Below, piece after piece: positions 1 to 64,000 of a DNA stretch of 64,000 nucleotides. Numbering within the stretch: position 1 is the first letter of the stretch; each line of letters starts with the position of its first letter. The position numbers and the translations under genes are program-made. The notes under the pieces were generated by a model that saw only the letters and a list, made by a program, of their open reading frames with translations, was not told the DNA's origin and did no database searches. Source of the DNA: Symbiodinium natans (taxonomy: Eukaryota; Sar; Dinophyceae; Suessiales; Symbiodiniaceae); assembly GCA_905221605.1 (NCBI GenBank), contig CAJNDS010000496.1:55001-119000 (forward strand), given 5' to 3'.

Positions 1-34
1 AACTCTGCGCCCTTTGCCTCCCCTCCAAACAAGC

Positions 35-1351
35 TCAGGAAGCTGCTACCTTTGAAAGCTTCGCTCTGGCCATCGCTTTCGCCGGCAGCTTTCTCAAGCC
101 ATTGCGGTAGTAGAATTCGAAGTTTCTCCTCACATCTTCGCCGAAAGCCTGGTAATCCCCTTGATACTTGTTGATCGCCTTCTGCAGGAGTCCTGGCTTG
201 TCGTAGATGCGGGCACTGGTCTCTGAAGACCACCGACCTCGTCTCTGTATGTCCATAGCACTTCTGAGCTTCTGCAGATGGTCGCGGCTTGCTCCACCGT
301 GCCTGTTCTGATATGGACTCAGCGCCAGGGAACCAATGTCGAGGATCTCCACACACAGCCGCCATGTCTTCAGGTAGGCGCTCGCCGTGAACGTCCACAG
401 ATGAGCGTCCTTCCCAGACTTCTGCAGCTGCGCTGTGGCGTGCTCCCTCAACAGCTTCTCCAGCCATGGGGCCCGCTGGTCGTCTAGGATCAAAGTCTCG
501 TCGTAGACCCCTGCCTTTGACGACTCCCCTCGCTCCAGAGGGCTGAGGAGCACCACGGTTCGCTCGAAGTCTCGATTTCCCGGCACCACATCCACGGCCA
601 TCAAGAATGTCTCTCCCGGCCTGGCGTATGTGGAGAACGTGAATTCGTTCATCAGCGCCATCTCCTTCTGTTTCAAGAACATCATCACTCCGGAGATAGC
701 TCCCTTCAGGAACTCGAGAAGCGGAAGACGGCTCTGGGGCGGCGCCAGCTTGCGCCAACCTTTCAGCGCCCGCTTGAACCTTGGCAAGTTCAGGGCACCT
801 TCGCGATGCCATTCCGGCATGTCGAACTCTAGGGCCGCCAACAGCTTCTGACCACTGTTGACATCTTCCCCTTCCAGGAAGAGCGCATCGCTGTACTCGC
901 ACAGCACTTCGTCGAGACCTTTCCCCGTCGTGATGTCGAACTCGAAGTGGTCGGCAAACGCAAAGAACCTTTGAAGCCGACGCGAGTAGTCTTTCCTCTG
1001 TGGCTCCTTCACGCTGTTCACCTCCAGGATCGACTTCTCCCCGCGCGTGGCTCTCATTCTCTTCACGTACTTCATTTTCCGCTTCATGGCCCGCTGCCTC
1101 TTTTTCTTGTGCGCATCCACCATCTTCTTGAGACCACCTAGGCACTCCACTCTGCGCTCTCGCCCTGGACTCACTGTTGGCGACCTCAGTCTCCTTCCCC
1201 TGTTCCAGGCATCTGGCGTCTCTTCTGGCTGTCTGCACCTCTTGTTTGAGATTTCCACCTCGCTCTTGCTGAAAATCTCCACGCGCCTTTTTGCTGGCCT
1301 TCTTTGCATCGACTGGGCTCCGGCTCGCCTCCCATCTGCGGCTGTCAACAT
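35..1351 (-). CDS. Tyrosine recombinase of the retroelement
   Basis: The 438-residue ORF lies +1 relative to the RT-RNase H frame. Its first ~100 residues are basic low-complexity sequence that probably duplicates the RT-frame tail. The conserved part begins about residue 110. Candidate catalytic positions: Arg244 (TYARPGETF), Arg350-His351 with Arg356 (NRHGGASRDH), the RGRW box at 371-374, and Tyr383 (ARIYDK). This R...RHGG...RGRW...Y layout is the usual tyrosine-recombinase C-terminal pattern, and the enzyme would integrate a circular DNA intermediate without target duplication. Only Arg/His/Tyr motif positions were inspected; activity is not shown. Confidence 0.8.
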   Translation of the reverse strand: MLTAADGRRAGAQSMQRRPAKRRVEIFSKSEVEISNKRCRQPEETPDAWNRGRRLRSPTVSPGRERRVECLGGLKKMVDAHKKKRQRAMKRKMKYVKRMRATRGEKSILEVNSVKEPQRKDYSRRLQRFFAFADHFEFDITTGKGLDEVLCEYSDALFLEGEDVNSGQKLLAALEFDMPEWHREGALNLPRFKRALKGWRKLAPPQSRLPLLEFLKGAISGVMMFLKQKEMALMNEFTFSTYARPGETFLMAVDVVPGNRDFERTVVLLSPLERGESSKAGVYDETLILDDQRAPWLEKLLREHATAQLQKSGKDAHLWTFTASAYLKTWRLCVEILDIGSLALSPYQNRHGGASRDHLQKLRSAMDIQRRGRWSSETSARIYDKPGLLQKAINKYQGDYQAFGEDVRRNFEFYYRNGLRKLPAKAMARAKLSKVAAS

Positions 1352-2964
1352 CTGCGGTGTTGACCTCCGACGGCACCCACCTGAGGTGCAGGCGAATGCC
1401 CGTGCCCAAAAGGTGCGCGCTGATGCGCCTCAAAAGTCGGAGTAGGCCATAGCTCGCACAGCGACCCTTTGAAACAGCAAGCACGACCCCCATGTTATCG
1501 TTGAAAGCCGCTACCCTCCTGTTGTGGAATCGCCGATCTTTTGCCAGATGTTTAACTAAAGATAGGACACTCCTGGCCTCGATCTGATGTATGGGCTCTG
1601 AGAATTGCATATGAGCCGCCCAGAGGCACTGCCAATGCGACTGCTCCATCAACCCTTGAGGTACTTCTGGAAAGCTGCTCTGTATTGCATGTGGCCCACG
1701 GACTTCCCCCATACAATTCGGCAAGACTGTCTCTACATCTTCAAAAACATCCATGCCCTCCAACGCTGCTCTCCTAGGTGCCACCCGTGTCCCCTCGGTC
1801 CTCTTGAAGCGCCACCTCTCGTCGAAGCTGCGCACTTCCATCGGGATCTCCTGTGGACATTGGCGACACATAACAGCATAACCAGAGAGGCTGGCATCAG
1901 TGCAGAACATGTCTGTTGACCACTCAGCCATCACATTCGCCTCTCCCAGAATCATGAGGCTTCGGAAAAGATACATCTCTAACGCAACGCTTCTCCACAG
2001 CCGTGTCCTCTTCTTGTAGCACTGCGCAACGAAGACATAGGCATGCCTGAGGATACTCAACAGTGATCTGTTCAACATGCTTCTCATAGTCATGTGACCC
2101 AGCACCACTTGCAGCTCCTCACCGGAAATGAAGGGCCTGGCCTCCAGGGCCTGCAGAGCTCGCCACAGCCTCCAATCACGTGCTGGAGTGGCAGTGATTC
2201 GCCCTGCTAGCCCATCGATTCTCACGCCTAGACTTTCAGCAATGTGGGACGCTTCCGTGATATCATGCGTAGCGAGTCCGTGTTCATGCAGCTTGTCCAT
2301 CATGATCTTTTGGTCTGATGACACCCTCTTGCTCGAGAGTGCCACATGATTGTTGTTGTCTGCATAAATCATCATCGCACTCTCGGCCCTCGCCTGCGGC
2401 GTCAAAGTTGGAGCAGGCCTTCTGTCGACCGCCACGGGGACGCCAGGAAGGGCCTCCTTTGCGAGATGGACATGAGCTTCATGGGCTAAGTGAAATGCCC
2501 AGGAAAACCCCATCGGCAGAACTCGCAAATGAGGATAAATACGATGACCCTTGGAAGCAAGGACGCTCGCCTCACTCGGCAGCTCTCCCATTTCTTGCGC
2601 CAACAGGTCTGCATCGACCTCCGGCAACGCGAAATACTCACCTAGCTCCTTCGATATGCCAAGTCTGTAGAAGAAGTTCCTCACATCTTCCTGCGCCACA
2701 AAGAAACCCTCCCTCGATACCTCCATCCTCCCCCAACACTCCACGGAACCCAGCAGTGTAGAAGGTGGTGTTCTGAAAAAGCGGTTTGTGGGCCTGGCAT
2801 CTATTATCAACCTCTGCTTGTCCGCTTTCTTTGTCACCACAAATAGACCAACCTGGATTTTAGGAGTATCCGTGAAGCCGATCAGATTGCAATCGTAGAG
2901 ATCATGGATGAATTGATGGTATACCGCCGGATTTCGGGCAAGGACAGGGTCAACATGGCACTCA
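1320..2964 (-). CDS. Reverse transcriptase-RNase H of the YR retroelement
   Basis: Translating base by base gives an open frame with no stop. RT landmarks in order: GLFVVTKKADKQRLIIDARP; QEDVRNFFYRLG (metal-binding Asp); LPMGFSWAFHLAH (2499-2516 codes PMGFSW); IYADNNNHVA in the active-site position (2355-2366 codes YADN). RNase H follows: CTDASLSGYAV (first Asp), IEARSVLSLVKHL (Glu), AFNDNMGVVLA (Asp), and a VPSEVNTADVDSR tail near 1325-1370. The second Asp of the usual YxDD is Asn, which I recall in other dinoflagellate RTs, so it need not mean inactivity. I saw no stop down to at least 780, so the frame overlaps the recombinase ORF. Confidence 0.85.
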
Positions 2965-3630
2965 CCACCTTTGTCCCCCTTCTATCACCCCTGCCGCCTC
3001 CTCCGGGCTCAGGAGCATCTCAGTCTGGAAGCGCTCCAGTCTGCTTCTCTCTGCGGCAGGAAGGATGTCCACAAGCTGCACCGGTTCGCCTTGCCCTCTC
3101 GGGAGCGAGACTCGCTCCCTGACGAAGCTGGCTAAAGCACCTGGGCCGACTGAATAGCCGGCCCTTTTTGCCAGCAGCTGCCTAAGCGCTGCCTGGGCAC
3201 TCTCACTCTCGGGTGGACCTGGCCTAGTTTGATGCGCCACTCTCACCTTAGACAAAACAGAAAACTGTGCCTGATTGCTTGGACTCTCAGGCCACAAGGC
3301 TCGGTTGTCGAACCCTGCAAGGATGTTCAAGGCCGAGATTGTGTCGACCTCGTCGAGGAGATTCTGTCTACGCCGCGCCACCCTCTGCCTTGACCTACGC
3401 GATCTCAGCTCCCCCACCGGTCCAGGAAATCCTTTCTCAGCAGGGACAGGCAGTGGAAACACCTCCCCAAAGCATCTCCGCGGCTCCTTGGAAAAACTGG
3501 CGGCGCTAAAAGCCCTGGTTGCTGTGGCAGCGGCGCCCTCGCTGCCACCAGGGCGCTGCTCACTTCTCATCCTTGGGGGCCGCGCCTCTGCCCGACCCCC
3601 GGCCGCCTCCCTTGTAGTTCTTGTCGTCAC
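2962..3630 (-). CDS. Linker ORF between gag-like and RT domains
   Basis: A 222-residue frame, Arg/Ala-rich at first (LRSRRSRQRVARRRQNLLDE), then a segment resembling the region just upstream of RT in such elements (NILAGFDNRALWPESPSNQA). It stops at TGA (2962-2964), and the reverse transcriptase continues immediately in the +1 frame, so this is probably the N-terminal part of the polymerase protein interrupted by a single-base shift. No catalytic motif lies in this portion. Confidence 0.6.
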   Translation of the reverse strand: MTTRTTREAAGGRAEARPPRMRSEQRPGGSEGAAATATRAFSAASFSKEPRRCFGEVFPLPVPAEKGFPGPVGELRSRRSRQRVARRRQNLLDEVDTISALNILAGFDNRALWPESPSNQAQFSVLSKVRVAHQTRPGPPESESAQAALRQLLAKRAGYSVGPGALASFVRERVSLPRGQGEPVQLVDILPAAERSRLERFQTEMLLSPEEAAGVIEGGQRW

Positions 3631-4831
3631 TTGCGCTCACGGCCCGCTGCTCCTCCGCCGCCAGCCGCCTTTGTTTCTGGATCTCGGCCTTTGCTGCCTG
3701 CCTCTTCGCAGCGTAGGCTGTGATGGCTGGGTCAACCACCGAGCCGTCCGTGCTCTCACGGACCCCTAACACCTCCTCAGCTCCTGCATAAGAAGGAGCC
3801 TCTGGCCGTCCCTGGTGCGCCATCTCGATCAGCGTGCGTCTGCGGTTCAAAGCTTCCGCCCCAGCGATGTTGACGATGTTCAGCTGGTCATAACTCACGA
3901 GAAGATTCAGGGCGCGGCAGATGGCGAGGTGTTCGTGCACCGAGCGGTCAGTCGGCCTGATCCCGCTCTTCCTCACCCAACCTTCGTGGTGTTGAACGAA
4001 GTCGGTGCCTAGCCTACGCAGTTGACGCAGGTCACGAAAGAGGGTCCGGGGCCCTTGGAGGGGCCAGTCCGCAAAGTCCGCCTCATCCAGTTCCGGCAAA
4101 GCCTCTGTGATGGTTCGCCATCTCTCATCGGCCACATCAAAGAGCACGGGCAGGATGCGGACGTCTCTTTCTGCGGCTGGGGCCGCGCTTGTTGACTGCT
4201 TGGCCAGGTCGGCCAGAGCGGCCAACCGTCCGCGATGCACCTGCTTGGCCATGAAAACACGTCCATCCTCCTGCCAGATGGCATAGCGTTCCCCACCAAG
4301 GACCACCTCTGACCCATTCTCCAAAGCTGGCGATCTCTCTTCTCCCACACTGGAGCCTCCATCGTCGAAAACCACCATCCAGCAGTCGCGGTCTCGCCGG
4401 CTATCGGCTGACTGGGGGTCAGCCCCGCTGGCCAAACCCAAGCCATGCACCCGGCCGTCACGACCCACTTTTCCAGTGACCCGCCTGCGTGCGTCTCCAG
4501 GAGCTATCCTATCAACCATGGCCTCTGCTTGGGCGGTCAGCGATCTCAACTCATCTGTGCCAAGCTCGCCTCCCCCACTGTGCCGGGGTAAGTAGGTGTC
4601 TCGCTCCCGTATCCTCCTTGGCAGGCGGTCGCCATCCATTCGGATGACTTCGGAAAAGGTGTCCCCGACTTCAAGCACTGTGTCGTTAATGTCGCGGTCT
4701 GGCGTTGCAACTAGGCATCGATCTCCAGTTATGCACACCAGAACTAGACGCCAGTGAAGTAAGGTAGGATCACTGTTGAATCGAACGAGCGCGCTCTCGC
4801 GCGCGAGCCACCTCTTCGATGCAGCCGCCAT
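3560..4831 (-). CDS. Gag-like protein of the YR retroelement
   Basis: A 423-residue ORF. The N-terminal part contains VCITGDRCLVATPDRDIN, resembling the 'VVATPD' segment that I recall in gag-like ORFs beside dinoflagellate YR-type reverse transcriptases. The middle has a charged linker; the C-terminal third is helical and basic (KAEIQKQRRLAAEEQRA), ending in a Gly/Arg-rich tail (GGGRGSGRGA) likely to bind RNA. No CCHC knuckle is visible. It overlaps the next ORF by 71 nt in a +1-shifted frame. Presumed structural protein; the assignment rests mainly on position and general resemblance. Confidence 0.65.
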   Translation of the reverse strand: MAAASKRWLARESALVRFNSDPTLLHWRLVLVCITGDRCLVATPDRDINDTVLEVGDTFSEVIRMDGDRLPRRIRERDTYLPRHSGGGELGTDELRSLTAQAEAMVDRIAPGDARRRVTGKVGRDGRVHGLGLASGADPQSADSRRDRDCWMVVFDDGGSSVGEERSPALENGSEVVLGGERYAIWQEDGRVFMAKQVHRGRLAALADLAKQSTSAAPAAERDVRILPVLFDVADERWRTITEALPELDEADFADWPLQGPRTLFRDLRQLRRLGTDFVQHHEGWVRKSGIRPTDRSVHEHLAICRALNLLVSYDQLNIVNIAGAEALNRRRTLIEMAHQGRPEAPSYAGAEEVLGVRESTDGSVVDPAITAYAAKRQAAKAEIQKQRRLAAEEQRAVSASDDKNYKGGGRGSGRGAAPKDEK

Positions 4832-5330
4832 CGGAGTCGTCAGTCTCTGAGATCTCTCGACGTTTCAGGCCCTCACGAGCCCAAGTCACAGCCTGACCCG
4901 CAGCGACAGGGCAGCCCTTGGTGACCGGTAAAGAAACGGCAGCCTGCAGCCGAGTAGCCTGCAACGCTAGAATGGCTAAAGCTCCGAGTGCGAAACCCAG
5001 ACACAAGGAAGACAGACTCAGCTGGGTGTAAGCAGGTCCCTGCGCACACTGCTCCGCCTTCCACTCACAAACTGCCAGTGACTGATTCAATCGGGCGATC
5101 TGCTCTAGTTGATCGAAAACTCGAACCCGGGCAGCCCCGCAATCCTCAACCAGCACTTTCCAATCTGTGCTCTCTGTGTTCCCACAATCAGTACGTGCGC
5201 TCTTTCCCCAGCTGTCACCCAGCAAGAGAACTGCGATACGGCCAGCGTCTATGGCAATACCCCTCAGGAGCGCACGCCACGCTACCATTCCTAGCTGATG
5301 AGACTTGACAAGTATCGCAGCGGAAATCAT
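4770..5330 (-). CDS. N-terminal ORF of the YR retroelement (186 aa)
   Basis: Open frame of 186 codons overlapping the next ORF by 62 nt. A hydrophobic stretch near residues 105-127 (around LSSLCLGFALGALAILAL) could be a membrane segment; the C-terminus is acidic then Arg-rich. No known domain is recognised. Its position directly before the gag-like ORF suggests it is the N-terminal part of the element's first protein, but it could instead be flanking sequence. The ATG at 5330 is simply the first one in frame. Confidence 0.45.
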   Translation of the reverse strand: MISAAILVKSHQLGMVAWRALLRGIAIDAGRIAVLLLGDSWGKSARTDCGNTESTDWKVLVEDCGAARVRVFDQLEQIARLNQSLAVCEWKAEQCAQGPAYTQLSLSSLCLGFALGALAILALQATRLQAAVSLPVTKGCPVAAGQAVTWAREGLKRREISETDDSDGGCIEEVARARERARSIQQ

Positions 5331-5725
5331 GATGTTTCAGCAAGCCTGCATTCAATGCTCACATACTCATCTAAGCCCATTTGAACCCATCTACACCCAT
5401 CTACACCCTGAACCCCCCGAGAAAATTTCAGGACTGTTGGCCTTGTTGGCGTGCGTCAGGGCTTCATTCACGCATTCCTCAAGCGCAAGTGGTGCAGAGT
5501 GCCCAAGCTGGTGTTGGCCAATTTGGGCTATGATGAGACTCTGGCTCTGATGGGAGAATCCGTCATGAGTCATGAGTGCTTCGCCGAAGCAGCCCCGGTC
5601 AGGTATTTGCATGCTTGGGTTTCGGGTTCTCAAGGCTTTTGTTGGGTTTATGAAACGGTTTATGCAGGGCACACACTGGAAACGAGCCCTCTGAGACACT
5701 CTTTTGCTTCTCAAAACCTTTTGCA
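5331..5725. other. No supportable gene between the YR element and the first telomere-type array
   Basis: Short frames are open on both strands, but neither shows a recognisable motif or clean splice signals. Low-complexity CATCTACACC-like repeats lie at about 5368-5405. Confidence 0.5.
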
Positions 5726-5818
5726 GGTTTAGGGTCTAGGGTCCAGGGTTTAGGGTTTAGGGTTTGGGGTTTAGGGTTTAGGGCTAAGGGTTTAGGGTTT
5801 GGGATTTGGGGTTTGGGG
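5726..5818 (+). repeat. Interstitial telomere-type array (TTTAGGG)
   Basis: About 12 units of TTTAGGG with variants (TCTAGGG, CCAGGG, TTTGGGG). It lies between the transposon flank and the first host exons. Confidence 0.9.
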
Positions 5819-6040
5819 GGTTGTTACCTTGGCAGGCAAGGTGCCTGATTCCCCTGACATGCATCACGAGCTTGTTCCATGGTGCTCTGGATGCCTCTCG
5901 CAGCGCCACATTGCGTTGCGGCGGCCTCGGCCGCTGACCGTGTCTTTCGGAGCGACGTTTCCTCAGAGCTGTCGGATCCAAGTGAGTCGGCAGGGTCTAG
6001 GAGCTAGATCTTGCTTTTAACATGGCTTTTATTCGAAGGT

Positions 6041-6296
6041 TCATTTTCCGCAGAAGTTGGGGTCTGGCCGCATCTGTAAGTCCATAGAAAGTAGCGAGAT
6101 GGAAGGTTCAGGGTGACAAGCCAAGAGAGATCTGAAGAACCTTTCCAACTCCACTTGCCGAAGACCTAAAGCCCTGCAGCCCGAGTAGAGCATTGGACTG
6201 GAACAAGGCGCCACATCATCACCAAAGCAGTCGTTCTCGCCAATGCCAATGTGGCAAAGTCCTCCCAAAATCCTGAGCTTCACCAAGCTGTGCTTC
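6041..6296 (-). CDS. Cys-rich exon, possible PAN/Apple continuation
   Basis: Open minus-strand segment with regularly spaced Cys (GGLCHIGIGENDCFGD, VAPCSSPMLYSGCRALG, LLACHPEP, PNFCGK) ending at a TGA at 6041. It follows, in the transcribed direction, an exon with a PAN-like Cys pattern and is separated from it by a small inverted-repeat element that looks like the intron. Probably the C-terminal part of a secreted Cys-rich module. Whether the TGA is a true stop is uncertain. Confidence 0.5.
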
Positions 6297-6331
6297 AGGA
6301 ACTCTCATGTAATCACATGTGGGCGTCTCAC

Positions 6332-6420
6332 AAAAAAAGGGGTACGCCTTTCATACCCCAAATAGAAGAGAATGCCCTTAAAGGATACAAAGGGTACCCC
6401 TGATACCGGAAACCCCCCAG
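6332..6420. mobile_element. Small inverted-repeat element (introner-like), copy 1
   Basis: Ends carry GGGGTACGCC on the left and GGGTACCCCTGATACCGG followed by AAACCCCCC on the right. It shares with the copy at 8373 a core that reads on the minus strand CCTTTAAGGGCATTCT. It lies between two Cys-rich exons, as expected if it forms the intron. Confidence 0.55.
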
Positions 6421-6511
6421 ATGTGGATGTCGCGCCCTGTCGGATCCCAAGGGTCTGGACTGCTTTGCAAGTCTTGTCCGCGTAGCAGGCCTTCTTGCAC
6501 GAGTCGAGGTC
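6421..6511 (-). CDS. PAN/Apple-like exon
   Basis: After an acceptor CAG at 6512-6514 the frame reads DLDSCKKACYADKTCKAVQ and continues to the inverted-repeat element. The Cx3Cx5C spacing with a helix before it is typical of PAN/Apple modules, which mediate protein or carbohydrate binding in extracellular proteins. The donor edge next to the element is not precisely fixed. Confidence 0.6.
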
Positions 6512-6529
6512 CTGCGAGGTTCTTGGCAT

Positions 6530-7690
6530 CGGTATGATTGAGGTTGAACGCAGGAAGTAGCCGAGGGCATGAAGTGTGCATAAATAAGCCAGAGATGCTG
6601 ATAGCAGCTTAAATAGCAGTAGCAGACCCCCCCCCCGCCTACCCCTGGGCCCCCGGCGAAGGTGCTTGTTTCTTCCTAAGGTCGGCCCTGGCTTGTTCCT
6701 TGCTAGCGTTGCCCCCCCCCCCCCCTCCTGGCGTCATATGATGCGATGAAATCCCCGCATTACAGCATTGCTACATCTTCCAGGGCTCCAAATGCTGTTC
6801 ATTACAGAATGTTCTTGCTGCTCCCCGGTTCAAGTGCTTGTCTGGAGTTCACAAGCTCACGTAAAGTGACCAAAAGCCGTTGCGTTTATCGTGTCTTCGT
6901 CTTCGTGTCGGGATCTTGTGTTTTGTCCTCGTGTCGTGTCTGCACTACGTATCTTCCTTGCCGAAGTTGGTGACACGTGTCTGCATTCGGGTTCGTGGAT
7001 CCTATCAGGTTTTCGATCCCTCCCCCCATCAGATTGTGCTGTCAGTGCTACTCTCGAAAACTTACTGCTAGCACAGGCGTTTACAACTTGCACATATCGC
7101 CCACATCGGCCCCCCAAGGTTCTCCTCAGCGTTTGGGACCGCGCCCATGTCAGAGCAGAGGCTCATCTCAGGCGATGGGTCGAAGTCACTGGGCTCGTAG
7201 TCCTGAAGCGGAGGCTGACCAGGGGGCAACAAGGACTTTAGGATGTGCCAGCACCCCCCAACCACCCTTCAACAAAGGGGACTTATGTACCCTGCTATTA
7301 TGGTTGGAGGGTAGTTTGGGGGGTGCAGGTGGGGTGTGGGCTTTAAGGACGTTAAGGCCGCAACCCAAAGCATGGTTCTCCGTTGTCTGCTTGGACGTTG
7401 ATGTGCAGCAGAAGATTCCCGCAACCAGTTTGCATGCCCTCTTGCTGAATCACGCAGTTGAGATGCGCGAATTGCACGATGAAGCACAGACCACGGGAAC
7501 GGCTGACTTACCAGCCATGTCAGGTAAACCCAAAACCCAAGCCCTCAGAGCCTGAAGAAGCTCCCAAGACCCAGAACTGCGAGGCTTAGAGGGTCGATGG
7601 CTAAGGGCAAAAAGGAGATTTAACCACATGAGCAAGAGAAAGAAAGAAGCCTGCCGAGAAGGGGTCGCCGGCCTTCTCCGGCCGGCACGC
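6530..7690. other. Intron-like sequence, no supported exon
   Basis: Contains two poly-C tracts (about 6629-6637 and 6712-6725). Frames open on both strands in 6880-7560 have no recognisable motif, and no consistent splice pairs were found. Confidence 0.4.
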
Positions 7691-7697
7691 CTGCGGG

Positions 7698-7762
7698 CCG
7701 CTCACGTGCTCCAAGTCGTCTTCTGACTGGACGTAGAAGGCCTCCCACCGTCCAGCGTCCAG
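7698..7762 (-). CDS. Candidate exon (helical, unknown function)
   Basis: Minus-strand reading WEAFYVQSEDDLEH runs into GTGAGC, a good donor, and is preceded by an AG. It is short and has no family assignment. Confidence 0.35.
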
Positions 7763-8060
7763 CAATTCATGCCCCCCTTTGCACCGAAAGTAATTTGTAA
7801 AGTTTGTGAGTTCTGCTTTTACTCGGGGATGCCTTCTATAGGAGAAGCTCCCGTAATGCGAAAGCTCAACGACCCGCAGGCGGCGTCGGATGAACCAGCA
7901 GTGATTTATGTGTAACCATCTGTTACCAGCGTATCTCTATAGCTAGTAATTCGTTTTTCTGTCCGAGGATCTGCTGCCAGAAAGCACTTAGTCAAATGGC
8001 CGAGCTGCTTCTGGTGTACTGCTCTCGGCACTTGAAGCACTCTGGCCCTAGCAATTCACA

Positions 8061-8225
8061 CTACAGTTGGACAGATATCTTAGGCGGCGCGTGAAGCAGC
8101 GCATATGCATGGAGGGGCAAAAACAGGTCGACGGAAGAAGTAGGCATATCAAACACGGAGTCAAACATTGAGGGCTTGGCGTTACATTCCCCCATGTTGG
8201 CGTGCATGTTTGACATTGGCTGGGA
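8061..8225 (-). CDS. Candidate terminal exon (unknown function)
   Basis: A frame containing MSNMHANMGECNAKPSMF and LFLPLHAYALLHAPP ends at a stop at 8061. No family recognised, and splice edges are not clear; it could be a chance frame. Confidence 0.3.
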   Translation of the reverse strand, partial: SQPMSNMHANMGECNAKPSMFDSVFDMPTSSVDLFLPLHAYALLHAPPKISVQL

Positions 8226-8372
8226 GTACTTCGGCGGATGTGGCAAGCCAACCCACCAAACAACCAAACCCCTGGCTGTTGAAGGTACTGAGATGTACTG
8301 AACATCTTCTCAATTCATCTGAAAAAGATCCTAAGTTCCATTTAAATTCCCCCTCTCCTGGGGCTTATTTGA

Positions 8373-8518
8373 GGGTTTCCCAAGATAGGGGTACCCCTGA
8401 TATACCCAAAATAGATAGAATCTCCTTAAAGGGACGTAGGGGTACCCCTGTTATACCCAAACAGATAGAATCTCCTTAAAGGGACGCCCCAAAGAGGGCA
8501 CCCCTGTTTTGGAAACCC
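8373..8518. mobile_element. Small inverted-repeat element (introner-like), copy 2
   Basis: Terminal inverted repeats of about 23-25 bp: left GGGTTTCCCAAGATAGGGG then TACCCC (8373-8397), right the complement with a few changes (8496-8518). Inside is a ~50-bp direct duplication, each half containing AATCTCCTTAAAGGGACG. No ORF, so it would be non-autonomous. Confidence 0.7.
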
Positions 8519-8679
8519 CCCGCCACTTTCCCCTGTCCGTCTCATCCTGATCTCTGCATTTCTTCGCCCCTCCGATGGCGCCTCGCTATCCGCCAACCTG
8601 CATCTTCCCTTCGGCGGACTTTCCGACTCCTTGAGGAATGTCCAGCGCACACAACCCGGGCACTCCTGGAAGTCTGGGG

Positions 8680-8778
8680 GTTAGGGGGTTCGGGTTTGGG
8701 GTTCATCTAGGTTTGAGGGTTCTAGGGTCTGGGGTCTAGGGTCTAGGGTTTAGGGTTTCGGGTTTAGGGTTTAGGGTG
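8680..8778 (+). repeat. Interstitial telomere-type array
   Basis: Degenerate TTTAGGG units with TCTAGGG and TTTCGGG variants. A CCCTAAA-oriented tract follows at 8928-8976, so the two face each other across about 150 bp. Confidence 0.85.
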
Positions 8779-8980
8779 ATTCCGTGAATTTCGGGCCCTG
8801 AGAAAGTTGGGAACGGCATGTAAAGTGACGCCCACTGCCCTCCGCTAGTTGTTCTCGATGCCACGACCAAGTCGCTGCGAAGTCTCTGACATCACCCTTA
8901 CACACCCTTACACAGCCCTAAGCTCTACACCCCCTAAACCCTAAACCCTAAACCCTACACCCTAAAGACCTAAACCCTAC

Positions 8981-9064
8981 ATTGCGCATCCCCTCTCCTG
9001 GCACAGCTCCATGCACTGGAACGGCATCGAGACATATCTTGAGAGATCGCTGCACACGGCAGCC
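8981..9064 (-). CDS. PAN/Apple-like exon
   Basis: Flanked by TTTCAG (acceptor, AG at 9065-9066) and GTAGGG (donor from 8980). The frame gives AAVCSDLSRYVSMPF then QCMELCQERGCAM, with the helix-Cx3Cx4-5C pattern of PAN/Apple modules. The donor runs straight into telomere-type repeats. Secreted or extracellular module by family. Confidence 0.65.
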
Positions 9065-9189
9065 CTGAAAGACTCGAAGACTCATACAAGCATGTGTACA
9101 CCCATTTTCGGGTTTAGGGCTTAGGAATTGGGGGAGGCATGCGGTGCACGGAAACACACAGACACAGCTTTGATCAAAATCGCAGAATT

Positions 9190-9340
9190 CTGGTCTGGGG
9201 GGCAGGATGAACTGGGCTTCTGCATTGCAGCCGCGCGACTCCGCAGGGACCACGGTGCCGTAGGAATAGCAGTAGCTGGTGGCTTCTCTGGCTGCCGTCA
9301 CTGCTTCGTCTACCTTTCCGGCGAAGCCATTCCTGAGAGT
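9190..9340 (-). CDS. Cys-containing exon, unknown module
   Basis: Minus-strand frame with FAGKVDEAVTAAREATSYC followed by YSYGTVVPAESRGCNAEAQF. Cys, Tyr and Gly content and its place beside the PAN-like exon suggest part of the same extracellular region. Edges are approximate. Confidence 0.5.
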
Positions 9341-9466
9341 GCACGGAGCGTGTGCCCAGACCTTCTAGAAATGAGCAACAAGATCGAAACAGGAGAACGT
9401 GCTGCAAGACTACCTAGACACTGAGCCACGAGAATTGGGGTTAAGGCTTATAACAAAAGCGTGAGA

Positions 9467-9850
9467 TCAGGGATGCTGGCATACTGAGCAGACCAGGTGC
9501 TCCCTGATATCTTGCACTGGCTCCGAGTTGAACATGTCCTTCAAATCCGAGGCCGCGTCGATCTTGGGGATGGGCAGCGCGTCCAGCAGCCACTTCTTGA
9601 TCTGGTCCGTCATCGGCTTCGTGAGCTCGCGGATGAGCTTCTTGAAGGGCGACAGGGCAAAGTCGAAGATGTCTTGCAAGAAGCCGCTCAGGTTCTGCAG
9701 CAGGCCTCTGATCGAAAAGGTGAAGCACTCCCACAGAAGGCACACCTTGTGCTTCTTTTTCAAGAACTTGTTGACCGACCTCACTGGGCCCATGAAGCTG
9801 TTGAATGCGGAGGCAATGCCCTTGAAGGCATCGATGAGAGGCCTCACAGG
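9467..9850 (-). CDS. Amphipathic-helix exon with C-terminal CxxC
   Basis: A 126-codon frame of repeated amphipathic helices (LIDAFKGIASAFNSFMG; LLQNLSGFLQDIFDFALSPF; KKLIRELTKPMTDQIKKWLL) ending in HLVCSVCQ. An AG precedes 9846 and telomere-type repeats start right above it. It belongs to the same style as the helical exons at 28-50 kb. A 38-nt GT...AG stretch (about 9708-9745) could be an internal micro-intron, but the frame stays open across it. Function unknown. Confidence 0.6.
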   Translation of the reverse strand, partial: PVRPLIDAFKGIASAFNSFMGPVRSVNKFLKKKHKVCLLWECFTFSIRGLLQNLSGFLQDIFDFALSPFKKLIRELTKPMTDQIKKWLLDALPIPKIDAASDLKDMFNSEPVQDIREHLVCSVCQHP

Positions 9851-9861
9851 AGCAAGAAAGG

Positions 9862-9935
9862 TTTTAGGGTTTAGGGTTTTAGGGTTGGGGGTTTAGAGTT
9901 AGGGCCAGCTAGGGCTCAGTGTGTAGGTTTAGGGT
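9862..9935 (+). repeat. Interstitial telomere-type array
   Basis: TTTAGGG and TTTTAGGG units directly 5' (in the coding sense) of the helical exon. Confidence 0.85.
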
Positions 9936-10144
9936 TTTGAGGCTGGGCTTCTCCGGTCCACTACGTATTTTCCTGGCTTCCAGTGAGCTCAAGACGTCTG
10001 CAAGGGAGTGACTTAAGGTTCGCCCTAGTTAGGGGAAGAAAGTTGGGTAAGACTTTAGAAGGAAAATAAGGTCAGGGTCCTAGGGCTGAGGCCCTAGAGA
10101 CTGGGTCACACGGACTCGGAGCGATACCTAAAATGGGGTGATTC

Positions 10145-10168
10145 TCACTAGGGTTTAGGGTTTAGGGC
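10145..10168 (+). repeat. Short telomere-type tract
   Basis: About three TTTAGGG units inside otherwise featureless sequence at 9940-10520, where no exon could be supported. Confidence 0.75.
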
Positions 10169-10524
10169 TCTCAGAGGCTTCAAGGTAGAGCGCCAAGAAA
10201 GCAAGAGGTTCTTACAACGGGATAGGGCGCGGAGTTACGAGAGGGGTACTTGAAGGAAATGGTTCTAGTTCAGTCTTCCCTTCTTGTGAGGGTTGGGGTG
10301 GGGTGGGGTGGGGATTTTCGGGGGGCTTTCGGGAAAGCTTCATATTCAAAAAACCGTTGTCAGAGAGGCCTTGGAAACCACTCCTCGACCCAGAAGGTAA
10401 TGGTGGACAAGAACTTCGAGTCCATACCTCAGAAGAAGCACCGTGAGCTGAGCCGTGCCGTGCTGGAAGCGAAAGGACTTCGAGGGGGGAAAACGCTGAA
10501 CGCGCAACGACAAGAAGGACAGGT

Positions 10525-10640
10525 TTAGGGTTTCGGGTTTCGGGTTTAGGATCAAGGGTCTAGGGCTTTTAGTTTGGGGTCTAGGGTTTAAAGGGTCAAG
10601 AGTTTAGGGTGAATCTAGGGTTTAGGCAAGGGTTTAGGGT
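10525..10640 (+). repeat. Degenerate telomere-type array
   Basis: TTTAGGG units mixed with TTTCGGG, TCTAGGG and spacer bases. Confidence 0.8.
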
Positions 10641-10801
10641 TTTTGGGGGGAGAACGGTTGGGCCGACTCATGGAGCATCACAAGTGGCACCAGGTGTCAT
10701 CATTCCCCCGCCTTCTCCGCGGGCTGTGCAAACCCGGCGGCATGGACCCCCGGCACGCGTGGTGCAGACAATCATGCTGGGGTGCGCTTTGTAAGGTGGG
10801 T

Positions 10802-10826
10802 GGGGGGGGGGGGGGGGGGGGGGGGG
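10802..10826 (+). repeat. Poly-G tract of 25 bases
   Basis: Uninterrupted run of 25 G, able to form a G-quadruplex. Its length in the assembly should be treated with caution. Confidence 0.9.
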
Positions 10827-10839
10827 AAGGGAAGTAAAG

Positions 10840-10995
10840 GATTTCGCCGGGAGCTTCGCGCGCCAGAAAGTTCTGTTTCGTGAGCGAGTTCCACGAATTC
10901 GGGCCCGGCTTCATGAGGAAAACGGTTTCCAGCAAATTCCCATAAACATGTTCAAGGGATCTGCGAGCTCCTTCCACTTGAGAAGCCAACAAGAG
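10840..10995 (-). CDS. Helical exon, unknown function
   Basis: Minus-strand frame LASQVEGARRSLEHVYGNLL then ETVFLMKPGPNSWNSL and KQNFLAREAPGE. Helix-rich like the neighbouring exons; the splice edges are not fixed. Confidence 0.45.
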
Positions 10996-11386
10996 GCCCA
11001 GAAGAGGATCCGACGAAGAGGCTCGCCACACAAGCACAATTGTTGCGGCCCCTGGTGCGGCAACTTTCTCTTCAGACTTCACTACTGCCACTACGACGAC
11101 TGGACTTGCTACCAGCAACTTGGAGGTTTAGGGTACTTGGTAACCCAAGTATAACTGCACCTTATAGCCCAATCATTCTAACCTCCTCAGGGTACCACAG
11201 CGACGACTTGCTGTCAGTCTGCCCCCCCCCCACCAGCGTTAGATCCTACCTTACGCAAAGAGTCGTGGCGCGATCTCGGCTTATTAGGGGAGTCCACAGC
11301 GGCGTCAGACGCTTGAAAGCAAAAAACCTTCCAACAATGACAACCATACGAGAGCACACTTGACTTCCCGAAGCTAGGAGTGGGGC

Positions 11387-11460
11387 CCCCGAAAGTGGTC
11401 ATCTCTGCGATGGCTTTCATGGCAAAATCCATCACGCCGATGAGCGGGGGCATCCATTCA
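11387..11460 (-). CDS. Amphipathic-helix exon
   Basis: Frame EWMPPLIGVMDFAMKAIAEM then TTFGG, a single amphipathic helix of the kind seen at 9467-9850. Function unknown. Confidence 0.45.
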
Positions 11461-11825
11461 CAAACCTTGGGGGGCTGGCTGTTGGAGTTTAAGGATCAGG
11501 AACCATACCGTAGGGGCCCCAACAAAAAGGGGGCCTTATTTAAGGGGGGGGGGGGGGAGTTTTTTTACTGAACGCTTTGTCAGAGCTAAGCAGATGGGAG
11601 AAAACGCACACAAAGACAAACTGAGATCGTCCGCGGCGCCATGATGGCGGAACCGATCTGCTTGAGTTGTGGAAATGGGGGAAAAGCTGCCACCTTGGAC
11701 ATGTCCACCGCCGTCCTCAGCCGACACTAACAGGTGCTGGAGCATCTCGAATCTCCACTGTAGAAACTTGACTCTGAGGGGCCTAAACAGATGAATCTCA
11801 CTGTTTTCAAAAAAGGGGGGGGTCT

Positions 11826-11967
11826 GGAACTCGGTCGCTGGCCTCAAGTAGTCCAGCTTCAGCGCCAGGTCGGCGGCGAACTCGCAAAGCTTTTCTGTTT
11901 TGGGCAGCATCTTGTCTTCCAAGAAGTCCTTGACTTTCCCCAATATCTTCTTCAGCGCCTTGGCCAC
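11826..11967 (-). CDS. Amphipathic-helix exon
   Basis: Starts after an AAG acceptor (AG at 11968-11969): VAKALKKILGKVKDFLEDKM, then LPKTEKLCEFAADLALKL and DYLRPATEF. Strongly amphipathic Lys/Leu helices with one Cys. A GTTCCA donor near 11826 is possible. Same style as the other helical exons; the product is not recognised. Confidence 0.6.
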
Positions 11968-12171
11968 CTTAAGCAGAATCAGGCAAGAACTTCTCAGAGT
12001 CCGACGTCTCAGCGACAGAGCCGTTTGCCCAATGGTAACTAGAGGTCTCACATCGGAAGCTTACGTTTCTGGATTTGTGAGGGTTGGCGGCCGAGGGTGC
12101 TATTGTCTGCAAGAACCATAAGCCTGAAATCCTAAGCTAAAATCATGAGCCCCATGTTTGCCCGTCACGCT

Positions 12172-12240
12172 CAAGTGGCCATCTTGATGGGTGGCTCCAG
12201 GATTTCGGCGATGATCTTCACAAAGGGCAGCCTCTTCCTC
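12172..12240 (-). CDS. Short helical exon, possible C-terminus
   Basis: After an AG the frame reads RLPFVKIIAEILEPPIKMAT and meets TGA. It may be a terminal exon or may splice before the stop. Confidence 0.4.
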
Positions 12241-12349
12241 CGCACAGACAACGTCTAGGGCTTGCTTGCTTGAGCTGATCTGGTCTTCGAGCCTGCCCTG
12301 CACATTGGGTAAGGGTGCCTCCTTATCATGGGTAAAAAAAAGGTTGGGA

Positions 12350-12379
12350 AACCCTAAACCCTAAACCCTAAACCCGGCA
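12350..12379 (-). repeat. Telomere-type tract beginning at a splice donor
   Basis: Reads on the minus strand as three TTTAGGG units starting 6 nt after the GTTGCC donor of the 12382-12474 exon, so this tract forms the start of the intron. Confidence 0.85.
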
Positions 12380-12381
12380 AC

Positions 12382-12474
12382 TGCCCAAATAGGACGCCCG
12401 AGAGTCACGATGGTGATGAAGTCCAGCACGAGCTCGCCCACGTCGAGAATGTCGCTAAAGACAGCGGCGACGAT
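12382..12474 (-). CDS. 31-codon amphipathic-helix exon bounded by telomere-type repeats
   Basis: Acceptor CCAG (AG at 12475-12476), donor GTTGCC from 12381; exactly 93 nt, phase 0. The frame reads IVAAVFSDILDVGELVLDF then ITIVTLGRPIWA, a hydrophobic helix pair. Both introns next to it are telomere-type repeats within a few bases of the splice sites. The same length (93 nt) recurs in the exon at 44150-44242. Confidence 0.65.
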
Positions 12475-12480
12475 CTGGCA

Positions 12481-12558
12481 CCCTAAACCCTAAGCCCTAA
12501 ACCCTAAACCCCAAACCCCAAACCCTAAACCCTAGACCCTAAACCCTAAACCCTAAAC
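12481..12558 (-). repeat. Telomere-type array ending at a splice acceptor
   Basis: Eleven CCCTAAA units on the plus strand (TTTAGGG in the coding sense), including CCCCAAA variants, ending 5 nt before the acceptor of the 12382-12474 exon. Confidence 0.9.
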
Positions 12559-12837
12559 ATCTTATGCTTGCAGGAGAATGGCTCCTGCGATGAACGTGGG
12601 AAGGATTCAGGCTCATCTTCTTCTCACGTCGCGAAGTTTGCCCCCCCCCCCCCCACCCTGATCCCCCGACGGCTGGCTTCGGAACATCTGGGGAGGTCGG
12701 ATGCCAGATGTTCGCCTTTTTTTTGCATCCTTAACTATTTCAATATTGGTATAGTACACACTGGCGCGGTATGAGAACTACAGGAGAGCAGAAGCCAAGA
12801 AAGGACATCTGAATTAAGGTAGATAAGGATTGGGGGG

Positions 12838-12965
12838 GCTTTCCCTGAACCCCCTAAACCCCCCCTAACCCCTTTAGACCTCTGAACCTAACTCTAGGTT
12901 CAGGGGGTTTAGGGTTTAGGGTTCAGGGTTCAGGGTTCGGGTTCAGGGTTTAGGGTTTAGGGTAA
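12838..12965. repeat. Head-to-head telomere-type junction with hairpin
   Basis: CCCTAAA-like units change to TTTAGGG-like units across a perfect 9-bp stem, 4-nt loop hairpin at 12882-12903 (CTGAACCTA, loop ACTC, TAGGTTCAG). Confidence 0.8.
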
Positions 12966-13195
12966 CCCATTTTACGTGTAGCTAGAACCCACTTATAAGC
13001 CCCTGAAGTACCCCAATAGGGTTATAATTGGGCTACAGGTACAGCTATAGTTGGGTTACGAAGTACCCTGAACCTCCAAGTGGGTTCGTCGTGTGGGAGG
13101 GGGGTGCGGGATATTCTCAGAGTTGAGAAAACCTTTATGCGACATTCAAGACAATGAAGTGGTACAGCGGATTCAGTTCAGGGCCCAAAACATGC

Positions 13196-13261
13196 CTGAC
13201 GCGCCTCGCCAGCCTCTGTGACATCACAGGAGATTTCGCCTGCGTGGAAGAAAGCCTTGAC
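13196..13261 (-). CDS. 22-codon exon with GC donor
   Basis: Acceptor CCAAG, donor GCATGT. Reads VKAFFHAGEISCDVTEAGEA then RQ. The length is exactly 22 codons. GC donors are usual in dinoflagellates. Confidence 0.5.
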
Positions 13262-13499
13262 CTTGGAACATTGAGGTGCCGGTGACTTCCTACGAAACCT
13301 TTAGGGCCCAACCTGAAGATTACATAACATCATGCTTTGTAGATGCCCCGGCCCGAATCGTACTACGAGCGGTCAGCGAACGTTGGCCCAGCCGCCGTAA
13401 AGTCACCCGAACCGCGGGAAAACGCAGAGCCTAGACCGCCTAGACCCTAAGCCCCAAGCCCCCCCGTGTCTATCTTGGAGATCCGGCGATTTTGCAATG

Positions 13500-13750
13500 G
13501 GACTCACGCGCTCTGCACTGGAGGATTGAGTGGCCGAGTGGGCACATGCCTTGTTCGGCGGCAGGGCCTACGAATGCCCAAGCTGTCTGGCAGTGATGCT
13601 CTTGTGCCGGAAACGGAGCGAATACATTGAATACATGCGCCCTCAGCCCGAGATCAGGGGCAGCTCGTGTATTGACGGCATCCCGTTGGTTCGCTTCTTC
13701 CTTCAGGTTCTGCCCCAAGGGGAGGGCGAGGATCGAATTGCAGGCTGAAT
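13500..13750 (-). CDS. Candidate exon, frame uncertain
   Basis: A long frame including ADDSACNSILALPLGQNLKE is open, but the other minus frame also has a Cys-rich stretch (GRSEPTGCRQYTSCP). I cannot decide which, if either, is coding. Confidence 0.3.
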
Positions 13751-13865
13751 CATCAGCATTCGCCAGCGCGATGGCAACAGAACATACAAATGCCCCTGAA
13801 GGATCCAAAGCCGCACCCGCCCTGCCCCCCCGCACCCCCCCCCCCCCCGACCCCTGGAACGCATG

Positions 13866-13955
13866 CCGTGCTTATCCCGCTGGGGCGGAGACCATGTCTG
13901 CGTCGCTGATCCTGGCCACGGACTCCTTCACACGACGCTTGCTCTCTCTTGGGGT
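13866..13955 (-). CDS. Candidate helical exon
   Basis: Frame ESKRRVKESVARISDADMVS then APAG between an AG near 13955 and the telomere-type array side. Charged helix, function unknown. Confidence 0.45.
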
Positions 13956-13965
13956 TTCGGTGCAT

Positions 13966-14036
13966 AGGGTCTAGGGTTTAGGGTTTAGGGTTTAGGGTTT
14001 AGGGTTTAGGGTTTAGGGTTTAGGCCTTAGGGTTTT
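13966..14036 (+). repeat. Interstitial telomere-type array
   Basis: Nearly perfect TTTAGGG units, about nine, bounded by GTGCATA sequences on both sides (13957-13963 and 14039-14045). Confidence 0.95.
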
Positions 14037-14257
14037 CGGTGCATACGTGGGCTTCATGGGGCTGGGGGGCCGAACTCTCTTGTAAAGAGTCCTGCGTACC
14101 GTTCAGATGCTTCATCAGCTTGTGCTGGTCTTCACCTGAGTTGCTTGGGCTCACAAGCCCAGACAACATACCGCGCTCTTCTTATTGGGACCAGAAAAAG
14201 CAGAACACGACGTTTCTGGCAAAACCAAAAAAAATGACCGAAGCCCTACACACACTC

Positions 14258-14322
14258 AGCAACGAAGGCGCCCTCGCAGATGCCTGTCCCCATCAGCTCG
14301 GCGGGGAACTCTGCACCACCAC
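14258..14322 (-). CDS. Candidate short exon
   Basis: Frame AEFPAELMGTGICEGAFVAE then C. Contains two Cys and is probably part of the extracellular region, but it is short. Confidence 0.35.
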
Positions 14323-14440
14323 CCCCCTTCAGAAGCACAGAAGAGGGCTTCAATTTAGGAGGTGCAAAAAATTGGGGGGTTTGCGATATTTGGGGGGTAC
14401 TTGATTGGGGATCCTTACTCTCAGGGATCCTAAATATTGC

Positions 14441-14461
14441 GCGGGGGGGGGGGGGGGGGGG
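14441..14461 (+). repeat. Poly-G tract
   Basis: Run of about 20 G after GCGC; second long G run of the region. Confidence 0.85.
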
Positions 14462-14944
14462 TTCTGTTTTAGGGGTCTCCTGTTTTCGTCAACCGTACTG
14501 GTACCATAGGGTTTACAGGGCTTAGTTTCGGGGGCTTTCGGACGCCTTTCAGCCTGCGAAAGCATCCCAAGCTTGAGACGGTGGCTACGGTTTCGGGTTA
14601 CGGACGAATGCCACCAAAGAAGGGCGCCACCCAGTGGCGGAGAGCATCTACGGATCTTCTTTGTGTGCGCATGTGAATGCTTAACTATGTTGCTTGTGTG
14701 TTCCAACAAGCAAGGTTTGTTGGCTGCGTGCCAACAAACAGCAAGGAGGAGAGGGGGGGCGACTAAGCCTTGTCTCAGGGGCTGAATACCCTTAAGCTTG
14801 TATAGTAGGATTCTATGTAACCAAAAAGGTTAAAGCGCGACGTGTGCACAGCAAGTCCCCGGCGTCGAGCGTGAGACATGCTACACAAAGGTTAAAGGTA
14901 ACCTACCCAGTCCCTAAGTCGTCTTGCTGAGGCCTGCATCATAC

Positions 14945-14983
14945 CTTCGAGGAGGCTTGCGATGTCAGGCGTCTCGTCGAAAC
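14945..14983 (-). CDS. 39-nt micro-exon
   Basis: Bounded by CTGCAG (AG at 14984-14985) and GTATGA (from 14944). Reads FDETPDIASLLE with split codons at both ends. Clean signals on both sides; the parent gene is not known. Confidence 0.5.
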
Positions 14984-15337
14984 CTGCAGACTCAAATCAA
15001 AGGGGGTTAATTACTCCACAAGCGGCAACCCAAGGAACCTAACACCCAACACCCTATGCAAGAAGCACATGCTATACTCGAAATAACACCACAATGGTGT
15101 TATGTTGCTTTCAGGCAGGCGCTTAGAAGCCAAGCCCGCCCGCAAACCCGAAAGCACGCTTCTGATCATGTTCTTCCTGGGCCTCCAAAGGACCCATTTA
15201 CTTCTTGGTTGCTTGAAAAACATCTGGGCCGCCCTTATCCTTGCACCCCCTGCGAAAAAATGATGCCGACTCATAGAGTGTTCTTGCGAGCGATGACTCA
15301 GCATTGAAAGCGGGGGCCGTCATCTTTAAGGCTCTTC

Positions 15338-15447
15338 TGCAGGGTTTCGGGCTTAGGGGCTTAGGGCTTTACGGCTCAGGGCTGCTTAGGGCTTAGGGCT
15401 TAGGGCTTAGGGCTTAGGGCTTAGGGTTTAGGGTTTAGGGTTTAGGG
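15338..15447 (+). repeat. Telomere-type array, TTAGGGC variant first
   Basis: Begins as repeated CTTAGGG, then becomes canonical TTTAGGG. A second array of the same kind follows at 15590-15690. Between them nothing is supported. Confidence 0.9.
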
Positions 15448-15589
15448 AATGGTGTTAGGAAGGGTGGAGGGATGTTGAGGGCCTCATGGCTCACTTGGAG
15501 TGGGGGCAACGGCCACACCCTGCAACCCCCGAGAGCCTGGAACAAGGGCTGACAGGTCCGGAAGGTCCACGCCGCCCATGATCTGGGAT

Positions 15590-15690
15590 TTCGGGTTTAG
15601 GGCTTAGGGTCTGGGGCTTAGGGTTTAGGGTTTAGGGTTTCGGGCTTCGGGTTTCGGGTTTCGGGTTTAGGGTTTAGGGTTTAGGGTTCG
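15590..15690 (+). repeat. Telomere-type array
   Basis: TTTAGGG with TTTCGGG and CTTAGGG variants. Confidence 0.9.
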
Positions 15691-15699
15691 AGGCACAGA

Positions 15700-16068
15700 A
15701 GGCGACACCGTGAGCAAGGAAGGAGATTTCGAGAGGTTCGAGTCAAGAGGACGCTTGAGAAAAAAGCACAGAGGTCGTGGGGGGGAAGGAAGAAGGGGAT
15801 TTCCCAAGAGTCCCCCTAAACAACCAATACATAACCCCAATGTTTTACCGAAAAGTCCCTACGTACCTAAAGAACCCCTAAAGAACCCCTAAATAACCCC
15901 TGTCTTCGAAACCCCCCCCCCGATTCCACTACAATTACGGTGGAACTTTGTGTTAAGAAATTTTATGAAGCAAGAAATTAGACTCTCGAATTGAGAAAAA
16001 TAATTATATTCAGAGTCTGAATCGCAACCCAAACGTAATTACAAATTGAATGGCCTTTTTGCAAGGCT
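15700..16068. other. No gene supported; local AT-rich island
   Basis: A plus-strand frame (15710-15892) is low in complexity. The part 15930-16060 is clearly AT-rich compared with its surroundings. Confidence 0.4.
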
Positions 16069-16069
16069 C

Positions 16070-16135
16070 CAGCCCCTCCAGCCCTCCCCAGCCCTCCCCA
16101 GCCCTCCACAGCCCTCCAGCCCTCCAGCCCTCCAG
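16070..16135 (+). repeat. 9-bp minisatellite CCAGCCCTC
   Basis: About seven CAGCCCTCC/CCCAGCCCT units. The same 9-mer occurs in the opposite orientation as the much longer array at 18090-18352. Confidence 0.8.
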
Positions 16136-16204
16136 GTTCACGGTTCAGGGTTCAGGGTTTTAGAAGAATGCCCTTTATGCAAGCCCCAGGATGCTTCCAC
16201 ATGA

Positions 16205-16345
16205 ACGGTTTAGGGTTTAGGGTTTAGGGTTTAGGGTTTAGGGTTTAGGGTTTAGGGTTTAGGGTTTAGGGTTTAGGGTTTAGGGTTTAGGGTTTAGGGT
16301 TAAGGGTTTAGGGTTTAGGGTTTAGGGTTTAGGGTTTAGGGTGTA
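16205..16345 (+). repeat. Long telomere-type array
   Basis: About 20 nearly perfect TTTAGGG units with one TTAAGGG interruption. Confidence 0.97.
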
Positions 16346-16599
16346 GCACGGGTCAGTTGAACGCAATAGTATGCAGATATGCCCACCCCAAGGCCACCCT
16401 ATCACAACTCAAAACGAAACCATGCCGGAACCAGCCAAACCAAAGCCAGCCCACCTTCAAATACTCCTGCATCCACCACTGTACTTCGGACTAATACCTA
16501 GTATGCTTTCCGATGTCATGGAGCTTGCCTACGAAGATGCCTTGCTGCCAGGTAACATTTAAGAAGATGTTTTGAGAAAGTCATTAGAATTAGGAATTT

Positions 16600-16880
16600 T
16601 GGAGACGTTGGGCCAAAAGGCTTGTTGTTCCAAAGATACCGCGCGAAGGTCATGTCTAGAAGTTTCCGAGAGAAAAACCAGGTTTGCGTTGGGGGACGTC
16701 TCCGAAAGAAAACCCAGGTTTTGCGTTGGGGGACGTCTTCGGCCGGAGGGCCTGCGCATTGTTTCTATTCACTTTGACGGAGTGTCAAGGCTGCGTGGCA
16801 AAAGACCTGTTGTTCTAAAGATACCGTGTGAAGGTCATGTCTAGAAGCTTCCGAGAGAAAAGCCGGGTTTGACGTTGGGG
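16600..16880 (+). repeat. Imperfect ~185-bp direct duplication
   Basis: Both copies contain GAAGGTCATGTCTAGAAG followed by TTCCGAGAGAAA (offset 185 bp). A shorter repeat with GCGTTGGGGGACGTCT lies inside the first copy. Confidence 0.8.
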
Positions 16881-16899
16881 GAAGGCCCCTGCCCGAAGG

Positions 16900-17670
16900 G
16901 TATCCTGTAAAGGCCACGGCCCCCCCCTGAATTGACTTCGGAAGGAAGAAAGGCCCGGCCAGCCCCTAAACGGGGGGGTATCGTTTCAAGGCCCGGGCAG
17001 CCCCCCCGAAATTGACCCCCCGGCAATTGAATTCGGATAGGGGGGGGGGTATCCTTGTTAAAGGCCCCAAATTCACTTCGGATAGGGGGGGGGATCCGTA
17101 CGCCTCCGCCAAGCATTGACCCCTCCGGCAATTGAATTCGGATAGGGGGGGTATCCTGGTCAAAGGCCCGGGCAGCCCCAAATTGAATTCGGATAGGGGG
17201 GGGGGTATGGGCCCCCGCAATTGAATTCGGATAGGGGGGGGGTATCCTGGTTAAAGGCCTGCCCCCAAATTCACTTCGGATAGGGGGGGGGTATCCGTTT
17301 TAAAGGCCCAGGGCCCCCCCGCAGTTGAATTCGGATAGGGGGGGGTATCCTGGTTAAAGGCCCGGGCAGCCCCCAAAAGGCCCGAAACCCCCCGCAATTG
17401 AATTCGGATAGGGGGGGGGTATCCTGGTTAAAGGCCCGGGCAGCCCCCCAAATTCACTTCGGCTAGGGGGGGGGTTTTCAAGGCCTGGGCCCCCGCAATT
17501 GAATTCGGATAGGGGGGGGGTATCCTGGAAAGGCCCGGGCAGCCCCCAAATTCACTTCGGATAGGGGGGGGGGGGGGGGGTATCCGTTTTAAAGGCCCGG
17601 ACCCCCCCGAAATTGAATTCGGATAGGGGGGGGGGGTATCCGTTTTAAAGGGCGCGCCTCCGCCCAGCAA
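16900..17670 (+). repeat. G-rich minisatellite with alternating EcoRI-like and TTCACTTCGG units
   Basis: At least a dozen copies of a composite unit: AATTGAATTCGGATAGG plus a G run, then TATCCTGGTTAAAGGCCCGG, alternating with AAATTCACTTCGGATAGG plus a G run and TATCCGTTTTAAAGGCC. G-run length varies (about 6-18). The long proline/isoleucine frames on the minus strand are products of the repeat and are not genes. Confidence 0.9.
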
Positions 17671-17846
17671 AATGGCCAGGTTTAGGGTAATAAAATATAC
17701 TTAGGGACTTTGCTAGGCGACTCTAGCTAGGCGACTCTCCTCAGGGGTGTTGCCTGCAGGCTTCGCTGCCCAGCTCAGCCTGCTTGGTCTCGCTGCGCTC
17801 GACAGCGCCCGCCTACCCCAACAGAAGTGAGAGGGGTGGCGGGCGG

Positions 17847-18030
17847 GTTTAGGGCTTAGGGCTTAGGGCTTAGAGGGTTTAGGGTTTAGGGTTTAGGGTT
17901 TAGGGTTTAGGGTTTAGGGTTTCGGGTTTAGGGTTTAGGGTTTAGGGTTTAGGGTTTAGGGTTTAGGGTTTAGGGTTTAGGGTTTAGGGTTTAGGGTTTA
18001 GGGTTTAGGGTTCATGTTTCAGGGTTCGGG
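17847..18030 (+). repeat. Long telomere-type array
   Basis: CTTAGGG at first, then about 20 canonical TTTAGGG units, ending in TTTCAGGG. Confidence 0.97.
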
Positions 18031-18089
18031 GTTTAGGGTCCCCCTCCTAGACCTGTCAATCTGAATCCTTTCTTGCTCCAAAATCTTTG

Positions 18090-18352
18090 GGGCTGGAGGG
18101 CTGGAGGGCTGCTGGAGGGCTGGAGGGCTGGAGGGCTGGAGGGCTGGAGGGCTGGAGGGCTGGAGGGCTGGAGGGCTGGAGGGCTGGAGGGCTGGAGGGC
18201 TGGAGGGCTGGAGGGCTGCTGGAGGCTGCTGGAGGGCTGGAGGGCTGGAGGGCTGGAGAGGGGAGGGCTGGAGGGGAGGGCTGGAGGGCTGGAGGGCTGG
18301 AGGGCTGGAGGGCTGGAGGGCTGGAGGGCTGGAGGGCTGGAGGGCTGGAGGG
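18090..18352 (+). repeat. 9-bp minisatellite GCTGGAGGG
   Basis: Around 28 tandem units with a few 3-bp insertions (GCTGCTGG). The Gly/Trp/Arg and Pro/Ser frames in it are repeat artefacts. Confidence 0.95.
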
Positions 18353-18496
18353 CGGAGAAAGCAAAGGGTTGGTCAGGTTGAATAAGAAATGTTTTCAAGA
18401 CTCTCGCCTCAAATCTACCTTTCTTAATACATCTGCCTGGTTAAGAAATGTCCCAGACTCTGGTGGACCTTCGAACCTTTCTTATCATAAGTTTTG

Positions 18497-18597
18497 ACCG
18501 TACCCCTTATATACCCCAACATACCATATAATCCTGCTAAAGGAACCCCCAACAACATAACAAGGGTACCCCTATTTTGGGAATCCCCCCCCCCCAG
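18497..18597. mobile_element. Small inverted-repeat element (introner-like), copy 3
   Basis: The right end GGGTACCCCTATTTTGGG then AATCCCC matches the right ends of the copies at 6332 and 8373; the left end CGTACCCCTTATATACCCC is its imperfect complement. The core ATAATCCTGCTAAAGG corresponds to the CCTTTAAGG core of the others. Confidence 0.5.
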
Positions 18598-18648
18598 ATT
18601 CTGCAAAAAAGAGAGAACGTAAACCCTAAGCCCTTAAACCACCCGTAC

Positions 18649-18896
18649 CGCTGAGCAGCGCGGCGACGCTTGAATGGGCTACTTGAAGAGGCGTCTTGCC
18701 TTCCTTGGTCTTGGCTGCCTCGTCGGCACCCTTGCTCAGCAGGTATTTCACCGCCTCGGCGTCCCCCGCCTGTGCAAACTGATGAAGCGCCGTCCAGCGT
18801 CCTGCAGGCTGCACGTTGATGTACCCTGGGTCTGTCTCAAGCAGAGACTTGACCGTGGCCCAGTCGCGGCGCTTGGCGGCGTCTGCATGCCACGTG
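18649..18896 (-). CDS. Ankyrin-repeat exon
   Basis: Acceptor GGAG (AG at 18897-18898), donor GTACGG from 18648; 248 nt. Two ankyrin-type units are visible: RDWATVKSLLETDPGYINVQ and TALHQFAQAGDAEAVKYLL then SKGADEAAKTKEGKTPLQVA, the second with the canonical TALH...GA...G.TPL layout. Ankyrin repeats mediate protein binding. In the coding sense the LTR element lies in the intron just upstream, with the exon at 27667-27735 beyond it, so both exons may belong to one gene. Confidence 0.8.
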
Positions 18897-18942
18897 CTCC
18901 GGCCTTGAGGAACTCGGCGTTGATTAAACCCCAAACCCCAAA

Positions 18943-18947
18943 CCCTA
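18943..18947. other. Target-site duplication CCCTA (left)
   Basis: CCCTA immediately before the LTR at 18948; the same five bases follow the other LTR at 27651-27655. The target was a CCCTAAA telomere-type repeat. A 5-bp duplication fits LTR-element integration, although CCCTA is common in this repeat. Confidence 0.75.
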
Positions 18948-19234
18948 TACGGGGGGACAACCAAGGAAGGAAATCAACTCCCCTAATCGCCCTGAACTTA
19001 TATTCCCCAGATCGAACCAAGAAACAAACAAGAACACGGATAAGAGCAACCCAGGGGGGAAGGAAAGGGGGAAGGAATCCACACCCTTACCTAACCCTAA
19101 GAACCCAGGCACTACTTTTTGAACTTGTGGCTTTCTGTTCAAGCTCATCTTGAGCCAAACATGATTTCCGGGTTCATTAACCCTTCCAACTCTCAACACT
19201 AACTCTTTTCTACAATACCAGTTGCAGCTCCGCA
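18948..19234 (-). repeat. 3' LTR
   Basis: 287 bp; in the coding sense it starts TGCGGAGCTG and ends CCCCCCGTA, a TG...TA border in place of the usual TG...CA. Identical to the 5' LTR except for one base at 19145. Confidence 0.9.
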
Positions 19235-19242
19235 CTCCCCCT
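19235..19242 (-). promoter_or_regulatory. Polypurine tract
   Basis: In the coding sense AGGGGGAG directly abuts the TG of the 3' LTR, the position where plus-strand DNA synthesis is primed in LTR elements. Confidence 0.75.
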
Positions 19243-19605
19243 GTCCTAGGATTTCCTAGGACACCTTGGAGGTGCAGATGTTTTGGCCAAAAACTGCCAT
19301 TAAAGCAGCAGCCAGCTGCTTGAAAATGCAAAATATGGTTTAACGTCATCCAGGACGGAATTATAGCACATTGGCTAACCCACTAACCACAGAGAATCTC
19401 TTTTCACCATGATCCTCTCATCACTGAAGACTCCTTGGCCTTCTTCACCACAAACCGTGGTCTTCGCTACGCGAAAAGCTACTGACTTCCACTATCAGGG
19501 ATTTCCATACCCTTAATAGTAACCACCACATTGTCAGCACATTGGCTGTTCCAGCGCACCTGTCTCCAGAAAGAGAAAAACCATCCCTTCATCCATACCA
19601 TCCAA

Positions 19606-19977
19606 TCACTTCTTTTTCCGATTGTTGGCAATCTTGAGGTGAAGTTGCAGCAGAATATACTCCAGGTCCGAAACTGTAAGCACAGGATCCTGTACGCACC
19701 TTTGAATTGAGGATACCAATCCTTCTCTCTTTGCGTCCTCAATCGCTTGGCACGATTGACCCAGCTCTGCATTCACAGCGGTGGACACAGGTACATCCGC
19801 ATCAGATGGACGATCCTTTTCCTCAGGACCCTGCACCATTACCACCTCTTCTTTTTTTGGGACTCTGACTTTTCTCCCTCTTCTTTGTCTTTCCACCGAC
19901 ATTTGACGTCGTGCGCGTCTTCGAGGATTTTTCCACTGCAGAAGCCACCACATTGGATGTTGATCCACCCTTCTCAA
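19606..19977 (-). CDS. Possible fourth ORF or C-terminal extension
   Basis: A 123-codon frame overlapping the end of the 1301-aa ORF by 155 nt, in the +1 direction. The part beyond the overlap reads VLTVSDLEYILLQLHLKIAN and ends in Arg/Lys. Downstream of ORF3 the coding content is uncertain; it could be 3' untranslated sequence. Confidence 0.35.
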   Translation of the reverse strand: MRRVDQHPMWWLLQWKNPRRRARRQMSVERQRRGRKVRVPKKEEVVMVQGPEEKDRPSDADVPVSTAVNAELGQSCQAIEDAKREGLVSSIQRCVQDPVLTVSDLEYILLQLHLKIANNRKKK

Positions 19978-22900
19978 TGATCGTCGGCATCTTCTTCGGC
20001 TTTGGAACCATGAGAGTGTAAGGATCTTCGATAGCTGCAGCTTTCCTCTTCTTTTTTACCTTTTTCTTCTCTTCTTCAACGGCAACCTCCGTCTCCGAAG
20101 TCTCAACCACTTCTTTTTCGGCAGGAATATCCTTGCTGGACTCCCTTTCTAGGGACCTCTTTTTGCCTCTTTTGGAATCCTTTTCTTCTCCCAAATTGGC
20201 TCGCTCATACCATATCCTCAGGTCATTGACCCATTCTTCCACCTCCGCGAGCGAAACCTCATACGACTTCACTACTTCGAGAAGTTCCAGCACGGTCAAC
20301 ATTTCAGTGGTCCACGAAACCCATTCTTGATCCATTTGGTCAGCATCTCCAGTGAACTTCAGGAGTTTGAACAATGGGTCCGCCTCTGCTCGAGCCAAAT
20401 CTGGCTTGCCACCGGACAGAAATGAAATCGCCTCCATCAACAGTTCCGTCATTTTGGTATCTTCGTCATAAACCATAAAATCCTCCTCATCATCATCGAA
20501 CTGTTCAGGAGAGATCTCCTTTTCTCCACCATTTGCACCAGACTTTCTCCTTGGACCATCCCTTGGGGGCGTCCTTGGAGACCTTGGCCTCTGTTCTTCC
20601 AGCGGAACACCATGCTCGAAGACACACCTGTCACCATAACGACACTTCCCAGACCGAGCAAACTGGACGCACCTCACACCAGTTGCATCATGCGAGAACC
20701 CACAATCCTTTCCAGCGAAACATTCTCTCCCTGCCACATAGTATTTGCACCAATACGAAGGTAGCATCACATCATCTTCGGAATGGATGAATTTGCAGTC
20801 TTCACCAAATTTGCAGCGATCTTTTCCCTTGCTGAACCAATAGCAGAAGCCTTTCTTCCTCTTCTCCAAGCGCTCTGCCTCGTACCGGTCCATAGGGCGA
20901 TTGTGCTCTACATGAACATTGCCATGTACCTGGGGACTGCTCCCTTCACCCGACGTGCTATCAGTATTTGGTGCTTGGAGTACAGCTGGAAAACCTGGCC
21001 TTGGTCCTACCACCTTCATGATTGGTTTTCCGCCAACTCCTGAGCCATGCTGAGACGATCCAAAAACATTGAACATCTTCGTGAAGGCCTTTCTAGTGCC
21101 AATCTTCTGCACCCTTTTGATTGGACGTTTCATTGCTCCAACCTTGCATCCAGATGCGTTCAAACGACACAACCTCCTATACCCAGCTCTATATCCCTTC
21201 TTCCAAAGAGCCATAAGAATTTTAGAGGCAGTAACATTCTCCACCTCTACCTTTTCCAATGGTCCCTCACTTCCCGGAACAAACCCATCCATATCTGAAG
21301 ACCTTTCCATCTTTTTTGACACCACTTCGTCGAGGTAGTCTTCCGAGATCCAGGGTAAGTTCCCCTTAGAGGAAGGATTGTCATCATTGTTTGGTCCTTC
21401 ACCAGGATACCCTTTTGTGCTGTCAAAGATCTTACCAGTAGTGCGGTCCTGCATAGAGAAATTCGAAGCCACGCGGGAGTACACTGACCACAAGAAAATC
21501 CTTGTGTCCGCCAGTCTTGATGACCCACTGGATGTCTCCTCTTCCGGAGAAACTTCTGGCGCTTTGCCACCCCCTCCAGTGTCACCACTTGTCTCACCTC
21601 CAGCATCTTCAATGGGAATAAGGGATTCATTGTTCCCTTGATCAAGCACCGCATCCTCTGGTCCAAGAACTCCCAGCACCGCTGTCGAAGGATCCACCTC
21701 TTCATCAGCATCGTCGTCCATCCTTTTCCAGAGAGCCTCCAATTGGTCCGCACAAGTCGCCGCTTGAAGGAACTCCATCAACCGGGCCCTCCCGCGCTGC
21801 CAGAGAAATTCCGAAACCATCACCGACCCCTGGGCTCCAAGATTCAGGAACGGGTGAACCATTTTGGCTACCCTCGCCATAAGTTCAATGTGAACTTCCA
21901 TGCCTGGACTGCGACTCCAATCATAGGCAATTGCCTCCATAGCAGTTCCAAACTTGTCAGTATTTTTGAATTCCCCCTCCAGACCAGGAGACAACAAGGT
22001 ACCCATCACCGAAAGAGGGTAATTTCCCACCGCCGGCAAGCACGGGTTGTCATGGAACGAATGATGCAGGTCACTATAATGTCCTTGATCTCTCCTTTGA
22101 AAAAGGAGTGCTCCAGTCCCTAGCTGGGCATTCATTTCATCCACTTGAACCATTTCAGCACATATCCTCTGTGCCATGTACGCCATTGCTGGCCAGACGG
22201 AACGATCGGTAAGACCGCGACGCATAACCCAATCAGTTGTTGGCGACTGAATCAGCGTCCTTGGATCATACACCAGAACTACCATCGCACCGTCACCCAT
22301 TGACTGATCAGCATCGTCCTCCAGTGCCAGGTTCTCATCCTGTTCGCTTGCACCCTCGGATGACATGCTAATAACCAAATTTCGATCCATCTTATTGGAC
22401 CCTTTTTGGCAGTCGCTTTGCCCCACAGGCAACTTGCCAACAGCAACCTTCCAACAAATCCGAGTCAGAAGGCCTTTAACCAGCAATTGCTGAAGGTCAT
22501 TCCTCACCGGACAAACATCCAATATCTTCGCACCATCACCACGGAGTTCATTGCTCCCACCTTCTCCTTCTTTTTGGTCAGTCTCCTCGCCAGAAATCTG
22601 TACTGCTCCTTCCGGCGCCGTCTCCTGTCCAGCCACTTCTTGCCCAGGAAGAACTTGAGCGCTTTCAGAGACATTCACCTGTCCAGCAACACCTTGCCCA
22701 GGTAAAACCTCATCCGTGGAGCCCACCGCCAGCGAACCAACCATAACTGAACCATCCCTTGCTCTTTTTTGAGACCGTTCAGCTCGACGAGAAGGTTGTG
22801 GTAGCGAAAAAACTTGTGAAGTCACTTCTTGGCGGGTCTCCCCCCGCGACGCTTTGTCGCGCCCTTCGCCAAGGTGAACCGATTTTTTCGGCCCGTCATT

Positions 22901-23728
22901 GGAGCCTGAAGAACCACTTTGCGGAACATTGCCACGATTCGCAGTTCTCTGTGAATCCCTTTCTTGCAAAAAGATTTCCTTCAGGCGTTGCGCGGCATTG
23001 GTCTCCTCTTCGCTTGAATCGCTTGAGGAAGCGGCATACGAGACCAAGGCCTCCGCCTGTTCATCATCATCCACCACATCTGCCCACGCTCTGCTGAACC
23101 GATACGACAACCCACCACGAGGCTTCAGTTCCAGTGGCTTCGGCTTTTCCACCACTTCCGCCGGTTGCACTCGTCGTTGTGACCGAGAGCGTGGCACCTG
23201 TCGCACCTGTTTTTTGTCCAGCAAGGGCCTTCCCCTTCTCACAGGGTTTGATCTTGACCGATATTTTTTTGTTGGTGGATTCACCGGCGGCATTCCAACT
23301 CCCACCAACCGCAGCTTCTGTACGCACAACGGAGACCTCTGCGCAAGCGTCCAACCATCACGGTACCTGACCTTATCAAAAAGCTCCCGATAGGAGCCTC
23401 TCGGCATGGTTTTTGCACCGGAGTCTTCAGCTTCACGCACCTGAGTGAGGGTTCGCACCGCCGCTCTTCCAGTTCCTTTGTTCCCAGAAGATTGTTGTAC
23501 CCGTACAGATGCATCAGAAGGAACTGCTTTTTCCGGTCCTCCCGGGCGATATCGGACATCACCAACCAATTGCAGAATTTTGCATGCGGTCACTTTGTTG
23601 ATCCCTTTGTCAACCAAATCTTCCACAAAGATGAACTCTTGCAAGTCCGACACATTGGTCACACCAAGCGTAATCATCACCTCACTTACATGAGGAGTAT
23701 ACACCCACAGGTGTTCGTTGCGAGCCAT
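19823..23728 (-). CDS. ORF3: 1301-aa protein with three CCCH zinc fingers
   Basis: Residues 1-60 look like a small helical domain (SEVMITLGVTNVSDLQEF). An AT-hook-like RRGRP lies at 164-168. A ~200-residue helical region (around SRSPGMEVHIELMARVAKMV) could be structural. Three CCCH fingers in tandem at about 957-1040: CYWFSKGKDRCKFGEDCKF then IH; CKYYVAGRECFAGKDCGF then SH; CVQFARSGKCRYGDRCVF then EH. CCCH fingers usually bind single-stranded RNA. The C-terminus is Lys-rich (KKKVKKKRKAA near 1226) and could be a nuclear signal. Starts 43 nt inside ORF2, -1 frame. No polymerase motif. Confidence 0.8.
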   Translation of the reverse strand: MARNEHLWVYTPHVSEVMITLGVTNVSDLQEFIFVEDLVDKGINKVTACKILQLVGDVRYRPGGPEKAVPSDASVRVQQSSGNKGTGRAAVRTLTQVREAEDSGAKTMPRGSYRELFDKVRYRDGWTLAQRSPLCVQKLRLVGVGMPPVNPPTKKYRSRSNPVRRGRPLLDKKQVRQVPRSRSQRRVQPAEVVEKPKPLELKPRGGLSYRFSRAWADVVDDDEQAEALVSYAASSSDSSEEETNAAQRLKEIFLQERDSQRTANRGNVPQSGSSGSNDGPKKSVHLGEGRDKASRGETRQEVTSQVFSLPQPSRRAERSQKRARDGSVMVGSLAVGSTDEVLPGQGVAGQVNVSESAQVLPGQEVAGQETAPEGAVQISGEETDQKEGEGGSNELRGDGAKILDVCPVRNDLQQLLVKGLLTRICWKVAVGKLPVGQSDCQKGSNKMDRNLVISMSSEGASEQDENLALEDDADQSMGDGAMVVLVYDPRTLIQSPTTDWVMRRGLTDRSVWPAMAYMAQRICAEMVQVDEMNAQLGTGALLFQRRDQGHYSDLHHSFHDNPCLPAVGNYPLSVMGTLLSPGLEGEFKNTDKFGTAMEAIAYDWSRSPGMEVHIELMARVAKMVHPFLNLGAQGSVMVSEFLWQRGRARLMEFLQAATCADQLEALWKRMDDDADEEVDPSTAVLGVLGPEDAVLDQGNNESLIPIEDAGGETSGDTGGGGKAPEVSPEEETSSGSSRLADTRIFLWSVYSRVASNFSMQDRTTGKIFDSTKGYPGEGPNNDDNPSSKGNLPWISEDYLDEVVSKKMERSSDMDGFVPGSEGPLEKVEVENVTASKILMALWKKGYRAGYRRLCRLNASGCKVGAMKRPIKRVQKIGTRKAFTKMFNVFGSSQHGSGVGGKPIMKVVGPRPGFPAVLQAPNTDSTSGEGSSPQVHGNVHVEHNRPMDRYEAERLEKRKKGFCYWFSKGKDRCKFGEDCKFIHSEDDVMLPSYWCKYYVAGRECFAGKDCGFSHDATGVRCVQFARSGKCRYGDRCVFEHGVPLEEQRPRSPRTPPRDGPRRKSGANGGEKEISPEQFDDDEEDFMVYDEDTKMTELLMEAISFLSGGKPDLARAEADPLFKLLKFTGDADQMDQEWVSWTTEMLTVLELLEVVKSYEVSLAEVEEWVNDLRIWYERANLGEEKDSKRGKKRSLERESSKDIPAEKEVVETSETEVAVEEEKKKVKKKRKAAAIEDPYTLMVPKPKKMPTIIEKGGSTSNVVASAVEKSSKTRTTSNVGGKTKKREKSQSPKKRRGGNGAGS

Positions 23729-26406
23729 CCAATTTTCAATTGGCTCCTCCGGATTTTGCGCCGAGTACCAGTGGATTCAGCCACCGAATTCTTTTGTTCA
23801 TCAGCTTCTGCTTCATCCAGAATACCTTTTTCACCTTCTTTTTGTGACACATTGGTCATCTGCAGCGCTTTTGGTGCCGAGGATGAGGAAGATTCAGCTC
23901 CCCCACTTGCAGGTGGCTGAAAAGTGCTTCTTTCCGTAATCTCCCATCCTCTCTCTTTTTCAAACCGGACCTGATTGGCCACCTGTACCAAGTGTTTCAG
24001 GAGCGTCAGCCGCTCCTCTGACATCTCGTCGTGGGAGTACTTGCAGAAATTTGACCCCTTCCGGCAACGTCCTCTGAGGTAATAATCGAAACAGCAATGG
24101 TGGAACCCTGCGTCCCTTAGTGCCTTCCTGGAAGCATTGTCCCAAGATTTGCCGGGCTCCCAAGTCCCTTCCAATGCTATGTCATCGTTGTGAAGATACC
24201 TGCATGTAGTCCCATATTTACAACCACCCTGATTGTAATACAGACACAGACGACCTTTTGGCTCACCCGACGTAGGTTCACCCTTTGATGCACCTTTGCC
24301 AAAATTGCACTTGGCCCGGAAGGCCAAATCCTCCCGCTCCTGCTGTGCCTCATCCACTGTACCTTCCTCTGTGGGAGGGTCACCGATGTTCCCATCCTCA
24401 TCATCAGCTTCTTGGCTATTCTTTGGATCAGTTGACCCTCCTCCTGGCCAACCCTCACCATAACGACGATGCTCATAGGAACACTCATCACCATTGCGAC
24501 ACCTTCCCCGATTGAAGAACTTGCACAGCTTGCTGTATCCAGGTGACAACACAGTCTTTGGAGTCATGTGAGCCTTTTTGTACTGGTCAGGGTCCATGTA
24601 GGCTTCCATTGGCTTGTTCTCCCTTTTGCTCATGGATTGCACGGCACCATCAAGCTCCTGCAAAAATAGCTTGGTGTCCAACCGAAGCGCGTTCCAAAAC
24701 TCATCTTCCCCTTGATTCAGCACCGTTGCCACCGCCTCACCCACAACTGGTCGAGTAAATCTCCTTTTTCTGCATGCCAGTTCGAAAAGCGCGTTGTGGT
24801 ACTGTTTTCGGGAAAAAGTGGTTAACTTCCCCAAGCCTGTGCTTTCTGTACCAGCAGGCTTCCAACCATCATTTTGCAAGACGCCATACGCGCGCCGAGC
24901 TTCCGCATTGAGGAATGCATGATCTGCAACACACTCCTGTAAATCTTCCATCGGGCGACCCAACAGCATCCCAGTGATTTTGCCAACATAGGCCTCATCT
25001 TCGTTTCCATTCTCCAGAAGAGCTTTGTAGATCTTTTCTCCATAAAGTTGCCTTTCCTCTCGTTCTTCTGAGGATAACTCCTGTACCACAAGCCCTTCAT
25101 CGGATTGCTCTTCCTCCTGTTTCCAGTCCCATTGACCGTTGGAATCTTGGTACCATTGACCAGCATACCATGAATCCGTCCACCACGTACTCCAGCCGCT
25201 GGGTTTCCATTTCCGCAGCGTCGAGGAAGAGTCCTCCACGTCCTCTTCCAAAACCAGAAAGGTGTCCAAGATTATGGTACCATCATCTTCCACTCGTTTC
25301 ACTGTTCCATTGACAGTATCACCAAAGCTGAACTGACACGTATTGTTCCCTTCTGCAGGAATCAATACATTCAAATCACCAAGGTTCAAAAAGGCTCCAT
25401 ACCCATTGATGCAGCGCACTAGACCCATAATCTCATCTCCCTCTTGATAGCAATGGTTCCCAGGTGATTCCAAGGCTCCCGCTCGGGGCACTTTCTTTAC
25501 ATGCTCTTCAGAAACCACCTCTGTATCATCGGCTCCTGGCGCATCATTTGCCTTCACCTTTGGGTCACACTGCTCGTCCTGCTCCACGAGTCCCACAGGC
25601 TCATCTTTTTTGTGCTCCTGGATTTCAGGACCTCCCTTTTTCTCCGCCAAAGGCTTTGCCTCATCTGCTGTAGTTCGCTCGGTGTCGACTTCCGGCAAAC
25701 TTCCAGACGGCAACACTTCTCCCTTCATGGGAGTGGACCCATCATTGGAGTCCTTTGTCACACCTTCTGCAGCAGGCAAATTTTCTTCCACTGCAGGGCG
25801 ATTGAGTTGATCATCCACGGCAGGCACACTTTCTTCCACCGCAGGCTCCTTTGGTTCCATGGTTTCCAAAGGAGAATTTCCACCATCGTTGACCACAGCT
25901 GCCTCATCGGCTCCGGTGTAGCCCTTGCTATTCCGTTCCTCGCGGCTAACTTCAGGTTGCACCAGTGCGTCCACCTGTGAACCTCCATCATCAGCTGCTG
26001 CGGAGACCTGCGCCCCATTGTTGCAGTCACCCGTGGAACGTAACACCATATGCACCTCAACCCGTGCTTCCTTCGCACTCCAGGTAATATCTGGCGCATC
26101 GACCCGCGCATCATTGGCGCTCCAGGCCTCATCTTTCAGATCTTCCGTGTCTCCAGCTATTCCAGAAGCTTCTTTTTCCCCTTGAATGGCAGGAATCTTG
26201 GCACCAAACGAAGAGACCTCCTCAGTCGCAACACACGACCTTTTCCCTCCGTCTTCCGAATCTCCAGGACCACCTTCCTGAACGACAGGTACCACATCCA
26301 CCACTCGCTCTTCTGCAGCCGACACAGTTCCGATCTCCACATTGGGAATTTTTTCTTCTGGACCTACCGATTCCACCGCTGCCACACCCTCAGAAAGCGC
26401 TCCCAT
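23686..26406 (-). CDS. ORF2: 906-aa protein with S1-like, MLLE/PABC-like and CCCH domains
   Basis: Residues 1-310 are acidic low-complexity sequence. An S1-like OB fold at about 322-388 contains EGDEIMGLVRCINGYGAFLN and FGDTVNGTVKRVEDDGTIIL. At about 455-512 the frame reads LYGEKIYKALL, then YVGKITGMLLGRPMEDLQEC: KITGMLL is the signature of the poly(A)-binding-protein C-terminal domain (MLLE), which binds PAM2 peptides. Three CCCH fingers follow at 628-646, 721-739 and about 771-792 (CKFFNRGRCRNGDECSYEH is the first). This is an unusual domain set for an LTR element and suggests binding of mRNA or mRNP factors. Starts 43 nt before ORF1's stop, -1 frame. Confidence 0.8.
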   Translation of the reverse strand: MGALSEGVAAVESVGPEEKIPNVEIGTVSAAEERVVDVVPVVQEGGPGDSEDGGKRSCVATEEVSSFGAKIPAIQGEKEASGIAGDTEDLKDEAWSANDARVDAPDITWSAKEARVEVHMVLRSTGDCNNGAQVSAAADDGGSQVDALVQPEVSREERNSKGYTGADEAAVVNDGGNSPLETMEPKEPAVEESVPAVDDQLNRPAVEENLPAAEGVTKDSNDGSTPMKGEVLPSGSLPEVDTERTTADEAKPLAEKKGGPEIQEHKKDEPVGLVEQDEQCDPKVKANDAPGADDTEVVSEEHVKKVPRAGALESPGNHCYQEGDEIMGLVRCINGYGAFLNLGDLNVLIPAEGNNTCQFSFGDTVNGTVKRVEDDGTIILDTFLVLEEDVEDSSSTLRKWKPSGWSTWWTDSWYAGQWYQDSNGQWDWKQEEEQSDEGLVVQELSSEEREERQLYGEKIYKALLENGNEDEAYVGKITGMLLGRPMEDLQECVADHAFLNAEARRAYGVLQNDGWKPAGTESTGLGKLTTFSRKQYHNALFELACRKRRFTRPVVGEAVATVLNQGEDEFWNALRLDTKLFLQELDGAVQSMSKRENKPMEAYMDPDQYKKAHMTPKTVLSPGYSKLCKFFNRGRCRNGDECSYEHRRYGEGWPGGGSTDPKNSQEADDEDGNIGDPPTEEGTVDEAQQEREDLAFRAKCNFGKGASKGEPTSGEPKGRLCLYYNQGGCKYGTTCRYLHNDDIALEGTWEPGKSWDNASRKALRDAGFHHCCFDYYLRGRCRKGSNFCKYSHDEMSEERLTLLKHLVQVANQVRFEKERGWEITERSTFQPPASGGAESSSSSAPKALQMTNVSQKEGEKGILDEAEADEQKNSVAESTGTRRKIRRSQLKIGWLATNTCGCILLM

Positions 26407-27296
26407 TCCTTCCCGATCCAGATGTTGAGTGCCCTCGTAGACTCAGTCTTCGGAGTAGAGGATGAAGAATCCAGCGCCGCCTCCATTTCCAGCTCATTGC
26501 CCGACGGAGACCCAACCACCTCGTCACTCTTCATCTTTTCACCTACCACCGGCAAAGTCCACTTGCTTTCCTGCGTATCCAGGCAGTAATAATATTGTCT
26601 CCCATCTTCATGGAGGTGCCATTCCCACGCTGTCCCATCGCACGCTTTGATCAGATGCTCATCTTTCCGAAAACCATCCCTTTCAGAGACCTGACGCATC
26701 TCGTCCTCTTCTTCTGACAACTGTCGCAACCTCTCAGCCTCCATCTGTAGGATCTCCTCCTCCCCCATGGCGTATTCAGCAGCAGGTGCAGCTTCAAAGC
26801 TGTCCGCACCCTTCTGTTCGTGACCGCTTCCACCACCTTGGGAACTCGAAGATAGATCCCTTTTGATCTTGTTCAGAGGCCTCCTGGCCGCTTGCAGCAC
26901 TTCTCCAATCAGATCGGTCTGAGACTCTTGGTCTACCACTCGACCCGAAGTCGAAGTCGACGGCTGATACCCGTGTTTGTGCAACACTCGTAAAACAGTC
27001 ACCTCCATTTCACGATCTATACCACCAGTCGCGTCCCAGTTCCTTTTCTCACCAGGCTTTGGCGATACAGAGACAGCACGTCCTTCAGCTTCAGTATTGC
27101 TAACCATATCCACATTGGGATTCATACCCACATTGGGGCTTTCTGCAACCAAGGCTTCTTCCAGATGTTCTTCAGCGCCGGGAATCACCTCTTCCAACAC
27201 CGATCTTTCACCCAGAGACTCAGCTGCACCATTTCCAGCTCCACCATTTTGTCCACCATCCGAGGCAGGTTGGAGCCATCGCTTCGGAGAAGGCAT
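26364..27296 (-). CDS. ORF1: 310-aa protein with a WW-like domain
   Basis: Starts 68 nt inside the 5' LTR border, the first ATG of the internal region. Acidic and Ser-rich, with a coiled-coil-prone stretch (EEEILQMEAERLRQLSEEED) around 178-205. Residues 222-249 read TAWEWHLHEDGRQYYYCLDT then QESKWTLP, matching a WW domain (two Trp 22 residues apart, central aromatic triplet, final Pro), which binds proline-rich peptides. Ends 43 nt past the ORF2 start. No canonical slippery heptamer was found in the overlap, so reinitiation is an alternative to frameshifting. Confidence 0.75.
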   Translation of the reverse strand: MPSPKRWLQPASDGGQNGGAGNGAAESLGERSVLEEVIPGAEEHLEEALVAESPNVGMNPNVDMVSNTEAEGRAVSVSPKPGEKRNWDATGGIDREMEVTVLRVLHKHGYQPSTSTSGRVVDQESQTDLIGEVLQAARRPLNKIKRDLSSSSQGGGSGHEQKGADSFEAAPAAEYAMGEEEILQMEAERLRQLSEEEDEMRQVSERDGFRKDEHLIKACDGTAWEWHLHEDGRQYYYCLDTQESKWTLPVVGEKMKSDEVVGSPSGNELEMEAALDSSSSTPKTESTRALNIWIGKEWERFLRVWQRWNR

Positions 27297-27350
27297 TGCT
27301 TCTTGATCCCAAAGATCTTAAGACAACACTCAACCGCAGGGAACCTAATT

Positions 27351-27363
27351 TGGGCTCATAACC
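27351..27363 (-). promoter_or_regulatory. Primer-binding site matching the initiator-tRNA anticodon arm
   Basis: The plus strand reads TGGGCTCATAACC immediately before the LTR at 27364; GGGCTCATAACC matches the anticodon arm (CAT anticodon) of eukaryotic initiator methionine tRNA as I know it from yeast. In the coding sense the site begins GGTTATGAGCCC right after the LTR. Drosophila copia and yeast Ty5 are known to prime from such half-tRNAs, so a Copia-type ancestry is likely. Confidence 0.7.
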
Positions 27364-27650
27364 TACGGGGGGACAACCAAGGAAGGAAATCAACTCCCCT
27401 AATCGCCCTGAACTTATATTCCCCAGATCGAACCAAGAAACAAACAAGAACACGGATAAGAGCAACCCAGGGGGGAAGGAAAGGGGGAAGGAATCCACAC
27501 CCTTACCTAACCCTAAGAACCCAGGCACTACTTTTTGAACTTGTGGCTTTCTGTTCAAGCCCATCTTGAGCCAAACATGATTTCCGGGTTCATTAACCCT
27601 TCCAACTCTCAACACTAACTCTTTTCTACAATACCAGTTGCAGCTCCGCA
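27364..27650 (-). repeat. 5' LTR
   Basis: 287 bp, same borders as the 3' LTR. It should hold the promoter and RNA start. In the coding sense TTTGGCTCAAG lies at 27565-27575. Confidence 0.9.
27565..27575 (-). promoter_or_regulatory. Spliced-leader-like motif in the LTR
   Basis: The coding-sense sequence CATGTTTGGCTCAAG matches the dinoflagellate spliced-leader 3' end (CATTTTGGCTCAAG) except for one G in the T run; the last 11 nt are identical. The same motif is in the other LTR at 19149-19159. It could be a relict leader captured by reverse transcription of a trans-spliced RNA. Confidence 0.5.
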
Positions 27651-27655
27651 CCCTA
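27651..27655. other. Target-site duplication CCCTA (right)
   Basis: Partner of 18943-18947; continues into CCCTAAACCCTAA of the interrupted host repeat. Confidence 0.75.
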
Positions 27656-27666
27656 AACCCTAAGCG

Positions 27667-27735
27667 GGTCATCGCCCCCACCTCGTTGGCCTTCGACGTG
27701 ATATTGGAGAGGCCCTTTCCTTTCACCATCCTGGG
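27667..27735 (-). CDS. Host exon beside the LTR element
   Basis: After a CCCAG acceptor the frame reads IPRMVKGKGLSNITSKANEV then GAMTR, and passes into telomere-type repeat where the LTR element inserted. Likely upstream partner of the ankyrin exon. Confidence 0.5.
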
Positions 27736-27748
27736 GATCTGGGACTGG

Positions 27749-28090
27749 TTTAGGGTTTAGGGTTTAGGGTTTAGGGTTTAGGGTTTAGGGTTTAGGGTTT
27801 AGGGTTTAGGGTTTAGGGTTGAGGGTTGAGGGTTTAGGGTTTAGGGTTTAGGGTTTAGGGTTTAGGGTTTAGGGTTTAGGGTTTAGGGTTTAGGGTTTAG
27901 GGTTTAGGGTTTAGGGTTTAGGTGTTAGGGTTTAGGGTTTAGGGTTTAGGGTTTAGGGTTTAGGGTTTAGGGTTTAGGGTTTAGGGTTTAGGGTTTAGGG
28001 TTTAGGGTTTAGGGTTTAGGGTTTAGGGTTTAGGGTTTAGGGTTTAGGGTTTAGGGTTTAGGGTTTAGGTTAGAGTTTAGGGTTTAGGGA
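27749..28090 (+). repeat. Longest telomere-type array of the window
   Basis: Nearly 50 TTTAGGG units over about 340 bp with only a few variants (TTGAGGG, GTGTTAGGG). It degrades to AAAAGGG units and then scattered copies up to about 28215. Confidence 0.98.
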
Positions 28091-28395
28091 AAAGGGAAAA
28101 GGGAAAAGGGAAAAGGGTTAGAGTTTAGAGTTTAAAGTTTAGGGTTTATAAGAGACAAGGGTTTAGGCTTAGCGTTTTAAGGTGTAGGGTGCAGGGTTTA
28201 GGGTTGATTTAGCGTTTAGGGGAAAAAGGCTGGGCTCAAGGGGGCATCTTCTTGTGAAATCAATTCGGGATCTAAGCTTGCTCAAGAAAGCATCCCCAAC
28301 ATGAGCCTTCCGAACCACTGAGCCTGAAATCATTCACTTCTTCCTTCCTTGCAAGAAAATGTGAGGATTTGGGGGATTTGATGGGGCCTCCGGGA

Positions 28396-28606
28396 TTACT
28401 GGAGGCTCCGGATCTTTTGGGGCACTTCCTGCGGACCTGGGCTCTTCTTCATGGAGTCGATGAGGCCACCCGTGCTGAAGTAGGCACCCGCGCCCCCAGA
28501 AGCGCCACCTTTGCCACCCGCTTTGCCACCTTGAGCGGCACCCTTGACGCCCTTGGCAACGGCACCGGCCGCGGCAGCCGCGGCGGCAACTGCAGGCGGT
28601 TCAACA
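28396..28606 (-). CDS. Ala/Gly-rich exon, possible C-terminus
   Basis: After a CTGCAG acceptor (near 28607) the frame reads AAAAAAGAVAKGVKGAAQGG, then KAGGKGGASGGAGAYF and GLIDSMKKSPGP, ending at a stop at 28396. Low-complexity tail; its upstream neighbour across the CA-repeat intron is 28721-28853. Confidence 0.5.
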
Positions 28607-28659
28607 GTTGGGGAGGTTCGGTGTTGCAGGCTGGTTTTCTCAGGGCGTTGCTGTCTTGT

Positions 28660-28697
<38 letters not shown>
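28660..28697 (+). repeat. (AC)n microsatellite inside an intron
   Basis: About 18 AC dinucleotides between two exons. Confidence 0.97.
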
Positions 28698-28700
<3 letters not shown>

Positions 28701-28720
28701 AGATGCGTGCACATGCGCGC

Positions 28721-28853
28721 CTGTCTCGTTTTCGGGGAAGAACTCCAGCAAGTCGTTCAAGACTTTCGAAACGCCCGGGTCGTTCCCGTCCCCTCCGAGG
28801 CCGGTCATGTCCAGCACGACCTCCGTCGCCAGTTGCACCAGGCGTTGCTTCAC
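28721..28853 (-). CDS. Helical exon with GC donor
   Basis: Acceptor AGAG (AG at 28854-28855) and donor GCGCGC from 28720. Reads VKQRLVQLATEVVLDMTGLG, then GDGNDPGVSKVLNDLLEFF and PENE. One of the clearer members of the helical exon series. Confidence 0.6.
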
Positions 28854-29012
28854 CTCTCGTGGGAGGCTGCAAGTTGGCTGCTTCCCATATGGCTTTTGTT
28901 TAGTGATCCTTTTTTTTTGGGGGGGGGAGGGGGGGAAGAACAAGTATAAGTGCTTTGGAGTAGGGTATGGCTCGCTTCGGGCGCGCTTCGAATGCTTCTT
29001 CTCCCCCCGCGC

Positions 29013-29336
29013 CTGGGGCTTCAGCCGCTCGATTGCCTCGGTCATGACGCGTTGGGCTTGCGCTTTCAGCATGGCCTTCGCCTGCTCCATCAAGACGCCT
29101 TGCATCTCTTTGCCATCCAAGTGTTTCGTCACCTTGGAGATCTGTTTTCCTGCCTTGTGCAGCTTTGGAAAGCTGTCCAGGTTCTCAATTCTTTTCAGGA
29201 CGTGCTCGTCCACCATCTCGATGATTTTCTCCTGGTCCTCCTCCGTGAGAGGGATGCCAGCGCCGGCCACCTCGTCGCGGATGCTCTCCAGCTTCAGGCG
29301 CAACTTCGTCTTCAGGTCCTCACGAGCTTCCTGCAC
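29013..29336 (-). CDS. 108-codon coiled-coil-like exon
   Basis: Acceptor TGAG (AG at 29337-29338), GC donor from 29012; exactly 324 nt in phase 0. The frame is almost entirely charged helix: VQEAREDLKTKLRLKLESIR, PLTEEDQEKIIEMVDEHVLK, EQAKAMLKAQAQRVMTEAIE. A coiled-coil or amphipathic bundle is likely. No family recognised. Confidence 0.65.
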
Positions 29337-29561
29337 CTCAGCATTCGCTGATAAACTCCGCGTGCATCATGTGATCCTCATGCTCTGACAGCTTGCGCTA
29401 CTCCCACTCCTCGAGCTGCCTAACCTTACTGCAACGCTGACTGATACTACTTGTTGCCACTGGCATTCTGACTTCAACACACCATGATGAAGTTGGCCCC
29501 GCGGTGTGGCGTGGTGTTTTATGCGAGCTCTGTAGAACTTTTTTTGAAGTTTTATGCGCCC

Positions 29562-29648
29562 TTATGACGAGGGGGGGGCCTTCTCCTTCAGCAGGGCCTT
29601 GACCTCCTCCTCGACGGGCTTGAGGTCATCCTTTCCATCCTCGAAGAC
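29562..29648 (-). CDS. Short acidic/Lys exon ending in a stop
   Basis: Acceptor ACAG, then VFEDGKDDLKPVEEEVKALL and KEKAPPSS before TAA; exactly 28 codons plus stop. Could be the last exon of one gene, which would make 29.0-28.4 kb another gene. Confidence 0.5.
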   Translation of the reverse strand, partial: VFEDGKDDLKPVEEEVKALLKEKAPPSS

Positions 29649-29721
29649 CTGTGCTGGGCACGTCGCAGCTGAACTTAGTGCCGAAAGCTCCCCCCACACA
29701 TGATTGACGGCCCCCCAAGAG

Positions 29722-29810
29722 CGCTCCTCTTTGGCCTTTTCGCCCAGCTTGTGTATCTCCTCTTTGAGCTTGCTCATGATGGACACATCGTTCGTGCTGG
29801 TCCCCGTGCT
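29722..29810 (-). CDS. Charged helical exon
   Basis: Frame TNDVSIMSKLKEEIHKLGEK then AKEER. Edges approximate; probably the exon before 29562-29648. Confidence 0.45.
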
Positions 29811-29899
29811 CCTGCGCGCTGTCCGGGCGGCTGCCTGCCGGTCTCAGGGTGCAACGAAGGGTGCGGGGCAATGGAGCAAGGACCATGCTGACGCCACAA

Positions 29900-30840
29900 G
29901 GATGTGCGCGACGTGTCTGGAACACGCAAGCGTTCATATTTAGGCCTTTTGTGAGCATGCCCCCAAAAACACTGTGCATTTTACAGCGATTTGCTCTTGG
30001 GCGCATTCTGCGGCGCAAAGATGTTGGGCGTTGGCAAGATTCCTGTGCAGACACTCTGCTCCTTGGTCTCAAAATGCGCTCTGCCAGAAGTAGCTTGGAC
30101 AGATCGTGACAGATCCACACAAGCATTTTTCAAGCCATAACCCTGAAAAGAGCAGAACACCTCGCAAGAACGACGGTTCCATCAACGACCCTGTCTCTAG
30201 CGGGAAGTGCACACTGCAGTGTTCTGTTTCGATCGTGGAATCACATGCTCATACTGTTGTCAGCTTTCGTGTTGCGATCGCTTATGCTAGCACTTCTCAT
30301 GTGCGAGAGCAGACAACGGAAGCATACGGAAGCTCGATGTTCGCATGCTTGCACACGTTCTGCCTGTTAGGGTGACCTTTGCACCCCATCAGCGACAGCG
30401 TTGCCATGCCCCTCAACAGCACAGGTAGCAAAGGTGATACAAATGTCAAGCCATCTTGCCTTGATGGATTCCAGATTCCTGAGTATGAGATGCAAGCAAG
30501 GTAGTAGAAGCAGTCGTGTATAGGTTCCATGCGCAACCGCAGCTCTACCACCGCAAAGTGTAGCAGCTCGACGCAAAAGGAGGCTGAGACCCTAAACCCT
30601 ACTTGTTCTTCTCTTGTTCTTAACAAGGCTTGGAAGTGTGGCTTCCTGCGCTTTGTTGAGTTGATTGATACAAAAATGCCACCCATTGTCTGTGCAGCTG
30701 GGCTGGGAACGGGAACCCTTTGGCCCAAGCCCCCCCACCCAAAAAGAAAACACACACACACACACACAAAACAAAATATTTATAATAAACTAAGAAAGAA
30801 TGAAGAGCCGAAAGACCCCAAGTTGAGTGAATGGGAATTT
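29900..30840. other. No exon supported
   Basis: Frames on both strands are open in places, but none shows motif or splice support. A short (CA)n lies at about 30751-30768. Confidence 0.4.
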
Positions 30841-30849
30841 TGCCCGAGG

Positions 30850-30968
30850 CGCAGCGTGGGCATCTTTCCTGCGAGGAGATCCCTGGAGACCGCGCGGCCC
30901 TTGCTCTCCCACTTGCCCGCGGCCAGCTCGGAGAGCTCCATCAGAGACTTCTCCGCTGCCACGAAGAC
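30850..30968 (-). CDS. Helical exon
   Basis: Acceptor GGAG (AG at 30969-30970). Reads VFVAAEKSLMELSELAAGKW then ESKGRAVSRDLL. Same charged-helix style as the others; the donor is uncertain. Confidence 0.5.
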
Positions 30969-31384
30969 CTCCAAAGATGGTTAAACCCTAAGCCCTAAGC
31001 CCTAAAGAATTGGGGGGGGCCCTACCATCCCTATTAAGGTGCGCCTGTTAGTATAAGGCATCACATCTCAAGATGTTCTCATGAAGTATACTAGCAGTCC
31101 TTTTTGGGGATTGTTAAGTCTCACTCTGCCTCCTTGTTGCCCCTTTTCACAATATGCTTCTTCGTGACTGCAACACTGAAACCCGCCTCTGGGTGTACGT
31201 GTTGGGGTGTTCCCCCTTAGACTAGCAGCTCCTGAAAAGGGATGTATAGTGTATAGCACCCCCCCCCCTGTTCTATTTCCCGATTAAGGAGCCACAAGCC
31301 TGCGCCTACCCTAAGCCTAAACCCTAAACCCTAAACCCCAAAGGCCCTCAACCCCAAAAAGGCCCTAAACCCCCAAAGGCACTC

Positions 31385-31500
31385 TTTTCGGGGGCCTCAT
31401 CGATGATGGTATCCTTGAGCTCCTCGGCGCTGGCCCCGGCATCTTTCGGGAGCTTGGCGAGGGCCGTGCCCCAGACCGGGGCCTGAGAGCGAGAGCTTCG
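31385..31500 (-). CDS. Helical exon
   Basis: Frame APVWGTALAKLPKDAGASAE then ELKDTIIDEAPEKSA, next to a CCCTAAA tract at 31305-31380. Function unknown. Confidence 0.45.
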
Positions 31501-31981
31501 GAACTTCGGAAGGCAGAGGGGGTTACCTACTACTACTCTTTGCTTAGGAGTACCCCCTCCCCAAAAAAGAAGATTGACCCCAAAGGTCCCTTCTAAGGGA
31601 GGATACTTTTTGTTCGTTTTCTTTTGGGGGGTGGCTCTTAAGCAAGTAGCTTATGAATGTTAAGGGAGCAATGAGGAGCTTGCCTCCGCAAGTGTGGATC
31701 TCGCCTCCGAGAGAAACATCCGACCTGAGCGGTCGCCAACCCCTTGGAAATATTTTACTCTGGGTTTTGTAAGAGCACCCGAAAATTTTGGAGATCCGGG
31801 CTTGTGGGAACCCAGAAAAGGGCCTCTTTAAACGAAGAGAGCCGCTGATGAGACGTGACACATGAACAGATGGCACATCACCTACTCAAGATGTGCTAAG
31901 GTAATGAAAAGCGGAGACTCCTCGCAAGAGCTTGCCGCATACTTCCGAAACAAAACCCTAAACCTCCAACCCTACACCGCG

Positions 31982-32110
31982 TAACTCAATGCAGGCAGAA
32001 CTCCAGAATCCTGAATGAGGTCCGTGACCATCTGGGTCGTCTTGGTCAGCAGGGGCTCCACGATGAAATCTTGCGTGAGCCTTACGGGCATGCAAATTTG
32101 AACTCCATGC
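31982..32110 (-). CDS. Helical exon, possibly terminal
   Basis: Frame VRLTQDFIVEPLLTKTTQMV then TDLIQDSGVLPALSYAV and a stop at 31972. The upstream extent is unclear. Confidence 0.4.
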
Positions 32111-32199
32111 AGTCTCTGCTGCAACTGTTTGAGCTGCCCTTGTCGGGCTGGCATGTTGCACAGCCTGCGCAGCTGTGACCCATTTTGGCCCGGTGCACT

Positions 32200-32940
32200 T
32201 GTCAGCATGGCTTGGAGAACAGACATGCACGGTGAAGCATGGGGGGATGATGTGTCGAGGAGTATGGATTTCTTCGGATGCCTCCGGGTTGTCATTGGCT
32301 CTTCTTTGTGCATCGGCTGGCCATCTTCTTGTTCGCACGACGCAGCATCCTGTTCTCCCCCACCAAGCTGGCCCACCTTGGACCTAGCTCGGCCAGGCTT
32401 CTCTCACCGCTACTTCTTGCTTCTGGAGCTGAAATCGATTCCTTCGATCTGCTGCCTGATCTTGCCATTTCGAACCACTGTGCTGCTAGAGCCAGCCTTT
32501 GCCCCCCTTACGTGGCATGGAGCCGGGTTAGACTGGGGATCTGCCTCTGCCCCAGTAGCCTGACATCATCCCCCTTGCAGACGCGAATCGTCGTTGCATT
32601 CGTGTCGGAACACCCAATGAGGGCATGGAAGACATTCGTGGAGCCGCAAGTGTGCGGTGTGCTACGTGCGCTGAGAGGGCATGCACCACGGGCCGTCCCC
32701 TTCTCCCAATTTCACAGACTTTTGCACAGAACAACGGATCTGCGCTGAGCTTCGGGCTTTAAGGCCATCTCCTGCGATTTTGAGTTGAGGGTCCCAGGGC
32801 TTCTAAGAGTTTGAAGGGGACTTCGAAGGTTGGTTCCGGGGTCTCGGGGCGTAGGGTTTCGGGGGGGTTTTGGGGGGTTTGGAAGGAAGGGGACAGGTCA
32901 GGAGGCCTACTTGGAGGTTCGTGAGCAAAGTCGGGCAAGG
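32200..32940. other. No exon supported
   Basis: Open frames on the plus strand have no motif, and no consistent splice signals were found. Confidence 0.35.
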
Positions 32941-33009
32941 TGAAAAGTACTAAGGGTTTAGGTAGGGCTTAGGGTTTAAGGTTTGAAGTTTAGGGTTTAG
33001 GTGCTATAC

Positions 33010-33470
33010 CTCAATCCGGCTTGTAGTCAAAGCGGGTGGTTGCCCACCACTGCCCACCATATGTAACTGGTTGTTTACGTATAGCCGCGGTACCTTTGCA
33101 TCCTTGAACCACACTGTGGGGAAACCACGGAGCAACAAGTGTGTTCTTGTCTCCTTCGCGGCATCCTTCAGATCAGCGAGCTTTTGCAGGTCTATTTTCC
33201 ACGCCTTGCGGCTCACAGAGATATTGGCAACACCGCTTCGGCAGGGATGGCTTGAAAACCACATGAAATCTTGAACCCAGCAGCACAAGGCAACGAAGAC
33301 AGCCACAGCACAAGAAAAAAAAAAAAAACAACGTGACCGCAATTGCAATCACAGGACCCCGCCTCCATGAAGTTTGTTTGAAACTGTTGTGATCTCGCTT
33401 CCATCTTCTGGCTCACCGTGGCCTTCGTTTCGCTGATGAAGGCTTTCAATACCTGGGTAGAGTGCTGAAG
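33010..33470 (-). CDS. Candidate exon(s) with a hydrophobic stretch
   Basis: Two frames: TQVLKAFISETKATVSQKME at about 33385-33465, and a later one with KLADLKDAAKETRTHLLL near 33125-33200. Between them a hydrophobic run follows an A-rich tract (33307-33330). Probably separate exons; boundaries unresolved. Confidence 0.35.
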
Positions 33471-33670
33471 CACCAGGGGCTTTGATGTTGACGGGTTTAG
33501 GCCATTGGGTCACCCTATATTACCTGCGAACACACAGCACGGGCCGGCGCCACAACCAAGTGGAGGCGCCAGAGTTTCAAAAGCTCGATGCAGGCAAGGG
33601 CTTCACATACTTGTGCCAGGGCGGTCTTGCTTACAAAGCAACTGCCTACATCCTTTTTGGGGTTCTTTCT

Positions 33671-33739
33671 CTGCTGGACGGCCATTTTCCCCAGCTTCGC
33701 GAAATGGCCGGTGTGAGTGGACAGCGCCTTCTTCGCTTC
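33671..33739 (-). CDS. 23-codon Lys-rich exon
   Basis: Acceptor TGCAG (AG at 33740-33741). Reads EAKKALSTHTGHFAKLGKMA then VQQ. Short but with a good acceptor. Confidence 0.45.
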
Positions 33740-34431
33740 CTGCAGGGGTCTCTCTGCCTAGGCCCCAAGTTCACGCGCTAAGGGAAGCCCGCGAAAAGCT
33801 GTTCCCGGATCCCTGTGGACCACCCCCAGTTGATGTCAGAGTCAGACCACCCCGCGACAATCTCACCAGCAACGAAGGCAGCTCAAAAACTGTACAAAAA
33901 ACAACCACGCAATGCTTCTTTGCCTTAATGAGTGAGATGCTCTCCGCACCCGAACCCAGCACTCGAAACACAATCCGTCAAACCCTAAGCATTTGCAGCA
34001 TTTCACTGCATCAGCACGTCCTGCCCCATCTTCTTGATCTTGGCCCACATTTTTGAGGTGCGATGCTTTGGGACCGGCGGAAACTCCACCTCCACATCCT
34101 GGAGACGGGACGGGTGGGGGCTGGAGAGGGCCATTAGATGCTTTAGGATGCGAGTTCTTCTTCGGAGTTTATGAAGTTCAGAGCTTCGAGGACTTTAACC
34201 CCCAACTTCCAACTAATTCTTCCATGAAAAGGAACTGTACACACTTCAAGAGGCCGCGCACATGCAGGCAATGCCTGCATGGGACCCAAAGCATCCCAAG
34301 GTAGCCCGCGCGGGAAGTTCTCTACATAGAGGTTTAGGAAACTCTCTGCTTCCAGGTCAATACTACTATGGGTCTTACTGTAACTCTGCACTGCACCGCC
34401 GAGACGGCAGCGGTATCGGTGTTGGTGCATC

Positions 34432-34561
34432 CTGACACGTTCAGAGGATCGCATCGCTGTGCCTCGAACTCCTTGATCTCAATGATGATCTTGTTGGCGA
34501 CATTCTGCAGCTGGTTCCTCGTGAAGTCCTTCACGATCTTGGCGACTTTGTCCACGAGACC
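34432..34561 (-). CDS. Amphipathic-helix exon with Cys pair
   Basis: Acceptor GCGCAG (AG at 34562-34563). Reads GLVDKVAKIVKDFTRNQLQN then VANKIIIEIKEFEAQRCDPL and NVS. The candidate donor is GATGCA (GA type), or the exon runs on into SGCTNTDTAAVSA. Confidence 0.55.
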
Positions 34562-34861
34562 CTGCGCGAAACCCCCAGATAAGGGAAGGGACAGGTCCCA
34601 TAGGTAGAAGCAAAAACTTGGGGGTGAGGGCCTGGGACGAAAGCTAGTTAAGATACCCCCACGGAAGAGCTTCCGACGCAGAAGGACAAGCACACGCAAA
34701 GGCAGCAGGTCGTGTCACCTTTTTTCTGGCGCAGGTGCCAATATTGACGTGGCATTCCTTCTGGCAATGTGTTGGTGTGTTGCTTTGCTCTGCGGTGTTT
34801 TAGCATCTTCCGGAGGGCTCTTTTTTGAAACGCATGACACCACAACAGATGTTGCACTTAC

Positions 34862-34937
34862 CAGGGGAACCTGTCCAATCCAGCTTTGAGGGACGCCTGA
34901 CTCAAGTCAACATCAGGGCTTCTGAGTCTTTTCTTAG
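34862..34937 (-). CDS. Duplicated exon, copy B (GT donor)
   Basis: Reads LRSPDVDLSQASLKAGLDRF then PW and ends at GTAAGT, a textbook donor. Copy A lies exactly 150 bp upstream in the coding sense at 35012-35098. Confidence 0.55.
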
Positions 34938-35011
34938 GGGGCTTTTCTGTTAGCATCTTCCGGAGGGCTCTTTTTTGAAGCGCATGACACCACGACAGAT
35001 GTTGCACTCGC

Positions 35012-35098
35012 CAGGCGAAGTCTGAAGTCTGTCCAATCCAGCTTTGAGGGACGCCAGACTCAAATCAACATCAAGGTTTCTGAGTCTTTTCTTGGGGG
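35012..35098 (-). CDS. Duplicated exon, copy A (GC donor)
   Basis: Reads LRNLDVDLSLASLKAGLDRL then QTSPG and ends at GCGAGT, the GC-type equivalent of copy B's GTAAGT. If the donor is skipped the frame continues through GECNICRGVMRF to a stop. Confidence 0.55.
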
Positions 35099-35319
35099 AC
35101 TTGGGGGGCTTTTCTAGGGCCTGGGATCCACAGAAAACGGCGTTCATTTGCACCCAATATACGAAAGAAATGAACGCCAGCCCGTTTCCCCAAAACCTGT
35201 GTTCGCCACCCGGAAACCGACCGGGTTTGCTGCGTTTCGTGGCGGAGCCTCCGGGGGCCCTGTATACCCTTCAGGTTGTAAGCTTCGCTTAGGTAAGATA
35301 CTCCGCTAGCTCCTCAGGG

Positions 35320-35525
35320 GCTAGCTTTCGTGACATTCTCCTCTACCCGAGCGCTGGCCAAAGGCAGAAAGTGCAGACCAACCCCAGCCACAGCGACGGT
35401 GCATGCATGTGCATGCCCAACCTCGCCATGCTCGAAGGAAGACTTGAGGGTGCCGACGGCGTCCTTGAAGCCATCTCCCGCTTCAGCACGAACAGTCTTG
35501 TACACCTCCGAGATGTCCGAAGGCG
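35320..35525 (-). CDS. Candidate exon with helical and hydrophobic parts
   Basis: Frame DISEVYKTVRAEAGDGFKDA, VGTLKSSFEHGEVGHAHA, then CTVAVAGVGLHFLPL. Internal splice sites are possible. Confidence 0.45.
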
Positions 35526-36145
35526 GCATCACCTCACAAGACACAATTTCGCGGGCTTCGCAGGCGGGAACGTACGCCAAGAGGCCGAAACACGAGGCTG
35601 AAGGCATATGCTTTGCATGCTTTGACAGCACCATGGCTGGCTGCCTGGTCGAGAATCAAGTCGAAATCGATGGCATCCAAGGGATCGACGAAGAAGCTGC
35701 GGACCTGGGGTCGAAGCCAACATACAATCTGCCCCCTCTTCGGCCCAATTTTGAGCCCCCAAATATTGGGGCTGACCCTTATACACCTCTAACAGCGTTT
35801 GACAGCGCTGCGCACTTCCGAGGCCCTCCCATGCTCTCCCACATTCGCCCACCACCCGTGCTACACGATCTCAAGAGCGTCATCCTGCCAGGTGCAGGAC
35901 CGGGGCTCAATCTGGGCATCCCCCCAAATAGAGGAATTCGAGCGCCAAGGGGCCGTATCCAGCTTTTGCTGGGAGTCCGACCTGAAGAGACCCGCGCGAG
36001 TGGGGTTTCAGAGGAGCCTTTTTTACAAGAGAGGAGCTCTTCGTGTGCGTGTGTGTGGTGCGTGTGCGTGTGTTGTGAAGTTGTGGTGAAGTAAGGTGTG
36101 AACTCCGAACTTCGCTCTTGCAGCGCTTCTCTGAAGGAGCCTCCT

Positions 36146-36240
36146 GAACCCTAAACCCTAAACCCTAAACCCTAAACCCTAAACCCTTCACCTTCAACCC
36201 TAAACCGTAAACCCTAAACCCTAAACCCCAAACCCAAATC
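36146..36240 (-). repeat. CCCTAAA-oriented telomere-type array
   Basis: About ten CCCTAAA units on the plus strand; ends just below the donor of the exon at 36258-36340. A TTTAGGG-oriented array lies on the exon's other side. Confidence 0.9.
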
Positions 36241-36257
36241 CTTCTTGAGGCCCGCAC

Positions 36258-36340
36258 CTGTGCCCCTCGATCTCACCCACCAGCTTCAGCTCCGCGAGCT
36301 CGGTGCCCTTGTCTACGGCCATCTCTAAGGCCAGCTTCAC
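36258..36340 (-). CDS. 83-nt helical exon between opposed telomere-type arrays
   Basis: Acceptor TGCAG (AG at 36341-36342) and donor GTGCGG from 36257. Reads VKLALEMAVDKGTELAELKL then VGEIEGH. Clear signals at both ends. Confidence 0.65.
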
Positions 36341-36354
36341 CTGCAAACTGTGAG

Positions 36355-36500
36355 GGCTTAGGGTTTAGGGTTGGGGGTTTAGGGGTTTAGGGTTGGGGGT
36401 TAGGGTTTAGGGGTTAGGGTTTAGGGTTTAGGGTTTAGGGTTTAGGGTTTAGGGTTTAGGGTTTAGGGTTTAGGGTTTAGGGTTTTGGGTTTAGGGGGGA
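36355..36500 (+). repeat. Telomere-type array
   Basis: About 18 TTTAGGG/TTGGGGG/TTAGGG units. Confidence 0.95.
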
Positions 36501-36902
36501 TCTTTTGCGGGGCTTCAGGATTGGTGTCAGGACAGGTGCAGGACCAGCTACCATCCAACAAATAGCTCCTTGGCTCCTTAGAAGCATGAACCATCAAACG
36601 TCTTAAGCCCTAACATCCTCACATTAGGCACAAAGCCTTCACGAAAACAGGGAAGGAAACGAACCTCCGCAACCCAATATTTCAGCGTCACCCCCCACTG
36701 AGGCCGGATGATTGCAGACGCGACGCCATCTCATGCAAGCCAAACTTGAGCATGACGGTCGATCCGCCCCGTATCTTTGGCATGAGCACCTAGCGGGATT
36801 GTCGGTCTCCAGCCCTCGATGCCCCAAACACAACTCCCAAAAAAACTCCCAACAACTGCTCATGTTGATGATATGCCTGGCTCTCTCGTCCATCATGGGC
36901 GA

Positions 36903-36946
36903 ACCCTAAACCCTAAACCCTAAACCCTAAGCCCTAAGCCCTAAAT
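36903..36946 (-). repeat. CCCTAAA-oriented telomere-type tract
   Basis: Six CCCTAAA/CCCTAAG units. Confidence 0.9.
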
Positions 36947-36990
36947 GCTGCAAGAGGAATAGCAGATGTCCAAGGCTCATCTGCATCTAC

Positions 36991-37044
36991 GCAGGGGATG
37001 AGCTCCAACAAGTCCTTCAGCCAGTCCATGATCTTGCCAGGCAC
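36991..37044 (-). CDS. 18-codon helical exon
   Basis: Acceptor GCCAG (AG at 37045-37046), donor GTAGAT from 36990. Reads VPGKIMDWLKDLLELIPC, exactly 54 nt, phase 0. CCCTAAA tracts lie on both sides (36903-36946, 37097-37137). Confidence 0.6.
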
Positions 37045-37096
37045 CTGGCTCTCCGGGCTTTGCTGTTGGACCACTGGTCCTTCCAACCGACAAACA

Positions 37097-37137
37097 GCCC
37101 TAAACCCTAAACCCTAAACCCTAAACCCTAAACCCTA
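37097..37137 (-). repeat. CCCTAAA-oriented telomere-type tract
   Basis: Six perfect CCCTAAA units. Confidence 0.95.
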
Positions 37138-37139
37138 AT

Positions 37140-38220
37140 AACAACACAACTACTCCGAAAGCTCGCTGCGCCACTTTGGGGCGTTTTCGGGTTCTGACAC
37201 AAATTGCCCAGCTGCCTTACTAAGAAACCCAATAAGCCCAAAAAGGCTAAAGATCTAAAGTTATAGTAAAGTACCACAAAGTGTGCTTCATTGTAGTCTC
37301 TTGCGTCTGCGGTCTTCGTATGTGGTGCTGTCCCATGTGGTTGGCTCTCTATTGGGTTGAAGCGGCGACCATGTTGGAGCAACGACAACAACAAACTCAT
37401 GCCTGCTGCGAGACGAAACTTGGGTGGATATGCTTTGAACCTCTTCATTATCAAGACAAGAGAGGCTTTCCTACGAACATACACAGAGTAAATCCAGAAA
37501 TACAAGCTATTCTTATCAAAAAACTATCGATAAATATCGGTTTCCGTCCTAAGAATAAATATAGCGACGACAGAATTTGTCCTGTGGAAATATAGAGAAA
37601 ACCGAGGTTTTCCTGCAACAGAGAAGTCAGAGGTTTTCTTAGTGAAATGTAGAGAATTTTCGAGGTTTCCTATTCAAACGTAGACTTCAATTGCTCGGGG
37701 CACAAAAGGTAACAACAAAAGGACAAAGCGCGGGGGCAACCCTTCAGAGTGACCCCTCGAGGCGCGGCGGCAAGGTTCCGGATGTAAAGGCATCGTGAAA
37801 GGCCGCGTCAAGACTTGCAGCGCCTGTGTAACTGCACAAATACCAGCCGGAGACAAGGTTGTGTTTGTGTGTTGAGCTCGGAGAACTCGGCAACCTTTTT
37901 CTTGTTGTTGTCAATGTTGCCATTGTTGCTGCTGCTGGTGGTGTTGCTCATGCACCTGCACCCACACCTCAGTCCTTGTCCGTTCTGGTCGTGGCGGGTT
38001 GTGGGTGCCAGCCCCACTCGATTGAGAGTTTCAGGTGTAAGGCCGTAGTCACTGATGGCACGCGGAATCAGCCTTAACTCGTATGAAGCAGGGGAACGAG
38101 CCCGTTGTGAAAACAGCGTTGTCGGATTCGTCTGGTGGCAACAGGGCAAGCCTGGCCTCACTGATAAATTTCATGGCCTCGCTGCCAAAGCTCTGAACCT
38201 TGGCGACTTATCGCTTGCCT
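37140..38220. other. Intron-like stretch, no exon supported
   Basis: AT-rich in 37240-37670. Frames in 37800-38160 have no motif. Confidence 0.35.
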
Positions 38221-38227
38221 TTGCCAG

Positions 38228-38257
38228 CTCTCCCTCTCTCCCTCTCTCCCTCTCTCC

Positions 38258-38336
<79 letters not shown>
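38228..38336 (+). repeat. (CT)n microsatellite with CCTCTCTC lead-in
   Basis: CCCTCTCT units followed by pure CT, about 110 bp. The Leu/Ser and Glu/Arg frames here are repeat artefacts. Confidence 0.97.
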
Positions 38337-38339
<3 letters not shown>

Positions 38340-38554
38340 TCTCATGTGGCAGCAGCATACGCGGCGAGTGGCAGTCGTCTTGAGCTCACCGAGCTTCGCT
38401 GTCCCCGCCTGCAATGTGCAGAAGGCTCCAGCAGTGCTCATCGGAACTTTAATGGACATGCTACCCCCACCCCAAAGGTCCGTGCAATGTTGTGTTTGCA
38501 CATTAGCACAGTTTTTGAGGGGGGGCAGGGGGGGAGCTGTTCAGGCCGGGTCAG

Positions 38555-38735
38555 AATTTTCGGGCAAGAGTGTCCAAGACAAGCTGGCAAGGACTGAAGA
38601 TCCTGCCAGAAACCTTTGCCAAGGAATCGTATATCTTCAACGCCTGGATGCTGACACGCTTGGAAAATCGTCCACCGCCTTCGTGGAGCTGAGAGACGAA
38701 GGCAACTTTTGCGCCACTCAAAGCACGAAAGAAAG
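38555..38735 (-). CDS. Candidate exon, strand uncertain
   Basis: The minus frame includes AKVAFVSQLHEGGGRFSKRV then SIQALKIYDSLAKVSGRIF. A plus frame is also open; the minus strand is preferred because the neighbours are on it. Confidence 0.35.
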
Positions 38736-38867
38736 AGTAGCAACAGTAACGATTCCACAATGACGGCTTGCAACGGCAGCAGACTCGCCATGACAAGCTA
38801 TGTAGGAGGAGCAGTGAACACAACTCGAAGAACAGTCGTATGGTCTGCTGGCAACCCGAAACCCCGA

Positions 38868-38919
38868 ACACCCTAAACCCTGACCCTAAACCCTAAACCC
38901 GAAACCCTAAACCCTAAAC
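38868..38919 (-). repeat. Telomere-type tract starting at a splice donor
   Basis: CCCTAAA-type units; in the coding sense the first unit GTTTAGGG supplies the GT donor of the exon at 38920-39033. Confidence 0.85.
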
Positions 38920-39033
38920 CGTGGTAAGAAATGGCCTCCAGCAGCCTGGTGCCCAGCTGCTTGGCCTTCGCGAGCGGGTTCCCGGTCAGACGAACACGCG
39001 ATTGGCTCTTCTCGCCGAACATGCTTTCGCTGC
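38920..39033 (-). CDS. 38-codon helical exon using a telomere-type unit as donor
   Basis: Acceptor CGCAG (AG at 39034-39035). Reads GSESMFGEKSQSRVRLTGNP then LAKAKQLGTRLLEAISYH. It is followed at once by GTTTAGGG, so the repeat unit appears to provide the 5' splice site. Confidence 0.6.
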
Positions 39034-39852
39034 CTGCGCCCACAGCTTTGATGCTTCAGGGCAACCTTTTTGTCAAGAGAGTCACCTTTCCTAGCCCTCA
39101 TGCATAGTCTGCTCACGGATTTCCAGCACTTAGGGAAGATGAGACATGTGACATGTGTTGCATGTGACGCCTTATGACCACATAAACTCCAGGCAAACAA
39201 AGCAAAAGGAGTCGCGTCAAACCGAGACCAACGCCTGCACTGAAAGGCCAAAAAGGGCATTGTTTGGCAAACGGGGGACAAGACTCAAGACAACGAAGTA
39301 AGAAGCAGCCACACAGGGTTTAGGGCTTGGGGCTTCGGGGGGAGCGTGAAAAACAGGGGCACGGGAAGGCACCTGGAGGTGAAGGAGATGAAGGAAACAC
39401 AACACTTTCAGGCGAAACCTCAAAGGGATGACAAGTCACTTTCGTTCCCCTTGCCCCCTTACACAAAAGCAAGGTCACTCGGGTAACCGGGTTCAACCCC
39501 AGAGAATGGAACACGAGAACTCTATTTGCAAGAGCCGCAGCGCCACCCGCAACCCGATCCCACCCCACCTACAGGCCATTCGTTTCTTCCTTGCGATTTT
39601 TTGCCTCCTAAACCCATCTAAGCGGGTTGGAGTATCAAAGCAAAACGTAAACGAATCACAAGTCACATAGCAACGCATGGGGGTCAGCACAACGGAACTA
39701 GGATCCAAAGCCTTCCAATAACTCACAGTTGCGCCGTTTCTAATTGTGTTTCTAAGCTCGTTTTCCCAATCGAGTTCCTGTCGTGCTTGAGGGGTTCTGA
39801 CCCGTGTTTGTCTTATCGCCTTTCTATGGGAAGCCGAGTCGTGCGCTTCGGT

Positions 39853-39857
<5 letters not shown>

Positions 39858-39886
<29 letters not shown>
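39858..39886 (+). repeat. (TG)n microsatellite
   Basis: About 14 TG units. Confidence 0.97.
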
Positions 39887-39999
39887 TAATCGTGATACCT
39901 CGGTAGCCTGGAGTAACTTGGAGTATGCCTTTCTGCTTTTGGTTTAGGGATCGTTTTGGGGCGTTCTCGGCGGGTTGGGGACTCAGGGCATGTCCCCGA

Positions 40000-40065
40000 A
40001 ACCCTAAACCCTAAACCCTAAACCCTAAACCCTAAACCCTAAACCCTAAACCCTAAACCCTAAAC
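40000..40065 (-). repeat. CCCTAAA array starting at a splice donor
   Basis: About nine perfect units; in the coding sense the first is GTTTAGGG at the donor of the exon at 40066-40164. Confidence 0.95.
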
Positions 40066-40164
40066 GTTCGGCCTCTACTGAAGCCGTCGAAGCTGAGGGA
40101 GAGGCTGGCAGTAATCGGCTCGATCATGATCTCCATCTGCCCGCTCATTGCATATTGGACACTC
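40066..40164 (-). CDS. 33-codon exon with telomere-type donor
   Basis: Acceptor TCTCAG (AG at 40165-40166), donor GTTTAG from 40065. The likely frame reads SVQYAMSGQMEIMIEPITAS then LSLSFDGFSRGR; a Cys-rich frame (ECPICNERADGDHD) is also open for most of it. Confidence 0.5.
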
Positions 40165-40180
40165 CTGAGAGAACTAGGTT

Positions 40181-40440
40181 ACGGGTTTAGGGTTTAGGGT
40201 TTGGGGTTTAGGGTTTAGGGTTTTAGGGTTTAGGGTTTAGGGTTTAGGGTTTAGGGTTTGGGGTTTGGGGTTTGGGGTTTGGGGTTTGGGGTTTGGGGTT
40301 TGGGGTTTGGGGTTTGGGGTTTAGGGTTACTAGGGTTGCGAGGGTTACTAGGGTTACTAGGGTTACTAGGGTTGCTAGATTTACTAGGGTTACTAGGGTT
40401 ACTAGGGTTTCTAGGGTTTAGGGTTTAGGGTTTAGGGAGG
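40181..40440 (+). repeat. Compound telomere-type array: TTTAGGG, TTTGGGG, TTACTAGGG
   Basis: TTTAGGG units pass into ten TTTGGGG units, then about eight 9-10 bp units GGTTACTAG, and back to TTTAGGG. Confidence 0.93.
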
Positions 40441-40448
40441 TCCCGCCG

Positions 40449-40552
40449 TATACCAACAGTCATGAATAGGGATTATAATCCCTATGCCTATCAGGGACTG
40501 TAGTCCTTGATAGGGACGATAATCCCTATGCCTATGAGGGACTGTTGGTATA
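40449..40552. mobile_element. 104-bp element with perfect 13-bp terminal inverted repeats
   Basis: TATACCAACAGTC at 40449-40461 and its exact complement GACTGTTGGTATA at 40540-40552. Inside are GGGATTATAATCCC-type palindromes and a repeated AATCCCTATGCCTAT. No ORF. It sits right after the compound telomere-type array. Confidence 0.75.
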
Positions 40553-40722
40553 AGGGGGAGCGATTTCCGGGTGACTTTTTTCGCGCCCGAGTGCTCCGAC
40601 AATGATGATGACAACATGCGCGGAGTGTCAGAGACGCCATGTCGGGGTTGGAGGTGGCTGCTGATGCTTTGGTTTGAAGGGCTCAGGGCCTGGTGCTTTC
40701 CGGTTACCCCGCTGCGCAGCTC

Positions 40723-40815
40723 CTGAACCCCTAAACCCTAAACCCTAAACCCTAAACCCTAAACCCTGAACCCTGAACCCTAAACCCTGAACCCTAAACC
40801 CTAAACTCCCTAAGC
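40723..40815 (-). repeat. CCCTAAA/CCCTGAA array
   Basis: About 11 units with CCCTGAA variants; a further tract follows at 40911-40960. Confidence 0.93.
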
Positions 40816-41179
40816 CCTAAACGTAGCCTCAAAACCAAGCGGATCCTGGCGAAACACGGCCCGGCCCTCTCGAGCCGGCCCTCTCTGGCCGCAGGCGCTT
40901 TTGCAGAGTAACCCTAAACCCTAAACCCCAAACCCCAAACCCTAAACCCTAAACCCTGAACACTAAAATCCCTCTGAAGCCCAAAGCCCGAAGAGCCGAT
41001 TGGTCACTTCACCAAATTGTGGGTCCCCTTTAAAAAAGTCCTTCTCACAAGGCGGCAGCTCTTATTTAGGGCACCCAAGAAAAATGAAAGACCATGATTT
41101 TGAGAACTGACCCTTTTGACATGCCCCACAAGCCCTAAGCCCCCTCAGTTGAGGGTGGCTCTTGGCTCTCGCCTTTTGC

Positions 41180-41295
41180 CTCCGAGGCACTCGAAGAAGC
41201 ACTGGACGAAGTGCTTCAGCACAGAGTTGCCCATCTCGGACAGCTTGAGCTTGAAACTCTCCAGCAGCTTCCTGATCCCCGCCACATGTCCCCCA
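41180..41295 (-). CDS. Helical exon with Cys pair
   Basis: Frame VAGIRKLLESFKLKLSEMGN then SVLKHFVQCFFECLGG. Amphipathic helix with CFFEC. GC donors are available just after CLG. Confidence 0.55.
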
Positions 41296-41544
41296 ACTCC
41301 TGAAGCCCTAGATACAAACCTAAACCCTGAACCCGAGGCCCCCTAGATTTCGGGTTTCATTCAACATCTGAAACATGTCTGGGCCACCCAAAAGAGCCCT
41401 ATTCGGTAACTTTCTGGGGGGGCCTTAGACACTCCAAAGAAATGCGGGGAAAGTAAAATCGACATCAGCCAAAGCTTCGAGCTGAGCTTATCAATGTTCA
41501 AGCCAGGGAGGTTCCCGGCAAGAAGGTCCTTGGCTCGTGTATTG

Positions 41545-41645
41545 CTGCTACTACGACTACGACTACCACTACGACGACGACGACGACTACTACGACTAGG
41601 ACTACTACGACTACTACGACGACGACTACTACTTCTACTACTTGC
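41545..41645 (+). repeat. (ACT/ACG)n trinucleotide repeat
   Basis: CTACTACGA-type triplets for about 100 bp, then poly-C and poly-A runs at 41657-41684. A second C/A junction lies at 41898-41928. Confidence 0.9.
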
Positions 41646-42467
41646 TGTAGAACCCGCCCCCCCCCCCCAAAAAAAAAAAAAAAAACACTATAATAAGAAA
41701 TGCAAAGATTCTTCCTTTTAAGGTTAATATGGGGATTATTATCTTCTAATTTATTGACGGTTCAGGAGGATCACTACAGGCCCAAAGCCTAATCCCCCTG
41801 GACTTATGAGCAACGTGTCCGACAGCGAGGCGACTGCAGGGGTGACAAAGACCATCACCTGCCAAGGCATAGTTTACTACGAACTGATTAAGAACCGCCC
41901 CCCCCCCCCCCCCCAAAAAAAAAAAAAAATGAAAAGTAAACCTTTTTCCTTACAAGGGTAATATAGGGATTATGATCTTACATTTGTTGGGGGTTCTTAA
42001 GCAAACAGTAGTTGAGTGTTCTACGGATTGAAGGTTTGAGTTTTTTGGAAGAAGCTGGCGGGAGTACCGTATACGACTGCCGGGTCAGTTCAGCCGTACC
42101 TACAGCCTACAGCTCTTGCAACATGGGCTGAGAAGTACCACCATTGAACGCACAACATGAGGGGTCCTCAACATCGCAAGAATCACTACCCAACTCCCTT
42201 GAGAAACTTTCAAAGCAGCTCTGTCAAGCAATTAGAAGACCAGAGCGCATCAAGTCAAAGGGGCTCGGTTCTGTTGAATCGGTCTCTACTCAGCATTCGT
42301 CCGAGAGCTTCATGGAGAACAGGCAGAGAGCACGCGGGGAAAGCCACATCTTGATTGTGTGTTTCTGCTGCCCTGCTCAAAGCCCTATCTTCGGGATCAA
42401 TGCACACTGATCTGCTCAAGAGTGTCGAACCCAAACCCGAAACCCTAATCCCTAACCCCTAAACCCA

Positions 42468-42600
42468 GCACAAGGTTCCAGGGATCCGAGCCTGGTCCAC
42501 AAGAAACTTCACGGCACCCCCGGTGTGTCCCAAGACAAACGTCTTCGCTTGGTCCCACAAATTGGGTGGGATAAGAGCGGACCCATCCTTGCTTTCAAGA
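42468..42600 (-). CDS. Helical exon
   Basis: Frame IPPNLWDQAKTFVLGHTGGA then VKFLVDQARIPGTLC. The rest of 41700-43560 shows no supported exon. Confidence 0.5.
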
Positions 42601-43577
42601 CGCAAGGAGGATTTTTTCAGGTTTCGGGTTCAGGGTTTGTTAAAACCCAAAGGGATCAGACGCTTGGGGTTGGAAAAGGTTGGGTAGAAGCAGCAAACCC
42701 TATGTCCGAACAGGCTACTGAGGTTTTGAGGTATCTTCACTGTACATTAGCAACAAAGGGGGAGAATACAATCAAGCACAATCCCCTTCAATGAATGCAA
42801 ACGGGTACACTGGCTGAAGACGCACATTGCGAAAGTGCACGATCATGCTACGCGGCGATAGCGCGTATGCTGTCGACTACAGACTTGCAAAGTATTGCAG
42901 AATGTGCGACATGTTGCTTGCTTTGAAGGGGGTTTGGGGTTGAAGCTTCAAGGCGTTCAGGGTTGAAGGGTCACCTTGATAAAGGATGACTTGGGTACCC
43001 GAAAACAATTTGATACCAACTTCCTGCAAGGGAGTATTTCCTAGTCAGAAGATCCCGAGTCGCGCTGGGACTGCTGACACCCTTGAGATGTGACGACCTG
43101 CCCCGGATCCGAAAACGATGACAGTGGCGTGACTGTCAGAAAAAAGCTCCGACAAGGAGAACAGTTGAGCGGATCGGGACCCAATGCGCGCCACTATTCC
43201 TGTGGCTGTTGACACGCCGACCCTGGCAAAGCAAGAGCGCGAGATCCGAAAAGGAGCCATGCGCCGATTTCAATGTTGAGAAACACGTCAAGATGGGAAA
43301 AGGACAGTCACGAGGACTCCGACCCCACATTGCGGAGTCATGGAATCATGGAGAGAGAGAATCATAAAAAAAAAAAAAAAAAGAGGCTGGAACTTGGAAC
43401 AGGCCTAGGATGGCCCTTAAAAAAGCCTCTGAAAAAATAATCGGGAACACGATCCTGATTAAACCCAACAGGGGAAAATACCAAATGCCCCAACGGGCCT
43501 ACCGAGGGATGCTTGGGCCTTGGCAGACACTTGCGAATGCTTCAGAAGTCAAACTCCTGACCCCCAAACCAATCCCG

Positions 43578-43625
43578 AACCCTAAACCCTAAACCCTAAA
43601 CCCTAAACCCTAAACCCTAAACCCC
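43578..43625 (-). repeat. CCCTAAA-oriented telomere-type tract
   Basis: Six perfect units adjoining the exon at 43628; an opposed TTTAGGG array with variants lies at 43795-43890. Confidence 0.93.
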
Positions 43626-43627
43626 CT

Positions 43628-43790
43628 TCCACTTCTTGAAGGACTTCTTGCACCCAAGCTTCGCCCCAAAGGACCAGCTTGCCTTCGAGCCGCACACGGA
43701 GATTCAGCTCGAAGCCATCCCAGAGCCCACCAGGCTCGCCCGCTGGGGTGGAGAAGGGATTCTTCATCCTTTTCAGCTGACATCTCTAGG
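43628..43790 (-). CDS. Beta-rich exon, unknown module
   Basis: The minus frame reads NPFSTPAGEPGGLWDGFELN then LRVRLEGKLVLWGEAWVQEV and LQEVEG. The alternating pattern resembles the exon at 56405-56486 (GKPRLRIKFEKAAFGVQDIA). A plus frame is also open. Confidence 0.5.
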
Positions 43791-43936
43791 GGTGTTTAGG
43801 GGGTTTAGGGTTTTGGGTTTAGGGTTTCGGGTTTGGGGTTTAGGATTTTTGGGGTTTGGGGTTTGGGGTTTAGGGCTTAGGGTCTGACATCTTTGGGCTT
43901 AAGGCTTGAGGCGTAGGGTTGGGGTGTCGTGGGAGT

Positions 43937-43944
<8 letters not shown>

Positions 43945-44004
<60 letters not shown>
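43945..44004 (+). repeat. (AC)n microsatellite
   Basis: About 30 AC units; a shorter one lies at 44050-44067. Confidence 0.97.
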
Positions 44005-44009
<5 letters not shown>

Positions 44010-44149
44010 AGAGTGTCGCATACCCACGTCTGCTTCCGAAGATGGAAGCACACACACACACACACAGCTGCTGCGTTCAGCACATGGCTTAGGGCTTAGG
44101 GCTTAGGGCTTAGGGCTCAGGGCTTAGGGCTTAGGGTGTAGCATTCTAC

Positions 44150-44242
44150 CGCATCTGCCAAACATTCGCCCATGCGTCTGCAGCCCCCGCAAGAGCTTCT
44201 TGAGCGCATCCTTGATGCCATCGAGGTCCGCCTTCGCAAAGA
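44150..44242 (-). CDS. 93-nt amphipathic-helix exon
   Basis: Acceptor CGGAG (AG at 44243-44244), donor GTAGAA from 44149. Reads VFAKADLDGIKDALKKLLRG then LQTHGRMFGRC. It has the same 93-nt length as the exon at 12382-12474 but split codons. Confidence 0.65.
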
Positions 44243-44309
44243 CTCCGAGAAAAAACCAGCTTGCTGAGAAGACTCTGCCTGCCTTGGCCTCTTTAAAAGC
44301 TTACTCAGA

Positions 44310-44372
44310 TGCCCTAAACCCTAAACCCTAAACCCTAAACCCCAAACCCCAAACCCTAAACCCTAAACCCTT
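44310..44372 (-). repeat. CCCTAAA array
   Basis: Eight units with two CCCCAAA variants. Confidence 0.93.
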
Positions 44373-44636
44373 CTTGAGCCCCCCATGTCCTAAAAGGCCT
44401 TAGCTTCGAAGAGCCCCAGAGAAGCGGCGGAGTTTATCCAATTTTGGAGTCTCGGGCCCGGGCCTTTGGCAGACTCACGGTCCTGAGCTGCGCTTTTTTT
44501 TAAACCCCCGGTTTCTGAGAGAGTTGTGCAAGTGAAGTGGCTCCCTTACTAAGGAAAGAAGGAAAACTTAAAACTATCCCTGAACCCTAAACCCTAAACC
44601 CTAAACCCTAAACCCTAAACCCCCAAAAAACACAAC

Positions 44637-44746
44637 CCAGCATCGCAAGCTTGTCTTCCACTGCGTCCGGCACGGTGCGCTCCAGGACTTCGACGGCTTT
44701 CTTGATGACTTTCCTTACCCAGATTTCGGGGAGGATCGAAGTAGCC
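44637..44746 (-). CDS. Helical exon with telomere-type acceptor
   Basis: In the coding sense a telomere unit TTTAG supplies the acceptor AG (44747-44748), and the donor is GTTGTG from 44636. Reads ATSILPEIWVRKVIKKAVEV then LERTVPDAVEDKLAML. It lies between CCCTAAA arrays at 44580-44626 and 44747-44818. Confidence 0.6.
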
Positions 44747-44818
44747 CTAAACCCTAAACCCTAAACCCTAGACCCTAAACCCTAAACCCTAAACCCTAAC
44801 CCCTAAACCCTAAACCCT
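44747..44818 (-). repeat. CCCTAAA array abutting a splice acceptor
   Basis: About ten units; the last TTTAG in the coding sense is the putative acceptor of the exon at 44637-44746. Confidence 0.93.
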
Positions 44819-44933
44819 CTTCTACTAGTGGGTAAATTCTTAAGCCCCCACGAAGGGATCCATCTTTGGATCCCAGGGGTCAGGGTGTGCATGTCAGACT
44901 GCCGGGTCTCAAAAGGCTCACAGTAACCTCCGG

Positions 44934-45030
44934 GTTTAGGGTTTAGGGTTTAGGGTTTAGGGTTTAGGGTTTAGGGTTTAGGGTTTAGGGTTTAGGGTTT
45001 AGGGTTTAGGGTTTAGGGTTTAGGGTGAGG
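44934..45030 (+). repeat. TTTAGGG array
   Basis: Thirteen nearly perfect units; an opposed CCCTAAA tract lies at 45254-45316. Confidence 0.97.
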
Positions 45031-45361
45031 GTTTAAGGCTTCGGCTGTGGGCTTCGGGGTGAGGGGTGTCGGGTTGAGGGGGCGCAAAGGTTGAGACATT
45101 CTGGCCCCCACGATGAACATGGCGCAACGCAAGCTTTGCAAACTCCAACTTCCCAAAGGATCTAGGTCCCGATGATCCCGATGTTGAGGGTTCGGGAATG
45201 TGTGGCAGCGGCAGATACTCCACCTTTTAAACTCGGGCAACTGTACTCCCAAGAACCCTAAACCCTAAACCCCAAACCCCAAACCCCAAACACTAAACCC
45301 TAAACCCTAAACCCGACTCTGCCTTCGCCACAACCCACAAGTATGACCAGGAAACTGAGAC

Positions 45362-45459
45362 CCAAGTGTCCGGAGCTTGTCCTTGAGAGAGTCGAGGACT
45401 TTCTTGAATCTATCTTTGCCGTCCAAGATCAACTTCAAGGCAAAGTCCCAGAGCTGGAC
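45362..45459 (-). CDS. Amphipathic-helix exon
   Basis: Acceptor TGTGAG (AG at 45460-45461), candidate donor GTCTCA. Reads VQLWDFALKLILDGKDRFKK then VLDSLKDKLRTLG. Confidence 0.6.
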
Positions 45460-45496
45460 CTCACAGGTCTCTGGCTCACTTTTTCCTGTCTTGGTT

Positions 45497-45780
45497 TCTT
45501 CTCCTTCTCCTCCTTCTCCTTCTCCTTCTCCTTCTCCTTCTCCTTCTCCTTCTCCTTCTCCTTCTCCTTCTCCTTCTCCTTCTCCTTCTTCTTCTTCTTC
45601 TTCTTCTTCTTTTTCTCCCTCTCCTTCTCCCTCTCCTTCTCCTTCTTCTTCTTCTTCTTCTTCTTCTCCTTCTCCTTCTTCTTCTTATTCTTCTTATTCT
45701 TCTTATTCTTCTTATTCTTCTTATTCTTCCTATTCTTCCTATTCTTCTTATTCTCCGTATTCTTCGTATTCTTCTTGTGG
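45497..45780 (+). repeat. Polypyrimidine CTTCTC/CTT/TTATTC array
   Basis: About 280 bp of TTCTCC, TTC and TTCTTA units. Long Lys/Glu, Phe/Ser and Pro/Ser frames here are repeat artefacts. Confidence 0.97.
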
Positions 45781-46016
45781 CGCGCTGCCGTTATGATTCT
45801 GATATGGTTCATTTTGGGCACTGACGGCTTGTGGCCGCTGGTAGAGGGGTTGTGGTCGGTGTTTTTTTATGGGTCGAGGAGTGGTGGGTGCGGATAGGTG
45901 GCGTGGGTGGGTCTACGCCTCCCCCCCCAAAAGAAAAAGGAAAAGTACCCAGTCGGGCTACATCTTTCGCTAGCCTGCTTTTGCATCCATGGCCAGCAGG
46001 ACGCTTCCTGAACCAG

Positions 46017-46120
46017 CCCTAAACCCTAAACCCTAAACCCCAAAACCCTAAACCCTAAACCCCAAAACCCTAAACCCTAAATCCCAAACCCCAAAACCCT
46101 AAACCCCAAAACCCTGGATT
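46017..46120 (-). repeat. CCCTAAA/CCCCAAAA array
   Basis: About 14 units alternating CCCTAAA and CCCCAAAA. Confidence 0.93.
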
Positions 46121-46210
46121 CTGTCTGGCCTTGAACGATGGTACCTTCGGCATGGAGAGGTCACCGAAAGAAACCGTCATGCCTTGGCACAAGAGAGTCT
46201 AAGACGCGGG

Positions 46211-46314
46211 GGGGCTTCCGAAAGCAGGGGTACCCTTTTGGGGTAACAGGATTCTACGATTTTTTTTGGGGGGGGGGGGTATATTTAAGGGTACCCCCTC
46301 TTTGGGGAAATACC
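46211..46314. mobile_element. Small inverted-repeat element (introner-like), copy 4
   Basis: Left end GGCTTCCGAAAGCAGGGG then TACCC, right end GGGTACCCCCTCTTTGGGG, imperfect complements of each other and similar to the copies at 8373 and 18497. Core ACAGGATTCTACGAT and a G run inside. Confidence 0.6.
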
Positions 46315-46387
46315 CATGCGTTTAGGGCCTTTAGGGAGACTTTTGAGACGCCCCCCCAGGATTTTGAGGCTCCCCCCCCCCTTCGTG

Positions 46388-46475
46388 GGGGCCAGCTCTT
46401 GGCGCCTTCCATGCTGAAGGTGGGGCAGTCATCGATGTTCCTGAAGACCTGGGTGACTTGCGTCTTGAGCTCCTG
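46388..46475 (-). CDS. Helical exon with single Cys
   Basis: Frame RRRQELKTQVTQVFRNIDDC then PTFSMEGAKSWPP. Several AG choices at the 5' side. Confidence 0.5.
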
Positions 46476-46734
46476 GCGCCGGCGCTTGGCTTTGGGTTTC
46501 TATAGGGCTTTGTTGGGGGGGGGGGCGTTTTTTGGGGGATGCCGGGGTGCACGGCTCTCAAGATTCAGATCCCGACATGGGCCCAGAGAAGGCGCCGGCT
46601 TTCGAAGACTCGAAGACTCGTGGTGCAAGTCGCACTTCCGGGCTGCAAGAATTTACCGCCCTCCCTCTTCCCTCCCCCCTTTTTTCCCTGCATGGCAACC
46701 TAAGACCCCAAAAAGATATAAACGATCTTCTAGT

Positions 46735-46813
46735 CTGATCTCTGAGCTCCTCGATGGCAACATCCAGAAACTCCCAGAACTTTGGCTCGACCTGCTCCTT
46801 CAGCACCTCGCGC
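46735..46813 (-). CDS. Helical exon
   Basis: Frame VLKEQVEPKFWEFLDVAIEE then LRDQ, preceded by a GAG acceptor. Amphipathic. Confidence 0.55.
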
Positions 46814-47263
46814 ACTTACATGGCCTTCTCTTTATGGGTTTTCAAAAAGGCCTTTTGGGGAATGATGTAGCAGCAGCCCCCAGAGGCAATGCACCCGCGG
46901 AGTTCTCCCCATCTGGTTCGGCAGTGCTCTGAAGGCATTACAGGGTGCCGTGGGGAGGGCTGGTTTATTGGGAGAGCACAAAGCACAGGGAGCAAGAGAT
47001 GAGGCGACAAGGTGGATAGGACGCCCGTCAGAGGCGGGACTCTTTCAATTTGAGGATGTTTGGGGTCCCCGCCCCCGGGCCCGCCCCAACACCCCAGACT
47101 CTCAAATAAAAGTGGGGAGGCTTTCCAGATATCGGCTTCAATCTCGGAGGATTTCTGGGCTCAAGAGCGTCAGCAGGAATTAGCCTGACAATGCTGCAAG
47201 GCATACTGGGATCCCGAAGTCCCACGCCGGCAGGGGGAGTGTGCACTCGAAAGGTCAACTCAC

Positions 47264-47401
47264 GCAACTTGTAGACAGGGCATTTGCGCGTGGTCAGCAA
47301 GCGTTCTTCAAGCCACCCACTTCCCGAGATGGCCTCCATGATCACCTCCTTGTTGCTGGCCACCTCTTCGTGCAAGTCTTCGAGCTTGGATATCTCCTTT
47401 T
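47264..47401 (-). CDS. 46-codon charged helical exon
   Basis: Acceptor GGCAG (AG at 47402-47403), strong donor GTGAGT from 47263. Reads KEISKLEDLHEEVASNKEVI, MEAISGSGWLEERLLTTRKC, PVYKL. One of the best supported exons of the series. Confidence 0.65.
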
Positions 47402-47699
47402 CTGCCACGCTTTGGAGGTCAACACCACCCGCTCCAAGAACCCGAAACCCTACAATTCCCTAAGCCCTGAGCAGGGCTCTTCGAATTCGAATCTTCGAAC
47501 CATGCTCCTAAGGCTCTTGCAAGGCTCTTAAGGTAGCCACAGGATGAAAGGGCCTTGCTTCAGGATCTGAGTCCTTGCCAGTGGCCGCGGTAGAAGAAAA
47601 TGCCAGAGCTGGAATCGCACTCCCTGCATACTAACCCCCCTAATCGCATGGGCCTGAAATCATTCAGACCAGAACCCCTCAAACCATCAAACCCTAAAC

Positions 47700-47805
47700 C
47701 CCGAAAGCACGCTCAGTAGCCAAGGCACTGTCTGCATGAAGTGTCGGAACTTTATGACCAACTCTTCGATCAAGAGATCAAGCTCCTGTCGAGAGAACTG
47801 TAGAA
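47700..47805 (-). CDS. Amphipathic-helix exon
   Basis: Frame QELDLLIEELVIKFRHFMQT then VPWLLSVLSG, next to a CCCTAAACCCC tract. Confidence 0.5.
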
Positions 47806-47939
47806 CTGTAGAACGCCTGGATTCCCTACAGGCCCTGGCAATGAGCACCGCACAAGCAGTCGGGATGCGTTCGGCACGATTGGCAATCACTTCCTTATCG
47901 ACCTCTATCGACGAATACTTCCTTGTGGTCACGGGTCAT

Positions 47940-48700
47940 TCACAACATGCACCTCGCCAGCCAATAGACTATCAAGAATATCGGCGAGGTCGGACATGGT
48001 GTCGTAAATCGCCTTATGCTGCTACGGGGATACGCCGCTACGCCCCATGCCATGACTCCGATGCACCGCTCGCGGCCCCCCATAAAGGCCCAAAGGGAAA
48101 CCCGCCCATACGCCGAAGCGCCCGCTCGAGGCGTACAAGCTCCGACGAGACGGAAGGGTCCCTCCACCGACCTGTAATTTGACCAGCCCCCCCCCCACCC
48201 CCCGCCCTCCCTCGATGTGTGTGGGGGAGCTGCTTGTCACGAGAAACTGTTTCTTTCCATCGCATGTTGAAACACTTTCAGGCTCTCGCGGCGCCTGCCT
48301 CGGACCGGGGCCTCAGCCAACTCAATGGACAACATCTCGCGGTCCCCGCCGTGGCGTGCGCGTGTATTCTTTTCAACGCTGCATTCTTACAGATTCGCAA
48401 GCCCGCGCCAAAGCAAACCACTGCACACACCTTAGGTTTGGAACTCACCGTTCAGAACTCGCTCCTTCTGCAAATCCTTAGCATTCCTGAGCGGTGTGCA
48501 CAGGTGGACGCGTACCTATGCGGGCGAGAGCCGTGTCGGTGGCGGCTTGAACACGCCATCCCTGGCGATGCGCGAGAGACACGTTGAAGATGCTCCGAAA
48601 GTCTAAACGCTCAAGCAGTCCGAGCGACTGTAGGTGCCACTGCAGCCAAAGTCGCCATTTAACAGAGATTTCAACAGGAGCGTGCGAGAAGCCCAGACTT
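47940..48700. other. No firm exon
   Basis: A weak minus-strand candidate EMLSIELAEAPVRGRRRESL lies near 48245-48345. Nothing else is supported. Confidence 0.3.
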
Positions 48701-48711
48701 ACGGATCCATT

Positions 48712-48838
48712 ACATGGTGGAGTTGTAACGGCGTAGAGTCTCAGAGTGCTTCCCCCAAAGCCCCAGCTCCTCCCGGTACTCCGCCAGCAGCAATTCAGTG
48801 GTGTCGGCCAGCATCGACCCGACTTGATCGCACAAGTC
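48712..48838 (-). CDS. Helical exon
   Basis: Frame DQVGSMLADTTELLLAEYRE then ELGLWGKHSETLRRYN. Edges approximate. Confidence 0.5.
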
Positions 48839-48899
48839 TTGGCCTCTCAACGCTGCTTAAACGATGGGGCAACCCCAAAAGAATGCCCCAGGAACATGG

Positions 48900-49010
48900 T
48901 GCAAGGATGCTACTTCAGAATCGTTGACCGCTTCTGCCGCTACTGCGTTGCTGCCCTTGATGACCGACATTGACTGCGCGGTGCCACAGGCTCCATCACG
49001 GGACTGCCAA
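48900..49010 (-). CDS. Candidate exon
   Basis: Frame DGACGTAQSMSVIKGSNAVA then AEAVND. Edges approximate. Confidence 0.4.
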
Positions 49011-49129
49011 AATCACCTATGCCTTAAGCAAGATCCCAACTCCTACCGATTGCTGGAGAGAAAAAGTTGGGTGGAACCATGTGAAACGATGTGGGGAGTG
49101 ACCATGTTCACGACATGCCAGGATGGCGC

Positions 49130-49223
49130 CTGGCGTGAAGCTTCCCATGATGTCCAAGAGCGATCGACCGATGGAAGAGTCTTCAAGCAAGTTCGTCACG
49201 GCTGTGGTCAACCTTGCTTGCAC
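49130..49223 (-). CDS. Helical exon with GC donor
   Basis: Acceptor CCGCAG (AG at 49224-49225), donor GCGCCA from 49129. Reads VQARLTTAVTNLLEDSSIGR then SLLDIMGSFTP. Confidence 0.6.
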
Positions 49224-49939
49224 CTGCGGAAGGGATAAGGAGAAGGTTTTGGGGGAGTTGGAGACTCGGCTCTGCCGGCGTTTTCTCTTTCTTTGTTTTT
49301 TTTGTGGGGGGGGGGGGGGGGGGGTAGGGGGAGTTTTAGGGGCGAGCAGCGCGTAACTGGGGGGACTGATGGGTTGCTTGCTGAATATCCGGGTTTGAAC
49401 ACCGTTCAATGCTGTGACCTTGGAGTTGTGGGAGGGATCCGCTCTCACACACTGGCCAACAGGCTTCTCCAAGACATAGCGGCTGTCAACGCAAGTCTCG
49501 CCGCCTAGATATTTCTGTCGTTCCTGCCATCTTCCCACGCCAACCCCAAGCCCATGTTCACCACGTCGAGCGGAAGCTTGAGGTAAGAATTTGAGAGCAC
49601 ACAAGTGAAGGCTTGACTGCAAAGCACCCTCGCAGCTCGCATACATTATAGTGTTCTGAATCAGGCCACCGGAGGTGGGGGAGGGGACGCGGCGGAAAAG
49701 ACCCCCACAGGCATCGCGCAACCTAGCGCAAACAGCAGCAATCTCAAAAACATCTTGCAGTGTCACGGCCACTGATCCCGTTCTTGTGCATCAACCACGA
49801 GACCCCGACGGCCGCCACACCCCTACTTTACTCTACAGAGACGCTACAGGCCATGCACTCATCATGGTCCGCAATGATCTACAGGCTTCGGGCGCTAGAA
49901 GTGCCGAACACCCTGAGCCCCTGCACCCTGAACAGCTAA

Positions 49940-50008
49940 ACTGGCGCCTCATCCTTGACTTCGGTCTTCAGGTTGCTCACCTGCGGGCCGCTGAAATTCA
50001 GGGTTGAG
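49940..50008 (-). CDS. Possible terminal exon
   Basis: Frame STLNFSGPQVSNLKTEVKDE then APV and TAG. It could be the C-terminus after the exon at 50299-50830. Confidence 0.35.
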
Positions 50009-50298
50009 AGTAGGGTGCGTTCGCCCGGGTCCATTGTGGTCCACAAAGCGCGCCAGCTTTATACGAAGAGCATGCTTTTTTTGTGGTCACACAAGGGCTC
50101 ACAACTCACAAGGGGCTCCCAAGTTGACGAACCAACAAGAGGCAGCGAAAGCACAAAGGGGGTCGTTACGACATTCATACGACATTCATACGACGCTCCT
50201 TGCGTTCTGCTCTCTTAAGTTCCGGCTACTCAGCAGTCAGAATGCTACTCAGAATGCCCCCTCTACATCGTCACCCCGATAAAAAAATGCCCCCGCAC

Positions 50299-50830
50299 CT
50301 GAGTGTCAAACCATTTCTTCGCTTCCGCTTCAGCTGCCGGGAGCAAGGCGTCCTGTACTCCTTCAACAGTTTCTTCAACGAAGTTTTTCCCTTTTGCGAG
50401 CAGGTCACTCAACGAGGAATTGCTCGAGGGGGGCATACTGCCGGAGGTTGCGAGGAGGCCAAGGCGGCTAAGGTGGCCAAAGCGCTTCGGCTTGTTGGCG
50501 AGCTTGCCTCGCGCTGTCCGCATCATGCTCTTGGCACGCCGGGCAGCTTTCTGCCTCGACTGACTTGCCTCGTGTCGGCTTTGCCACTTGCTGGTCCAGA
50601 GCGTGGGCGACATCTCAAGGAGGGCTCCCGCACCCGAGACGTGCTGCGCAATGCTCAGGAAGTCTGTCACAGACCCTGAGCTGGGCTTCATCACATCGAG
50701 CTGCGAGCAGGCGGCGGGATCGCCGCGGTCCTCCGGCATGACGCTGGGATTGAAGGCGGCCTGGTGGGAGCAGGAGGGCCCAGACGACGCGTCAAACTCG
50801 CAGGCACCATCCGGAGACATGACGAAGCCT
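50299..50830 (-). CDS. Long exon: Cys-containing, basic and helical parts
   Basis: About 530 nt open. Starts FVMSPDGACEFDASSGPSCS, passes a basic helix (RQKAARRAKSMMRTARGKLA), then LLAKGKNFVEETVEGVQDAL and AEAEAKKWFDTQ. Strong donor GTGCGG from 50298. The 5' edge is uncertain. It links Cys-type sequence (as in 52-57 kb) with helix-type sequence (as in 28-49 kb), which supports one large gene across both. Confidence 0.6.
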
Positions 50831-50879
50831 CGGAGTCTCGGCGTTAAGCTGAAAAGAAGCCATATAAAACCAAAAAAAT

Positions 50880-51065
50880 AACAGTAACAATAACAACAAC
50901 AATAACAAGAATAGTAATAACAATAAAAATCATAATCATAACAATAATAACAATAATAATAATCATAATCATAATAATAATAATAATAATAATAATAGTA
51001 ATTCTACTACTAAGAATAATAATCATGATCATAGTAGTAATAATAATAATAAAAGCAGGAAAGAC
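50880..51065 (+). repeat. AAT/CAT-rich trinucleotide tract
   Basis: About 185 bp of AATAAT, AATCAT and AGTAAT triplets, the most AT-rich segment here. Confidence 0.93.
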
Positions 51066-51153
51066 TAAGAAACAAATAAATATTCCATCAGTGACTAGAA
51101 GCAGTCGGGGCAAGCATCCAAGCACACGGACCTGCCAATCGAGACACAGAGCA

Positions 51154-51352
51154 GGGTTTAGGGTTTAGGGTTTAGGGTTTAGGGTTTAGGGTTCAGGGTT
51201 CAGGGTTCAGGGTTTAGGGTTCAGGGTTCAGGGTTCAGGGTTCAGGGTTCAGGGTTCAGGGTTCAGGGTTCAGGGTTCAGGGTTCAGGGTTCAGGGTTCA
51301 GGGTTCAGGGTTCAGGGTTTAGGGTTTAGGGTTTAGGGTTTAGGGTTTAGGG
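51154..51352 (+). repeat. Telomere-type array with a homogenised TTCAGGG core
   Basis: TTTAGGG units at both ends and about 18 consecutive TTCAGGG units in the middle. Confidence 0.96.
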
Positions 51353-51732
51353 TCCTCCTTGAGCCTCCTTGGAACCCTCCTTGGAACCCTCCTTGGAACC
51401 TTGCCATTTTGCGGAACAAGAGCTTGATTTTCCGACCCTCCCAACCCCTACCCTTTTCTCCCCTTTCCCGGCCCCACTTCCCCCCCCTTTCTTCCCCATC
51501 CTCCGATACTTCTTTTGGTGAAAAACCAGCTTAGTGCACCTCTTGCCACCTGTCGCGACTCCAGCGGCTTAGCCTTCTCGGTGCTTACACGTGCCCCCCC
51601 CCCCCCATGGTTTTGGCCGCACGGCAGGTGCCATATCGCGCCTACTGGCCCCAAAGTGCAAAGTGCAGCATATGCACCATATGCACCATATGCACCATGA
51701 AGCATCATATAGGAAGACTGAGACTGCCAGGC

Positions 51733-51775
51733 GCGTGTCGCGCGTGTCGCGCGTGTCGCGCGTGTCGCGCGTGTC
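51733..51775 (+). repeat. 9-bp tandem repeat GTGTCGCGC
   Basis: Four to five units. Confidence 0.85.
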
Positions 51776-51854
51776 CCGGAAAAGGTTGACAGAAATGAGA
51801 TCGAAGGAAAGGTGCAATGAAAGCTTGGTCTGAAGGATGGGCATGAACCCTCAC

Positions 51855-51953
51855 GGCCTTCCCGTGATGTCGATGTGCAAGGTCTTGTCGAGTGGACAGG
51901 CCATGCAGTCGTCAGGCTGTGGCCCCTGGCAGTTATCACAGCCAGGAGCACAC
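51855..51953 (-). CDS. Furin-like Cys-rich exon
   Basis: Acceptor TGCAG (AG at 51954-51955), donor GTGAGG from 51854; 99 nt. Reads CAPGCDNCQGPQPDDCMACP then LDKTLHIDITGRP. The CxxxCxxC...CxxC spacing is that of furin-like/receptor Cys-rich repeats, which are extracellular. Confidence 0.7.
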
Positions 51954-52104
51954 CTGCAGCGGAGGCAGAGTGCGAGAAGGTTTGTTCGGAGTGTTGTGGG
52001 AAGCCTCAGGCACCCTTAAGTGCTGAAGGGCATTCTTGGGAGTTCAGGGGCCTGATTTAGGGGCCTGCTAAGGTGGGCGTTTTTTGGATATCCCCCCCAA
52101 AAAA

Positions 52105-52228
52105 GGGTCCCCAAAAAAAAGCGCCTGTTGCAGGCGGCGTAGGCCGAGTTCGAAGCCGCGTCGACGTTCATCCGCCACATGTAGTAGCCCTCCGGGCACT
52201 GGGGTCCATCCTGGCCAGGCTCCATGTA
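52105..52228 (-). CDS. Cys/Tyr exon of the secreted protein
   Basis: Frame GEDATVISYMEPGQDGPQCP then EGYYMWRMNVDAASNSAYAA and CN. Extracellular-type composition; family not recognised. Confidence 0.5.
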
Positions 52229-52299
52229 GCTGATCACCGTCGCATCCTCGCCATCTCTATCTCATCTCTGTCTCTGTCTGTGTCTCTATTTCTCTGCAG

Positions 52300-52482
52300 G
52301 GCTTCTTGAAGGGGGGATACACTTTCAGGGGCCAACAAAAAAGGGCTCTACACCTGATCTCCTCACCCTCTGCGATGTAGTTCGGGTCATCCTCCAGCTT
52401 GTCATTCCCGCTCTTCTCGGCACCTGGGATGGCCCCGAACTCGGAGGTCGGATCCGCGACTCCGTGCTTCGCCATGAGCTCA
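52300..52482 (-). CDS. Candidate exon of the secreted protein
   Basis: Frame LELMAKHGVADPTSEFGAIP then GAEKSGNDKLEDDPNYIAEG and EEIR. Confidence 0.45.
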
Positions 52483-53139
52483 AGCAATGCCCCGACAGCA
52501 AAGGCTGGGGGTGGGCCCAGTGGTGAGGATCGCTGAACTCCCGCCTCCTCTCGTGAAACTCAGGGCTTGGGGCTTGGGGCTTAGGGTTTAGGGCTTAGGG
52601 CTTAGGGTTTAGTGCTTTTTAGGGTTTGGGGGTTAGGGCTGAGGTTTCAGGGTTTAGGGTTCAGGGGTTGAAGGGCGATCATTTCCAGGCTAGGGTCTGG
52701 CATAGAAAAGTATCTTTAGTCACTGCGCGAGGCTGGACTGGCTGCTGCCTAGCTTACTGGGGCGGCCTTGTGTAGAATTTTGACTGCAATTCGTAACCAA
52801 CAGTCATTAAGCAATAATGTGCGTGCCGGTCGCAGGCACTCTACAAGGGAAAGTACTGCACAGGCTGGGAAGCATCGACAGACATCTGCGCGAAGCAACT
52901 AGGAAGCCCTGCAACATCACCAGCTGCATGGCTTCGAGTGTGGAAATTTAGTACATCTACGCCCCGTGCCCAACCTTTGCTGGGGAACGGTGTGGGTGAT
53001 TCCTGGCTGGGGAGGCAGGATATTGACGGCTCGCAGAGACTTTCGTGCGAGGGCAACACACATGTGGTGTGTGGGGGGGGGGAGGGGGGGTCGCAGTGCG
53101 AGGCCCTCCTCCTCCAGTAGGACCAAGACTGAACTGGGC

Positions 53140-53228
53140 TTCTTCTTCTTGGGCGGCTGCAAGTTGCAGATGGGCGCCAGATCTGGACAAGCCTCTTGGG
53201 TGCAGAAGCGCTCATGCGTCAGGTTCAC
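53140..53228 (-). CDS. Thrombospondin type-1 repeat, third exon
   Basis: Acceptor AGCAG (AG at 53229-53230). Reads VNLTHERFCTQEACPDLAP then ICNLQPPKKKK. ERFCTQEACP gives the last two Cys of a TSP1 repeat. It joins in phase 0 to 53645-53732. The donor is not fixed. Confidence 0.7.
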
Positions 53229-53644
53229 CTGCTTGGCCTTGCCAGGCTGGAGAAAACTCAGGAGAGACTCTGTGTCTTACACGCGTGCTGGGGGTGCTCT
53301 CATGTAATATTTACTGTGCAAGCTGGCTTAACCATGATCCAGTGACATGTTAGGGGTATGTTGGGGTCGGGAGGGGTCTTTGAAAACAGATTCTCCAGGC
53401 GGGGCACCTTCAGTCAATCGTTCGGAGTCCTTGCGTGTCTCGCAGCCCCTAAACAGGCCACCAAGACTATAAGAACCATCTCGAGTAACTTGAAACCAGC
53501 TGTGAGTTTACGATCTTAGGGGTAGCTTACTGGGGTCCCCATTCTAAGGGAACCCTATGGAGAGCCCTACGATTTGGGGTCTACATAGGGGGGGTCTCCT
53601 CCCCCTTGCATTCGTAAACCCCCCCCCAAGCTGTGTGCTCCAAC

Positions 53645-53732
53645 CGCGGCCTGGGCCGCCATGCGGCAGGCCCGAGTGGTCGCCTGGCTGGCCGCCCTTC
53701 GCATGCGGCGCTGCGTTCCCAGACCGCAAGAC
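53645..53732 (-). CDS. Thrombospondin type-1 repeat, second exon
   Basis: Acceptor CCGAG (AG at 53733-53734), donor GTTGGA from 53644. Reads SCGLGTQRRMRRAASQATTR then ACRMAAQAA, with the CGxGxxxRxR core of TSP1. Confidence 0.75.
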
Positions 53733-53763
53733 CTCGGGGCGAGGCTCACGTGAAAGGCTTGCG

Positions 53764-53852
53764 AAACATAGGGGGACCCTTAACATACACAGCCCCCCAC
53801 GAGTAGGAGTCCCTGAAAATAAAGACCCCCAATAAGGTGCCCCCTACTTTCG
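53764..53852. mobile_element. Short G/C-flanked intronic repeat, copy A
   Basis: Shares GTAGGA-CCCTGA-AA-AA and AAGGT-CCCCC-A-TTTCGG blocks with 54043-54138, in the same order and spacing. It lies in the intron between TSP1 exons 1 and 2. Confidence 0.55.
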
Positions 53853-53950
53853 GACACATGCTTCCAGATGACTTTTTTGGAAGTTTGGGAAGACTCTGGG
53901 GTTGGGCAATCCCGGGATTCTCTGAGCATACGGGTCTTGGGCAAAGTGGC

Positions 53951-54000
53951 ACGCTGCAGGGAGACCAGGTGCTCCAGTCACCCAAGATGCATTTCCGATC
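53951..54000 (-). CDS. Thrombospondin type-1 repeat, first exon
   Basis: Acceptor TCGCAG (AG at 54001-54002), GC donor (GCCACT) from 53950; 50 nt. Reads DRKCILGDWSTWSPCS plus two bases. Joined to the next exon it gives WSTWSPCSVSCGLGTQRRMR, a textbook TSP1 start. Using any GT nearby breaks the frame, so the GC donor is favoured. TSP1 repeats are extracellular adhesion modules. Confidence 0.78.
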
Positions 54001-54042
54001 CTGCGAAGCCACAGAAGTCACCACAGAGATCCGAACGCAACA

Positions 54043-54138
54043 TGGGGGTTTACGAAAATAGGGGCCCCGAAAATTGACCCCCAGATGGTAGGATCCCCTG
54101 AGAAGAAGGGCCCCAAGAAGGTACCCCCGAATTTCGGA
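54043..54138. mobile_element. Short G/C-flanked intronic repeat, copy B
   Basis: Partner of 53764-53852, here in the intron upstream of TSP1 exon 1. Confidence 0.55.
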
Positions 54139-54189
54139 GAAACCACCATGTCAGTGAACAGGCAACTCAAAATCATGGGCTCACTCAGC

Positions 54190-54300
54190 TCTTCATGTCC
54201 AACATGTGGGGTCCTCCAAAGGCGGATCCCAGAAGCACTCAGAGCTGGCGTAGCATGTCTCCATGGTCTGATGTGTAGCGCACCCGGACTTGCTGGCCTG
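54190..54300 (-). CDS. Cys-rich exon
   Basis: Frame GCATHQTMETCYASSECFWD then PPLEDPTCW. Five Cys in about 25 residues; family not recognised. Confidence 0.45.
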
Positions 54301-54309
54301 CCATCCAGG

Positions 54310-55440
54310 GTTTTGATTGCTCTAGCTAGCAGCAGGTAGTCGGTCATAGTAGTAGTAGTTTTGGCTAAGAGTCGTCGTAGAAGAAGAGTAGAAAGTAGGA
54401 AGGAGTAGTAGCAGTCGGTTCAAAAGCAAGAAACTTAGGGGTTTAGGGTTTAGGGCTTGGGGTTTAGGGTACCCAGAAATTTGGGGGCCTAATTTTCTGA
54501 TTTAGGAGCCTCTGGGCTTGAGCCTGCGCCCTAAAATACAGTACTCGTTGCAGTTTTCATTGTAGTTTTCCCTTCAGTAGTGGTAGCGTAGTGGTCGCAG
54601 TCGTAGCAACAGGACAAATAACCAACCGTCTCGGCAAAACACGAAGGGCCTACCACTGTGAGGGCGGCACCCGGGCAAGCCACTGCTGCTGAGGGCTGTG
54701 CGGGAACAAGCCTATAAAGTCCGCAGACACTAGAACATGATGCTCGGGATCAGGTGTTTGACCTTGTCTTCTGTATGCCAGACCGGCAGAAGAGACGATG
54801 TGTGCATGTTCGAGATGTCTCCTAGACCACTCCCCTGGAAGCTTCAGCAGCTGAAAGACCATATCGGCTGGAAATGCTGACGTGCTCTGCTGGGTGTGGA
54901 GTCTCTTGTATGCCTTTGCCCCTCCACTGAACCCTGCCATGAGGAATCACACCAGGAAGACAGGACACAAAGCAATGTGAAGAAGTATCATAGCGGGATA
55001 TGGTGGTAGCGGCAGTCGCGGTACATGACCGTAGATATATCACTACTAGCATCAGCACTTCAATGTGGGGGATGCAAAAACAAGAGGTACAGAACACAGT
55101 GTATGGCAGTGTATGGTCGCCTGCACAGCCCGTTGCGCCCCAGCAGCTTTAACACACGGCTCAAGCTCAGTGTTGAAAGCCTTTCCGCAAGGAAACCCGA
55201 AACCCTCGAATTCCCAGCAAGCTTGCCGAAGCAAACCTCCGAAACAAAAACCCCGACCCTCGAAGGATGGAGCGGCGCCAAAGCCAAAACAAACTAAAAC
55301 CCCAAACCCTTGGCTGTCGATGCCTGAGAAGCTAAATGGAGTCTTGCTTCATGGGGCTGCAATGGGAACAGTAAGGGATTTAGGGGCTTATCGGTGATCA
55401 TCGTCCTCAACATTTCCTTCTGCAACATCCAGTGATATCA
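54310..55440. other. No exon supported
   Basis: Contains TAGTAGTAG-like triplets at 54345-54420 and a short TTTAGGG tract at 54436-54470. Confidence 0.35.
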
Positions 55441-55443
55441 CCC

Positions 55444-55510
55444 TGCTCCAGCAATGCTCTGTAGCGACTGCATGGCACTATCCAGTGTGTCCGGGTACGA
55501 GCAGCTATGC
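55444..55510 (-). CDS. Candidate short exon
   Basis: Frame SYPDTLDSAMQSLQSIAGAG. Confidence 0.35.
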
Positions 55511-55834
55511 TACAACACCCAGGGGCTTCATGAGATCCTCATTCTTATAACAGTCTTCAAGAATTTATCGTTTTAGGTCGGTTCGGCATGGGGTTTAGAG
55601 CACGGATTTGTATTGCGCTTAGAGCTTCTGGCTCGACCACCTGCCCGCGGGTGAAGCTTCTGGCGCCCAAAATCGAGGGAGCACCCTTGATTGTGCACAT
55701 TACATTTGGGCCTTTCCCCAAAAATTTGGGGTCTCCTTAATATAGCCCCGACAGTACAAGCCTTATTGTCAGAAGCAGCCAGTTGACATGTCTGCGTAGC
55801 CTCTAAAACATCCCCAGCAAAAAACACCTCGCAC

Positions 55835-55965
55835 TGTTCGCCCTGCCTTTCCAGCGGCTGAAGGCTTCGTCAGCACCCAGGCAGCTGGCACGATTTGCTC
55901 TGTGGAGGCAAAGTCAGGAAGCACCCACTCTGGCGCGAGGTCCTGCGCAAGCAGAGAAGAACGCA
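55835..55965 (-). CDS. Candidate exon of the secreted protein
   Basis: Frame LRSSLLAQDLAPEWVLPDFA then STEQIVPAAWVLTKPSAAGK. No motif; edges approximate. Confidence 0.45.
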
Positions 55966-56187
55966 AGAGATCAAGTCATCGATGACGGAGCTCCCGCTCA
56001 GGCGGCTGCGCCTCAAAAATATGATTGAAACTCCATGAAAACCCCCCGAACCCGACGACATCGACAAGTTTTTGGTTGGCACAGTATATGCCCGATCGAC
56101 AACAGCAGTTGGGATGTGAAGAATGCGCCTGAATCGATTCTAGTTTACACATGTACATAGATGCGCGGTTGTAATAGTGCAGAAAAA

Positions 56188-56250
56188 AATATGTATATAT
56201 ATATATATACACAATATATATATATATATACACGTGTGTGTGTGTGTATG
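56188..56250 (+). repeat. (AT)n then (GT)n microsatellite
   Basis: TATATATA tracts flanking ACACA, then GTGTGTGTG. Confidence 0.95.
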
Positions 56251-56404
56251 GATGGACTCTGGGCGGATCTATACAACAACGACTTGCATTGATCAAGCAT
56301 CCTCGACATGTCGATGATGTTAGCAGGGGTACCTATGTGGAGAGAAAGGGACAACTAGTGCCTCGCGAGATGTCCGCTCCCGAGCTTGCGAGGCCCTGAA
56401 ATGC

Positions 56405-56486
56405 CCGGGGAGCCCTTAAGCGCGATGTCCTGCACCCCGAAGGCCGCCTTCTCAAACTTGATGCGGAGGCGTGGCTTGCCGTCCAC
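56405..56486 (-). CDS. Beta-rich exon
   Basis: Acceptor CCTAG (AG at 56487-56488), GC donor (GCATTT) from 56404. Reads VDGKPRLRIKFEKAAFGVQD then IALKGS. Similar in style to 43628-43790. Confidence 0.55.
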
Positions 56487-56619
56487 CTAGCCCCCCAAGT
56501 TGCAGTTTTTTCGGGTTTCGGGGGATGTTAATCCCCCAAGGCTGGGGGAAGTTTCGCTTGCACCGCACCTGTGGCCCTCGCGCGCGCGCAAATGACCCCA
56601 ACCTTCTTACACATCCCCA

Positions 56620-56830
56620 GATGCAAGAGATGCGCAAGCTTTTGGGGAGGGTTCGGAGACGGGAGAGGCTGTCAAGTTCTGCAGAAAACCGCTGCAGGAG
56701 CCCTGCAAGAGCCCTCTCTGATGCCTGGATGCTGGCCTCCACAGTTCCTGGAAAAGCTTTCTCAGAGGTCCTCGGGGAGTTTGTTCCCGGTTTCACATCC
56801 GAGCTCCAACTCTTAGCAAGTCCCTCTGCA
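56620..56830 (-). CDS. Candidate helical exon
   Basis: Frame TVEASIQASERALAGLLQRF then SAELDSLSRLRTLPKSLR. Confidence 0.4.
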
Positions 56831-56859
56831 CAAACATACAAAGGACTGCGGGAGCTGAG

Positions 56860-57347
56860 CTGAACTGGGCATAAAACTGGGCATCTGGCTTGCCATCCGC
56901 GTGAACACGGGCTGCGACGCGGTCGCCGACGGAGGGTGAGAAGCTGCCAGTGGCCCAGTTCAAGAGCTGAACCTTCACAGCACCCTTACCGTGGTCAATC
57001 ACCACCTTCGCGGTTGCAGGTGCCTTGCTCTGAGACTTCTTGAAACCTTGCGTCTGCCAGAACTTTGTTTTCACTTCCTCGTCCCTGGCGTACTTTGAGG
57101 ACGCAAAGGCTTTGCAGCAGCTGCTGCACTCCTCTGCCACGCTGCGGCTTCTCCCACTGTGAGTGACGGCTACGTGTGCTGCGTGTGCTTCGCCAAGAAG
57201 GGACGAGCTGCTGGCATTCACGGCGTTCACGCTGTGCTCCGCCTGTGGAAATTTAAAGCCGCTTGCTGGTTGGACCAGCGAAAGAGTTGCCTGGATGAGA
57301 ACCCAGACGAACAAATTGCTGCATAAGGAGGGAAGCCAGGGAAGCAT
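56860..57347 (-). CDS. First exon of a secreted protein (signal peptide)
   Basis: ATG at 57347 opens MLPWLPSLCSNLFVWVLIQA then TLSLVQPASG, a typical signal peptide with cleavage likely after about residue 30. The mature part has a Cys pair (ECSSCCKAF) and a beta-like segment (KVVIDHGKGAVKVQLLNWAT, SPSVGDRVAARVHADGKPDA). This start, with about 890 bp before the next gene's stop, marks the 5' end of the TSP1/furin-like gene running to lower coordinates. The donor near 56860 is not fixed. Confidence 0.65.
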
Positions 57348-58240
57348 CCCGCAAAAAAATTGCTACGAGCACTTCCCAGGCATCTACAATAGACGGAGCG
57401 GCTACTTGAGCCTGTGAAGACACGTTGGAAGCAGGTAGAAATCAACGTTGGCACCAGGCCTGCTGTAGACTGGCCTCAGCAAACTCTGTCTTGGCTAAGG
57501 AGCTTTGCCTCCCAGAGGTGTCGAACACACCCCGAACCCCTAAGCCCAATTTGCATTCCCTGCGACTGGGTTGAATGTTTTGGGACACTTCGGCCCTCTC
57601 TGTCTTATCTGGACTGCTGAGGGCTGCTGCCGAAGAGAGAGCATGCGCTGCTTTAGGCCTGCTCTTGACAGGCCGATGCATTGAATATGCGATATGGTGA
57701 AGGAGAAGGATTCGCGAGGACATGGTCCATGTGCATCAGCATGAGCACCATAATTTCAGTCTCTTGAATCGGAGTAGAACAAAGATTCAGAGCTCTTGCT
57801 GACAGGGCCCGCATCTCACCGAAGCCCACACAGACCCCACTCCCTGCAAACACCAACCGAAACCTCAGCACGCCAAGCCTCCCAAAAAACTCCGCTTGCT
57901 TAACGCAAACGTCTTCTGAAGAAACGCTGACCTAGCTCTCCCCATTCCCATCCGCTGCGATTCCCTGCCCTCTCCACTTAAGTACCCTGCGTGCTTTTTT
58001 GGGCAAATCGACGGCAGCAAGTTCTCGTGTTCAAGCTGCAACAATTGGGGCCGAGAGCCAAGGCAAGAGATCAAGAACTCTTATAGAACTCTTATAGAAC
58101 TCTTATAGAACTCTATAGAACACAACTCTTAACCTCTTACTCGCTTTTGCTCGGCAGCACAGTGGAACTTGACAGGTTGCCATCCGGCATCTGCGACAGG
58201 TAAAGCAGCAAGCAAGAAACTGCACAGGCCGCTGGTCGCC
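57348..58240. other. Intergenic region
   Basis: Separates two minus-strand genes. Contains an ACTCTTATAGA repeat (58075-58125). No exon supported. Confidence 0.45.
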
Positions 58241-58368
58241 CTAATCCTTGGGGCAAACGATGCCGGTGGTGAGATAGTCACCGACCTGCCAGTCCCCCTC
58301 CTCAACCTGATCCCAGGGATCCTTGCGGCCGTGGATGGGCATGGTGACCTTCTTCATCCAATCCTCGG
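58241..58368 (-). CDS. Last exon of a membrane protein with LamG-like domain
   Basis: Acceptor TATCAG (AG at 58369-58370). Reads EDWMKKVTMPIHGRKDPWDQ, VEEGDWQVGDYLTTGIVC, PKD then TAG. Hydrophilic tail after the transmembrane exon. Confidence 0.65.
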
Positions 58369-58405
58369 CTGATATCTTAAGACATTGGTTTTCTCGCGGT
58401 TTCGC

Positions 58406-58562
58406 CCTGAGCCCAGTCGAGCCCAGAGCAGCTCTGCCAGCAGGGACCCGACAAACAGAAAGCAGAGGAACCCCAGCATGAAGAAGCGGCCAACAGCCAA
58501 GAAGCGAGGTCTTGCAAAGAGTTCCACATCTTCACCCGGCCGCGCCAGATGGTAGCCCCTCC
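58406..58562 (-). CDS. Transmembrane exon
   Basis: Frame RRGYHLARPGEDVELFARPR then FLAVGRFFMLGFLCFLFVGS and LLAELLWARLGS. One clear membrane helix near the C-terminus. GC donor at 58405; the acceptor phase to the upstream exon is unresolved. Confidence 0.65.
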
Positions 58563-58640
58563 GCGGCACTGCATAGCCTTGGCTTTCGCAAGTCCAAGTT
58601 CGGAAGCGGGACAAGCAAAGAATTCGTACATTCAACGTAC

Positions 58641-58746
58641 CGGCGTGCCATGACGTGCCATCCGCCGAGTCTCCAGAAAGGTTGTGCCACTCTCAAACTC
58701 GACCGCGATGTCCTGCCTGTCCACGACGAAGTACTTTCCTGCATCA
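58641..58746 (-). CDS. Exon between LamG-like and transmembrane parts
   Basis: Acceptor GGAAG (AG at 58747-58748), donor GTACGT from 58640. In the phase set by the upstream exon it reads DAGKYFVVDRQDIAVEFESG then TTFLETRRMARHGTP. Confidence 0.65.
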
Positions 58747-58819
58747 CTTCCGCGCCAGGCCTCGGGCGCAGCAGCATAAGCAGAAGCAGAAGCAGGAGGA
58801 GCAGGAAGGTGGGACCTAC

Positions 58820-59274
58820 ATGATGCGGAAAGGTTCTGGCCAAGTGTCGTCGCTGATGGCCCTCACCTTCATGGTCGAAACGGCGTAGTCGACGGAGAGC
58901 CCGGCCACGTCCATCGCATTGCGCCATGGCCGAAGTTGAAAGTGGTGGATTTCCGGAGTCGTCAGCTCCTGCTGGGCCACCACTTCGCCGTCCATGAGGA
59001 TCAGCAGCACGCCGTACGACAGGGCCACCTCCCACTTGTGCCAATGGCCCGGCTTCCACGTCTCAGCCCCTCTACCAGCTTCACCACGGTTCCAAACTTT
59101 TCCGGTGACTATCGGCCCTTGCCAGAACTGGCCGCGGGTGGCATCCAGCAGAAAGTGCGACTGCATGTAATTGCGGTAGTAACGGTAGCCGTCGTAGTAG
59201 AAGCCAAAACTGGCAGCGGTGTGTGCGCGCTTCGGCATCCGCATGTAGAACTTGATCACGAAGTTGTCGCGCAC
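58820..59274 (-). CDS. LamG/concanavalin-like lectin exon
   Basis: Acceptor CGAAG (AG at 59275-59276), donor GTAGGT from 58819; 455 nt. Reads VRDNFVIKFYMRMPKRAHTA, SFGFYYDGYRYYRNYMQS, PGHWHKWEVALSYGVLLILM, DGEVVAQQEL. The pattern W-kWEVa...vliLmDGevvaq is typical of LamG/glucanase-like jelly rolls that bind or cleave carbohydrates. No catalytic residues could be assigned. Confidence 0.72.
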
Positions 59275-59371
59275 CTTCGAAGCATCCGGCAAAAACGTGA
59301 GAGAACGGATTTATTGAGACTCTTATTAAGAGCCTCTCCCACGCTGCACCCTTACTGCACCTGTACTGCAC

Positions 59372-59452
59372 CTCCCTTGAGGCCCGGACGTTCAAGTCAA
59401 TCTCCAGCCCTCTGTTCATGCAGGTGTGGTACGTGCCTTTGGCAACGCAATT
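59372..59452 (-). CDS. 27-codon exon before the LamG-like domain
   Basis: Acceptor ATCAG (AG at 59453-59454), donor GTGCAG from 59371; 81 nt, phase 0. Reads NCVAKGTYHTCMNRGLEIDL then NVRASRE and continues in phase to VRDNFVIKF of the next exon. Confidence 0.65.
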
Positions 59453-59831
59453 CTGATGCAGATAGCCTGCGCTGCAGGTGGGTGGTCCGGATATGACCCC
59501 ATGTGCTTGGCCGCTCTTCTCCGTCGCATGTTCATCCTGGCGCATCTTCACGCAAGTCGACAACAGCAGGCTTCAAGGGTTTCTCAGGGTTTCTCAACAT
59601 CCACTGGAGAACATGTGAACACTGCTGTCCGGTCCTGAATGGCACAGCCGCCATCTTCCCACCAACTGAAATGACGGCAACCGGAAACCTCTCAACAAAG
59701 CATAACAAGGCTATATGAGCCGCCCTCCGCTCCCGATGAAGAACACAACAGGAAGCGCCGTGTCTCATGAGGTGGCATGAGGTGGCTAACATGCCACGTC
59801 TGAAGACCCCAAGGTCGAGTCGCGGACCTGA

Positions 59832-59892
59832 ATGCACCTTTGCTGGCACTCTTGCCAGGTTCCGACGGTGCGCTTTTGGCCGTCCATATGAG
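59832..59892 (-). CDS. PAN/Apple-like exon
   Basis: Frame RTVGTWQECQQRCIQ before a GTCCGC donor. ECQQRC after a Trp-containing helix fits PAN/Apple. Confidence 0.5.
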
Positions 59893-60989
59893 TAGGTGTC
59901 CAAGACTTTTCCTCAAGATGAAGGTCACGCCACGCTGCGGCTGTAGCGGGCTACCGTCAGACCGTTGACTGCGCATGAATTTCGAGCCCGGGTCCTTCGC
60001 CATGCACGCAGCCTGCAGCAGAGACTCTGTTGCGTTTGTCGTTGCAAGGTTTCCTAAGCCCTTGTACTTTGCATTACCTTGCAAGAAAACATCCGGGTTC
60101 ATACGCAGATCTCCGAATCTTGCGGTTTGACTGCACCACACCCGAAGCGCTCCAGTGCTAGCCACGGCGTGCACAAGCGCAGAGCAGATGCTTCCCCGAA
60201 AACAAGGCTCTCTCTCCTTCTGTCGCATGATTCAATTGACTCAATCCGTGGTGCACCGCAAAGAAAGGATCTGTCCTTCCCTACTCCGCTCTCATATGAC
60301 CCTTTGCCATGGCCCCCAAGTGTCCAAAGGCCAAAATGCTGGAGCCCCAAGAAGCATGTCATTCCCAATCCTCTACCACACCCACAACAGCCAAATCGAG
60401 CAACGTCTGCCAATTCAAACACATCAAACAAACCAAAGAACAGCCGAATTCGAGTCAGCGGCAAGCTCGACAAAAGTGGAAGCGTATGATGTTTTGAACT
60501 TGTGGCGGACGGCAGGAACGAAAGCTACAGCTGCAGTTTGCTGGAGAAGGAGACCGAACAGGCAAGTGTGAGACCTGCCGTTGACTACCCAGTGCACGGC
60601 CGGTCTACTCCTCACCCATCACCCGTATCCCGCCCCAGAGCAAGAATGCCCACAGAATCCTGGAGTGCCCAGCCCCGAGTGCAACATCAGAGCATTTCTG
60701 GAATGCCCAACCCCAAAGTATCCCCAAAGAATTTGTGAAGTGGGAAAAACCCAGAGTATGCCCGGAAAATGGAGTGTCCAGGCTTCAGAGCATCCCGCAA
60801 AACCCTGCAGCGCCCAACCCCAGAGTGCAGAGCATCACCAGAGAATCCCCGGAGTGCTCAGCCTGGAGTGCCCAATGTCCCCAGAAATTTTTCTAGGTTG
60901 CCCCATTTCGACGCTGCTGTTGGAAATGCACCACCAAAGCGCCTGCACCTAGAGTTGCACTGGCGCCTCGAGGGGCAGCTGCTGCTCTG

Positions 60990-61092
60990 AGGAGTCGGGC
61001 CTCCCAACTTCGAAGTAGAAGGATCGGAAGTTCGCGTTCTCAAAGACTACCTGATCAGGGTCTTTCCCAAACCCCGCGCAGCCTAAGAATGC
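60990..61092 (-). CDS. Beta-rich exon of the same gene
   Basis: Acceptor TCTCAG (AG at 61093-61094). Reads AFLGCAGFGKDPDQVVFENA then NFRSFYFEVGRPDSSE. Alternating pattern as in jelly-roll domains. Confidence 0.5.
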
Positions 61093-61210
61093 CTGAGAAG
61101 CGTCGGCATCATTTAAGAAACAGACAGCTAGTTCGTGGTTCTTGGTAGGGCATGAAACAAAGCAAGAAACCCAGCTCCTGACCAACGGATTTGGGCTTCC
61201 AATCTCCCAC

Positions 61211-61315
61211 CTCCTGCTGGCCGGCTTGGGCCTCGAAGACCAGCGACACTGGAAATTCATCCTCGTCTTCCACGTTCTCCATCACCACAGTGGCTTGAAC
61301 AACCTTCCCATTGAT
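61211..61315 (-). CDS. Beta-rich exon
   Basis: Acceptor CCAAG (AG at 61316-61317), donor GTGGGA from 61210. Reads INGKVVQATVVMENVEDEDE then FPVSLVFEAQAGQQE. Confidence 0.55.
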
Positions 61316-61449
61316 CTTGGCGGAGGTGGTCGCAGGCATATCTGCGGTTTTCCGGGAGAGGAAGGAGATGCGGCCCTGGCCGCTGACCGGGCCTCGGGCG
61401 CGCACAACTTTGTCAAGAAGTGTCAGATGGCGGAAAGACGATAACTAGT

Positions 61450-62040
61450 GGAAAGCACCGGAACAGGTTTTGATGAAACTCTTGGTTGCTAATCACAATT
61501 CGTGTGAACCTTTGGGGGCTCGCCAGTGATTGCGCTCTCTTCTGGCTTCTGTCCGAACTTCCCCTGCGAACGGAGAGAACTCCCGAGGACTTTTTCAGCT
61601 GAACTTATTCTGACCTATCCAAACATATTTCATGCTTAGACACCACAAAAGATGCCCAAAGCTTAATTCGCGGCAGCGACGAAAAAGCAAACCCTGGTAC
61701 CCTGGGGCAGGAACCCCGGACAAATAGCCCTTTAAAGGGGACTGCCTTCTCCGCTACCCACTTTCGCACTCACTGGAAGCAGACTCTGCCGCGTGCAACG
61801 TTGCTTCACTCACGGGCCCTGCGGTACGTGTACAGCAAAGGCAAGCACATAATTAGAAATGATAAGCACCTCCTACCCTGTTCCTAACTTGATTCCTTAG
61901 GGGGACTCTCCATCAGCACATGATATTTAACCCCGACCTCCCCACGTCGTGTTGCTGCAACCTTTCGGGTTCCCCCGGGGCATAGCTCTCCAAGACAACT
62001 CCAACTCCTGTTGTGCTCCCAAGGGACTGTAGAAGCTTCG
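61450..62040. other. No exon supported
   Basis: Nothing with motif or paired splice signals was seen. Confidence 0.35.
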
Positions 62041-62254
62041 CGTCAAAGGCTCCTGCTTTCTTCTGGGGGGGACTTGCGTGACGGTTGAACCAAGATTGTT
62101 CGGCGGCATTCGAAAGTTGAGCATTCTAGAAGCAACATGGAGCAAGGCATGCTCGGGAGGTCCGTGGTGCTGCCACTCCGAGCGCTGACATGGTAGAGGT
62201 CCTGCCCCAAGAGCGGTTTCTGACCCGGCTCCGACTTGCTTTTCACGTTGCAGA

Positions 62255-62360
62255 AAACCCGAGCTGGCATCTGCCGCGCGGTCCTCTGGGAAGTAGACAT
62301 GGTCACCCACGCTCCACTCTTGGCTGGGCACATTGTCAAGCCAGAGCCTCGGCAACATCG
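62255..62360 (-). CDS. Candidate exon
   Basis: Frame LWLDNVPSQEWSVGDHVYFP then EDRAADASSGF. Confidence 0.4.
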
Positions 62361-62575
62361 GCGGGGCTTGGACTGGCGCTTAGGAGGCTCTCAGGAAGCT
62401 CTGAGTGCCTGGCGTGTTATAGTCATGTTTGCCAATCTCCTTCCAGGCGCCGCATTCGCCTCCCGCCTCCATCTCCACAACGCCTTGCCGTCCTGGCTTG
62501 GTCCAAAGCAATTCACTCGCGTTGAGATGCATCGTCGACCTTCTACTGACCCAGATCATGGGCGTCCCTTCGGAT

Positions 62576-62595
62576 TACACACACACACACACACA
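62576..62595 (+). repeat. (AC)n microsatellite
   Basis: About nine AC units beside an exon candidate. Confidence 0.95.
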
Positions 62596-62599
62596 GAGC

Positions 62600-62830
62600 T
62601 AGGTGCTGCTTCCAGCAGGTTGCCGAGGCGCCGGTGGAGGTGACGACCTCAAAGAGCTTCCCGGCATACTCCTCCCCACCCCATCCCACGCCCTCGCTGA
62701 AGAACTTCTTCGCGTCCTCGCTCTCGAAACAAAAGGAGCCTGCCAGCTTCGAAGAATCAGCAGCCAAGCGGGCAGCTCGCAAGTCTAAAGAGCCCCAAAG
62801 CCACGGGGCCCACCGAGCCCTCTGACCTTG
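62600..62830 (-). CDS. Candidate exon, beta-rich
   Basis: Frame SLDLRAARLAADSSKLAGSF, CFESEDAKKFFSEGVGWGG, EEYAGKLFEVVTSTGASATC. Probably extracellular. Possible internal splice sites. Confidence 0.5.
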
Positions 62831-63328
62831 CGCCTCCAGACTGACGAATGCGAGACAGCCCTGGCCTGATTGTGTGCTCGTCACCTTGAGGGACTTCCTT
62901 GCAACGAAAGACTTGTGGCTCCTTGGTACAAGGTATGGGATGGTGGAGATCCATGGACATTCACCATCACATCATCTAGCTTGTGCTGCGATTCCAGCCA
63001 TCCGTGGCAAATGCCATGGTTTCATCTGCCAAGACCTGACTTTGCGGTTGCCAGCTGCAACATGCTACGACAAGTGCGCGTTGTGGCGCGCGCGCGTTGT
63101 AACGAGCATCTGCCAACACAAGCACACCGCACTGCACTACCAGTCACAACCGGTCACTACCTTGCACGGACCTCCAGGTAGGGACGCATGTTGCTCGAAT
63201 CACTGGTCCCGTGCATTCCAAGTGCGCGGCCACCTTCCCAGAGAGGAGGCTGTCGCCACGCCGAAATTGCTTCATGACCTAAACGAGGCTCAGGGACTCT
63301 CTGACACCTGTCACAGATTGGGGCACAA

Positions 63329-63830
63329 TCAAAGCCGAGGCACTTGTTGGGTGAGCCGCTTGCGCACCACGCGGACTGATTGGAACGAGTTAGCCATTGC
63401 GAGCTTCATTCCAGCAACTCCCCATTGTGATTTCGGAACGGATTTCATAGCGCTCTCTACGGGAAATTTGGCGATCTCGTACCCGATCTCCACGTTATCT
63501 TTGCAGGTTGCAGTAGTTTCGTCGGCGGAAAGTTCACACACCAACTTGGAGAGCCTGTCGGCAAGGTATTGGTACTTGCTGGTCATCAAGACCGACTTGT
63601 AGCTCGCCAGGATCCTACCGTGCTTCTCCAACAGCAGCCGCTTGGCATCCGCGTTGCTGTCATAGAACTTGCTCAACCGCTTGCAGTTGGGTTTTGGTCT
63701 GCACGGGGCGACGGCACAACACTGCTCGGCTTCCGCTTGGGTGGCCTGCCCCTTCGCATTCCTGAGACGCATGTGACTTTCAATGTGAATGATTGACGCA
63801 TCGCAACAAAAGAGAACTACCTCCGCATGA
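63329..63830 (-). CDS. Long exon, helical and Cys-containing
   Basis: Frame QATQAEAEQCCAVAPCRPKP, NCKRLSKFYDSNADAKRLLL, SVLMTSKYQYLADRLSKLVC, DNVEIGYEIAKFPVESAMKS. The spaced Cys suggest a secreted helical domain. No family recognised. Confidence 0.5.
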
Positions 63831-63847
63831 ATCAAGCGCAAGCTAAC

Positions 63848-63984
63848 CCCTTTGAAAGGGTGCAGCCAGCACGCTTCTCACACAGAAGGAACATGTCCGC
63901 AAGAGCATCCGCCGATGCTTTCCAGCTTCTGGTGTCGGGAGCCGGGTTGGGGCAACCCACCGCGTGGAACGTATCGATCAACAC
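63848..63984 (-). CDS. Exon at the window edge
   Basis: Acceptor GCTAG (AG at 63985-63986), donor GTTAGC. Reads VLIDTFHAVGCPNPAPDTRS, WKASADALADMFLLCEKRAG, CTLSKG. Likely the same gene as 63329-63830; the gene continues beyond the window. Confidence 0.55.
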
Positions 63985-64000
63985 CTAGCAGGACAGAAAC

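Follow-up and report, generated by a model that had tools for sequence, protein, structure and literature searches.

An LTR retrotransposon family without recognisable pol in telomere-type repeats of Symbiodinium natans, and its giant protein with RNA-binding-type domains

The LTR element at positions 18948-27650 of the window (the whole 64,000-nucleotide stretch of contig CAJNDS010000496.1 of Symbiodinium natans that was analysed; coding strand minus) is one of hundreds of copies of a family, which is large, recently active and nearly always inserted at one phase of TTTAGGG/CCCTAAA arrays. Most probably, this is a trans-mobilised, telomere-repeat-specific LTR retrotransposon family that keeps a giant RNA-binding protein for its own RNA. 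For copying and integration, the element RNA would depend on the reverse transcriptase (RT) and integrase of another LTR element. Such a helper would recognise the same primer site and insert at the same TAGGG/CCCTA 5-bp phase; the leading candidate is a 12-kb family whose ORF spans 3,702 aa. In the place of pol, the family encodes one protein of ~2,620 aa with an MLLE domain, six CCCH fingers and weaker WW-like and S1-like stretches. Presumably acting in cis, this protein may bind the element's own RNA via the CCCH and S1 regions, while MLLE may connect this RNA to the poly(A)/mRNP machinery. RNA binding and the mRNP link together would bring element RNA into the helper's particles. The sequence-only reading had proposed a class that moves by host mRNA handling and another element's enzymes; an LTR family that lacks recognisable pol, encodes RNA-binding-type domains and would need foreign enzymes is borne out, and the 12-kb family is a candidate helper. 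A pol-less element with a selected 2.6-kaa protein would allow tests of the way in which one parasite, living on another, brings its RNA to foreign enzymes.

Element architecture and family size

The element has paired LTRs, a primer-binding site (PBS) after the 5' LTR, a purine-rich tract (PPT) before the 3' LTR and a target-site duplication (TSD), as expected for an LTR retrotransposon (Table 1). All of these had been named in the sequence-only reading and were confirmed: pairwise comparison of the two 287-bp LTRs gives 1 mismatch and 0 gaps, and PBS and PPT are invariant in 17/17 complete copies. The window TSD is weak evidence by itself because CCCTA is a phase of the surrounding telomere-type repeat. 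Identical 5-bp flanks are found on both sides of 16/17 complete copies, the window copy included, and those of the 17th differ by 1 base.

Table 1. Features of the element and its flanks in window coordinates
Feature	Position	Strand	Basis or remark
TSD CCCTA, left copy	18943..18947	.	same phase as other copies
3' LTR (coding direction), 287 bp, TG..TA	18948..19234	-	LTR comparison
Spliced-leader-like motif TTTGGCTCAAG inside 3' LTR	19149..19159	-	
Purine-rich tract, ends GGACAGGGGGAG in coding direction, abuts 3' LTR	19235..19256	-	same in 17/17 complete copies
ORF piece P0001, third part of single giant ORF	19823..23776	-	
CCCH fingers 4-6	20612..20845	-	Pfam and motif positions
Conserved region inside giant ORF, without recognised fold	21731..22327	-	
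ORF piece P0002, middle part of single giant ORF	23686..26442	-	
CCCH fingers 1-3	24031..24525	-	Pfam and motif positions
MLLE (PABC-type) domain	24877..25068	-	Pfam PF00658, E 3.3e-7
S1-like stretch, below cut-off	25270..25446	-	Pfam PF00575, E 0.087
Site of ~142-bp gap; segment present in 16/16 other complete copies	26429..26430	-	
ORF piece P0003, first part of giant ORF; first Met 27294-27296	26364..27317	-	
WW-like stretch, below cut-off; absent from another copy's ORF list	26550..26630	-	Pfam PF00397, E 0.0079
PBS GGTTATGAGCCCAAATTAGG, abuts 5' LTR	27344..27363	-	
5' LTR (coding direction), 287 bp	27364..27650	-	
Spliced-leader-like motif TTTGGCTCAAG inside 5' LTR	27565..27575	-	
TSD CCCTA, right copy	27651..27655	.	

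The 20-nt PBS has 688 exact copies in the 759-Mb genome compared with 0 for the reversed pattern, and the third-last LTR base is other than G in only 3/688. The 20-mer is private to this 8.8-kb family and was rejected as a marker of other families. Among the best 40 of 1,332 LTR matches, 40/40 show 98-100% identity, two of them being the window's own LTRs. Besides the window's element, 16 complete copies of 8.5-9.0 kb were found, with a uniformly pol-less interior. Their LTR pairs, counted with that of the window, are free of any difference in 9/17 copies and of mismatches in 11; the remaining 8/17 pairs differ by 1-4 mismatches or by a gap, 1 or 12 bases long. A protein search of the genome that was aimed at diverged relatives likewise returned copies at 92-100% as the best 50 of 1,522 candidates.

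The giant ORF and the absence of recognisable pol

The three very long ORFs of the sequence-only reading turned out to be fragments of one ORF. The window copy is damaged and lacks ~142 bp that 16/16 other complete copies have. The ORF is uninterrupted, with 2,617-2,627 aa, in 3/16 of these copies, and frames of 2,598-2,625 aa, which masked bases may lengthen, occur in 10 of the 50 best-scoring copies among 1,522 candidates. A 3,367-aa frame at C1990 was discarded as an artefact of masked bases, and masking may also have stretched further frames from the genome search. Pfam was searched with the three window ORFs (E up to 1) and with the 2,617-aa ORF of another copy (E up to 10). In the window ORFs, MLLE (E 3e-7), CCCH models (E 8e-8 to 5e-7) and Torus (E 4e-13), a domain containing a CCCH finger, score above the cut-offs, and six CCCH motifs are present. 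The proposed MLLE domain and six CCCH fingers are thus substantiated. The matches to WW (E 0.008) and to S1 (E 0.09) count as suggestive only, because both lie below the cut-offs and are weaker or absent in the 2,617-aa ORF, where S1 has E 0.21 and WW is unlisted even to E 10. The predicted structure of window:24589-25539:- has a mean pLDDT of 41 and is not usable, and relatives of P0002 among viral contigs were not confirmed.

For one pair of subfamilies, dN is 0.086, dS 0.272 and dN/dS 0.32 over 2,616 codons. Differences between the subfamilies at codon positions 1/2/3 number 231/228/439 (p 6e-22), and the ratio of synonymous to nonsynonymous codon pairs is 315:427 in frame, whereas the two remaining forward frames give 118:627 and 118:620. 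By these substitution patterns, the giant ORF evolves as coding sequence under purifying selection between subfamilies. Along the ORF, dS is uneven (0.07-0.94 per 150 codons), which points to recombination in the past. One rival reading is that the ORF is a host mRNA-processing gene that was captured by an LTR element and is carried without function. In its favour, host mRNA proteins typically have such a domain kit, and host-gene capture is documented for DNA methyltransferases in dinoflagellate retrotransposons (PMC5890265). Purifying selection between subfamilies and the many full-length ORFs argue for a protein in use, the best 50 of 1,522 protein matches contain no identified host homologue, and we regard a mere passenger as unlikely.

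Families of RT, RNase H, integrase and protease were found neither in the three window ORFs (Pfam, E up to 1) nor in the 2,617-aa ORF of another copy (Pfam, E up to 10). RVT_2, the mark of an autonomous Ty1/copia element, is thus lacking in the element ORF, whereas three Copia polyproteins of the same genome, used as positive control, gave RVT_2 at 2.7e-26 to 3.1e-34 (Pfam, E up to 0.01). Pfam misses the integrase in those Copia polyproteins, and a diverged integrase in the giant ORF would therefore be missed as well. The reported absence of RT and RNase H motifs is upheld by Pfam; that of integrase and protease is tentative, given the failed integrase control. No gag model matched in the 2,617-aa ORF to E 10, and a gag that is too diverged would escape Pfam. 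Might the family be autonomous, its giant protein hiding a very diverged or novel polymerase or integrase? The size of the protein (about 2,600 aa), much of it in long segments of no recognised fold, the integrase that Pfam overlooked in known Copia polyproteins and the unusable structure prediction speak for this. Against it, no RT appeared to E 10 under a search that detects RVT_2 at 2.7e-26 or better in the three Copia proteins. An hhalign comparison of two element ORFs with two Copia polyproteins reached a best probability of 1.7%, a weak test with two sequences per side. A motif scan of one intact protein places Y/FxDD in a CCCH finger and an acidic tract and nowhere else. A diverged RT in the ORF, sought by Pfam and hhalign, was accordingly not found, and we consider autonomy quite improbable.

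Non-autonomous elements often arise by deletion from a pol-bearing master. The family could in this way be a simple deletion derivative, the ORF being a leftover gag/envelope region, and one locus (L020) indeed has pol beside a copy. However, 16/16 other complete copies share the pol-less plan and leave no room for pol; therefore, the loss of pol is not peculiar to the window copy, and a deletion in this copy only, which was specifically looked for, is ruled out. L020 was the sole match when three Copia polyproteins were compared by tBLASTn with the window and the fetched loci (their own loci L029-L033 excluded). A 155-bp sequence at the L020 joint is found again on that contig at a distance of 9.2 kb, and C2000 has a similar pair. 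In all likelihood, the L020 pol is part of a nested, unrelated two-copy element that has a pair of LTRs for itself, and this pol was rejected as the family's own. Furthermore, the ORF has no gag match to E 10 and is kept by selection. Descent by simple deletion is largely refuted and very unlikely.

Non-autonomous LTR retrotransposons such as TR-GAG, LARD, BARE-2 and Morgane have gag only or large internal regions. They resemble our element in intact LTRs, PBS, PPT, high copy number, the lack of pol and an inferred dependence on others. Unlike these elements with gag or no ORF, the family has a single ORF of ~2,620 aa that encodes MLLE, CCCH and, with weaker matches, WW-like and S1-like domains, and it has a strict telomere-repeat target. 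The Ty1/copia elements L030-L033 of the same genome share a single long ORF and a spliced-leader-like motif upstream of the PBS, which lies inside the LTR in L032, where the LTR pair was read. They differ from the element in the presence of RVT_2 (genome profile search; for L030-L032 also Pfam) and in their PBS, TGGTAGCGGAGC. In L032, the one copy with both LTRs read, the LTR ends in CA and there is no telomere target; L032 sits in a TTTG microsatellite. The 3' LTR of L031 was not found in a further 3.5 kb. Symbiodinium DNMT retrotransposons are likewise dinoflagellate retroelements with a captured host domain and conserved key residues, but they are LINE/DIRS elements with their own RT and carry a DNA methyltransferase, not RNA-binding domains (PMC5890265).

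Insertion into telomere-type repeats

Flanks of the family end exactly in TAGGG or CCCTA in 36/39 cases, two more with one mismatch and one not at all; in a second sample, 25/28 flanks are exact and 3/28 have one mismatch. The flanking 14-mers are telomere-like in 36/39 cases versus 6% of the background (P 8e-41). L045 is the sole copy of the 39 outside a telomere-type repeat, and at L013 and L024 the repeat is short or one-sided. Both orientations are inserted at the same 5-bp phase with matched TSDs, and outside the repeat the 35-base flanks vary from copy to copy. Telomere-type repeats are common and make up 5.6% of the window, but an origin of the association by duplication of repeat-flanked blocks or by assembly, rather than by targeting, is highly improbable in view of the shared phase in both orientations, the matched TSDs, the dissimilar non-repeat flanks (a comparison of 35 bases only) and the different repeat chosen by Copia L032.

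SART1/TRAS1 of Bombyx also insert in telomere-type repeats; they are non-LTR, target-primed and autonomous, whereas the element is of LTR type with a 5-bp TSD. Ty5 of yeast shares the LTR type and telomere-linked integration, but it has a GAG-POL of its own, and its tether is Sir4 chromatin, not a DNA sequence (PMC4700185). According to the abstract of PMC3706591 (2013), strict sequence specificity was known only among non-LTR elements before the elements that this paper describes. Titles and opening lines of abstracts in the open-licence literature yielded no LTR element with MLLE/CCCH domains or with phase-specific telomere-repeat insertion. An LTR integrase that recognises one phase of telomere-type repeats would, if true, be a new targeting system, and such targeting could help to explain how elements spread in a genome rich in interstitial TTTAGGG arrays. 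The first sequence-only reading did not include the telomere-repeat target, nor the spliced-leader motif of the LTR, nor the other LTR family that has PBS core and target in common with the element.

A candidate helper, the primer site and the spliced-leader motif

The 12-kb family may supply the enzymes and is the best helper candidate. It shares the 14-nt PBS core and the LTR end TA with the 8.8-kb family, and in several copies telomere-type repeats lie at or ≤6 bases from the LTR ends. A 3,702-aa frame is present in 9/21 matches of the 12-kb family. No Pfam model matched its first 659 aa or a 160-aa sample near the end, and neither the best 150 of 2,237 RVT_2 matches nor the best 150 of 1,021 integrase matches fall in 12-kb copies, as judged by eye. 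The first 659 aa have no similarity to the giant protein (best E 0.7). Between the LTRs of both families, the best local match has 18 columns, which 6/500 shuffles reach, and the spliced-leader 11-mer is absent from the 12-kb LTR. It is conceivable, though doubtful, that both families form a bipartite retrotransposon. The enzymes for copying and integration would then come from the 12-kb family and the giant mRNP-type RNA-binding protein from the 8.8-kb family, each family perhaps dependent on the other like the segments of a viral genome.

In contrast to the 20-mer, the 14-nt PBS core is not private, with 187 further matches versus 2 for the control. In copia-type half-tRNA priming, as in Drosophila copia, the PBS is complementary to the anticodon region of tRNA-Met. 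The primer core of the family is GGTTATGAGCCC. A first pattern search for a tRNA gene matching the PBS gave 0; the PBS core is complementary to TTGGGCTCATAACC, present in a tRNA-like sequence at L037, where ARAGORN calls no gene.

The LTR motif TTTGGCTCAAG is, as judged by its sequence, a truncated dinoflagellate spliced-leader motif, and the element RNA may be trans-spliced. In these algae, the motif thereby provides a tangible connection of retrotransposition with trans-splicing. The spliced-leader-like 11-mer is found in 33/34 LTRs of the family, and 4/4 readable Copia 5' regions carry the motif as well, as the 11-mer in three and as a 10-mer in one.

A mobile LTR family with one long reading frame

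The window copy is bounded by LTRs of 287 bp that start with TG, end with TA and differ from each other at one base. CCCTA flanks it on either side, and inside lie a 20-nt primer site after the 5′ LTR and a purine-rich tract before the 3′ LTR, which confirms the LTR element recognized in the sequence-only reading. The lack of a recognisable pol likewise holds: Pfam finds no polymerase, integrase or protease family in the window ORFs or in another copy's intact ORF, and recovers RVT_2 at 2.7e-26 to 3.1e-34 in three Copia polyproteins of the same genome. Since Pfam also misses the integrase of these control proteins, confidence is lower for the missing integrase and protease than for the missing RT. 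Of the domain kit proposed earlier, MLLE (E 3e-7) and the CCCH fingers (six motifs) stand in the window-copy ORFs; WW and S1 give weaker matches there, and in the other copy's intact ORF S1 reaches E 0.21 and WW is not listed.

The genome searched (759 Mb in 2,543 contigs) includes the window. All 40 scored LTR matches, the best 40 of 1,332 candidates, are 98–100% identical, two being the window's own LTRs. Stretches of about 10 kb were examined at 20 of the other 38; 16 hold complete copies of 8.5–9.0 kb, which form two subfamilies with about 98% and 89% identity to the window copy. The remaining four are either interrupted or extend past the end of the stretch. None of the 16 has room for pol, which argues against its simple deletion from the window copy. 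Nine of the 17 complete copies, window copy included, have identical LTR pairs; thus, movement is recent.

One incomplete copy (L020) has a Copia-like pol attached to it, the only match of the three Copia polyproteins to the window and the other loci, the Copia loci L029–L033 left out. A second occurrence of the 155-bp joint sequence lies 9.2 kb away on the same contig and another contig has a similar pair, so this pol most likely belongs to a nested LTR element. One of the two 155-bp pairs of the Copia-like element on C1745 and C2000 is nested in a member of the pol-less family.

Positions of the elements and loci discussed (C-numbers are contigs)
Feature	Position	Coding strand	Basis
Pol-less LTR element, window copy	window 18948–27650	minus	LTR pair and flanking CCCTA
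Complex tandem array	window 17015–17651		period 49–194
Copia-like element, 9.3 kb	C1745:137801–147139 and C2000:48090–57431		two pairs of 155-bp terminal sequence
12-kb family (L039)	C63:59500–61900		
Third possible LTR family (L038)	C1:2773300–2775600		
tRNA-Met-like sequence (L037)	C15:41390–41600		

The three ORFs described earlier prove to be one, broken in the window copy, which lacks about 142 bp present in all 16 other complete copies and has a further frame break. Three of these 16 carry a single uninterrupted ORF of 2,617–2,627 aa, and a genome protein search gives frames of 2,598–2,625 aa in 10 of the best 50 scored copies. Between the subfamilies, dN is 0.086 and dS 0.272 (2,616 codons), with 231, 228 and 439 differences at codon positions 1, 2 and 3. 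Among the three forward frames, synonymous changes are frequent in the coding frame only (synonymous to nonsynonymous 315:427, vs 118:627 and 118:620). In the reverse frames the ratios are 138:604, 291:447 and 126:619; the second of these is expected when silent positions there coincide with third positions. Together, these comparisons indicate that the protein was selected while the element moved.

Insertion into telomere-type repeats

All 17 complete copies have TTTAGGG-type repeats directly beside at least one LTR; in one (L024), the repeat match on the other side is five bases only. Target flanks were counted in 39 copies, with one outer flank each: the 20 loci, 18 further LTR matches read as 45-base pieces (35 of them flank) and the window copy. 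The flank ends exactly in TAGGG or CCCTA in 36 copies and is one base off in two; only at L045 is it unrelated. Flanking 14-mers are telomere-like (at most three mismatches) in 36/39, vs 6% of window positions (P 8e-41). A pattern search of the whole genome for outer LTR ends, which is blind to flanks with G at position −5, finds 184 places; among the 28 listed (window copy included), 25 are exact and three one base off. TAGGG and CCCTA are one site on two strands, hence insertion occurs at one phase in either orientation.

In the window (1–64000), a simple scan finds 39 short arrays of TTTAGGG/CCCTAAA-type units in both orientations, and none for four permuted-unit controls. Telomere-like sequence makes up 5.6% of the window. 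With these repeats scattered through it, the target arrays are interstitial. The window also holds a complex tandem array with units rich in GGGGGGGG and GAATTCGGAT.

Non-autonomous LTR elements are already known as a kind. For this domain kit, the ORF size and conservation and the exact telomere-repeat phase, literature searches limited to open-licence papers showed no match.

Spliced-leader motif in the LTRs

TTTGGCTCAAG is present in 33 of the 34 LTRs of the complete copies and matches the 3′ part of the dinoflagellate spliced leader in 14 of 15 alignment columns, a score reached by 31/20,000 shuffled LTRs and 8/20,000 shuffled leaders. Relict leaders described in PMC3229502 are truncated after nucleotide 7, the form found in the family's LTRs. 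Upstream of a tRNA-iMet-type primer site, at a distance of some 30–130 nt (counted by eye), four Copia elements (L030–L033) carry the 3′ half of the leader, as the same 11-mer in three and a 10-mer in L032; a fifth (L029) is masked in this region. In L032, the only Copia element with a readable LTR pair, the motif lies inside both 164-bp LTRs. We infer that the R region of the LTR begins at a trans-splice site.

Primer site, candidate helper and proposed route of movement

The 20-nt primer binding site (PBS) is private to the family (688 genome copies, three in a slightly different LTR context); a different PBS, TGGTAGCGGAGC, is used by the four Copia elements whose 5′ end can be read. The 14-nt core of the family's PBS occurs at 187 further places, vs two for a control; the three examined comprise two putative LTR families and one tRNA-like sequence.

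One of these, a 12-kb family, is the best candidate helper. Its LTRs of 154–155 bp end in TA and, by subtraction of listed positions, start 11.85–11.88 kb apart on 13 contigs. The family is very young, and most listed LTRs are identical. Telomere-type stretches lie at or within six bases of the LTR ends in several copies; the phase, inferred from coordinates in the others, is read directly in L039 as TTTAGGG followed by the LTR. A 3,702-aa frame occurs in 9 of 21 matches (masked bases could lengthen frames). Pfam gives no match to E 1 in the first 659 aa and none to E 10 in a 160-aa sample, where an FGDD between hydrophobic residues is not counted as evidence. Neither RVT_2 (best 150 of 2,237 candidates) nor integrase (best 150 of 1,021) falls in this family, and its LTR and first 659 aa show no similarity to the pol-less family.

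MLLE domains bind PAM2-bearing mRNP proteins. In the proposed route, transcription would start in the 5′ LTR, and the RNA, which may be trans-spliced, would be translated into the giant protein. Its CCCH and S1-like parts would bind the element's own RNA, such action in cis being suggested because a protein encoded by a non-autonomous element should come under selection only if it favours its own RNA. Alternatively, the protein itself might form a particle, like Gag. In the route with a helper, MLLE would reach the PAM2-bearing proteins, the RNA–protein complex would be taken into helper particles, helper RT would prime at the shared PBS and helper integrase would insert the DNA at TAGGG.

Of the other two core places, L037 resembles the 5′ half of tRNA-Met, with anticodon arm TTGGGCTCATAACCCAA and no canonical 3′ half, and ARAGORN calls no tRNA gene there. 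L038, a third possible LTR family, has a 637-aa open frame without relevant Pfam match, and its core GGTTATGAGCCCAA stands directly after sequence ending in ACA.
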